A model generated the notes under the pieces. The model saw only the letters and a list, made by a program, of their open reading frames with translations. It searched no databases and was not told where the DNA came from. From a virus, in IMG/VR virus record IMGVR_UViG_3300044635_001626, positions 1 to 37,517 of that record: a stretch of DNA of 37,517 nucleotides. One strand, 5' to 3'. Positions 1-37,517 of the stretch are shown piece by piece; the first letter of the stretch is position 1, and each line of letters opens with the position of its first letter. The translations under genes were made by a program, and so were the position numbers.

Positions 1-188
1 AGACCGGGGTTTTCGTAGGTGAGCCGGAGAAATGGCACCGCCAGGTCTTCTGGCGGCGAGTCCCAGTCGAAAGGCTTGACGTAATGGACTTTCACCCACC
101 AGCTCCAGTTCGAGAAGCATGAGCCCAGGACGCTTGCAGCGAAGTCGGCTGCGTTGACTTGCTTACCGTTGACAGTGATTATTTTCAT
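1..188 (-). CDS. Unknown small protein, C-terminus outside window
   Basis: The reading frame starts at an ATG at 188 and runs leftward off the window edge, so at least 62 residues are visible. It begins MKIITVNGKQVNAADF and then has a tryptophan-rich stretch (SNWSWWVKVHYVKPFDWD). I recognise no family. The start codon overlaps the stop of the upstream gene (TAATG on the minus strand), which suggests translational coupling and membership in the leftward operon of small genes. Its codon pattern is smooth and there is no internal stop. Function is unknown. Confidence 0.65.
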   Translation of the reverse strand, partial: MKIITVNGKQVNAADFAASVLGSCFSNWSWWVKVHYVKPFDWDSPPEDLAVPFLRLTYENPG

Positions 189-397
189 TAGACGTTTCCT
201 TTCATGTTCATCGCGGTCAGCCAGAATCGAACTGTTGCTTTCAACAGGTGCCTCCGGCGAGACATTCGCTTTTTGTTTGAGTTGATAAAAGACTGGCTCA
301 GCTCTTTGGCTTCCTGGAATTGCTTGGCGGCAATCATCTGCTCGATTTTCTTCCTAGTTGCCATTTCGTGGCCTGAGTAACCTTTGAGCACGACCAT
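188..397 (-). CDS. Unknown small basic protein (69 aa)
   Basis: A 69-residue protein rich in Lys and Arg, beginning MVVLKGYSGHEMATRKK. I chose the ATG at 397 because an AGGAGG ribosome site lies four bases upstream. A longer upstream reading exists but would overlap the next gene. The middle (KKIEQMIAAKQFQEAKELSQ) should be helical and the C-terminus is strongly basic (NSNKKRMSRRRH), so nucleic-acid binding is possible but not shown. It is the seventh gene of the leftward operon and its stop overlaps the next start by one base. Confidence 0.6.
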   Translation of the reverse strand: MVVLKGYSGHEMATRKKIEQMIAAKQFQEAKELSQSFINSNKKRMSRRRHLLKATVRFWLTAMNMKGNV

Positions 398-405
398 AAG
401 GCCTC

Positions 406-699
406 CTACATCGCAATATCGCGGGTCTCGCCTCGAACCAGGTCCGACTCGTGCCGAATTCGACACTCGTAAGCCGAACCAACTGGGTAACGGTCGTTTC
501 TGGGCTTGCTCACTGGCACACCGCAGATCAAAGCACCGCAGTAGCTGGAGTCAGCCACCGTGCCGACAACGTATTTGCGAACGATGGTTCCGTCATAGGC
601 TCGCTTGTCGAAGTTCCAGCGGCGTTCTTCACGCTCTTCGACGCGGCAGTTTTCCATTTTCACCCAGCCGTAGGGTTCCATGATGTGCATGTGGGTCAT
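406..699 (-). CDS. Unknown small protein (97 aa)
   Basis: A 97-residue protein beginning MTHMHIMEPYGWVKME, with a charged central stretch (CRVEEREERRWNFDKR) and three cysteines further on. The start at 699 is supported by AAGGAG about eight bases upstream on the minus strand. No known domain is recognised. It lies in the leftward operon, with short gaps to both neighbours. Small unknown genes in such operons are often early phage genes acting on the host, but nothing in this sequence proves that here. Confidence 0.6.
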   Translation of the reverse strand: MTHMHIMEPYGWVKMENCRVEEREERRWNFDKRAYDGTIVRKYVVGTVADSSYCGALICGVPVSKPRNDRYPVGSAYECRIRHESDLVRGETRDIAM

Positions 700-740
700 A
701 TTCGTTCTCCTTGTTTGAAATCGTGTGGCTTTGGCTTGCT

Positions 741-1007
741 CTATTCGCTGAACTTCTCAATCAGCCGCTTGAGCTGGCGGATTTGCTTGCGGGCTTCAGC
801 CCGCTCTTCACGGTCGTCGGACTCCAGCATTTCGCTCTGGCAGGTTCCACCCTCGAGGAACAAGCCGAGTACGTGCCTGGCCTCTGCGACCACTGCCGCG
901 TCAGTCATGAGCTCAACGGTTGTTCGGTCGTCGTAGCATACGTTTTCAAGCGTGTAGGAAAGCTCGGTGATTTTGTTGGCCGCTTGAATTAGCTGTGCTG
1001 ATGCCAT
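741..1007 (-). CDS. Unknown small alpha-helical protein (88 aa)
   Basis: An 88-residue, predicted mostly helical, acidic protein beginning MASAQLIQAANKITEL and ending in a charged coiled-coil-like helix (EERAEARKQIRQLKRLIEKF). The start at 1007 has AAGGAG nine bases upstream. It is the first gene after the internal leftward promoter at 1048-1076 and may therefore be expressed separately from the genes to its right. No family is recognised. Confidence 0.65.
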   Translation of the reverse strand: MASAQLIQAANKITELSYTLENVCYDDRTTVELMTDAAVVAEARHVLGLFLEGGTCQSEMLESDDREERAEARKQIRQLKRLIEKFSE

Positions 1008-1029
1008 TTCGAATCTCCTTGTGTGCGTG

Positions 1030-1045
1030 ATAGGTCGTTGGCTAT
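1030..1045. promoter_or_regulatory. 16-bp dyad operator, site 1
   Basis: ATAGGTCGTTGGCTAT, one of nine copies of the shared motif ATAGSC-N4-GnnTAT. It sits two bases downstream of the -10 element of the internal leftward promoter, where a bound protein would block transcription. Its partner site starts exactly 46 bp away at 1076. Confidence 0.6.
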
Positions 1046-1047
1046 CA

Positions 1048-1076
1048 AATGTATCGACCGAGATTTGTCTTTACAA
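1048..1076 (-). promoter_or_regulatory. Leftward internal promoter
   Basis: On the minus strand there is a -35 element TTGTAA (1071-1076), a 17-bp spacer and a -10 element TACATT (1048-1053), each matching the sigma-70 consensus at four of six positions. It lies in a 108-bp gap between two genes of the leftward operon. It is flanked by two operator copies with the same geometry as the main leftward promoter, and that repeat of layout is the strongest reason to believe it. Confidence 0.55.
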
Positions 1077-1091
1077 TATGCGTCTGGCTAT
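1076..1091. promoter_or_regulatory. 16-bp dyad operator, site 2
   Basis: ATATGCGTCTGGCTAT on the plus strand (ATAGCCAGACGCATAT on the minus strand). Its edge overlaps the first base of the -35 element of the internal leftward promoter. It is one of the nine recurring motif copies and is paired with site 1 at a 46-bp distance. Confidence 0.55.
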
Positions 1092-1115
1092 ATTCCAGAA
1101 AAAGTTTTGGGATTT

Positions 1116-1496
1116 TTACCAGCCTCGGCAATCGTCTTCTCGGCTCTTGATGGTCTTGGCGTATTTCTTGGCAGATGCCAGGCTCTTGAACTGCTCGCCA
1201 ATCTCAGAATCGGTCATCGTCTCGACAATCCAGGAGCCGCCAGCCGAGTAGTTTTCGTAGCACCAACCCTTGATACGAGCGACCAGCTCCTGTTTTTTCA
1301 CCTGGGCCATGATTTGCCGCAGGGCCTTGACCTTGGTATCTAGGCCAGACCCGAGCACAGTCACCTCATCGCCCTTCACCTGGCCCCAAGACCAGCCGCC
1401 AGCCCGCAACGCGGTGATGTATTCGTCGTGTCCGATGCTGACCGTCTCGGACTCTCCTGCGTACCAATCGGAGACACTAATTTTCTGCTTGTTCAT
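1116..1496 (-). CDS. Unknown protein (126 aa)
   Basis: A 126-residue protein beginning MNKQKISVSDWYAGES. The start at 1496 follows an AAGGAG site at about eight bases. The N-terminal half is beta-like and Gly/Trp rich (RAGGWSWGQVKGDEV). The C-terminal half is helical and basic (QIMAQVKKQELVARIK, AKKYAKTIKSRED). No family is recognised. It is an internal gene of the leftward operon, preceded by a possible terminator or attenuator hairpin and followed by the internal promoter, so its dose may differ from that of the downstream genes. Confidence 0.65.
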   Translation of the reverse strand: MNKQKISVSDWYAGESETVSIGHDEYITALRAGGWSWGQVKGDEVTVLGSGLDTKVKALRQIMAQVKKQELVARIKGWCYENYSAGGSWIVETMTDSEIGEQFKSLASAKKYAKTIKSREDDCRGW

Positions 1497-1507
1497 CGCA
1501 AAACTCC

Positions 1508-1540
1508 TTAAAAGAAAGTGGGACAGGCGGGACCGTCCCG
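1508..1540 (-). terminator. Possible leftward terminator/attenuator
   Basis: Directly after the stop codon at 1541, the minus strand carries GGGAC, a ten-base loop, GTCCC, then ACTTTCTTTT. An alternative tight palindrome CGGGAC-N-GTCCCG overlaps it (1528-1540). The stem is short and the T tract is interrupted, so partial termination or attenuation between two operon genes is more likely than a full stop. Confidence 0.35.
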
Positions 1541-1804
1541 TTAGTCAAGACCCTCCATCGCCCATCCATTATTCTGTGGGTGGGTGTCACAGTCGGGTTC
1601 TATTTCAACCGCCTTCAGGCAGGCGTACTGCTTGCCCGTTTTCACGTCGTATTCGACGGTCTCCACGACCATGTCTTCCCAGGTGTACCCGAGGCCAATC
1701 AGTCCCATTCCAGGCTGAACAGGAAGCGGCCAAACCACTTCCAAATACCAAGCCTCGCCCTCGCCATTCCAAGTAACTTCAACACCAAATTGGATGTGAA
1801 ACAT
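1541..1804 (-). CDS. Unknown protein (87 aa)
   Basis: An 87-residue acidic, beta-rich protein beginning MFHIQFGVEVTWNGEGEAW. I chose the ATG at 1804 rather than one eleven codons upstream because GGGAGG lies four bases before it. The sequence has several aromatic residues and a patterned strand-turn-strand look (TWEDMVVETVEYDVKTGKQY). No family is recognised. It is part of the leftward operon. Confidence 0.65.
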   Translation of the reverse strand: MFHIQFGVEVTWNGEGEAWYLEVVWPLPVQPGMGLIGLGYTWEDMVVETVEYDVKTGKQYACLKAVEIEPDCDTHPQNNGWAMEGLD

Positions 1805-1864
1805 AAATCCTCCCGGTAAGAGTTGGGGTTGCCTCAAGGGCCCCCGCAGATGGCCAGTTGGCGG

Positions 1865-2128
1865 TCACTTGGATTCAATCCGACCTTCAATGAGAGCTAC
1901 GCCGAGAAGCGAAGTTGAGCAGTAGTCTGGCTCTGGAACGTCGCTTTCTTGGTAGTACCACCTCATGCCACGCTGCCAAGCAATGTGGCAATACCTTTTG
2001 GAGTAGCCGTTTGCCCGCAAGCAAGCAGCTGCCTTTCTTGCCGCTCTCTTTGGATTTGACTCGCACTCCTCGGCAGTCATACCAATGGCTGCGGCTACGT
2101 TCGCGGTAATCGGGTCTTGCAGTTTCAT
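1865..2128 (-). CDS. Unknown protein (87 aa)
   Basis: An 87-residue protein beginning MKLQDPITANVAAAIGM, with AGGAGA seven bases before the start. The N-terminal half is helical and basic (NPKRAARKAAACLRANGY). The rest carries several aromatic residues (AWQRGMRWYYQESDVP). I recognise no domain. It is the second gene of the leftward operon, separated from the first by a strong hairpin. Confidence 0.6.
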   Translation of the reverse strand: MKLQDPITANVAAAIGMTAEECESNPKRAARKAAACLRANGYSKRYCHIAWQRGMRWYYQESDVPEPDYCSTSLLGVALIEGRIESK

Positions 2129-2162
2129 GTTCGTCTCCTGGTGGTGGTTGGTGTCCTGGAAA

Positions 2163-2179
2163 GGCCCCCGAAGGGGGCC
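2163..2179. other. Strong GC hairpin between operon genes
   Basis: GGCCCCC-GAA-GGGGGCC is a perfect 7-bp inverted repeat with a three-base loop, lying between two genes of the leftward operon. No T run follows on the minus strand, so it is not a typical terminator. It could protect or process the mRNA. Its function is unknown. Confidence 0.45.
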
Positions 2180-2197
2180 GGCGTCTATCTCTTTCGC

Positions 2198-2629
2198 TTA
2201 CTGGTTGACTTGGTACAGGTCTTTGACTTGATACCACCCAAGTAAACCGTCCCTGCCAGTGACCCTAACCAGAGTTGACGGTTCAATCTCAAACGGCTGG
2301 CCTTCACGATCTAATCGCGGGTTCATGAATCCCCGAATCTTCACCACCTCATGATGCCTGCTGGTCTTGGCAACAACCTCGTCACCTTCACCGACTTCCA
2401 CGCCAGACTCATCCAGAATCGGCTTGAGCGACCCGATAATCTCCCGTCCCGCGTTGATGGCCGCGTCGGCCTGTCGTGTGCCGATTGAGCCGTTTGCCCC
2501 CTTCAGTCCGAGGTACTGGGCTATCGTGCTCGCCCCTTCCCCTTCAACGTCGCAGAGGTGTGCAGCCTCAACACAATTAGAAAGCCCGTACTTTGCAATC
2601 GCCGCTTTGGTCGTCGTCTTCAGATTCAT
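2198..2629 (-). CDS. Unknown protein, first gene of leftward operon (143 aa)
   Basis: A 143-residue protein beginning MNLKTTTKAAIAKYGL, with AAGGAG seven bases before the ATG at 2629. The N-terminal third is helical with two cysteines (LSNCVEAAHLCDVEGEG). The C-terminal half looks like a small beta barrel, with alternating hydrophobic residues and many turns (GDEVVAKTSRHHEVVKIRG, RDGLLGWYQVKDLYQVNQ), such as an SH3-like fold. No family is recognised. As the first gene behind the doubly flanked leftward promoter it should be the most strongly controlled gene of the operon. Confidence 0.65.
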   Translation of the reverse strand: MNLKTTTKAAIAKYGLSNCVEAAHLCDVEGEGASTIAQYLGLKGANGSIGTRQADAAINAGREIIGSLKPILDESGVEVGEGDEVVAKTSRHHEVVKIRGFMNPRLDREGQPFEIEPSTLVRVTGRDGLLGWYQVKDLYQVNQ

Positions 2630-2649
2630 CGTCCGTCTCCTTGTGAGTG

Positions 2650-2665
2650 ATAGCCAACAGGCTAT
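2650..2665. promoter_or_regulatory. 16-bp dyad operator, site 3 (perfect palindrome arms)
   Basis: ATAGCCAACAGGCTAT, extended by one matching base on each side to GATAGCC-AACA-GGCTATC (2649-2666). This is the most symmetric of the nine motif copies and probably the strongest binding site. It lies two bases downstream of the -10 element of the main leftward promoter. Confidence 0.7.
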
Positions 2666-2667
2666 CC

Positions 2668-2696
2668 ACTATATCGGACTAGTTTTGTAAAGACAA
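2668..2696 (-). promoter_or_regulatory. Main leftward promoter
   Basis: Minus strand -35 TTGTCT (2691-2696), a 17-bp spacer and -10 TATAGT (2668-2673), matching the sigma-70 consensus at four and five of six positions. It would start a transcript just upstream of the first leftward gene, within operator site 3. The same promoter-operator layout occurs at 1030-1091. Confidence 0.65.
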
Positions 2697-2711
2697 TAGG
2701 CTTTTGAGTAT
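2696..2711. promoter_or_regulatory. 16-bp dyad operator, site 4
   Basis: ATAGGCTTTTGAGTAT, overlapping the first base of the -35 element of the main leftward promoter and starting 46 bp from site 3. It is one of the nine recurring motif copies. Confidence 0.6.
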
Positions 2712-3113
2712 ATTTTTTGAGAAGGGAAAAGCTCAGAAAAGCACGTAAAGATTGCATTTACCGCTCTGGCGGGTGGTGTTGTTGGTGAGAAAATTGGCCA
2801 AAAACTGACTGTTCAGCTGTTCAGAATCGGATTGTGAACACTCATTTGTCAGGCCGCATCGTTTCGGGATAAGTTTTTGCCGTGTTTTTGGGGCTTTTTC
2901 CGTCTGACATTTGTTGGTCCACTGTTAGTTCAGTGCCGTTCATTGAACGACAGCGGCGGACGAAATTGATTTCGGTATTTCCTCCGGCGCAGCAAAAATG
3001 CCTGCGTTTTCGCGGGTCAAATCGACTGAGCGCCGGACGAAATTAATTTCCTCCGGCGCACTAGATGACTGGCGACCAGGCGATCCGCTGGTAACATGTG
3101 CGCGGAGGTGCCA
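2712..3113. other. Divergent non-coding region with two related palindromes
   Basis: About 400 bases without a convincing gene between the leftward operon and the rightward genes. The most striking element is a 30-bp palindrome at 3030-3059 with a single mismatch: arms GCGCCGGA and TCCGGCGC around GAAATTAATTTC. A related, less perfect copy lies at about 2954-2989 and shares GGACGAAATT and TTTCCTCCGGCGCA. A short repeat (GTTCAGCTGTTCAG) is seen near 2809-2822. The region could be a replication origin, a packaging or attachment site, or a regulatory structure; the sequence alone does not decide. Confidence 0.5.
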
Positions 3114-3386
3114 ATGAAAGAGTTCGAAGGCTATGACCGACTTGACGAGGACGACCCGCCGCTCTGCCTGAGCTGCGGCCAGGCTATGGATTGGGACGGC
3201 CCCCCCGTCTCGCAATTGAGCGTGTGCCAGTCATGCTGGAGCGCCATCGGAGCAGCTGGCCGAATTTGGCTTCAGTTGGCTGTCCTGTCGGTGGAGGATG
3301 GAGGCATCGGCCTGCGAGACCTGCTCGAGGAGTCTCGCCGAGAGCTCCGCACGACTCGCAGCATCTTAGACCCTGGCCCAAATTGA
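3114..3386 (+). CDS. Small zinc-ribbon protein (90 aa)
   Basis: A 90-residue protein beginning MKEFEGYDRLDEDDPP. I chose the ATG at 3114 because GGAGGT lies five bases upstream. It has two CxxC pairs (CLSCGQ and CQSCW) about 19 residues apart, the pattern of a small treble-clef or zinc-ribbon fold that binds one zinc ion. A helical, charged C-terminus follows (GLRDLLEESRRELRTTRSI). Such proteins often bind nucleic acid or act as small regulators, but the role here is unknown. It is the first rightward gene after the divergent region. Confidence 0.65.
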   Translation: MKEFEGYDRLDEDDPPLCLSCGQAMDWDGPPVSQLSVCQSCWSAIGAAGRIWLQLAVLSVEDGGIGLRDLLEESRRELRTTRSILDPGPN

Positions 3387-3387
3387 T

Positions 3388-3415
3388 TTGTGGCTGACAG
3401 CCAAATGCCTATAAT
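3388..3415 (+). promoter_or_regulatory. Rightward promoter with overlapping operator (site 5)
   Basis: A perfect -10 TATAAT (3410-3415) lies 16 bp after TTGTGG (3388-3393), just upstream of the gene at 3442. The motif copy ACAGCCAAATGCCTAT (3397-3412) covers the spacer and the first half of the -10 element, an arrangement typical of a repressor site. A short inverted repeat TGGCT-GAC-AGCCA (3391-3403) overlaps it as well. Confidence 0.65.
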
Positions 3416-3441
3416 CTCGGCACCACAACCCCAGGTGCATC

Positions 3442-4569
3442 ATGGCGCGTAAACCAAAAAGCTTGTTTTCGGTCGCCTCGTCGGCTGTTCGCAAGCAAGC
3501 CAGGCGAGACTTTCAGCGTTCGAGCCTGGGTAAAGCTTTGGCTGGGGCCAAGCGCGAAGCAAACGGCAGTCCCATGGGGCGAGCGCTCCGTCGCATCAAT
3601 CGCCAGGTCCGGGGAGTTCCGATGAGCGGGCTCAACCGCGATATTGAGCGGTACGGTCTCCATGGCTACGCAATGCAGGCCGTCAATGCCCTACTGGGTG
3701 CATTTGGTCCATTTGGGCGAGCAATCGCACAGCGGCTGTCCAGGAAGCGTCCCAGCGACCAGCTCGAAGCGGCTGCGGACCTTCTCCGCTCCTACGGCAT
3801 GGAGATCCTGCACAGCGACACCCGCAACCCAGGCTACGGGCGCGGCGAAATGGCGGCTCGCCAGCTGCTCGAGCAGGCCGGCTACCGAATCAGCCCCCAA
3901 GGCGACCTCGAGCGGGATGAGCCGGTTACCGAGCGCCGCTCCGCTTCAGTTCCTGCCGGCAACGTGCAGGTCGAACAGGAGAACGACCAGGAAGAGCAGA
4001 TGCCGGAGGTGTCTCCGCTCATTCGGACACCGGGCAGCTCCAACGTCTACAGCTTTCAATACAACTACAAGACCAGCACCCTTTACGTGCGATACCAGGC
4101 TCACCGAGTCAACCGTGACGCTGTCGAGCTCAAGAGCACTCACGGCCTGGGCCGCGTCAAGGGATCGCTGGGACGCACGGTCGGCGGCAAAACCGGTGGT
4201 CCTGGCCCGATGTACGCTTATTTCGACGTCCCTGTTCGAGTGTTCGAGCGAATCATCCGCCACCAGTCGGCCGGTGGAGCTGTCTGGGACGACCTTCGAA
4301 TTCGAGGCACAGCCTACGGGCACCAATACGCCTACTCCCTGGTCGATGCTCAGGAGATTGAGACAAAGGAAGGCAGCGGCTACTATGTGCCGCGCAAGAT
4401 CACGTCGTCCGGGTATAGGCAAAGGTCTTTCGCTCCAGGCAGTGGCGCTGGCCGAGGCTACGCTCTGAGCAGTCTTCCACGAGAAGACCGCGATTTTCGC
4501 GGGCGACCTGATGCACCAAACCGTGGCCGAGCATTCAACGCCAAGCCGTTTCGAGGAAGGGGACAGTAA
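3442..4569 (+). CDS. KTSC-domain virion-associated protein (375 aa)
   Basis: A 375-residue protein with two parts. Residues 1-160 are basic and helical. Residues about 195-325 resemble the KTSC domain (PF13619): a strand with KTSTLYVRY, then a segment like YAYFDVPVRVFERII and IRGTAYGHQY. The C-terminal 50 residues are Arg/Gly rich. The two parts are joined by a linker containing VTERRSAS (residues 162-169), a variant of the ERY motif found at domain boundaries elsewhere in this phage, and a second form, IERYG, lies at residues 68-72. Its place before the portal suggests a head-associated or ejected protein. The KTSC call is by pattern only and KTSC function is poorly known. Confidence 0.6.
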   Translation: MARKPKSLFSVASSAVRKQARRDFQRSSLGKALAGAKREANGSPMGRALRRINRQVRGVPMSGLNRDIERYGLHGYAMQAVNALLGAFGPFGRAIAQRLSRKRPSDQLEAAADLLRSYGMEILHSDTRNPGYGRGEMAARQLLEQAGYRISPQGDLERDEPVTERRSASVPAGNVQVEQENDQEEQMPEVSPLIRTPGSSNVYSFQYNYKTSTLYVRYQAHRVNRDAVELKSTHGLGRVKGSLGRTVGGKTGGPGPMYAYFDVPVRVFERIIRHQSAGGAVWDDLRIRGTAYGHQYAYSLVDAQEIETKEGSGYYVPRKITSSGYRQRSFAPGSGAGRGYALSSLPREDRDFRGRPDAPNRGRAFNAKPFRGRGQ

Positions 4570-4967
4570 TGCACGTAGAGAACCTGCGAATTGGAACCTG
4601 GGTGCGGATTGAAGGGCTGAAACCGTACCGGTTCAACCTTCCTGATGAATCGTATCTCTGGTCGAGCCAAGTCGAGACTGCCAAGCGATGGCTGCAACAG
4701 ATCGGTGGGATGCCGCTCCAGGTCGTTGCCTGCCAGTTCCCGTTCCTTCTGGCTAACGCTAAAGGGATTGGAACCGTCATGCTCGACTTGCGGTTTGTCA
4801 CGGTCGGCAAGTGCGATCAAAAGTTTCGCGACGTGGTCGCTCGCATTCAAGCGAAGGCACCGAGTCCTGTAGTCCTAGGAAACAAGCAGCCTGGCGCACA
4901 GTGCAGCTGCGGGCAATGCAATAACGACGATGACGACGACCAAGAGTGGGAAGCCGTAGACGGTTAG
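4569..4967 (+). CDS. Unknown protein with acidic tail (132 aa)
   Basis: A 132-residue protein beginning MHVENLRIGTWVRIEG. Its ATG overlaps the TAA of the previous gene by one base (TAATG), so the two are probably translationally coupled. The N-terminal half looks like a small beta barrel. The C-terminus has a CSCGQC cluster, possibly metal binding, followed by an acidic run NNDDDDDQEWE. No family is recognised. Its place between the KTSC gene and the portal suggests a role in head assembly, but this is inference. Confidence 0.6.
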   Translation: MHVENLRIGTWVRIEGLKPYRFNLPDESYLWSSQVETAKRWLQQIGGMPLQVVACQFPFLLANAKGIGTVMLDLRFVTVGKCDQKFRDVVARIQAKAPSPVVLGNKQPGAQCSCGQCNNDDDDDQEWEAVDG

Positions 4968-4976
4968 CAACACCGC

Positions 4977-7900
4977 ATGCAGCTTGGGAAGAAGCGGGCA
5001 TGCCCTGGCGACAGTTTCATGGATTCGAAAAGCCGTGTCATGCAGCGGATGAATGGCCGCAGCAGCAAATACCCATTGTCCGCGCAGACCGTCCCTCTCG
5101 AGGTGGCACTGCGCAACAAGCTGGACCCGGCGCAGGCGTGGCCTGGTGCTCCGCCCAACTTCGGCCTGGAGGACATGCCGCATATCTTCTCGTTCGTGGG
5201 CAGATACGGCATGGTCGCCAATGCCTACATGCATGCGGACGAGGCACTGCTGCACTCGAGCCAAAACGCCGAGATCATGCGGAACGAGCCGATGATCATG
5301 GAATGCATCGAAGCGCGAATGCGATGCGTAAGCCTGCTCAATTGGCACATCCAGCCGGTGGACAACGATTACCTCCGCGATGCGCTTGACCGTGCAGACA
5401 GCCAGGAGACAGCTCAGAGCATTCGCAACGCGCTGAGCAAGCCGAAGAGTGATGCTGAGTTCATCGCAGACAAGCTGACGTCGATTCTTCGGCACACGCC
5501 ACAGTTCATGAAATTTCGTTATGCCTTGATGGACGCGATCTGGTATGGCAAGTACGCCACAGTCCAGACCATGGGCACTCGAGTGATCGGCGGCAAGCGG
5601 CGAGTCTTCGTCCGCAAATGGGAGCCCAGGCACGGCGACAAACTGGTCTTTCGCTACTCTGATGGCGACTTCGAGCACGACCCAGACCAGGTCGGCATTC
5701 GCATCGGTCCTGCGGTCAGTCGATTTGACGACGGGTGGGTGGATTACGCCGGCTTCGAGCGCAACCGAGTTGACCCAACTCAGCACGGCCTGGTTTACTG
5801 GTTCGACGGCCAACAAAGAAAGCGGATGTGCGTTCACAAGCACATCATCGAAGACGCCGATTTTATGCGGCCCGAGAAAGCCGGGTCGATCAACGGTGTC
5901 GGCATCCGCTCACGCATCTACTGGACGTGGTGGGCGTACCAGGAATCGCTCAAACTGCTCATGGAATACATCGAGCGAAGCGCCCTGGGTATCGAAATCT
6001 GGAAGTACCCCGCCCACGATCCAAAGGCCAAAGAACGCACGGAAGCAGCAGCGAAAGAGCGGGGAAGCCCTGGTCGGTCATGCGTCCTGGTCCCGGTTCC
6101 CACCGGTGAGTATGGCGACATGTATGGAGTCGAGATTGTCGAGCCAGGCCTCGGCGGCATCGGTGAATTGCAGAATGTGCTCCAGACCTTTTTTGGGCAC
6201 AAAATCAAGCGTTACATTTTAGGCCAGACGCTGACCAGCGAAGCCGACGCGACAGGCTTGGGCTCGGGCGTAGCAGATGCTCACCTTGCCACGTTCCACG
6301 ACATTGTGAGATTTGACGGCTTGAATTTGGAGGAAACGCTGACGACCGATTTGGTTCGGCCGCTACAGCTGTGGAATTTCCCAGGCTCCGATGATATTTA
6401 CCTGCGGTTCGTGATTGATACCGAAAGCCCTGACGCGCAGGAGCGAATCGCCGGTTATCAGGCAGCATGGGCGATGGGCCTGAAGATCCGCACCGAGGAC
6501 ATGTACGACGCTTTGGGGGCGGCTCCGCCTTCGGAAGGCGAAGAGTTCCTGGACAATCCTGGTTTGGACTCGGCTCGCCTCGGCAACAAGGCTCAGCAGC
6601 TCCAGATGGAGCAAATGCAGATGCAAATGCAAATGCAGCAGGCTCAGCCTCAGCAGGTCATGATGGCTCCGTTCCCGCAGGGCCAGGAGGGAGTTCCTGG
6701 CGATGGCGACATGGACGGCCTGGCCAGCGACGACCAGAACCAACTGTTCACAGACGAGCGGTCTCCATTCTTCCAGAGCCAGGCCGACGTCGAGCGGTAT
6801 GCTGCCGACGATGCCGGCACAGGCTCCGACGACAGGGGCAATGGAGACGTTGAGTACCGAGTGTTCGACCAGGGCAACATCCGCCCCGCGCTTGGCAACC
6901 CGACCAAGTCACGCTACGCCTACGGAGAGGGCGACTTTGCGGACGTCCCGACGACCAGCGGCATTACGGTGAACGGATCACAGCCCTCTCCTGCCCCGAT
7001 GCAACCGCTACCCAAGGCGATTCAGACGAAGAAAGAAAAGAAACCGTCTCGAGCAGAAAAAGAGTCAAACTGGGAAAAGCCTCACAGCCAGGCGATCAAC
7101 CCGCACTTTAAGAATTGGTCCGAAGCACAGGTGCAAGCAGTTGCCCGGCCGATTGCTGGCGACGATGCGATTGACCGGCACACTGTTGGCATTTTCAAAG
7201 GGGAAGAGCCGTTCTCGGTTGTTCACCCGGAAGATCCCTCCCAGCCACCTCGAGCGATTCACGTTGCCAGGGCACTCGATGATCGAAGCCTCAAGAGAGG
7301 CGGGAAGCTGGATGTGAAAAACGAGAGCCACCGAGCAATGCTGGCCCAGGACATGGCGTCTGAAGTCGCGCACTACGCTCAAGACAAGGGCGTGACTGGG
7401 TGGTACGACAAGTCAATCGAAAAGATGATGCACTGGCTCAACCGGTTGTATCCTGGTCGATTTGAGAACAACCCGCACGAAGCCGCTCTGTTCAAGCTTG
7501 CCGTCGCGGTCCACTCCAGCGCGACAGAAGTTTCAAACAACTTGATGGAAGCGATCAAGCAGTTTGACTTCTACGCAAAGAACGGTCACTTCGACCCGAC
7601 GCCAAACGGCAAGGGGAAGACGCTCAAGAACCAGGCCAACGCTCGCCAGCAGATCAACGCCATGATGGACAGGTTCCAGTGGCACACGTCTGGCGGCAAA
7701 GAGGACATGATTCAATTCCTGGAATCCGAAATGGAAAACCGGGAGTTGCTGGCAAGAACCAAGAGCCTTGACATGCCCAAGAAGGTCAGCGGACTTCGGA
7801 TGGGCACCAAGGTTTACGGGGCGCAGTTCTTCGGCCCGAAAATCGGAGCCTTTTACAACAACCTCCACGGGAATTACAACCCGGTTACCGTGGACATGTG

Positions 7901-8558
7901 GTTCATGCGGTCCCTTGGGCGACTGCGAGGTTCGCTGACCCAGCACTCCGTCAACGCCATTCGAGGCCAGGCTGTTCGGGTTCACAACGAACTGCTGAAT
8001 ATCCGGCAAGGTGATGCTCGATTGCACGGGCATGACAAAAAAGAGCTGCTGCGGCAATGCAAGCAGATTTTCAAGACAGGCCGGCTGGAAGGCTCAGAAT
8101 CTCTGATGGATTGGGCCGACAAGCGACATAAGTTGTTTGCCACCAGCACCGCGCCGGGACGTGCTAGCTACGCGGATGTTAACGAGCTCAACCGCGCAGC
8201 GAAGGGCCTGGACGAGTCCTTCTACAAGCAAAATCTGGCACCGAGCGGTGCAGAGTGGGATGCAATCCCTGAAATCGTCAGGCAAGCCCAAGATCTGCTG
8301 CAAAAACAGGGAATTCACATTTCAAACGCTGAGTTTCAAGCAGCGTTATGGTATTATGAAAAAGGCCTTTGGGAGCGACTCGGTTACGATTCGTCATCGG
8401 AAGACGAAGAAGGTGAAGAGCTGAAGTCTCGCAAGTCGAAGAAGAAAAAGGCAGATGAGCCTCGCAAGAAAAAGCGGGCTACCGAGCAAGTGGACTTTGG
8501 GTCTGCGGCGGAAGAGATTTACCATCGATTGAAAGCAGAGGGGAGGCAAGTTCTATGA
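4977..8558 (+). CDS. Mu gp29-like portal protein with large C-terminal extension (1193 aa)
   Basis: Residues about 60-535 match the DUF935/Mu gp29 portal family. A WTWWAYQESLKLLMEYIERS segment is followed by the family hallmark LGQTLTSEADATGLGSGV near residues 415-432 and LRFVIDTESPDAQE. Portals form the dodecameric DNA channel at one capsid vertex. Typical family members have about 500 residues, so this protein is more than twice the usual length. The core is followed by a Gln/Met-rich linker (541-562), the motif VERYA (605-609), a helical domain of unknown function (about 690-1110) and a Lys-rich tail (KSRKSKKKKADEPRKKKR). The linker plus motif suggests the extension is cut off or acts separately. 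No clear ribosome site precedes the ATG at 4977, and starts at 5019 or 5040 are possible. Confidence 0.8.
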   Translation: MQLGKKRACPGDSFMDSKSRVMQRMNGRSSKYPLSAQTVPLEVALRNKLDPAQAWPGAPPNFGLEDMPHIFSFVGRYGMVANAYMHADEALLHSSQNAEIMRNEPMIMECIEARMRCVSLLNWHIQPVDNDYLRDALDRADSQETAQSIRNALSKPKSDAEFIADKLTSILRHTPQFMKFRYALMDAIWYGKYATVQTMGTRVIGGKRRVFVRKWEPRHGDKLVFRYSDGDFEHDPDQVGIRIGPAVSRFDDGWVDYAGFERNRVDPTQHGLVYWFDGQQRKRMCVHKHIIEDADFMRPEKAGSINGVGIRSRIYWTWWAYQESLKLLMEYIERSALGIEIWKYPAHDPKAKERTEAAAKERGSPGRSCVLVPVPTGEYGDMYGVEIVEPGLGGIGELQNVLQTFFGHKIKRYILGQTLTSEADATGLGSGVADAHLATFHDIVRFDGLNLEETLTTDLVRPLQLWNFPGSDDIYLRFVIDTESPDAQERIAGYQAAWAMGLKIRTEDMYDALGAAPPSEGEEFLDNPGLDSARLGNKAQQLQMEQMQMQMQMQQAQPQQVMMAPFPQGQEGVPGDGDMDGLASDDQNQLFTDERSPFFQSQADVERYAADDAGTGSDDRGNGDVEYRVFDQGNIRPALGNPTKSRYAYGEGDFADVPTTSGITVNGSQPSPAPMQPLPKAIQTKKEKKPSRAEKESNWEKPHSQAINPHFKNWSEAQVQAVARPIAGDDAIDRHTVGIFKGEEPFSVVHPEDPSQPPRAIHVARALDDRSLKRGGKLDVKNESHRAMLAQDMASEVAHYAQDKGVTGWYDKSIEKMMHWLNRLYPGRFENNPHEAALFKLAVAVHSSATEVSNNLMEAIKQFDFYAKNGHFDPTPNGKGKTLKNQANARQQINAMMDRFQWHTSGGKEDMIQFLESEMENRELLARTKSLDMPKKVSGLRMGTKVYGAQFFGPKIGAFYNNLHGNYNPVTVDMWFMRSLGRLRGSLTQHSVNAIRGQAVRVHNELLNIRQGDARLHGHDKKELLRQCKQIFKTGRLEGSESLMDWADKRHKLFATSTAPGRASYADVNELNRAAKGLDESFYKQNLAPSGAEWDAIPEIVRQAQDLLQKQGIHISNAEFQAALWYYEKGLWERLGYDSSSEDEEGEELKSRKSKKKKADEPRKKKRATEQVDFGSAAEEIYHRLKAEGRQVL

Positions 8559-8815
8559 TTCACGGCATGACCCACGAAGAGTACGAAGACCTGCTGCATC
8601 TGGAGCCCGAGAAGGTGCACGAATCCCTGATGAGCGCGATCGATCACTTCATCGCAACCAACACCGACGAAAAGCGTCGGCAATTCTGGGAAGAAAAGGC
8701 AAAGCGCGAAATGGCCATGAAGGCCAGGAGCGCTGCAATTCAAGCTGAGATCGAAGAAGCGCTCGCCGAGCGATACAGCCAGCCTTTCGGGCAACTACCG
8801 GTTTTCGGCACCTAG
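8555..8815 (+). CDS. Small helical protein ending in ERYS motif (86 aa)
   Basis: An 86-residue, almost entirely helical protein beginning MIHGMTHEEYEDLLHL. The ATG overlaps the portal stop (ATGA) and has GGGAGG eight bases upstream, so it is coupled to the portal gene. Near the end it carries LAERYSQ (residues 70-76), the boundary motif seen in the giant protein, portal and scaffold. It could be a processed internal head protein or a small scaffold helper. No family is recognised. Confidence 0.65.
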   Translation: MIHGMTHEEYEDLLHLEPEKVHESLMSAIDHFIATNTDEKRRQFWEEKAKREMAMKARSAAIQAEIEEALAERYSQPFGQLPVFGT

Positions 8816-8868
8816 CCCATCGCTTCAGATAATCAGGATCGACCGAGGTTTATTTCCCCTGTCTCTGT

Positions 8869-8884
8869 ATAGGCAACTGAATAT
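8869..8884. promoter_or_regulatory. 16-bp dyad operator, site 6
   Basis: ATAGGCAACTGAATAT, identical to site 9 at 34856. Its last two bases are the first two of the ATG of the gene at 8883. Upstream TATAGG (8868-8873) could serve as a -10 element for a leaderless transcript, but no good -35 element is visible. Confidence 0.6.
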
Positions 8885-9182
8885 GCCTCGGCGACTGATT
8901 ATCTGTCCGGTGTGCGGCACAGAGAAGGTGACCAGCAGTCAAACTTGCAGTCGGAAGTGCAGTCGGGTATTGTTCGTGCGCAATCGCAACGACCCGACGC
9001 CTGAACAGATCCGAGAATTGTGCCAACAGATTCAGGAAACGTGGACCGAGGTCCAGCGAGAGAGCCGCCGAGTTGGTCCCAAATATGAAGTCAACTACAC
9101 CGCGAAAATCAGAAGCGGTTTGTTTGCTGTTCCGGGGGTCAGCGGCTGGCGCAAGTCGATGAACCCTGGTTATGAGGATTGA
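8883..9182 (+). CDS. Small zinc-finger protein, possibly leaderless (99 aa)
   Basis: A 99-residue protein beginning MPRRLIICPVCGTEK. CPVC and CSRKC form a four-cysteine zinc site near the N-terminus, followed by a helical segment (EQIRELCQQIQETWTEVQRE). No ribosome site precedes the ATG. Instead the operator motif runs directly into the start codon, so translation may be leaderless or controlled at this point. It lies four bases before the giant gene and may be co-expressed with it. A DNA- or RNA-binding role is possible but not shown. Confidence 0.6.
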   Translation: MPRRLIICPVCGTEKVTSSQTCSRKCSRVLFVRNRNDPTPEQIRELCQQIQETWTEVQRESRRVGPKYEVNYTAKIRSGLFAVPGVSGWRKSMNPGYED

Positions 9183-9185
9183 GCC

Positions 9186-12100
9186 GTGCATGGCAGCAGC
9201 TGTTTTGGTCGCCCTGTTGTTGATCGGTTCATGCATGACCTGTTCGGCGAGGAAGGCAAGCATGCGGAAGGCAATTTCCCGAAGCTTGTCATTCTGGGAC
9301 GAACAAAGCACGTCACGAAGTGCCAGAACTGCGGTCGGGAAGGCCTGAAAAACACAGTAGTCTGCGCCAAGCTGGGCGACGACGGGCATCCGACCAAGGA
9401 ATACTTCTACTTCGGCACCGACTGTGCGTCGAAGATTGCCGGCCGAAAGCAAGAGGACGTTGATGCCGAGGCCGATGAGCAGGAGGCAAAGGGTCGGCCT
9501 CGAGTGCCCAAGCCGAAAGCAGTCAAGCCGAACGAAGGGCAGCAGGAGCTCGCCCTGCGATTCCAGGCGGCGATAACCGCAGCGTTTGTCGAGCGGTTTT
9601 CCGCTGAGCAGGCTTCGAATGAGCAGCCTGCCGCGCCCAAATACGACTTCAGCCGAGCGATTCTCAACGGGATGAGTCGCAAGCTGAAATCTCAAGGCTT
9701 TGACGTTCGCGGGTCTGACGACGTCAAGCAGCTGTTGGGGCGTGGTCACGTCTTCAAGGACGGCGAGTTTACTCACGACGCCTGGAAGAATGCGTATCAC
9801 GCCGCAGCTGGCTCCGTTGATAAGCGGAAGCAGACGAAGCAGAACCAGGCCGACGTTCGCAAGTTGATGCCGAACGTGAACTGGGAGGTCGTCAACAGCC
9901 TCAAGCCGACGCACAACCACCGTGTTGCCGGCTACATTCACCCCAAGGGACATTTGCTGGACCTGAGCGGTGGAGACCCGACCGGCCGCACCCGTGGCGA
10001 AGACCATCGAATCGTTGGTGGCTACGAAGCAATTGAAGAGCTCGGCGCTCACCACGGCTGGATTCGCTACATGCCGGAAGCAGGCGCTCTCGAGCTTCGG
10101 AAACAGCCAACCCCGGCGCAGGTCCGACAGATTCAGCGTTTGATCAACATCCACAACGGTGAAATCTATCTCGACCTGCACGACGGCATCGGCGAGAGGA
10201 ATTCGCCCGAGGATTACGAGCGAAGCGATCAGTTTTACAGACAGCCTCGCCGCAAGTGGAGCGGGGAATTTCGTCCTGGTGCGAAGGCTTCGAGAATTCT
10301 CAACGCCATCAAGCAGTTCTACGCCGGCCAGGAGCCGCCTCGCACGATCCGTGACCAGTTCTCGAGAAAAGCATTGGTCGAGCGATACGCATCAAGCGAG
10401 CAGGACGGCGATAGGTTTTTCGAAGAGTCCGTTTTGCGGCAAGCAAAAAACCAACCCGCTAAAAGTCGGGAACGGGTCGTTTACATGCACCCGAATGAAT
10501 TCCTGAAAATGGCCGAGGGGCTGCACAACGGTCCATCACAGGACAAGATTTCTGGCATCCATCAAGCAGTTAGCTCTGGCGTTCGACTGGACGCAATACC
10601 AGAACTGAAGTTTGACCATGACGGAAACGGCACCGCGACGGTAATCGGTCACGACGGCCGGCATCGGGCAATCTATTTGCGAGACAACCATGGGGTTACT
10701 CAGATCCCCGTCAGGCTCGTGTCTGTCGGTGGCCCTGGCGGTGCTATTCGGTGGGGTTCGCAGGAGCCAGGTTCATTTGATCGCATCAAGGGGCAGTGGC
10801 CGCAGGTGTTGAAGGGTGAGACGAACGGGCGGGTCCGGTTTCCTGTCGGTGACTTGCGAAGTCAATCCTCCCAGGCTGGCCTGGATGCTCACGAGCAGCA
10901 GCCGAACGACTTGTTTGGCAACCCGGTCAAGCCTGCGCCGGCAGCACCGGCCAAGTTCGACAGCAACAAAGGCAAGCAGCAGTCGCTCTTCGCCGGCCTA
11001 AACGCGAAGGAAGGGCAGATGAACCTCTTCGCAGACGACGGCGTACCTGACGACCTGGTTGCGAAGTCGCAAGAGCCAGACGGTCCCCCGCAGCAGCGGT
11101 CGTTGTTCTCAGCTGTGGCAGATGCCCTGGTCGAGCGATACGCGACTCGAAAGCTGCCAGACGCCTACAAGCCGAGCTGGTATCTCAAAAGCGCTCAGCT
11201 CCTGGCCCAGCGGATGCCCGAGCAGGCACCTGCCAGCCAGGTTCTCGCTCTGCTTCGCAATAACCAAATCAGCCCCGACGAGCTCGATTGGACTGGATTA
11301 CAATCGCACCTCGAGAGCCTGGGCAACTCGCCAGTTCGCCGCGATGACATGCTGAAGCTTGCCAAGGGAATGCGGGTGAAGGAAAAGTGGCTGCACGGTC
11401 AGCAGACCAAATATCCAGACCAAGTTCTTCCGGCTGGCCAGCAATACAAAGAGCTCCTGCTCACGTTGCCGAAAGACAAGCAACCGATGCCGTTCAAGCA
11501 TCAGCACTGGGGTTCCACGCCGAATGTGCTCGCCCATGCTCGCATGCATGGAATGATCGGTGCCGACGGGAAGCAGCACCTGCACATCGAAGAAATCCAA
11601 TCAGACTGGCATCAAAAAGGCCGGCATGAAACCTACATCGGCCGCAACATGTTTCAGCCGGTGACTGAGCTGCCGCCGCACTACAAAGTCAGCCAGGAGC
11701 TCACGCTATCGTCGCATGCACTTGCATGGGATGCGAGAAAAGCTGAATACAATCGAGTTGTGGGTGCTCACCCAGACTTCGGCGACGAAAGCAAGGTATT
11801 GAAGCTTCCGAACGGCCAAGAACTACTGGACCTCGACCACCTGGTTTCCAGCGCTTTTTTTCAAAATCAAGTGCCAAACAAGCGCACTTTCGATGACTGG
11901 CTATCGCTGGTGCGAAATTACGTTCCAGACGCCTTCACGAACGTCTCGCTCGAGCCACAGCCTCGGTGGGTGGTTCAGGACACGTCAATTCCAGGAAAGC
12001 ACACCATCGAGGGCAGTACGCGAGAAAAAGCAATTGCCGAAGCTTTGCGAATCCACAACGCCAGGGCGCTTGACCAGGTTAAGGCCAAGGGAGTCCCTGA

Positions 12101-15100
12101 CGCGCCGTTCAAGAATAATTGGCGGTCGCTGATGATGAAGCGAATCTTGGATTTTGCCGCCAAGAACGGATACCACAGAGTGACTTGGACTCCTGGAGAG
12201 GAGCAGGCCGCGCGTTGGAATGAAGGATTCCATGCCAATAATTTTCATTACGAACCAAATGGAGGCCATTTTTACATCGAAGACTCGAGGGTTGCTGGAG
12301 GGGGCCTTAAAGTCGCGCAAGGGTTTGTTCGGAGAGACGGAACCTTGCAAATTGATTCCGAGTATTCGAGGTTTGCAAACATGCATCACCTTCACGGAAG
12401 GCATGTTGACAATCTCTTCGGGCAAGGATTTCACGGCCAGATCCAAGACGCAATCAACGGGCATGCTTTTCGTGGCAAGCACGAAAACGGAAATCACCAC
12501 ATCCCTCTGAAAATCAATCAACCATTTTTCATTGGTGGCGAAAAGAAGAAAAAACTTTACGATGAAATGCTGCCGAGCGACACCGCAAAAGTAATCAAGC
12601 CTCACGGTGGCGTTCTTAATCATTTCGAGTTGAACGTGCCGGAATACAGCGGAGAAAAACCTTCTTATACGAGAAAGCTCAAAGTGCAAGGCTTTGACAT
12701 TACCCCGCAGATGCGTGAGTCGGTTATAGGCAAAGGGCAATCACTGTTCAGTGCTCGAGGCGACGACGACGTGTTTGTTGAACGACACCAGTCTCCGGCG
12801 CGGAACGAGCAGGGTTTCGCGTCGTTCCGCCTGGGAGCGGGCATGAAGCCAGCAGGCTCTTCAGAGTCGGCTGAGAACGGCGCTGAGAAGAGCCGGAAGA
12901 TCGCGGATGTTATTCGAACCGCTCTGAGCAAGGTTGTGCGCAAGCCCAAATCAGAGGAGGAGAAAAAGGAATCGTTCGGCATCGGCCGGCGAGTTGCTGA
13001 TGTGCTCACTGAGCGTTATTCAACTCCGTACACGCTCCGCAGCGCAAAGCTAATTCGAGAAAAGATCCCAGACAATGTACCAGCCAACCAAGCGTTGGCT
13101 ACTCTCCGCAACAACCAGATCAGTCCAGATGAAATGCAATGGACGGGACTGGAAGAATACTTGACTACGCTGGGTGACAGCAGGATATCGAAGAAACACA
13201 TTCTCAAGATGCTGGACAGCGTTCGGCTTGGAGAGACGATCCGGTCGGAGAATGCCAGCTCGAGTGAAAACTGGGATCATGTCGGTGGTGGACCGAAATA
13301 TGCCGCCTATTCCACTCCGTTTGGATATCAGAAAAACTACCGGGAAATGTTGCTTCAATGGCGAAACCCTCGCACGCAACTCACCAGTCCTTACTCTGAG
13401 CCGGGATATAAAAGCAGCCACTTCCCAGAGCATAATGTGCTTGCGCATGTCCGTTTAACAGACCGCATGACGGCACATCATGACTCGAGAGAGCTGCACA
13501 GAAAAATTATTGCTGGGCAGAATCTCACTCCAGAAGAGTCGGAATCGTATCGAGCCCACACTGGATTTGGTGCTCGAGAGCCAAATGCTGCGGTTCGCCC
13601 AAAAGCAACGTTGCACATTGAGGAGTTGCAAAGCGACTGGCACAACGAGGGCAGGAAGCACGGGTACAAGTCAAAGGCAGAGGAGCGGAACCTTTATGAT
13701 CTCGACCAATTAGTAAGAGATGCGTTTGCCAAACGCTCAATGGTTGATGATTCACCAATCGACCCGGAGCTGACCTGGAAGCTCTACAAAAGTTCCACGG
13801 CAAATTACGATGGTGCTCCAGAAGGTCCGATGGCAAAGACGTACCATAATGCCGTGATTCGGAGGATGATTCACTATGCCGTCAATAACGGCTATGACCG
13901 AGTGACTTGGGCACCAGGGTGGGAGCATGGTCGGAGGTATCCTGGCGGAATGCACCATGTCAAGCACATTGATTACGCGCCGGCCGAAGCGATTCTTGAA
14001 GGCAGCAAGCTTTACGCAATGCCTGGATGGAACATTTGGGCGTATGACCATTCTGGACGAATGATTCCGCAAGACGACCTTGACAGGCTGGTAAATCGAA
14101 ATTATCGGCTGAAGGGAGGTTTCACTCACCACGAAATTCGTTCGTTGTTCGGCGATGAAGTTGCCGGGTCAATTATTGGCGGTAAAGGACGAAATCTTCC
14201 CGGACAGGCTTACAAGCGAGTCCGTCCGACTCAGCCGCTTGCAATCGGACACGAGGCCGGGCTGAGGAAGCTGTACGACCACGAAATGCCGAAGCATGTC
14301 ACGAAAATCATCAAGCCGTTTAACGGCCAGCTCCAGCAATTCCACATGTCTCACCGAGACGGGTATCCTGGTCGATTTGAGCACCGCAAGGGCGTTGGTG
14401 GTTACGATATCATCGACAAGGCGACCGGAAAGATTGCTTTAGACGGAATGGGGTCGCCGCATACAGGGTTGCCGCTGAAGCTTTCCAAGCAACTTGCTTG
14501 GTCTTATGACCGCGATTCGCAGTCTGCCCCAGTAATGGGTTTTGATATCACCCCGGAAATGAGGGAACACTTTAAGAAAGAGGGCCCGCAGCTGTTTTCC
14601 GTCGAGGTCTCGAACGACTGGAGCGGAGAGCGGTATTCGGCTGCGTGGAATGAGCCGCACGAGCATTTCCCGGACTGGCCGGATGCATCCTCGTTCCAGG
14701 AACAACCTGTTTCCAAGCGGCCGTCTATCAGCGACCGGATTGCCAAGCAGTTGCTGGGCAAACGATCCCAGGGTGTTTCGGTACGCGCAGCTGTTCTACC
14801 GGAACCGCTCAAGCGAAACTATCTCTCGTTTGTCGGCAAAAGCCTCGGAGCACAACACAAGCACGTCGAGAACCTCGGCAAACTTGTCCAGCGATACCGA
14901 GACCCGAGATACGAAACGCTTCGGGCTGTGTTTCTCAAAGGCAATAAGGTTGTTGGCGCGAACGCTGTCACCAGCCGGCATCCTTCAGCTGTTGCATACC
15001 AACCCAACATACACATCAGGGGCATTTACGAGGACGCTCACAGCCTTGGCGCTGACAGTGTCTGGATGGTTCACAACCACCCGACAGGCAACGCGTCACC

Positions 15101-18100
15101 AAGTCCGCAAGACCATGCTGCGACCGCAAAGATGCAGCAAATGTTTCAACAGTATAATCAGCAGGTCGCTGCTCACGGCTACACGCTCCAGCCGAAAATC
15201 GCTGGTCATTTGATTGTCAACCACGATCACTTTACCACTCACCAGCCAGGCGATCCGCATGGAACGCACCAAAGGCACGAATTGAAAAAGCCTGGGAAGC
15301 CGTTATTCAGAACCGTCAAGACTGACGGGAACGACCCGAAACAGAACCAGCTTGGGCTTCCGATCAACGGTCCAGGCCAAGTTGCAAATCTCGGCTGGAA
15401 CATCCACAAGAACCCCAAGGCTGCGGTCGTTGCGCTCGCAGACGTCAGAGCCAACCTCCGAGCATTATTGGATGTAGACGCTAGTCACTTCACCAGCGAC
15501 GACCCAAGCCACGGGATAAAGCTGATGGGTGCGCTTCGGCGGATGCACCGAAAGCTTGGAACAGCAGCGGCATTCCTGTACCTGCCCAAGGGCATGAAGC
15601 TGAACCACATCAACCCAGCGGTGCGGGAGCACGGCGCATTCCTGGATGTGATCCATCACAACGATCACTCGACTGTAGGAATGAGAATCGGCCAGAACAG
15701 TCACGACATGATGGACGTGTTTGAAAAGGCCAAGCACCCGATGTTGGCTGGCAAGCGTTCTCGGGATTTCTCTCGAGACCGTGGACCAGAAAAACCGGTT
15801 GCAAGTCAGTTTGCCGCCCATTGGGAAGCAAGCATCGAGCGATTTGCAGCTAAGCGACGAGCGAACGATCTCTGGAAATTCCGGTCGGTCGAAGAGCTCC
15901 AGTCCCTGCCAGAGTATTTGCCGGCCAGCCAGGCATTGGCGACACTTGTCAACAGAAATGTCAGCCCAGATGAACTGAAGTGGACTGGCCTCGAGCGGGC
16001 CCTGGCCAAGGCAGGAAACAATCCAGTCAGTCGCGACGAATTGATCAAGCTGGCATCGGCGTTTTCGATGACGGAGAAGATTGCGCCGGCTGGTCAGCTG
16101 AGCTCCATCGATTACTCGGACTACAACTACAAGAACGGCCAAAACCCGTTCGAGCTGCTTGTTGGTCTCCCGGCCGGATACCGCACCGCTGTTGGGGTGA
16201 AAACGCCAACGAAGGTTTCGCACCGGCACTGGCAACACGACAACGTGTTGGCGCACATGCGAGGCCAGGACATGGCTTCGGTGGACGGAAAAAAGCATCT
16301 GCACCTGGAAGAGCTTCAATCGGACTGGCACCAGGCTGGCAGGGACCATGGATACAGCGAAGAAAAGGTTCCAAGCGCCAAGCAGATTGCCGAATTCTTT
16401 AACCAAAACCGGGCAAAGTTCGACAACGACTACGCATTCCCCTACCCAGGATTTGCTTCGGAGCACACATGGGAGACGCTGTCACCTGCTTATCGAAGAG
16501 ACGTGCGAAATTCGGTAGTCTCAGCAATGTCAGGCGACAGGATGCCAGCGGCACCATTTTCGAAGCATTGGCACATGATGCTGATGAAGCGAGCCATTAA
16601 GCTTGCCGCCGACCAGGGGCACGACCGGATCAGCTGGCCTGTCGGAAGCGAACACGCAAAGCGGTACAGCCTCACGCAGAAAATCCACTCGCTGGGATAC
16701 GACCCAGAAGGCCAGGTTCTGCATTTACGGCAAATAACTCCTGCCGGCAACGCCTCGCCTTGGAGTTCGGTCGGTGAGACCGTCCCCCCGGACAGATTGC
16801 ATAAGTACGTTGGACGTGGGGTTGCTGCAAACTTGCTTGCTGCTCCCAAGTTGATCACCGGGCCTGGCGGAAATGCCGTCCACCATTTGTCAGGAAAAGA
16901 CCTGGAAATCGGTGGCGACGGCATGAAGTGGTACGACGTCGCGCTGGTCAACGACACCAACAAGCTGCTCAAGAAGATGGGCGGTGGTCGCGTTTACCAA
17001 ACGCACGTCGATGCCGGCAGTGACGGCCACAAGCCGGTCCACACGTTCGACATTACTCCCGAAATGAAAGCCCACGTCTCGGGACAGGTCAGCCTGTTCA
17101 GCCTGGTCAGTGATGATGACCTCGAGCTCGAGCGATACGAAGGCGGAGAGGGCCCAGAGCGGTATTTCCTGAGCACCATCACCGGAGCAATGGACAGAAC
17201 CGAGCAAGGCCTGAAAAACCTTTGGAACAAGGCTAACGACCGTCTCGGAGATACCAAGACCTGGAATCGCGTCCAAGACTTTGGAGACAAGCAGGCAGGT
17301 CGGATTGGTGGATTTGCCGAGCGAATCGACAAGGCTGGGCAACATTTGCATTCAAAGCTGGATGAGTGGGTCAGCCGGCCTGGGACGCTGCGAGGAAAGG
17401 CCACTGAGGCAATCGACAATACGGTCGGCAAGCTGATGGGCCAAAAGCCTGCCAAGACTCCATACGAGCCGATCTCGGGTGTGCAGCCTGGAACGCACAT
17501 TTGGCTCAATGGACCGCACACGCTGAAACAAAGCGGTGGTATTCTCCCGCACATGACTCGAGGAAAGCTGGTTCGGGAAGAGAGCTCGACTCACGCCAGG
17601 GTGGACGTCAACGGGGTTCACGTCGTCTTGCCGAAACAGAACCTGTATTACGCCTTCGACCCGAACAGGGCGAAATCGACTCCCGATGCCTCTCAACAGC
17701 AGGCACAACAAGCCGAACCTGCCGCTGGGCAGGCAAGCGCCACAATCCCCGGACGGCCCGAGCCAAGCAAGGCTAAATTTACAAACCCGGAGCAGAGGCA
17801 TCCGCACGAGATTCTTCCCGGAGACCTGATCCACCAGAAAAACCCTAAGACGGGCGAGTGGGTCCACTATCAGGTTGACCGTGTGAACAAGCCGAAGAAC
17901 ACGGAGCCCGGCCGAGAGCACGAGATCAACGCGTTTGACGTCACTCAGGTCGAATACGACCCAGAGTCGCCGAACAACGTCCGACGAACCGAAACTCGGG
18001 CGAGCATTCGAGCTTCAAAACGAAACGAGCTCGGGCACAAAGAGTTCCTAAAGTTCGCTTCATCAACCCTGAAGCCATCTGCAATGAAAATGCAGAAGGA

Positions 18101-19835
18101 CCAGCCTGCGCCGGAGAAAAAGCCGGAGCCTGCACAGCCGGAAGCTGAGCCGAAGGCGAGTGAATCCTGGACTCCGGCGAGTTTTGCGGCAGCGCTTGCT
18201 GCTAACAAGGTGCCGCCAACACCGGAAAACCAACAGTATCGACTCAACAATGGACCGGCAATCGAGGAAGAGCTGAGGAAAATACCAAAGCCGGCTCAGC
18301 CAGGCCAAAAGCCTGCGAGGACTTGGACGCCGTCAAGTTTCGCGGAAGCGATGGTTGCAGGCAAAATAGACACAAGGACTCTCAGCGGAAAAGCCCTGAA
18401 GTTCTACCAGGACAACTTTGACGTAATCCAACGTGAGGTGACCTACGGGATTTTAGATTCGGTAAAACAAAAGTACCAACCGACGCCCGAGCAGCTTAAC
18501 GCGCAGATGCAAGCGCATCGAAACAAGGATGAAGCGTGGCCTGCCATTCACGAGTTGCCCCGTAACCAGTTTGTCAATGCTGGGAATGTTGGCCATGGTG
18601 GCGTGTTTGCCTTGGACAAGAAAACTGGCAAGGGTGTCCTGCTCTACAACGGCCAAAAACATGAGTTGACCGACCAGGAATTCAAGGATGGGCAAGTCGT
18701 CGCGAAGCCGAGTAAGATCCGCGCACGAATTCATCAGCAAGAAGCGGAGAAGCAATTCCTCGCTGCTGGCCAGGAAGGACTGCCGGAACATGCGAGAGAC
18801 ACATACGAGCAGCAAATCCAAGGGGCCTGGGCCAGCAGGAGAAAGGCTGCTCAAGGCCAAGTCGGCTCAAGCCAAGGCCAGGCAGAGGCGGCTCCGCCAG
18901 TCATGACCAGCTACGAGCGGCGCGGTCCAGCATCAATTGGCATTCAACCAGAACCAACTCCATCGCCCGAGGCACCAGAGCCACAGGATAACGCATTTGA
19001 TCCCAACGACCCGGCAAATGACCCGTTCAGCCCTGGCTACGTTCCTCCGGCTGAATCCCAGCAAAGCTTGCAGGGCCCTGCCCGTTCGATCCAGGTCGAT
19101 GCCGGCGTTCGAAACGCGCTGAACGAAGCCGCTATGAACACCCGTGGGAACAGGCATGCCATGGAGCATGCAATCCACGACTTTTTCCCTGGCGGCAGTC
19201 CTCAGCTGATCCAGCTTCTGAAAAACCACATCACCCAGCATTTCGCTGAAGACTTTGAAACTCTACGCCAGTTGCAGGATCGCCAGAAAGCGATCTTGCG
19301 TTCTCTGCCCAAGGGGAACACGGCAGAAGGCAGGAAGTTACTGAGCATGGTTCGCGCCGGCACCGACCTGGCAAGCCTTCAAAAGTATCTTCCAGGGTAT
19401 GACACATTGGCCGACGAGCTTCAGCAAAAATTCCCTACATATTTCGGGGGTGATGATCGAGACGAAAAGGTCAAAGACTTCATTTTCAACAAAGGCCTGA
19501 AGCGAAAGTCCTCTGACAGGATGGTCGAAGAATTCTGGTCGGCAATGCCGCCAGACTACACCGAGGCAATTCAGCACATGTTTGAAAATCCCGGGGACTT
19601 CCAGGTCATCGATTTGCCTGACGTGTCTGGCGAAAAGAACCGGGAAGAGGATCGTAGTTGGCAGGAAACAGTGCCATTCTCTGTGACTGCCGACAACGCT
19701 CTTGTCGAGCGTTTTTCGTCTGCTTGGCATTCTGGAGCACCTTGCCGTGGCAAAAGCAAAACCAACAGAAGCCCATCGACTTTTGAAAGAGGCCGAATCG
19801 AGGCCGCGATACGAAAGGCGCTCGTGGTGGTCTAG
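9186..19835 (+). CDS. Giant polyvalent protein, probable polyprotein (3549 aa)
   Basis: A single frame of 3549 codons from a GTG start. Domains in order: a zinc-binding module (KCQNCGREGL to FGTDCASKIAG, residues 45-90); an uncharacterised module with GYIHPKGHLLDLSGG (about 240-330); a ParB/DdrB-like module with VIGHDGRHRAIYL (about 430-515); three copies of one large domain (669-1189, 1286-1805, 2234-2639), each with HxEExQSDWH; a RadC-like JAB domain (1835-2200) with an intact H1963-x-H1965-x7-S1973-x2-D1976 metal site; and a long Pro/Gln-rich C-terminal region. This matches the phage polyvalent proteins, which are thought to be packaged and ejected into the host. Motifs of the type VERYA/VERFS occur at 135, 398, 649, 1275, 1814, 2217, 2648 and 3507, all at domain boundaries, suggesting proteolytic cutting into separate effectors. 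The last 30 codons overlap the next gene. Confidence 0.8.
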   Translation: MHGSSCFGRPVVDRFMHDLFGEEGKHAEGNFPKLVILGRTKHVTKCQNCGREGLKNTVVCAKLGDDGHPTKEYFYFGTDCASKIAGRKQEDVDAEADEQEAKGRPRVPKPKAVKPNEGQQELALRFQAAITAAFVERFSAEQASNEQPAAPKYDFSRAILNGMSRKLKSQGFDVRGSDDVKQLLGRGHVFKDGEFTHDAWKNAYHAAAGSVDKRKQTKQNQADVRKLMPNVNWEVVNSLKPTHNHRVAGYIHPKGHLLDLSGGDPTGRTRGEDHRIVGGYEAIEELGAHHGWIRYMPEAGALELRKQPTPAQVRQIQRLINIHNGEIYLDLHDGIGERNSPEDYERSDQFYRQPRRKWSGEFRPGAKASRILNAIKQFYAGQEPPRTIRDQFSRKALVERYASSEQDGDRFFEESVLRQAKNQPAKSRERVVYMHPNEFLKMAEGLHNGPSQDKISGIHQAVSSGVRLDAIPELKFDHDGNGTATVIGHDGRHRAIYLRDNHGVTQIPVRLVSVGGPGGAIRWGSQEPGSFDRIKGQWPQVLKGETNGRVRFPVGDLRSQSSQAGLDAHEQQPNDLFGNPVKPAPAAPAKFDSNKGKQQSLFAGLNAKEGQMNLFADDGVPDDLVAKSQEPDGPPQQRSLFSAVADALVERYATRKLPDAYKPSWYLKSAQLLAQRMPEQAPASQVLALLRNNQISPDELDWTGLQSHLESLGNSPVRRDDMLKLAKGMRVKEKWLHGQQTKYPDQVLPAGQQYKELLLTLPKDKQPMPFKHQHWGSTPNVLAHARMHGMIGADGKQHLHIEEIQSDWHQKGRHETYIGRNMFQPVTELPPHYKVSQELTLSSHALAWDARKAEYNRVVGAHPDFGDESKVLKLPNGQELLDLDHLVSSAFFQNQVPNKRTFDDWLSLVRNYVPDAFTNVSLEPQPRWVVQDTSIPGKHTIEGSTREKAIAEALRIHNARALDQVKAKGVPDAPFKNNWRSLMMKRILDFAAKNGYHRVTWTPGEEQAARWNEGFHANNFHYEPNGGHFYIEDSRVAGGGLKVAQGFVRRDGTLQIDSEYSRFANMHHLHGRHVDNLFGQGFHGQIQDAINGHAFRGKHENGNHHIPLKINQPFFIGGEKKKKLYDEMLPSDTAKVIKPHGGVLNHFELNVPEYSGEKPSYTRKLKVQGFDITPQMRESVIGKGQSLFSARGDDDVFVERHQSPARNEQGFASFRLGAGMKPAGSSESAENGAEKSRKIADVIRTALSKVVRKPKSEEEKKESFGIGRRVADVLTERYSTPYTLRSAKLIREKIPDNVPANQALATLRNNQISPDEMQWTGLEEYLTTLGDSRISKKHILKMLDSVRLGETIRSENASSSENWDHVGGGPKYAAYSTPFGYQKNYREMLLQWRNPRTQLTSPYSEPGYKSSHFPEHNVLAHVRLTDRMTAHHDSRELHRKIIAGQNLTPEESESYRAHTGFGAREPNAAVRPKATLHIEELQSDWHNEGRKHGYKSKAEERNLYDLDQLVRDAFAKRSMVDDSPIDPELTWKLYKSSTANYDGAPEGPMAKTYHNAVIRRMIHYAVNNGYDRVTWAPGWEHGRRYPGGMHHVKHIDYAPAEAILEGSKLYAMPGWNIWAYDHSGRMIPQDDLDRLVNRNYRLKGGFTHHEIRSLFGDEVAGSIIGGKGRNLPGQAYKRVRPTQPLAIGHEAGLRKLYDHEMPKHVTKIIKPFNGQLQQFHMSHRDGYPGRFEHRKGVGGYDIIDKATGKIALDGMGSPHTGLPLKLSKQLAWSYDRDSQSAPVMGFDITPEMREHFKKEGPQLFSVEVSNDWSGERYSAAWNEPHEHFPDWPDASSFQEQPVSKRPSISDRIAKQLLGKRSQGVSVRAAVLPEPLKRNYLSFVGKSLGAQHKHVENLGKLVQRYRDPRYETLRAVFLKGNKVVGANAVTSRHPSAVAYQPNIHIRGIYEDAHSLGADSVWMVHNHPTGNASPSPQDHAATAKMQQMFQQYNQQVAAHGYTLQPKIAGHLIVNHDHFTTHQPGDPHGTHQRHELKKPGKPLFRTVKTDGNDPKQNQLGLPINGPGQVANLGWNIHKNPKAAVVALADVRANLRALLDVDASHFTSDDPSHGIKLMGALRRMHRKLGTAAAFLYLPKGMKLNHINPAVREHGAFLDVIHHNDHSTVGMRIGQNSHDMMDVFEKAKHPMLAGKRSRDFSRDRGPEKPVASQFAAHWEASIERFAAKRRANDLWKFRSVEELQSLPEYLPASQALATLVNRNVSPDELKWTGLERALAKAGNNPVSRDELIKLASAFSMTEKIAPAGQLSSIDYSDYNYKNGQNPFELLVGLPAGYRTAVGVKTPTKVSHRHWQHDNVLAHMRGQDMASVDGKKHLHLEELQSDWHQAGRDHGYSEEKVPSAKQIAEFFNQNRAKFDNDYAFPYPGFASEHTWETLSPAYRRDVRNSVVSAMSGDRMPAAPFSKHWHMMLMKRAIKLAADQGHDRISWPVGSEHAKRYSLTQKIHSLGYDPEGQVLHLRQITPAGNASPWSSVGETVPPDRLHKYVGRGVAANLLAAPKLITGPGGNAVHHLSGKDLEIGGDGMKWYDVALVNDTNKLLKKMGGGRVYQTHVDAGSDGHKPVHTFDITPEMKAHVSGQVSLFSLVSDDDLELERYEGGEGPERYFLSTITGAMDRTEQGLKNLWNKANDRLGDTKTWNRVQDFGDKQAGRIGGFAERIDKAGQHLHSKLDEWVSRPGTLRGKATEAIDNTVGKLMGQKPAKTPYEPISGVQPGTHIWLNGPHTLKQSGGILPHMTRGKLVREESSTHARVDVNGVHVVLPKQNLYYAFDPNRAKSTPDASQQQAQQAEPAAGQASATIPGRPEPSKAKFTNPEQRHPHEILPGDLIHQKNPKTGEWVHYQVDRVNKPKNTEPGREHEINAFDVTQVEYDPESPNNVRRTETRASIRASKRNELGHKEFLKFASSTLKPSAMKMQKDQPAPEKKPEPAQPEAEPKASESWTPASFAAALAANKVPPTPENQQYRLNNGPAIEEELRKIPKPAQPGQKPARTWTPSSFAEAMVAGKIDTRTLSGKALKFYQDNFDVIQREVTYGILDSVKQKYQPTPEQLNAQMQAHRNKDEAWPAIHELPRNQFVNAGNVGHGGVFALDKKTGKGVLLYNGQKHELTDQEFKDGQVVAKPSKIRARIHQQEAEKQFLAAGQEGLPEHARDTYEQQIQGAWASRRKAAQGQVGSSQGQAEAAPPVMTSYERRGPASIGIQPEPTPSPEAPEPQDNAFDPNDPANDPFSPGYVPPAESQQSLQGPARSIQVDAGVRNALNEAAMNTRGNRHAMEHAIHDFFPGGSPQLIQLLKNHITQHFAEDFETLRQLQDRQKAILRSLPKGNTAEGRKLLSMVRAGTDLASLQKYLPGYDTLADELQQKFPTYFGGDDRDEKVKDFIFNKGLKRKSSDRMVEEFWSAMPPDYTEAIQHMFENPGDFQVIDLPDVSGEKNREEDRSWQETVPFSVTADNALVERFSSAWHSGAPCRGKSKTNRSPSTFERGRIEAAIRKALVVV
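11190..12752 (+). repeat. Large polyvalent domain, copy 1
   Basis: Residues 669-1189 of the giant protein. Landmarks shared by all three copies are an opening ISPDELDWTGL, a middle LHIEEIQSDWHQ, then MKRILDFAAKNGYHRVTWT and a closing FDITPQMR followed by GQSLFS. The copies are alike in protein but diverged in DNA, so the duplication is old. Confidence 0.75.
13041..14600 (+). repeat. Large polyvalent domain, copy 2
   Basis: Residues 1286-1805 of the giant protein. Landmarks are ISPDEMQWTGL, LHIEELQSDWHN, IRRMIHYAVNNGYDRVTWA, FDITPEMR and GPQLFS. The conserved acidic and histidine residues of the central motif are intact, so all three copies may be active. Confidence 0.75.
15885..17102 (+). 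repeat. Large polyvalent domain, copy 3
   Basis: Residues 2234-2639 of the giant protein, over 100 residues shorter than the other copies. Landmarks are VSPDELKWTGL, LHLEELQSDWHQ, MKRAIKLAADQGHDRISW, FDITPEMK and QVSLFS. The section between the last two landmarks is the most changed. Confidence 0.7.
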
Positions 19836-20007
19836 CCTGACCGATGAACAGCGAGAAGGGATTCAGCAGGCAGCTCTGTGTTTGGAACAGAACGGCCTGC
19901 CGATGATCAGCCTGGTTCGAGCTATTCAAAAGCGGTATGGCGTGAAAGCAAAAGAAACGGCTATTCGAGTTGTCGTCAGGGAGCTGCTCCGCAATGGCCA
20001 AAAATGA
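19747..20007 (+). CDS. Small helical, possibly DNA-binding protein (86 aa)
   Basis: An 86-residue protein read in a different frame from the giant gene and overlapping its last 89 bases. I prefer the GTG at 19747 (MAKAKPTEAHRLL) because GGAG lies about nine bases upstream; an earlier TTG at 19702 is possible. The C-terminal half (SLVRAIQKRYGVKAKETAIR) has the spacing of a helix-turn-helix. It overlaps the following phosphoesterase gene by 14 bases. It could be a small regulator or a small terminase-like protein; neither is certain. Confidence 0.55.
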   Translation: MAKAKPTEAHRLLKEAESRPRYERRSWWSSLTDEQREGIQQAALCLEQNGLPMISLVRAIQKRYGVKAKETAIRVVVRELLRNGQK

Positions 20008-20977
20008 CCTGATTGACAGCGCGTATTCCGACTACTCGGACGAGCAAAAAGGTCGAAGAGACCTTGAGCGGCTGAAAAAGCACAATGCCAGGCTGCAAAT
20101 GATCTGCGACCAGCAGTCAGAGCAGCTCGAGTCAATGAAAAAGGCTAAGTTCAGCTTCAGCAAGCAGCGACCGCAAAAGCCTGGGAAGACATTCCTGCGG
20201 TTCATTGTCCCTGACACCCACGGCTCCCTGGTTGACCAGGCTGCTATCACTGCAATGTTTGCCGACCTGGAGCGGATGGGGTCCAGTGTTCGCGAAGTCA
20301 TCCTAATGGGCGACCACCTCGAGTGCGGCGGGTTCCTGGCCCAGCATCACGTCTTAGGCTACGTCGCGCAGAGCGAATACACTTTCGCCGACGACGTCAT
20401 GGCGGCTAATGCATTCTTGGATGAGGTCCAACGATTGGCACCAAAAGCCCGAGTCTATTACCTCGAGGGGAACCACGAGAATCGGATTGAGCGGTGGATC
20501 GTTGACCAGGTTCTCGGGCATGCCAAAGACGCTGCGTTTCTCCACAAAATGTTCAGCACCAAGAATGTCCTTGGGCTAGACAAGCGAGGCATCCAGTTCT
20601 TTTCGTCAGGCGAAAAGTACGGTTTGCGAGTTCCAGGAGCGATCAAGCTGGGCCCCTGCCACTTTCTCCACGGCTCAAACCATGGCAAAGACGTCGCCCG
20701 CAAGATGGCCGGAATGTTTGGTGGAAACGTCGTTTTCGCGCACGTCCACACGCAGCAAAGCGTCACCGTCCGAACGGTATCGAGCGGTGAAATCGGAGCC
20801 TGGTGCCCTGGCTGTGTTTGCCAGCTTCAGCCTCTCTATCGGCACAGCACGATCACCGACTGGAGTCAGGGTTACGGTCTCCAGATTGTGCGGTCCAGCA
20901 CTCTCGACTTCTTGCACTGCAACGTGCCGTTGATCGACGGCCAAAGCCTGCTCCAGGGATTCGCTGGGATGTTCTAG
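19994..20977 (+). CDS. Calcineurin-like metallophosphoesterase (327 aa)
   Basis: A 327-residue protein with the full metal-binding set of the calcineurin-like phosphoesterase family: PDTHG (D74, H76), MGDH (D107), GNHE (N160, H161), HGSNH (H226) and HVH (250-252). These enzymes use two metal ions to hydrolyse phosphoesters such as nucleotides, DNA ends or phosphoproteins. The first 60 residues are a charged helix, likely a coiled coil (RDLERLKKHNARLQMI). I chose the ATG at 19994 (MAKNDL), with AGGGAG about ten bases upstream. Phages often carry such enzymes; the substrate here is unknown. It ends the long rightward block and is followed by a 308-bp non-coding gap. Confidence 0.8.
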   Translation: MAKNDLIDSAYSDYSDEQKGRRDLERLKKHNARLQMICDQQSEQLESMKKAKFSFSKQRPQKPGKTFLRFIVPDTHGSLVDQAAITAMFADLERMGSSVREVILMGDHLECGGFLAQHHVLGYVAQSEYTFADDVMAANAFLDEVQRLAPKARVYYLEGNHENRIERWIVDQVLGHAKDAAFLHKMFSTKNVLGLDKRGIQFFSSGEKYGLRVPGAIKLGPCHFLHGSNHGKDVARKMAGMFGGNVVFAHVHTQQSVTVRTVSSGEIGAWCPGCVCQLQPLYRHSTITDWSQGYGLQIVRSSTLDFLHCNVPLIDGQSLLQGFAGMF

Positions 20978-21285
20978 CGTAACCCCAAAGCACGTCGAGC
21001 CAATAATCAGCATCATCGTCGTCGAAGTCAAACATGACCGGAACCCTCCAGCCCCCAAGAGCGATTTTAAGTCGCCGAGGCCTCGGAGCATTGTGGATTT
21101 TTGCTGTCAACTGTTAATATCCACTTGCCTTTACCGTTCGGGATTATTTGCCGCAGAAACGGCCTGGTTATCCCGCTCGGGAAAACGGCGATTTGCGAGA
21201 TTTGACACGCTGGGCGATTGTCTGATAATTGCGGCGCACAGCGGGAGGAATCTGCTCATCCTTACCCTTTGATAGCCTTTTGCGT
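20978..21285 (+). promoter_or_regulatory. Intergenic region with strong promoter and operator site 7
   Basis: No convincing gene is seen in this 308-bp gap. It holds a 12-bp palindrome CCGAGGCCTCGG (21075-21086). A strong rightward promoter has a perfect -35 TTGACA (21202-21207), a 16-bp spacer and -10 GATAAT (21224-21229). Operator copy ATAGCCTTTTGCGTAT (21272-21287) lies about 43 bp downstream of the -10 element, running into the ATG at 21286. A degenerate further copy (ATATCCACTTGCCTTT, 21117-21132) may be a weak site. Confidence 0.65.
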
Positions 21286-21570
21286 ATGACCAACACAACC
21301 GAACCGACGCCGCCAATACATGCGCTTGTTCAGGTGCTGAACACAGCTTATGGACCGTATGCTTTTGGCGTTTGCAGTCTTTTGCTGATTTGGTTCACCA
21401 TCGTCCAGCCGGAGCTCAGGGCAAACAAACTGGACTTCGACACCTTCAACAAAAGCCTGGTAACGATGCAGCAGATAGGCTCGCAGCAAGAGGCTATTTC
21501 GCAAGCTTTGAGCGTGAACGCACGTCAGCTCGAGAGAATGATTGACCGCCTGGAGGAGGATAAGAAGTGA
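21286..21570 (+). CDS. Holin/spanin-like membrane protein (94 aa)
   Basis: A 94-residue protein with one transmembrane segment (YAFGVCSLLLIWFTIV, about residues 25-40) followed by a charged coiled-coil region (AISQALSVNARQLERM). The ATG at 21286 lies inside operator site 7 and has no ribosome site. It overlaps the next gene, another single-span protein. Two adjacent small membrane proteins with coiled coils are typical of phage lysis cassettes (holin, i-spanin), so a lysis role is plausible but rests on topology only. Confidence 0.5.
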   Translation: MTNTTEPTPPIHALVQVLNTAYGPYAFGVCSLLLIWFTIVQPELRANKLDFDTFNKSLVTMQQIGSQQEAISQALSVNARQLERMIDRLEEDKK

Positions 21571-21869
21571 CCTCTCATGGGTATCGGCCATACGACCACA
21601 TCCAACGCAGCCTGACACTCAGCTCGTGGGTCAACATCGTCCAGGTGACACTGCTGAGCATGTTGCTGGTGTTCATTGCATGTCGTCAGCCAAGCATTCG
21701 GCAGCTTAATGAGGTTGCCGAGCTGACCAGCCTCACTCAGGGCCGGGTTCTGGTGGTCGAAGAACGAATCAACAACGCTTTGTCGCTGGTCGGGGAGATT
21801 GAGCGGCAAATCAGAGACTTGACCGCCCAGGTGGTCGCACTGCAACACAAGCAACCGGGAGTAAACTGA
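21567..21869 (+). CDS. Spanin-like membrane protein (100 aa)
   Basis: A 100-residue protein from a GTG start that overlaps the previous stop (GTGA), with GGAGGA upstream. It has one transmembrane segment (WVNIVQVTLLSMLLVFIAC, about residues 21-39) and then a long amphipathic helix (VEERINNALSLVGEIERQ). This topology fits an inner-membrane spanin (Rz-like) or a holin partner. The cysteine at the end of the segment resembles a weak lipobox, so a lipoprotein is an alternative. No sequence family is recognised. Confidence 0.5.
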   Translation: MTSHGYRPYDHIQRSLTLSSWVNIVQVTLLSMLLVFIACRQPSIRQLNEVAELTSLTQGRVLVVEERINNALSLVGEIERQIRDLTAQVVALQHKQPGVN

Positions 21870-22300
21870 TGAGTTCGTATGCAAAATACTGGCAATCACA
21901 GCCGCTGTTGACTGACAAGAGTTTCACCGACCTTCAGTGCGACGAGCGGGGGAATCTTCGGGTTGTCGGCACAATCAAGCCCTACGCCGCGACCGGGTCA
22001 ACATTCAACGCCAGTTTAGCGCTGTCCACGACCACTCCTGCTGCCATTCAAGCGGCTGCTGGCGCGGGCCTGAAGCGGCACCTGACGGCACTGCAAGCCA
22101 TCAACACCGGAGCGGCCGTCACGGAGCTAATCATCCTCGATGGTGCAACCGAGCGATGGCGGCTGACTCTGCCGGTCAATGTTCCGGTGGCGTTTGAGTT
22201 CCCCACCGAAATCCTCACGACGGCCAACACGGCCCTCAATGCCAACCTGTCGGTCGCCGGCACTGTCCGCGTCAATTTCCAGGGCTACACCGGGGCGTAA
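21869..22300 (+). CDS. Beta-rich virion protein (143 aa)
   Basis: A 143-residue protein starting at an ATG that overlaps the previous TGA by one base, with GGGAG upstream. The second half (RHLTALQAINTGAAVTELI, ILDGATERWRLTLP, ANTALNANLSVAGTVRVN) has the pattern of a jelly-roll-like module common in phage tail and decoration proteins. It is probably a structural tail or surface protein. Its position beside the lysis-like pair and the fibre gene agrees with late expression. Confidence 0.5.
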   Translation: MSSYAKYWQSQPLLTDKSFTDLQCDERGNLRVVGTIKPYAATGSTFNASLALSTTTPAAIQAAAGAGLKRHLTALQAINTGAAVTELIILDGATERWRLTLPVNVPVAFEFPTEILTTANTALNANLSVAGTVRVNFQGYTGA

Positions 22301-22308
22301 AGGAATCC

Positions 22309-22836
22309 ATGAATCGCCGTTCCATCTTGCTTGTTGCTGTCGTTTGGCTGGCATCGTTCCTGCTTGCTGCCGAGGGGTTTTCGCAAACCTACTACTGGGC
22401 CGTAAACAGAAACGCAGCGGCTTTTCGTTGGCCAGGTCGAACGGAGGCACAGACCTCCGCATTGGTCAACGAGGCGCTCGCCGAGTTCAACAAACACTCC
22501 AAGCTGCAAATCAAGCCTTGGAGCGGCAAAGGCCCCTACCACATCGTTTTTGCATTTAATCCCAAGGTCGCTCAAAACGCTTTGGGAACTGCGGAGACAA
22601 AGAACGGGCGGGCGCTGATAACGATAAACAGCGTCCGGCCTGTGAGCGACAAAGCTGCTCGCAGCGTCATCCTGCATGAGCTTTTCCACGAACCGCTGCG
22701 ATACAAAGCCAGTCCGCCTGCCGATAAGTGGGGCCATCATCCCAACCAGGGCTGTGTTTTCAACATCAACGCCAGCAGCGACAGGCTCTGCCCAGACGAA
22801 ATTGCTTGGCTCAGGAAGAAGTACGGGGCTCGATAA
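22309..22836 (+). CDS. Exported zinc metallopeptidase, metzincin-like (175 aa)
   Basis: A 175-residue protein with a clear Sec signal peptide (RSILLVAVVWLASFLLA, cut probably near residue 26). The catalytic motif HELFH (H123, E124, H127) is followed by WGHH (H143/H144) as a possible third zinc ligand. The distance is longer than the usual HExxHxxGxxH of matrixins, so the fold assignment is uncertain. Ribosome site AAAGGA precedes the ATG. It may act on host envelope proteins during lysis or be retained on the virion. It sits directly before the adhesin fibre. Confidence 0.6.
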   Translation: MNRRSILLVAVVWLASFLLAAEGFSQTYYWAVNRNAAAFRWPGRTEAQTSALVNEALAEFNKHSKLQIKPWSGKGPYHIVFAFNPKVAQNALGTAETKNGRALITINSVRPVSDKAARSVILHELFHEPLRYKASPPADKWGHHPNQGCVFNINASSDRLCPDEIAWLRKKYGAR

Positions 22837-22839
22837 ACC

Positions 22840-24015
22840 ATGCCAGACCTGACAGTAAGCACAGTTGTTGACACGTTCATGCAGGCCACGACCAAAGCGG
22901 CCATGCAGGACGCTGTCAATTTGGGTACAGGTTCAGGTGCGTCGGCATTTGGCTTTGGCAGCACTGCCAGCAATACTTTTTCTTCAGCATTTGGCTTTAA
23001 CTGCACTGCCAGCGGCTTATACTCCTCAGCATTTGGTTACGCCAACACTGCCAGCGGAAACAACTCTTCAGCATTTGGCTACAACAACGTAGCTAGCGGA
23101 AATTACTCCTCAGCAGTTGGTTACGGCAGCGCAGCTAGTGGAGAACACTCCTCAGCTATTGGCTTATCCTGCTTGGCTTCCACCCTGAATTCAGTTGTCG
23201 TCGGCCGTTCCTGCTTTACCCACACTACGGGTCTTGCCTCGGTCAACGTCGGTTTGCTCAACAACCAAACTGGCGGGACGTTAAACGCAACTACCGGAGC
23301 AATCACTGGCACGCCAGCGGCCCTGACCACGCAGGGTAAGCTGACAGTGGCAGTTGGGATTCGGAACAACACGACCGGAGACCGTGCAGTAGCGATTGGT
23401 TACCAAAACACTGCTAGTGGAACTTTCGCCACATCATTTGGTTACCTCAACACTGCCAGCGGCATATACTCCTCCGCATTTGGATACGGCAACAATGCCA
23501 CCTCAAGCAGCTCCACGGCTGTTGGGTTTAACAACAACGCCAGTCTCACGAAAGCCTCAGCGTTTGGAGGCGAAAACTCTGCCAGCGGAGAATACTCCTT
23601 GGCAGTTGGTTATGGCAACTCAGCCAGCGGCACCTACTCCTCAGTATTAGGTTACAGCAACGTAGCCAGTGGAGTTGCATCTTCGGCATTTGGTTACAAC
23701 AACACAGCCAGTGGTATTAATTCTTGTGCATTTGGTTACCAAACAACAACAACCGTAGCCAACACGGTTGAACTTGGTTACTGGTCAAGCGGTACCGCCC
23801 GAGGTTCTGCAATCCGTCTCGGTGGTGGCATGGCGGCACTGCCCGTCGTCAATTCCGCGACCGAACCGTCTGACGGTGGAGCGACCGCTGGCAGCGAGGC
23901 GGCTGGTGCATTGCCTCGTGGCATGTGGTCTATCCGTCGCAATGGCCTGAGCTTCATCCTCGACTACAACGATGCGGGAACAGTCAAAAATCTAACACTG
24001 GGCACCGTGACATGA
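22840..24015 (+). CDS. YadA-head-type adhesin/tail fibre (391 aa)
   Basis: A 391-residue protein made mostly of 14-residue repeats of the form SSAFGYxNTASGxY, the left-handed beta-roll of YadA/Hep_Hag trimeric adhesins. There are two blocks of repeats (about residues 25-125 and 180-310) separated by a different stretch with FTHTTGLASVNVG. The C-terminus ends in a short beta domain (NGLSFILDYNDAGTVKN). In phages, such proteins are fibres that bind the host surface. The repeat blocks are likely to change length by recombination. The stop overlaps the start of the sulfotransferase. Confidence 0.75.
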   Translation: MPDLTVSTVVDTFMQATTKAAMQDAVNLGTGSGASAFGFGSTASNTFSSAFGFNCTASGLYSSAFGYANTASGNNSSAFGYNNVASGNYSSAVGYGSAASGEHSSAIGLSCLASTLNSVVVGRSCFTHTTGLASVNVGLLNNQTGGTLNATTGAITGTPAALTTQGKLTVAVGIRNNTTGDRAVAIGYQNTASGTFATSFGYLNTASGIYSSAFGYGNNATSSSSTAVGFNNNASLTKASAFGGENSASGEYSLAVGYGNSASGTYSSVLGYSNVASGVASSAFGYNNTASGINSCAFGYQTTTTVANTVELGYWSSGTARGSAIRLGGGMAALPVVNSATEPSDGGATAGSEAAGALPRGMWSIRRNGLSFILDYNDAGTVKNLTLGTVT

Positions 24016-24827
24016 TTCGACTGTTTTACAACTCCTCGATGCCCCGCTCTGGCTCGGAACTGCTGCAAGTCATCCTGCACCAGAACCCAGAGATTTACGC
24101 CTCGGCAACCAGCCCGCTACTGGAATACCAGTTTGCGGCGCGGGGTAATCTTGGCTTGCCGGAAGTCCAGTCGCAAGACCATGAACTGATGGAGATTGCC
24201 TTTCTCTCGATGTGCAGGGGAATGGCCGAGTCGTATTACCGGAACCTGACCAATCGGCCTTACATCATCGACAAGAATCGCGGGTGGTCGCATTACTGGG
24301 AATGGGTAGACCAGTGGAACCCAACCCCCAAGATGATTTGCATGGTCCGCGACCTGCGAGCGGTCGTGGCCTCCTTCGAGCGAATCTACCGCAAGTCACG
24401 GCATCTGCCGGTCGGTCCTGACAATCCCGCACAAATTCAAAACATGACCGTTGCCGAACGGGCGCAGTATTGGCTCGGAACTCAGCCGATTGGGCTGGCT
24501 CTCAAGCGAACGGCAGATTTGTTCCAGCGAGGACTCGCCAGCAAAATCCTGTTTGTTCGCTACGAGGACTTGTGCAATCGTCCCGAGGAGACGATGGGCA
24601 ACGTCTATCGCTACCTGGGACTGAAGGAATTCGCCCACGACTTCGGGAACCTCAAAAAAGAAGTTGTCGAGGATGATTCGGTTTTCGGCCCCTACGGTTC
24701 GCACCATGTCGCACCATTTTTGACCAAGGCAAAATCAAACTGGAACGAAGTTCTGGAACCGGCAATCTGTCAACAGATTGTCGCTGCTGCTCCTTGGTTT
24801 TTCAAAGCATTCGAGTACGAGGTATAG
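24012..24827 (+). CDS. PAPS-dependent sulfotransferase (271 aa)
   Basis: A 271-residue protein with both signature regions of the sulfotransferase family. The first is the 5'-phosphosulfate loop near the N-terminus (SSMPRSGSELLQVIL, residues 8-22). The second is the 3'-phosphate binding region MVRDLRAVVASFERIYRK (111-128; R113, S121). A C-terminal YEDLCNRPEETMGNVYRYLG is also typical. These enzymes move a sulfate from PAPS to sugars or proteins. The ATG at 24012 overlaps the fibre stop (ATGA), so enzyme and fibre are made together. Possible targets are the fibre itself or host surface glycans. This is an uncommon cargo for a phage. Confidence 0.8.
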   Translation: MIRLFYNSSMPRSGSELLQVILHQNPEIYASATSPLLEYQFAARGNLGLPEVQSQDHELMEIAFLSMCRGMAESYYRNLTNRPYIIDKNRGWSHYWEWVDQWNPTPKMICMVRDLRAVVASFERIYRKSRHLPVGPDNPAQIQNMTVAERAQYWLGTQPIGLALKRTADLFQRGLASKILFVRYEDLCNRPEETMGNVYRYLGLKEFAHDFGNLKKEVVEDDSVFGPYGSHHVAPFLTKAKSNWNEVLEPAICQQIVAAAPWFFKAFEYEV

Positions 24828-24829
24828 CA

Positions 24830-25171
24830 ATGAGCATTTTTGAAGTCAGCAACCAGATTACGCCAGAGGCTCGGGCCGCTCGCCAACTGCAAAAGGTCAA
24901 CCAGCAATACGACCGGATGGTCGCAGAAGCAAAAGCGGACTTCGACCAGTTTTGGCGAACGGTTGATGGTGTTACTCCGGTCCAGACAATCCAAGCGATG
25001 GGCACTAAGGCACAAGCCTTTTTCATGCTCGCTTACCTGCGGGTGCAAATGCTGATTCAAGCCGCACAACTGATGGGCAAGCCGGAACTGATTACCGAAT
25101 CGGACCTGCTGCCCCCGTACACGTTGACCTTCAAGGCAGACGGCAGCTTGGATTCTGCCGTGCCGAATTAG
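24830..25171 (+). CDS. Unknown protein, helical (113 aa)
   Basis: A 113-residue mostly helical protein beginning MSIFEVSNQITPEARA. The ATG at 24830 has GAGG upstream and lies two bases after the sulfotransferase stop. The pattern FDQFWRTVDGVTPVQTIQAM, followed by AFFMLAYLRVQMLIQ, resembles hypothetical proteins found in phage tail modules, but no function is known to me. It may be a chaperone or a structural connector. Confidence 0.55.
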   Translation: MSIFEVSNQITPEARAARQLQKVNQQYDRMVAEAKADFDQFWRTVDGVTPVQTIQAMGTKAQAFFMLAYLRVQMLIQAAQLMGKPELITESDLLPPYTLTFKADGSLDSAVPN

Positions 25172-25210
25172 GTTTAATTTCAACCAACAAGAAATCAAAC
25201 AGGTAAAAAG

Positions 25211-25630
25211 ATGGCAATCCAATTCAACGTCGCAACCCGTAACGCTCGGCTCGACACCATCGAATCGACCAACGGCACAAGCTGCTCGCTGGAGATTCGT
25301 TCGGGTTCGGCCCCGGCAAACTGCGCAGCGGCCAGCAGCGGAACGATTCTAGCGACAATTAACCTGCCGTCTGACTGGATGGCGGCGGCATCGAGCGGCA
25401 GTAAGGCGATCAACGGCACTTGGCAAGACCTGAGTGCCGACAACACCGGGACCGCTGCCCATTTTCGAGTCTATAACTCCCAAGCCACCAAGGACGGAAC
25501 TACCTGCTTTTTGCAGGGCACGGTGACGGCCACGGGTGGCGGAGGTGATATGGAAGTCAGCTCGACTTCGTTCACTGCTGGGCAAAGTTTTACCGTGAAC
25601 ACCTTCACCCTTACCGATGGAAATGCCTAG
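25211..25630 (+). CDS. Phage structural protein, beta-rich (139 aa)
   Basis: A 139-residue protein beginning MAIQFNVATRNARLDTIE. The pattern (APANCAAASSGTILATINLP, SDWMAAASSGSKAING, ending FTVNTFTLTDGNA) is that of a common phage virion protein seen in many tailed phages near fibre or baseplate genes. It probably forms a small beta-sandwich on the tail. It is separated by a few bases from the next structural gene, so they are likely one transcript. Confidence 0.6.
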   Translation: MAIQFNVATRNARLDTIESTNGTSCSLEIRSGSAPANCAAASSGTILATINLPSDWMAAASSGSKAINGTWQDLSADNTGTAAHFRVYNSQATKDGTTCFLQGTVTATGGGGDMEVSSTSFTAGQSFTVNTFTLTDGNA

Positions 25631-25632
25631 TC

Positions 25633-26085
25633 ATGGCCGATAACGTCACGCTTCCCGGTGCTTCAGAAGTCATCGCTACGGATGAAATCGGCGGCGCACA
25701 GTTTCAGCGAATCAAGCTGATTCATGGTGCCAACGGCATCAACGATGGCGACGTATCGACCGTCAACGGTTTGCCCGTGCAAGGTGTGGGCGAATTGATG
25801 GAGGCGATTGAGGCATTGCGTCAAGCAGTGCAATCGCTGACGCGAAGCATCGGGTTGGCGACGGTCGATGTAACTGGCCGAACAAGGATGCTGGCCGAAA
25901 ACCCGACTGCCGCCAACTTGCAGGCGACTGTCTCGCTGAACGCGGGTCAAACACTTGGAACTGTGACGACCCTAACTAGCTTGACCAACCAAACGCAGAT
26001 GGGCGGGTTTGCGAGCAACGACCAAATTCCGGCTTTGATGCACTTGCAAGCCGACAATCTTCGACGAAACATTTCCGTGACCTAA
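25633..26085 (+). CDS. Virion-associated protein (150 aa)
   Basis: A 150-residue protein beginning MADNVTLPGASEVIAT. The opening (IATDEIGGAQFQRIKLIHGA) and closing (MHLQADNLRRNISVT) are typical of short structural proteins in phage tail modules. A helical stretch in the middle (LMEAIEALRQAVQSLTRSI) may form a trimeric coiled coil. A role as baseplate or appendage connector is likely but unproven. Confidence 0.55.
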   Translation: MADNVTLPGASEVIATDEIGGAQFQRIKLIHGANGINDGDVSTVNGLPVQGVGELMEAIEALRQAVQSLTRSIGLATVDVTGRTRMLAENPTAANLQATVSLNAGQTLGTVTTLTSLTNQTQMGGFASNDQIPALMHLQADNLRRNISVT

Positions 26086-26094
26086 GAGGACGCA

Positions 26095-27531
26095 ATGGCA
26101 ACTACAAACGGCAACCGCAAGATTCTGGACCTGAAACGCTGGGAAATGGTGGCACCTGCACCGCTGTCGCCGGCAGCAGGTCAATTCATCGTGTCGTCGC
26201 GGCATTACCGGCAGCAACAGTTGCTAATTTCCGGCAACACTGGCGCGCTGCTTTACAATCCCAACGAAGATGGTTGGGTGAATTTGCCCTCTCCTGCCCT
26301 TTCGGGAACATTCGGTGGTGGTGCGTGTGGAGTTGCCGTTTCGTTCTCCACTGGAACGACTGTTGGCGCATCGTTTCTCACGGCGACTGCCGGGACCACG
26401 ACCTCAATCACGACCAATCAAACGCTCGCCCGCGACTTGCGAGGCTACTCGGTGTATTTTGTCGGCGGCACCAATGCGGGCAAACTCAAGACGATTGCCT
26501 CGAATACCATCGGGTTAAACTCTGTCATTACGTTTACTGACGCAGAAGCGGTGGCATTTGATGCAACCTCGCAGTTTCGTCTCAAGACACCGGTGTTCTT
26601 TGTAACTGGGGCGGCATCAATCTCGGCTGGTTCTTTCCGCAAATACTGTTACGCCACGAACACTTGGACCACGTTGTCCCAAACCGGTATGCCAGCATCA
26701 CTGGCGACAGATGGAAAACTGTTGTCAACTCCTGCTTGGATTGACGCTGGGTTCAAGTCCTTCGCCACTGGAACGGCAACGGCAGGTGCCAGTACGACGC
26801 TGACCAATTCGGCCAAAGCCTGGGCGACCAACCAGTGGGCAAATTGTCAAATTCGCATCACGGCAGGCACCGGCGCGGGGCAAATTCGTACCGTTGCCTC
26901 GAATACTGGCACCGTGATTACAGTCGGCAGTGCATGGACCGTGACACCGGACGCGACCAGTCAATACAGCTTAGAGGGAAATGACGACTTCATTTACCTC
27001 ATGGGCAATGGTGCGGTCACGCTCTACCGATATTCAATCAGCGGCAACTCTTGGACAACTCTGTCTCCCGGCTTGGCTCGGGCTGGTGCCCCTGGCGCAG
27101 GAATGTCGGGACACTGGGTTCACAGCGTCAGTGCTTCCGATTGGAAGAATGAGAACGCGATTCTAAACGGTCGCTACATTTTTTCTTTCCGTGGTGGTGG
27201 TTCGGCAGCACTCGACCGCTACGACATTGCCGCCAACACTTGGGCATCACTTACTTACTCACCGGCAGTGGAGACGTTTTCGACCGGGACAAAATATGTG
27301 TACAGCAAAGACGCAATTTACGTCGCAAAAGAAGCGACTGGTCGTTGGTTCCGGTTTGACTTAGCTCAGTCCTCGATGGACGGTTGGAGCACAATGCTTT
27401 ACCCGCAAGGAGCGGCTATTGTTGGTGACACAGCTTTCGACGTTACCTACAAGGACGGGGCGACCGAAATCGACTACATCCACATGGTTCTTAATACGTC
27501 CACCATCCACCTTCGCCAAATGGTGATTTAA
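26095..27531 (+). CDS. Kelch-like beta-propeller tail protein (478 aa)
   Basis: A 478-residue protein with repeated kelch-type signatures such as YCYATNTWTTLSQTG, YRYSISGNSWTTLSPG and DRYDIAANTWASLTYSP, about one per propeller blade. Inserts with AGTGAGQIRTVASNTGTVIT occur twice and look like separate beta hairpins. A propeller of this kind is suited to binding sugars or proteins at the host surface. An AGAGGA site precedes the ATG. It overlaps the next small gene by one base. Confidence 0.6.
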   Translation: MATTNGNRKILDLKRWEMVAPAPLSPAAGQFIVSSRHYRQQQLLISGNTGALLYNPNEDGWVNLPSPALSGTFGGGACGVAVSFSTGTTVGASFLTATAGTTTSITTNQTLARDLRGYSVYFVGGTNAGKLKTIASNTIGLNSVITFTDAEAVAFDATSQFRLKTPVFFVTGAASISAGSFRKYCYATNTWTTLSQTGMPASLATDGKLLSTPAWIDAGFKSFATGTATAGASTTLTNSAKAWATNQWANCQIRITAGTGAGQIRTVASNTGTVITVGSAWTVTPDATSQYSLEGNDDFIYLMGNGAVTLYRYSISGNSWTTLSPGLARAGAPGAGMSGHWVHSVSASDWKNENAILNGRYIFSFRGGGSAALDRYDIAANTWASLTYSPAVETFSTGTKYVYSKDAIYVAKEATGRWFRFDLAQSSMDGWSTMLYPQGAAIVGDTAFDVTYKDGATEIDYIHMVLNTSTIHLRQMVI

Positions 27532-27692
27532 TGACAGTGACTCAAATTATCGCCATTCTGGAACGGCGAATTGCCAATCTGAGCCAATTGAAAACGAGTG
27601 CGGAGCAGTTGGGCGACCTGGAACGTGCCGAGCAAATGGCGACCGAAATCGAGACGACTGAGACGACGCTGAGTCAGTTGCGACACCTGTAG
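27531..27692 (+). CDS. Small coiled-coil protein (53 aa)
   Basis: A 53-residue protein (MTVTQIIAILERRIANLSQL at its start) whose ATG overlaps the stop of the propeller gene (TAATG). The whole sequence is an amphipathic helix with regular leucines, likely a coiled coil (LERRIANLSQLKTSAEQLGD). It may serve as an assembly chaperone or oligomerisation helper for its neighbours. Confidence 0.55.
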   Translation: MTVTQIIAILERRIANLSQLKTSAEQLGDLERAEQMATEIETTETTLSQLRHL

Positions 27693-27703
27693 AAAGTTGA
27701 CCG

Positions 27704-28408
27704 ATGAGCCTTCTGCTGCTTTTTAATCAATCAAGCACTGGAGGCGCACAGCTTTCGCAGACGCTTGGCGGATTGACCGCAGCGGCAACTGGCATCGTTC
27801 GACCGTCGAATGTTTACATTCGCCCTGACGGCACCAGTTTTTACTTTCGTCCCGATGGAACATCGTATTATGTTCGTCCTTCTTTGGGCGAAACAGGCGC
27901 TGTTTCCAAAACCCTCGGAATTGCAACGCTATCCGCCACGGGATCGCTTGCGTCTGGGTTAAGCGGCTCGGTCATTAAGACGCTCGGAGCGGCGACCCTT
28001 GCATCGTCTGGATCGCTCGCCTCGGGTCCAAGTGGCCAAGTTGTCAAGACGCTAACAAATGACACTGTAATCTCAAGCGGAATTCTGGCACCTGGCATAT
28101 CAGGTAACGGGTTAGGATCGCTTTCTGCCGCAACTCTCAGCAGCTCCGCTGCGCTCTCGCCGGGTCTAAGCGGTCAGCTTAATCGAGCGCTGGCAACTGC
28201 AACGATTATTAGCGGCGGCATTTTGACAGCAGGCGCGGGCGGAACCGTCAACAGAACGCTTGGGGGTGCTGGTCTTGCGGGTTCCGGCTCGCTTGCCCAA
28301 GGACTGACAGGAACAGTTTCAGAGACGCTCGACTTGACTAGTTTGTCCGCAAGCGGAACACTGACCGGCGGATCGCGTCGTCGCCGACTTATTTGTGCAG
28401 GAGCGTAA
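27704..28408 (+). CDS. Repeat-rich tail appendage protein (234 aa)
   Basis: A 234-residue protein of low complexity. It starts with MSLLLLFNQSSTGGAQLSQT and has a tandem motif of the form VYIRPDGTSFYFRPDGTSYY near residue 40. It continues with about six repeats of roughly 26 residues built around KTLGxATLxxSGSLASG. Such repeats form elongated beta structures in phage appendages. It ends in a basic stretch (GGSRRRRLICAGA). The exact role is unknown. Confidence 0.5.
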   Translation: MSLLLLFNQSSTGGAQLSQTLGGLTAAATGIVRPSNVYIRPDGTSFYFRPDGTSYYVRPSLGETGAVSKTLGIATLSATGSLASGLSGSVIKTLGAATLASSGSLASGPSGQVVKTLTNDTVISSGILAPGISGNGLGSLSAATLSSSAALSPGLSGQLNRALATATIISGGILTAGAGGTVNRTLGGAGLAGSGSLAQGLTGTVSETLDLTSLSASGTLTGGSRRRRLICAGA

Positions 28409-28410
28409 AA

Positions 28411-29199
28411 ATGCAAGTTTTGAAAATTGCGACGGTGGCTACCGTGATTGTTGGTCCGGTTTTGGATTCGGGCGGGCTGGCTGTCACGAGTGCGGTCATT
28501 GGTGACTTTCGGATTACCGCAGGCGGCACGACATCGACGCTCGCATCGCCTGCTACCGCCACGCATTCGCACAACGGACACTATACAATTGCCTTATCCA
28601 CGGGAAACACCGGTTCGATTGGGCTACTAACAATCAGTAGCGGCAATTCAAATCACGCGATGCCCCCCTCAAGGTTTCAGGTCGTAAACGCAGCTACCTA
28701 CGATGCCTTTTTCTCTCAGTTCGTGAATTTTGCCAGTGTCATTTCAGCTGAAATAGCAGGCAGCATTGAGACTGATGATAATAATTGGGATGTCGCTGTC
28801 GCGGTAATCGCCGGCAGGTCGGCCGACAGCGTATGGTCTGAAGCGACAGCTGGTCAAAATTCTAATGGTACGTTCGGATGGCTGGCCCAGTCCGTGAAAG
28901 CAAAAACAGACCAACTAACATTCACCTCCCCGGGCCTGGTCGATGCCAATAGCCTGCTAGGCGCTGGCGGCTCCGGAGCAATCGCCAAAACGATCACGAT
29001 CACTAACGGCGCGTCCCCGCTTGATGGCGTTGAGGTGTGGGTCACGACCGATTCTGCCGGAACAAATGTCGTGGCGGGGACTCTGTCCACCAATTCGTTT
29101 GGCCAGGTTACGTTCATGCTCGACGCAGGAAACTACTACGTCTGGACGCAGCTTGCCGGATACAACTTCACCAACCCAACCTCGATCACGGTGCCATAA
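28411..29199 (+). CDS. Tail appendage protein with C-terminal Ig-like domain (262 aa)
   Basis: A 262-residue protein starting at the ATG at 28411 (MQVLKIATVATVIVG) with GGAG upstream. The N-terminal half is a beta domain often seen in phage tail proteins. The C-terminal 70 residues (KTITITNGASPLDGVEVW to NYYVWTQLAGYNFTN) resemble a carboxypeptidase-regulatory or Ig-like fold, common as sugar- or protein-binding modules on phage surfaces. The stop overlaps the next ATG. Confidence 0.55.
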   Translation: MQVLKIATVATVIVGPVLDSGGLAVTSAVIGDFRITAGGTTSTLASPATATHSHNGHYTIALSTGNTGSIGLLTISSGNSNHAMPPSRFQVVNAATYDAFFSQFVNFASVISAEIAGSIETDDNNWDVAVAVIAGRSADSVWSEATAGQNSNGTFGWLAQSVKAKTDQLTFTSPGLVDANSLLGAGGSGAIAKTITITNGASPLDGVEVWVTTDSAGTNVVAGTLSTNSFGQVTFMLDAGNYYVWTQLAGYNFTNPTSITVP

Positions 29200-29723
29200 T
29201 GACGACAATCGTCGGTTCCCAGGTCACGCCCGTTACCGGATTCAACATCAGCGGGGCTGATTTGATGTCTCGTTTTGACCCTGACTCGATTGCCCGTTTG
29301 GCGGTCGATGAGCGGGCTGCTCCAATCAGCCGGGCGGATGCCGCAATTCATCCGAATGTGACCACCGCAATTTCTGATGCGAAAGGTCGGTTTCTGGCTG
29401 CCGTGCAATTTGGTGGTCGATACCGACACGAAGACTTGAACAACCTGACGGCCGAGAGCCTGGAATACGCCAAGCGGATTGTCTGTACGCTGGCGATGGC
29501 GATGCTGATGGGCCGCAGGCTCGGCAGTCACGCTGAGGAGCGGCAACGTCTGCTCCAGGAGTGCCAGGTGGCGCTTGACTTTCTGTCGGCTGGAAAGGAC
29601 GTGTTTACCTTGACCGCCCAGTTGGATGCAGGCTTGCTTGAAATGCAAGAGACGACCGAATCGACGATTGTGAACCGGAATTTGCGAGTCGATCAGCTCA
29701 AAGGCCACCTTTTTGCTTCGTAG
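29199..29723 (+). CDS. Helical virion protein, possible head-tail connector (174 aa)
   Basis: A 174-residue protein; I chose the ATG at 29199 because it overlaps the previous stop (TAATG). Residues about 25-105 (FDPDSIARLAVDERAAPISR, FLAAVQFGGRYRHEDLNNLT, IVCTLAMAMLMGRR) are helical and recall the gp36/DUF1320 connector family of Mu-like phages, which joins head and tail. The match is by pattern only. The position at the end of the tail block rather than near the capsid argues for caution. Confidence 0.4.
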   Translation: MTTIVGSQVTPVTGFNISGADLMSRFDPDSIARLAVDERAAPISRADAAIHPNVTTAISDAKGRFLAAVQFGGRYRHEDLNNLTAESLEYAKRIVCTLAMAMLMGRRLGSHAEERQRLLQECQVALDFLSAGKDVFTLTAQLDAGLLEMQETTESTIVNRNLRVDQLKGHLFAS

Positions 29724-29728
29724 TCGAT

Positions 29729-29758
29729 TTGCTTTAGCTGCGATAGCCTTTAGAATAT
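29729..29758 (+). promoter_or_regulatory. Candidate rightward promoter with operator (site 8)
   Basis: TTGCTT (29729-29734), a 16-bp spacer and TAGAAT (29751-29756) form a weak sigma-70-like promoter. Operator copy ATAGCCTTTAGAATAT (29743-29758) covers its -10 element, as in the promoter upstream of 3442. It lies in a 101-bp gap before the gene at 29825. Confidence 0.45.
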
Positions 29759-29824
29759 CGACCGTTTTGAGGCGTCTGCGGACGTGAAGGCGAACGAGGT
29801 TCTACCAAGAAAGGTTGGTGATCA

Positions 29825-30106
29825 GTGTTCTGGAAATTGATCTTGATTGCGGCTCAGGTGGTTCTGGCGAATCCGCAATTGCTGAATGACTTGCTGGCCA
29901 ACATCAAGGAGTTCATTGACCTGGTGAAGGAAATCTGGGGAGACGACGGAAACAACGTCGTGACCCAGTCCGACTTGGAAGCAAGCGGAATCTTTGCCGG
30001 TCGAGCTGGCGGCTTGGTCGAGTTGATCAAGTGGTTGCTGGCAAACCCCGAGACCTTGCGGGTTGTTATTGAATTCCTGCGGGCAATCGGCGTTCTGAAG
30101 TCTTAG
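29825..30106 (+). CDS. Unknown small amphipathic protein (93 aa)
   Basis: A 93-residue protein from a GTG start, with AAAGG about ten bases upstream. It is rich in amphipathic helices (MFWKLILIAAQVVLAN, LLANIKEFIDLVKEIWG, LVELIKWLLANPETLR). It has no classical signal peptide or clear full transmembrane span, but could associate with membranes. It is the first gene behind operator site 8 and precedes a hairpin and a protease. No family is recognised. Confidence 0.5.
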   Translation: MFWKLILIAAQVVLANPQLLNDLLANIKEFIDLVKEIWGDDGNNVVTQSDLEASGIFAGRAGGLVELIKWLLANPETLRVVIEFLRAIGVLKS

Positions 30107-30116
30107 TCTCACTGCG

Positions 30117-30138
30117 CGGCCAGGTCTCGGCCTGGCCG
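30117..30138 (+). terminator. Probable terminator hairpin
   Basis: CGGCCAGG-TCTCGG-CCTGGCCG is a perfect 8-bp GC-rich stem with a six-base loop, followed by TGTCTTCTTTC. The T tract is interrupted, so termination may be partial. It covers a GTG at 30138 that would otherwise be the first possible start of the protease gene, supporting the later ATG. Confidence 0.5.
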
Positions 30139-30158
30139 TGTCTTCTTTCGAGGGTGGT

Positions 30159-31103
30159 ATGTCTGACCGTTGGTTCTCGATTCCTGACGACATTCGCAGC
30201 GATTACGTAGTTCAAACGGCAAATGCGCCGGTGGTCTGGTCGATTGACAAAAAGTTGTTCCAGCCAATCTGGGACCAGGGGATCACTGGCGAAGGCGTGA
30301 AGGTTTGCGTCTGCGACACCGGGATTGCCAGCCATCCAAACATCCCGAAAGCGGCTCTGGCTCGGAATTTCACTAGCTCCGGCTCTGGCACGACAGACGT
30401 CACCGACCGAAACGGCCATGGCACACATTGCGCCGGGACGATTCTCGGAACGGACGGTATTGGTGTTGCTCCTGGCGCTACCTTGATGGTCGCCAAGGTC
30501 TTGGGAGACAACGGATCGGGTTCGACAACCTGGATTAACTCCGGCTTGCTTTGGGCGGCAGAGAACGGCGCTGACATTGCCAGCCGTTCGCTTGGAGGTG
30601 GCCAGGGTGACCAAGACGACTTGGCAGTAATCAACGAAGCCTATTCTAAAGGGCTGGCGATTGACGTCTGTGCTGCCGGCAATTCCGGGTTTTCTGGCCG
30701 AGGTAACACGATTGGCTATCCGGCCCGCTATGACCTCGGTTTCTGCGTCGGAGCTACCAGGTCTGACGGGCAGATCGCAAACTTCAGCTCTGGCGGGCAG
30801 CAAATGGACGTTGCCTGCCCAGGGGAACAAATCATATCAGCGAGCCACCGGGGGGGGTTCGTTGCGATGAGTGGAACCAGCATGGCCACGCCATGGATGG
30901 CAGGCCTCCTGGCCCTTGTTATTCACAAACGCCGAATAAACGGGCTCCCAGATTTGAAGGGACACGTTCAGTGGCTTGAATTTTTCAAGAACGAGGGATT
31001 TCTTCAGGATCGCGGAGCACCGGGCTTCGACCCTCGATTCGGCAACGGATACCCCGTTATTGACCGTATTTTGTCGTATTTGGTTGACCCTGAATGGGTG
31101 TAA
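30159..31103 (+). CDS. Subtilisin-like serine protease, family S8 (314 aa)
   Basis: A 314-residue protease with the full catalytic set: D53 in VCVCDTGIASHP, H87 in NGHGTHCAG, oxyanion N175 in AAGNSG, and S241 in SGTSMATP. No signal peptide and no long propeptide are present, so it is probably made in the cytoplasm and may act inside the cell or be packaged. The ATG at 30159 is preferred over the GTG at 30138, which lies in a hairpin. Possible targets include phage proteins (for example the giant polyprotein), host proteins or the envelope. Phage-encoded subtilisins are uncommon. Confidence 0.85.
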   Translation: MSDRWFSIPDDIRSDYVVQTANAPVVWSIDKKLFQPIWDQGITGEGVKVCVCDTGIASHPNIPKAALARNFTSSGSGTTDVTDRNGHGTHCAGTILGTDGIGVAPGATLMVAKVLGDNGSGSTTWINSGLLWAAENGADIASRSLGGGQGDQDDLAVINEAYSKGLAIDVCAAGNSGFSGRGNTIGYPARYDLGFCVGATRSDGQIANFSSGGQQMDVACPGEQIISASHRGGFVAMSGTSMATPWMAGLLALVIHKRRINGLPDLKGHVQWLEFFKNEGFLQDRGAPGFDPRFGNGYPVIDRILSYLVDPEWV

Positions 31104-31111
31104 GGAATATC

Positions 31112-31627
31112 ATGAAAGACCTATGCTTGTCTGTTTTGTTGATTTTGGTGCTGGGATTGTCGATTCCCAGTGAAAGCTCGGCCCAGTGCGGCCGAGTGCG
31201 GTCAGTGGTGAAGAACACCTCGGCCAAAGTGATTCGGGCAGCGTCGTCCGCTGCCGTGTCGGCAAAGGGGGTGGTTCTTGAGTCTAAAAATCTGGCTCTA
31301 TCTGCTGGGCGCAATTGTGCTCGCCGTGTTTTGGAAGTACGCACTCGCTGCCCTGTTTCTGGCGTCTCAGCTTTGGGTTCTGTGGCACGTAGCCAAGCTG
31401 TTTTTGGTCAGCTCGGTAAACGCTGCGGGGTGGGCCGTGCCGGAGGTTTGGGAGGGCAACCTGAACAGGGCTTGGGATCACAACACGGAACGGTTTCTCA
31501 AGTACAACTTCCGTGGTTTGCCAACGATCAAAAACAAACCAAAGGACCAGCCGTAACGTCGGCCCCGAGATTTCGCAGCGTGCTCGAGCGCCCCGCCAAC
31601 TGTGCCAACGGCACCTGTGTGAAGTAG
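31112..31627 (+). CDS. Exported protein with embedded second gene (171 aa)
   Basis: A 171-residue protein starting at ATG 31112, with AAGGAA upstream and a clear signal peptide (MKDLCLSVLLILVLGLS, cut after SSA or so). The mature part is basic, has scattered cysteines and ends in RPANCANGTCVK. An independent reading frame (31278-31556) lies entirely within it, so much of its middle may be constrained by that gene. The layout recalls Rz/Rz1 spanin pairs, though here the outer protein has the signal peptide. No family is recognised. Confidence 0.5.
   Translation: MKDLCLSVLLILVLGLSIPSESSAQCGRVRSVVKNTSAKVIRAASSAAVSAKGVVLESKNLALSAGRNCARRVLEVRTRCPVSGVSALGSVARSQAVFGQLGKRCGVGRAGGLGGQPEQGLGSQHGTVSQVQLPWFANDQKQTKGPAVTSAPRFRSVLERPANCANGTCVK
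31278..31556 (+). CDS. Nested two-span membrane protein (92 aa)
   Basis: A 92-residue frame lying inside the previous gene in another frame. It starts at TTG 31278, three bases after GGGGGTGG, the same spacer and start-codon pattern used by the gene at 31638. It has two hydrophobic spans (WLYLLGAIVLAVFWKYALAA and LFLASQLWVLWHVAKLFLV) and a soluble tail with NRAWDHNTERFLKYNF. The composition is that of a real membrane protein rather than a chance frame. It could be a holin or membrane partner of the outer gene product. Confidence 0.5.
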   Translation: MSLKIWLYLLGAIVLAVFWKYALAALFLASQLWVLWHVAKLFLVSSVNAAGWAVPEVWEGNLNRAWDHNTERFLKYNFRGLPTIKNKPKDQP

Positions 31628-31637
31628 GGGGTGGCCA

Positions 31638-32411
31638 TTGAAACCGCAAACCATTTTTGTTGTCCTGCTGCTCCTTGCCAGTTCCTGCCTGGGTCAAGAG
31701 CAGCTTGACGTTGCTGTTTCCGTGGTTACCTATCAGCAGGCATCCTCTGCCGAGGTGATCAAGCAGGACCAGGGTGTAATTATCGTTGCCGAGGGGATTT
31801 ACCCAGGAACGAAGTACGCCGCCAAAGTCCGGGTTACCAACCAGGACAGCGATTACATCGAGGTTTTTCCTGAGCGGACGCCTTTTCCCCCGATGGTGAT
31901 TGAGCAGTTTCGGCCAGGCGAATACCTGATTCCTGGTAATCCAGGAGACAAGTTCAATGTATCGGTTCGTGCCTCCAAGTCTCGGCCGGTCTGGCTGCTT
32001 GTAACGATACCTCTCGTTGACGGTGGGGGAAGTAATCCTGTCCCAACACCACCAGACACCTCGCCCAGTCTATCAAAGCTTGAGGACGTGTCATTTCAGC
32101 AAGCGATGGCGACTCGAGACGCAGCCACCGCAAAGGCCCTGGCCGATGGGCTGAGGGCTATCGACTTCAAGAAAGCCAAAGACCTTCCTGATGCTGTGAT
32201 TTCGGTGCAGACCGTTCGGGCAAAGGTTTTCTTTAACCGAAAAGACCTGACGACTGATTGGTCCAAATACCTGAAGGCTGTCGATGCCGAGTTTGATTCG
32301 CTCAAGATCAATTCGGTCGCTGAATACCAAAGAGCTGTCGCAGCAAATGTCGCTGGCCTTGACCGGGCAAGCGCTTTGGTTGCTTCGGGAATGGTGAAAG
32401 CAAAAGAGTAA
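31638..32411 (+). CDS. Exported two-domain protein (257 aa)
   Basis: A 257-residue protein from a TTG start, with GGGGGTGG three bases upstream. It has a signal peptide (MKPQTIFVVLLLLASSCLGQ; the cysteine could also be a lipidation site). The N-terminal domain (about 25-130) is beta-rich. A Pro/Thr linker (NPVPTPPDTSPS) leads to a helical C-terminal domain (about 150-257). No family is recognised. It is probably located in the host envelope and may act in lysis or superinfection control. Confidence 0.6.
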   Translation: MKPQTIFVVLLLLASSCLGQEQLDVAVSVVTYQQASSAEVIKQDQGVIIVAEGIYPGTKYAAKVRVTNQDSDYIEVFPERTPFPPMVIEQFRPGEYLIPGNPGDKFNVSVRASKSRPVWLLVTIPLVDGGGSNPVPTPPDTSPSLSKLEDVSFQQAMATRDAATAKALADGLRAIDFKKAKDLPDAVISVQTVRAKVFFNRKDLTTDWSKYLKAVDAEFDSLKINSVAEYQRAVAANVAGLDRASALVASGMVKAKE

Positions 32412-32614
32412 TGGAAGCGGAAAATCGTGAGCCACCAAACCCGCTCGACCAGGCCTGGCAAGACCTTCTCATGGAGGTTGAGCACCAGCTGCGAGCGACC
32501 AGGCATCGGTTTTTCGGGGCAGTTACACTGGAGCTTCAGTATCAATCCGGCAATTTGACACTGTTCAAGGTGTCATCCGACCGGACCAGGAAAGTGTCAG
32601 TTGACATTCGCTGA
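32411..32614 (+). CDS. Unknown small protein (67 aa)
   Basis: A 67-residue protein whose ATG overlaps the previous stop (TAATG). It begins MEAENREPPNPLDQAWQD and ends in a beta-like stretch (GAVTLELQYQSGNLTLFKVS). No family is recognised. It closes this transcript; the region that follows carries a strong terminator. Confidence 0.5.
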   Translation: MEAENREPPNPLDQAWQDLLMEVEHQLRATRHRFFGAVTLELQYQSGNLTLFKVSSDRTRKVSVDIR

Positions 32615-32728
32615 TTGATTAGTACGATTTTCGGCAACGAGCCAATCGACGCGGAAAAATGCAACCGAACAACGGTGCTTCCGCAGGGTCCGCAGGCTCT
32701 TTGAAACATTTTTCGGTGACTGAACAAC

Positions 32729-32768
32729 AGAACCGTGCGAGCTCAGGCTTGTGCGGTTCTTTTTTTTT
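32729..32768 (+). terminator. Strong intrinsic terminator
   Basis: AGAACCG and CGGTTCT form the base of a 14-bp stem (with G-U pairs in the middle) closed by a TCAG loop, followed by nine consecutive Ts (32760-32768). This is the clearest terminator in the window. It separates the exported-protein genes from the head genes and shows that the GTG at 32735 is not a start codon. No obvious promoter is seen between it and the next gene. Confidence 0.85.
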
Positions 32769-32791
32769 GCCAAGGCCAAAAAGCCAACGAA

Positions 32792-34378
32792 ATGCAAATT
32801 ACTCCACGACCTGGCGAAAACGAATATGCATTCACGGTGAGGGCTCATCGAGAGCTGATGCCGCAGGTGCAGGATTTTCACCGACGAAATCAAATGGTCT
32901 GGAATTCATGGGACCAAAGCAGCGGGCCCAGCCGAGCTCGCCAGATTGCAAGCCAAAAGTTTCCGACCGACCGTTACGAATTTAGCCCGGCGCATTGCCA
33001 TTTTGCCGAGCACGACAAAGTCGAACCGAGCGGCAATGTCAAACGCGTAGGCGTGAACGACCTGATTCAGATTCTCCAGGAAAACAACTCACAAATCCTG
33101 GACCGAGAGAACTTCCAGGCAATCACCCTCGGGCACACTTCCGATCATTACGCCGCGAAAGACCCTGACGTTATTGGCTTCGCCGGTCCATATCGCCTCG
33201 GCATGATCGGTCACGAGAAACCAGTCTTTGCGATCTTTGGCGATGAATACCACCGCAGGGACCGGATTAATGACATTCAGTCAGCTCCCCGCCGAAGCAT
33301 CGAACTGAATACTCTCCGAAGCACCGGACAGAGGTGGTTTGACCCGATTGCTGCGCTCGGCGCGAAAGCTCCTCGGCTGGCCATGCCGGCAAAGTACGAC
33401 TCCTCGACTGAAGCCGAGGTTGAGCGGTACTCAGTCGTCGCTCCGGCCTACTCCCCGGGCGGCAGTAATACGCACGTTCCAGGCAATAACCAGGTGGAAA
33501 AGGCTGTCTATGGTGACAGCGTGCCACCGCAAACACAACAAGAGGACACAATGGGCCCGAACAACATCAGCGACCAGGACATTGCCGCAATTGTTGCCGC
33601 AATTGAGCAGATGCCTGAAATACAATTCATCCGCTCCATGCCTCAGTTCCTGACTCAAGGCGCGGGCATGGGCGGCAATCAAGACCCGATGGCCGGTCCG
33701 GGCGGCGCTCTCGGCGCAGCCCCTCCGGCTGGTGGTGGCGATTCCGTATTGGCTGCTCCGCCTGCCGCAGGTCCGGGTGCAGCCGGCGGTCTTGGTGCTC
33801 CTGGTGCTGGAGATCCGGGCCTTGGTGGTCAGGACGAAGAAAATTACGAAGCGTTGCCCGAACCGGGAGACGAGGAAGACGACGAGGAAAACATGAATCA
33901 GCCTTACTCTGCTCAGCGGCACGTCAACGTTGACCGCTACCAAGCTCGCATCGGTCAGCTGGAGACCACGGTCGCCCAGCAAATGAAGACCATCAACAAG
34001 ATGACTGCCGTCATGCAGGCCGAGCATCGCAACGCTGCTGACGTTCGTCGTCGTGCTCAGCTTGAGACGTTGTCAAATCGGTACAGCATCATCGACTGCG
34101 ACGAAGAGCTCGAAAAGTGCCTTTATTCGGCCGGCTCGGCCATGACTGACAAGGACTTCGACAAGCACCTGGCCTCGCTTGAAAAGTTCGGTGCTCGAGC
34201 TGAAGCGCTTGGCGGTGCTCGAATCCCTCAAGGCGAGCTCCCGATGACCGAAAAAGACACGGAGCGATTTGCCGCCGAGTGCCAGGCTGCTCAGGATATT
34301 TTCAACGAAAAGGTGAACCAGGGCGATTGGATCGACTGGGACACTGCTCTCGGCATGGCTCGCCAACGCAAAAGCTAG
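32792..34378 (+). CDS. Prohead protease fused to capsid scaffold (528 aa)
   Basis: A 528-residue protein. Residues 1-200 look like a prohead protease of the assemblin-like fold: GHTSDH (H115) and RRSIEL (S169) are candidate catalytic His and Ser, and the domain closes with DPIAALGAKAPRLAMP. The motif VERYS follows directly at 210-214. The rest is a Gly/Ala/Pro-rich linker, an acidic stretch and a coiled coil (RIGQLETTVAQQMKTINKM), typical of a scaffold. Further motif variants lie at VDRYQ (380), SNRYS (428) and TERFA (490). Such fusions release the scaffold by self-cleavage during capsid maturation. The ATG at 32792 lacks a good ribosome site. Confidence 0.75.
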   Translation: MQITPRPGENEYAFTVRAHRELMPQVQDFHRRNQMVWNSWDQSSGPSRARQIASQKFPTDRYEFSPAHCHFAEHDKVEPSGNVKRVGVNDLIQILQENNSQILDRENFQAITLGHTSDHYAAKDPDVIGFAGPYRLGMIGHEKPVFAIFGDEYHRRDRINDIQSAPRRSIELNTLRSTGQRWFDPIAALGAKAPRLAMPAKYDSSTEAEVERYSVVAPAYSPGGSNTHVPGNNQVEKAVYGDSVPPQTQQEDTMGPNNISDQDIAAIVAAIEQMPEIQFIRSMPQFLTQGAGMGGNQDPMAGPGGALGAAPPAGGGDSVLAAPPAAGPGAAGGLGAPGAGDPGLGGQDEENYEALPEPGDEEDDEENMNQPYSAQRHVNVDRYQARIGQLETTVAQQMKTINKMTAVMQAEHRNAADVRRRAQLETLSNRYSIIDCDEELEKCLYSAGSAMTDKDFDKHLASLEKFGARAEALGGARIPQGELPMTEKDTERFAAECQAAQDIFNEKVNQGDWIDWDTALGMARQRKS

Positions 34379-34440
34379 GCGATAGCAACGAGTCGTCAAC
34401 CAAAACCTGAAACTCACACTGTTTTTGAAAGTTTTAAATC

Positions 34441-34839
34441 ATGAGCCACTCTGCTCCTTCTTATGTAGCAAGCGAAGACATTCCCGTTTCTGTTTTCGTC
34501 AATATCTTGCTGAACAACGACCACGAAATCGAAGTTTGCGATGCGGGCGACCTTGCAATTGGAGTCAGCGACTACGCACCTCAAGATCCAGTATTGCCAG
34601 GCGGTTCTCTCGGGCCAGCCGCTACGACCGGAAACGCCTGTCGGGTTTTTGGACTGGGCGACACTTGCGAGGTTCTGGCCGGCGGTGCCGTTCAGGCCGG
34701 ACAGTATCTCAAGCCTGATGCTGCTGGCAAGGCAGTTGCCTGTTCGTCCAATGACAAATACTCCGCCATCGCCCGTGCGGGCGCTGGCGCTGCAAACCAG
34801 CTGGTGAAAGTGATTCTCGAACAGGGCGTTGCTCCGTAG
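34441..34839 (+). CDS. DUF2190-like capsid decoration protein (132 aa)
   Basis: A 132-residue protein beginning MSHSAPSYVASEDIPVSV. The pattern (DLAIGVSDYA, then GLGDTCEVLAGGAVQAGQ, YLKPDAAGKAVACSS and a final QLVKVILEQG) is that of the DUF2190 family, small proteins located between scaffold and major capsid protein that decorate or stabilise the capsid. No ribosome site is seen. Position between protease/scaffold and capsid supports the call. Confidence 0.65.
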   Translation: MSHSAPSYVASEDIPVSVFVNILLNNDHEIEVCDAGDLAIGVSDYAPQDPVLPGGSLGPAATTGNACRVFGLGDTCEVLAGGAVQAGQYLKPDAAGKAVACSSNDKYSAIARAGAGAANQLVKVILEQGVAP

Positions 34840-35042
34840 TGAATCTGTTGGCTGTATAGGCAACTGAATATTCCGTTTAGTTTCAAGGATCTGAAAAACA
34901 AGACAAGCAGGTGGCGCGAGCCTTTTGGTCTCACCCCACGCCAGACGATTGCTAACCGCTCTGTTGAATCAGCGCTTCCCCGCTGGTTCTGAGTTACAGA
35001 AGGTTCGCGCTTCCTGCGGTCGCATTTTTGAGGAAATCAACA
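34840..35042 (+). promoter_or_regulatory. Leader region before capsid gene with operator site 9
   Basis: A 203-bp non-coding stretch. It holds operator copy ATAGGCAACTGAATAT (34856-34871), identical to site 6, about 170 bp before the capsid start. A small hairpin CAGCG-N6-CGCTG lies near 34972-34987. No convincing -35/-10 pair was found. A long leader for the most abundant protein may control mRNA stability. Confidence 0.5.
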
Positions 35043-36101
35043 ATGCCCGTTGGCGCACCTTTTTTCCCAGGCAATTCGAACACCTACATCAAGGACCATG
35101 CGGCCACTGGCTACTTGATCACCCAATACAGCCGCAACCCCAAGGACTTCCCCTTGGCCCGGTATGCTCAGTATCGGGAAGTCAAAAAGGACTCTGGATA
35201 CTACCTGCGAATGACTGCCGAACAGGCTGGTCGTCTCGTTGGTGGAACCCTGGATGAATTTGTTTGGCCGGACGGTGCAGACCGACCGAATCACAACGAC
35301 GGCCTGGAGACCGTGGCCTGGGCAGACTACCGCACTCAGCGGTATGACTTCCCGTTCCGCCTTGGCCAAAAGGCTGTCGAGCAAGCCGGCTGGGACGTGA
35401 AGGCTGTCGAAGCGGCCAATCACGCTCAGCAGGCGATGACAGGCCGGACTCGCCAAATGCACCTGGCCTTCGAGACCAACTCGAACTGGGACACTGGCCA
35501 CCGTGTTGACGTCACCTCGATTTCTGGCGTATCCGGCCGCTGGGATTTGAGCACCACTGCTCGGATGGACATCAAGAAGAGCATCAACCACGCCCGCGAC
35601 CTGATTCTGAAGGACACCCTCGGTGTCGTGAAGAACAAGGCCGACATGCGGCTCGTCATGAACCCCTACACCGCTCGCAAGATCGGTGAATGCCAGGAAA
35701 TGGTCGATGCGATCAAGCATTCGACTGACGCGTTGAAGCACTGGAAGGGTGACCTGCCGGATTACTCCGAATTCGGGCTCCCGACCCTGCTGTACGGCAT
35801 CCCGATTGTGGTTGAAGACACCGTAATGGTGACCAGCCGCCGAGGTGCCTCCACTCCGACCCGCAGCTACGTCTGCGCGGACAACGTGGTGTACCTGGTC
35901 AGCCGACCAGGCGGTCTGATGGCCAAGGCCAACAGCGGTCCTTCCTTCAGCTCTGCGATGGTCTTCCTCTACGAAGACATGACCGTGGAGACTCAGAACG
36001 ACCCGAAGAACCGCCGAATGGACGGCCACGTCGTGAACGACCAGTTCTGCGGAATCATCGCTCCGGCAAGCTGCTTCAAATTTGAAAACGTGACTGCCTA
36101 G
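35043..36101 (+). CDS. Major capsid protein (352 aa)
   Basis: A 352-residue protein starting at ATG 35043 (MPVGAPFFPGN), with GAGGA nine bases upstream. Size, position after protease/scaffold and decoration protein, and motifs such as MRLVMNPYTARKIGECQE, LPTLLYGIPIVVEDTVMV and the final FCGIIAPASCFKFENVTA fit an HK97-fold capsid protein. The codon choice looks regular and the gene is followed by a strong terminator, as expected for a highly expressed gene. No close family is recognised. PLARYAQ near residue 36 is only a weak match to the cleavage-like motif. Confidence 0.8.
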   Translation: MPVGAPFFPGNSNTYIKDHAATGYLITQYSRNPKDFPLARYAQYREVKKDSGYYLRMTAEQAGRLVGGTLDEFVWPDGADRPNHNDGLETVAWADYRTQRYDFPFRLGQKAVEQAGWDVKAVEAANHAQQAMTGRTRQMHLAFETNSNWDTGHRVDVTSISGVSGRWDLSTTARMDIKKSINHARDLILKDTLGVVKNKADMRLVMNPYTARKIGECQEMVDAIKHSTDALKHWKGDLPDYSEFGLPTLLYGIPIVVEDTVMVTSRRGASTPTRSYVCADNVVYLVSRPGGLMAKANSGPSFSSAMVFLYEDMTVETQNDPKNRRMDGHVVNDQFCGIIAPASCFKFENVTA

Positions 36102-36116
36102 TCTTCCTTTCGCAAC

Positions 36117-36154
36117 CAGGGTGGGCGGTCTTTATTGGTCGCCCACCCTGTTTT
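36117..36154 (+). terminator. Strong intrinsic terminator after capsid gene
   Basis: CAGGGTGGGCG (36117-36127) pairs perfectly with CGCCCACCCTG (36140-36150), with a 12-base loop, followed by TTTTGTG. It probably reduces transcription of the tail genes relative to the capsid gene. Confidence 0.85.
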
Positions 36155-36181
36155 GTGTCTTATCGCACCTGGGGATGAACC

Positions 36182-36778
36182 ATGCCGTACTCTTACTCGC
36201 TCCCTTGTCATACGCCATACCGGACGGGAGCTCATCGGATCGCGTTTGCAGCTCCATACAACACCGCGTTGGTGGACCTGGGAATCTCGACGGACGGGGT
36301 TCGATACCAGAACCACCCGTTTTACGTTGACGTGCATGGAGACCGGAACGGTGGTGGCCAGGGGCCTCCCATCGAAAAGCAGTACCTGGGCGAAATCGTC
36401 ATCGTTTCGTTCACGCTCAGCACGTTCACTCCCGCCTCGATCGACGTTATCCGAAAGCGCGGCATCCTGGACTCCAACGGATTCACAACGCAAGGCCTCG
36501 TCGGGGGATTCCTGCTGACCAACCGATCAATGCGGCTCTGCATCATGCCTGAGGTAGCCTCAGACGTTCGGAACTTCTGGTGCGCTGTCCCGGTACAAGC
36601 GATTGAAGTTACCGAGGGTTCTAAATTCTCCGAATGGTCATTCACGTTTGAATGCCACCGCCCGCCTTGCGGACACGCCTGGGCAGGTGTTCTGGAGGAT
36701 GCAAGCTACGGCGCGTACTCGGCTCCTGCTGGCGCGCCTGGTCCTTACACGACCAAACCCAACCCAATCACACCGTAA
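36182..36778 (+). CDS. Probable major tail (tube) protein (198 aa)
   Basis: A 198-residue protein beginning MPYSYSLPCHTPYRTG, with GGGGATG upstream. It is beta-rich, with EIVIVSFTLSTFTPASID and AVPVQAIEVTEGSKFSEW, and has a Pro/Gly-rich C-terminus. It lies between the capsid gene and the tail assembly chaperone, exactly where siphoviruses and myoviruses place the tail tube gene. No clear sequence signature was recognised, so the call rests on position and size. Confidence 0.5.
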   Translation: MPYSYSLPCHTPYRTGAHRIAFAAPYNTALVDLGISTDGVRYQNHPFYVDVHGDRNGGGQGPPIEKQYLGEIVIVSFTLSTFTPASIDVIRKRGILDSNGFTTQGLVGGFLLTNRSMRLCIMPEVASDVRNFWCAVPVQAIEVTEGSKFSEWSFTFECHRPPCGHAWAGVLEDASYGAYSAPAGAPGPYTTKPNPITP

Positions 36779-36801
36779 CCTTTTTGCTTGGGGGAGTAAA
36801 A

Positions 36802-37266
36802 ATGTTTTCGTGGTTATTCAAAAAGTCAAACCGCAAGCTGTTTCGTTTTTTTGACGGCAGCAGGTTGCGGCGAGAAGACCCGCTCGCACTTCAGCTAAAG
36901 CTGGAGACTCACGAAAAGTGTCGCTGGGACGTGCATCCTGCTCTTGCCGAGCAGGGTGACTCAGTGGCCTATGAAATCTGCCTGGACGCAATCTGCGATG
37001 TGTTTGGGGTGACGCGGTTCAACTCTTCGCTCGGCACTGGACTGACTCACATGGAGCTGATGGGGCTCCTGCGGTCGTTCGTGGATTACATCGAGCAGTT
37101 AAAAAAAAATACCGTAGGTTCTCCGAAATCGCCTACGACTACGGATGCGATGTCACCCAAATTGAGCAAACCGACTACGAGCGATATGTCGGACTCTGCC
37201 TCAACACCAATCGAGTCCGAGCCCGAGGAGCGGACGTTGTCCGATACGGATACGAAGCAGCCGTAG
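36802..37266 (+). CDS. Tail assembly chaperone, short form (154 aa)
   Basis: A 154-residue frame from ATG 36802 (GGGGGAG seven bases upstream). The first 100 residues are well folded (EDPLALQLKLETHEKCRWDV, VAYEICLDAICDVFGVTRF, MELMGLLRSFVDYIEQL). After a run of nine A at 37101, the rest is low-complexity Ser/Thr/Pro, as expected when the true coding frame has moved. This corresponds to the gpG-like protein of the lambda G/GT pair, which binds the tape measure protein during tail assembly. Most ribosomes would make this form. Confidence 0.65.
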   Translation: MFSWLFKKSNRKLFRFFDGSRLRREDPLALQLKLETHEKCRWDVHPALAEQGDSVAYEICLDAICDVFGVTRFNSSLGTGLTHMELMGLLRSFVDYIEQLKKNTVGSPKSPTTTDAMSPKLSKPTTSDMSDSASTPIESEPEERTLSDTDTKQP

Positions 37267-37391
37267 GAGAATTGAAGCGAGGAGTGGCTCGTCCAGTCGA
37301 GATGTTTGAGGCGATTTGCATGGACGAAGCAACCGCCAGGTATCTGCACAAGCGAATGTCCAGCATGTTGCGGGCTTCGAGGAGACAATAG
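36802..37391 (+). CDS. Tail assembly chaperone, -1 frameshift form (about 196 aa)
   Basis: At 37101-37107 the slippery run A-AAA-AAA lets ribosomes move back one base. The -1 frame then reads YRRFSEIAYDYGCDVTQIEQ and on to a stop at 37389-37391, adding about 94 residues of normal, protein-like composition that has no start codon of its own near the junction. This is the gpGT-type product known from lambda and many other tailed phages. The frame is continuous and ends four bases before the next ATG, which supports it strongly. Confidence 0.75.
37101..37109 (+). promoter_or_regulatory. Slippery site for -1 frameshift
   Basis: Nine consecutive A after CAGTT. In the zero frame the codons are TTA AAA AAA AAT, so the heptamer A-AAA-AAA allows both tRNAs to re-pair after a one-base slip back. 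The frame that follows is open and protein-like only in -1. Confidence 0.75.
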
Positions 37392-37394
37392 CAA

Positions 37395-37517
37395 ATGTGG
37401 CAGGTACTGGCAGGTGCTCTTCGATCGGCCGCAGCAAGCCGAACAGGGCAGTTAGCTGCTCGCCGGGTGTTAAAAGGAAACCGGCAGCAGCGGATGCGGC
37501 GAATACAAGAACGTCGC
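37395..37517 (+). CDS. Start of a tail gene, possibly tape measure (partial)
   Basis: An open frame from ATG 37395 to the window edge (41 codons), beginning MWQVLAGALRSAAASRTG and strongly basic (RRVLKGNRQQRMRRIQERR). It starts three bases after the stop of the frameshifted chaperone. In most tailed phages the tape measure gene follows at this place, and its N-terminus is often helical and basic. Only the start is visible, so the call is positional. Confidence 0.45.
   Translation, partial: MWQVLAGALRSAAASRTGQLAARRVLKGNRQQRMRRIQERR

Follow-up and report, generated by a model that had tools for sequence, protein, structure and literature searches.

It is proposed that the gene at positions 32792..34378 of the window (the whole stretch of DNA analysed here, a 37,517-nt IMG/VR virus record) encodes a prohead protease fused to a scaffold, that the sequence VERY at the junction of the two parts is the recognition sequence of this protease, and that the bond cut is the one between Tyr213 and Ser214. 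This reading, which also takes in the copies of the motif in the portal and in a giant polyprotein, is in our judgement probably correct. The most informative feature at the junction, absent from the initial annotation, is a mimic of the capsid protein: the approximately 13 residues directly after the junction tyrosine resemble the N-terminus of the major capsid protein of the same phage.

The late genes are arranged in the order portal, polyprotein, tail and other late genes, protease-scaffold, cement-type protein and major capsid protein; the portal, polyprotein, protease-scaffold, cement and capsid genes, and the features located in them below, are on the plus strand. The portal (4977..8558) is of the Mu type (PF06074, E 4e-36) and carries a 650-aa C-terminal extension, and the polyprotein (9186..19835, 3,549 aa) contains a RadC/JAB domain and one module present three times. 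The cement/decoration-type protein (34441..34839) was assigned by phrog_673 (E 5.7e-18) and a weak match to Phage_cement_2. The major capsid protein (35043..36101, 352 aa) has the HK97 fold, its AlphaFold model giving 369 PDB matches at E<=1e-3 in Foldseek, HK97 heads included, and phrog_1005 (major head protein) was assigned to three capsid homologues; residues 1-31 of the model have low confidence, as expected of a flexible N-arm (PVGAPFFPGNSNTYIK, 35046-35093). Lying among portal, cement and capsid genes, the protease-scaffold gene has the position of a prohead protease gene. Its relatives were found in IMG/VR and on two planctomycete MAG contigs (one Phycisphaerae, one Pirellulaceae), with gene calls made mechanically, and a search of annotated phage records with the N-terminal half of the protein returned no match. 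Contigs from four other metagenome records (L002-L005) encode a protein 100% identical to that of the window.

The 528-aa ORF, taken from the ATG at 32792 and conserved in related loci, begins with a putative protease domain (residues 1-190, 32792..33361) that is seen in an alignment of 17 sequences and modelled by AlphaFold mostly at high confidence as a single domain. Four residues are invariant in that alignment: H74 (33011), H115 (33134), S169 (33296; within RRS(169)IEL) and E171 (33302). The conserved N-terminal Ser and His fit a prohead serine protease, and S169, which the initial annotation had placed in the active site, would be the catalytic serine. H74 (33011-33013, in FxEH) could be a third catalytic residue, comparable to the Ser-His-His of herpesvirus assemblin. 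Behind the domain, residues 192-210 and 216-259 are of low confidence, a short predicted strand (208-215, likewise of low confidence) holds VERYS, and the remainder consists of helices (261-288 and 380-527, with a coiled coil at 380-430) and a disordered stretch (286-377). The placing of the motif between a protease-like domain and a disordered linker with a coiled coil, as first annotated, is thus borne out by the model.

Matches of the model in BFVD were to predicted capsid maturation or prohead proteases and to phage scaffolding proteins, the best having E-values of 2.6e-8 (unnamed entries) and 7.6e-6 (capsid maturation protease of Gordonia phage Jumbo); these matches are themselves predicted models, and their TM-scores are low across the whole chain. 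Sequence searches of Pfam, PHROG and PDB gave no named protease matching the protein, and a PDB fold search with the protease model found no solved-structure match. Together with the invariant residues and the helical C-terminal part, the BFVD matches support the earlier reading of a fusion, and the gene product is likely a prohead protease with a scaffold attached.

A single ORF that precedes the capsid gene and holds a protease followed by a helical scaffold is the layout of P2 gpO and Mu I/Z. The gpO of P2 is self-cleaving. It resembles the protein of the window in having an N-terminal protease (S-x-E) and a C-terminal coiled-coil scaffold encoded by a single ORF shortly before the capsid gene, and differs from it in having neither the VERY motif nor a mimic of the capsid N-terminus. 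The likeness to Mu extends to the Mu-type portal and to a scaffold at the 3' end of the protease gene, for which a nested internal start is annotated in Mu; unlike the window, Mu gene I/Z and gpT have no mimic. By hhalign, P2 gpO and Mu gpI gave probabilities of 0.6-1.0%, that is, no detectable homology, and neither Mu I nor Mu gpT gave a significant profile match to the protease and the capsid protein, respectively; the one structural link to the P2 type is a weak match via the P2-like phage KSP20. The gene would therefore work like these fusions, whether or not it belongs to their families. Self-cleaving scaffolds are also cited (Chang 2008) in PMC10945586.

The junction sequence VERYS (GTT GAG CGG TAC TCA, 33419-33433) is in frame and occupies residues 210-214, as the initial annotation had stated; VERY itself (33419..33430) is the proposed cleavage signal. 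Computed over the relatives, a junction sequence of the form φ-[ED]-[RK]-Y, lying in the low-confidence linker, is kept in most lineages, at 26-38% protein identity. Variants among the relatives are VECY, REKY, RKY and LKY, and the motif is absent at the junction of the three most distant lineages (G011, G013 and G031), whose other proteins likewise lack its strict form. In L082/G025, two copies of VERY stand 25 residues apart at the junction, with the capsid mimic behind the second only, and G025 has 11 ERY against 1.7 expected.

Elsewhere in the window the motif is strongly enriched. There are ten copies of [VILT]ER[YF][SAG] against 0.11 expected, with a maximum of two in 300 shuffles, and four copies of VERY against 0.05 expected, and all ten copies of the former lie in head-module genes, namely the 375-aa gene before the portal, the portal, the polyprotein and the protease-scaffold gene. 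In each of the seven contigs tested, VERY is the commonest order of the four letters (in G015 by a single copy), and in many relatives ERY is the most enriched tripeptide with a final Y or F, or among the most enriched; in several distant relatives, copies of the motif beyond the protease gene are few. That VERYS is a chance occurrence, short motifs being apt to recur in large proteins, is scarcely credible, as it is contradicted by the shuffle-tested enrichment and by conservation at the same place.

The copies fall at borders. In the portal, VERYA (6789..6803) separates the portal domain from the extension, and G001 has VERYS at the same place. In the polyprotein, VERFS (9588..9602) stands at a module border behind the N-terminal segment, where G001 has VERYG, and is followed by VERYA (10377..10391), by VERYA (11130..11144), TERYS (13008..13022) and IERFA (15834..15848) at the starts of the first, second and third copies of the module, by LERYE (17127..17141) at the end of the third copy, and by VERFS (19704..19718) 39 aa before the C-terminus, where G001 has TERFS. 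When the polyproteins of the window and of G001 were divided at the motif and the pieces compared, residues 653-1201, 1279-1817 and 2221-2651 of the former and 1581-2147 of the latter proved homologous almost end to end, each module copy starting just behind one motif and ending with another, in an order that differs between the two polyproteins. The module itself (11130-17141, three motif-bracketed copies of ~430-550 aa) has a weak match to phrog_7348 as its only family match, and the RadC/JAB domain (PF04002, 14628-15833) lies between two motif copies. A short helix-like stretch precedes many of the polyprotein motifs at 9588-19718 (for example LFSAVADALVERY, PFSVTADNALVERF and LRFQAAITAAFVERF), reminiscent of the capsid targeting sequences of T4, which end in a cut site.

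These sequence comparisons lend good support to the reading of φ-E-R-Y/F as a site of the head protease, and the gene serves as the independent anchor for it that the initial annotation had suggested, because the motif sits at the protease/scaffold junction, is conserved there across lineages of about 30% identity and is common to the polyprotein and the portal. Co-variation between the junction and the other sites is partial. G022 has VRKY|A at the junction and LRKY|A near the end of the portal extension, which is suggestive; the residue at position P2 of the proposed site varies at the junction (VECY, LKY, REKY), and the polyproteins of G020 and G021 have no matching change. A clean co-variation of junction variants with polyprotein sites was rejected, as only G022 fits and the polyproteins of the VECY clade carry VDKY/AEKY. 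Within known head-protease systems a close precedent is that of T4 gp21, the phiKZ-type phages and SPN3US gp245, where a single protease cleaves both itself and several head proteins, all at a short common motif (PMC10052503); the window differs in that its motif is φ-E-R-Y, occurs repeatedly in a giant polyprotein made up of modules and belongs to a protease fused to its scaffold. Large multi-domain phage proteins encoded beside head genes have been described as polyvalent proteins by Iyer et al. (2017, PMC5512222), with a proposal that they are processed, mainly by built-in metallopeptidases. A check of the polyprotein for content of this type identified the RadC/JAB domain and gave no assignment for the repeated module and other segments; unlike the polyvalent proteins, the polyprotein has a conserved border motif in common with the head protease gene.

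The mimic occupies 33431..33481 (SVVAPAYSPGGSNTHVP, to be compared with PVGAPFFPGNSNTYIK of the capsid protein). The corresponding pairs of junction and capsid peptides are SAASVFAFPGGSNTFVK and AAGTYAYPGGSNTYVK in L036, SVVSPVAVGASNTFIP and AAGPTTAVGQSNTFIP in L012, AAVAPGPSNVFVP and AAVHPGPSNVYIR in L084, and AMVMPGGNSTFIPS and AAFLPGGNNTFVPS in L037. With the capsid protein itself set aside, the junction peptide is the best match to the own capsid N-terminus in the predicted proteome of eight of the nine contigs compared, the exception being G007, where it ranks near fifth. Among 26 non-redundant loci (the start of L082 being corrected), the mimic is missing only in the three motif-less lineages, and it is weakest, where present, in L029 (p = 0.053). 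Over 21 lineages, the similarity of the junction to the own capsid protein lies about 6.9 s.d. above permutations that pair it with the capsid proteins of other phages, and a partial Mantel test given capsid core identity leaves a modest correlation (r = 0.28, p = 0.01), by which shared ancestry is controlled in part. No mimic was found in Mu gpI/gpT or P2 gpO/gpN, the pairs in which it was looked for.

The register of the mimic bears on the bond that is cut. The distance from the junction tyrosine to the core of the mimic equals that from the initiator Met to the core of the capsid N-terminus in 14 of the 21 lineages and exceeds it by one residue in six and by two in one, and the two leader lengths, which include long and short ones, are correlated (r = 0.92, permutation p = 1e-4). 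The capsid starts of L076, L078, L080, L085, L086 and L082 had been mis-set by an automatic last-ATG rule, and most were set by hand from Shine-Dalgarno (SD) sites, that of L085 by analogy with L086; since these starts were set manually, the peptides concerned are hand-registered in the co-variation and register statistics. As the register equals that of the Met-processed capsid protein, it provides the best single sequence argument for a cut directly behind Tyr213. The junction leader of the window is one residue longer than the capsid leader, and the cut may alternatively follow Ser214. In the clade of L020, L021 and L026, VERY is followed by MM and a weak SD lies upstream, which would allow translation to start right at the mimic.

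The mimic can also be accommodated by a rather unlikely explanation, in which VERY and the following peptide would form a shell-docking element that stays uncut and the scaffold would be freed by an internal start, as the nested gene of Mu I/Z. Mimicry alone requires no cleavage, a nested start is annotated in Mu, and the window has an AAGAGGA followed after 4 nt by an ATG (33540..33553, ATG at 33551, Met254), and in about 13 of 26 lineages the homologous Met likewise follows an SD; from there a separate free scaffold could be made. Two observations argue against it: copies of the motif that no mimic follows lie at module borders of the polyprotein and in the portal, and the register of the mimic behind the tyrosine is that of the initiator Met, which an uncut linker would not need. 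An internal start is also compatible with the proposed cut: the nested product would have neither VERY nor the mimic, so that a free scaffold could exist beside a docked form that bears the protease. The self-release of the protease put forward in the initial annotation fits the junction motif, but it is not the only route to a free scaffold, because the SD-ATG lies in frame downstream and about half of the lineages have one at the corresponding position.

That annotation had also assumed shredding of the scaffold at three further variants of the motif. All three are present, at residues 380, 428 and 490, and the first, VDRYQ (33929..33943), at the start of the coiled coil and the disorder/helix border of the model, is kept in relatives as VDRYQ, VERYA or VEQYS and is a possible second site. 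SNRYS (34073..34087) was rejected as a conserved cut site by the alignment of relatives, as was TERFA (34259..34273), which lies inside a predicted helix, is replaced by TARFA in the two nearest relatives and is probably not a site. Shredding thus rests at most on VDRYQ, as SNRYS and TERFA are not conserved.

It is unlikely that the mimic is a functionless relic, either of an old duplication or of an ancestral scaffold-capsid fusion of the HK97 delta domain type. Such an ancestor, with a cut site followed by the N-arm, is plausible because HK97 and D3 cut a scaffold domain off the capsid N-terminus (PMC12749128). The window resembles these phages in its arrangement of scaffold, proposed cut site and N-arm sequence and differs in that its capsid protein has no delta domain and the N-arm copy is in the scaffold protein. 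Against a relic, the two copies continue to co-vary in sequence and in leader length in deeply diverged lineages, beyond the identity of the capsid core, with ancestry controlled in part.

Cutting of the motif by a different protease, a host enzyme or the subtilase of the same late cluster (Peptidase_S8, 30138-31103, PF00082, E 5e-48), is very improbable. Homologues of the subtilase were found only in the window's own clade and in G024 (the relatives with one being G001, L006 and G024), whereas the junction motif and the protease gene are found in most lineages; it was rejected as the general processing enzyme on its absence from most relatives.

In the proposed mechanism, the fused protease is the enzyme that would cut at VERY, and the mimic would act as a docking element, its copy of the N-arm holding protease and scaffold at the growing shell until the cut is made. 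This role is plausible because N-arms of HK97-fold proteins extend to an adjacent subunit, as in JBD30, where the arm hooks towards the next capsomer (PMC11445458). The activated protease would then cut behind VERY and so be parted from the scaffold, whose new N-terminus would resemble that of the capsid protein in the register of its Met-processed form. We infer that the same protease would also cut the motif in the tail of the portal and in the presumably packaged polyprotein, dividing the latter into separate modules. A stronger version is put forward tentatively, as one that may well be wrong: the scaffold would possess a functional replica of the capsid N-terminus, which the cut at VERY uncovers in register and which competes with or replaces the N-arm while the shell is assembled, and the same signal would divide a packaged polyprotein of ~3,500 residues.

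Protease-scaffold fusions (P2 gpO, Mu I/Z), common cleavage motifs of head proteins and multi-domain polyvalent proteins are already known. In a literature search of incomplete coverage, which is not proof of absence, we found described neither φ-E-R-Y as a shared head-protein cleavage motif nor mimicry of the N-arm by a scaffold, and within that search the motif and the capsid N-terminus mimic behind the junction are new. For a planctomycete-linked phage group to which the search of annotated phage records gave no match, they provide a testable cleavage rule. The mimic in addition offers a means of predicting cut sites, by alignment of the protease protein with the N-terminal sequence of the capsid protein of the same phage. 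The motif also offers a possible account of how a giant head-linked polyprotein is divided, and N-terminal mimicry may be a means by which protease and scaffold are brought to the capsid.
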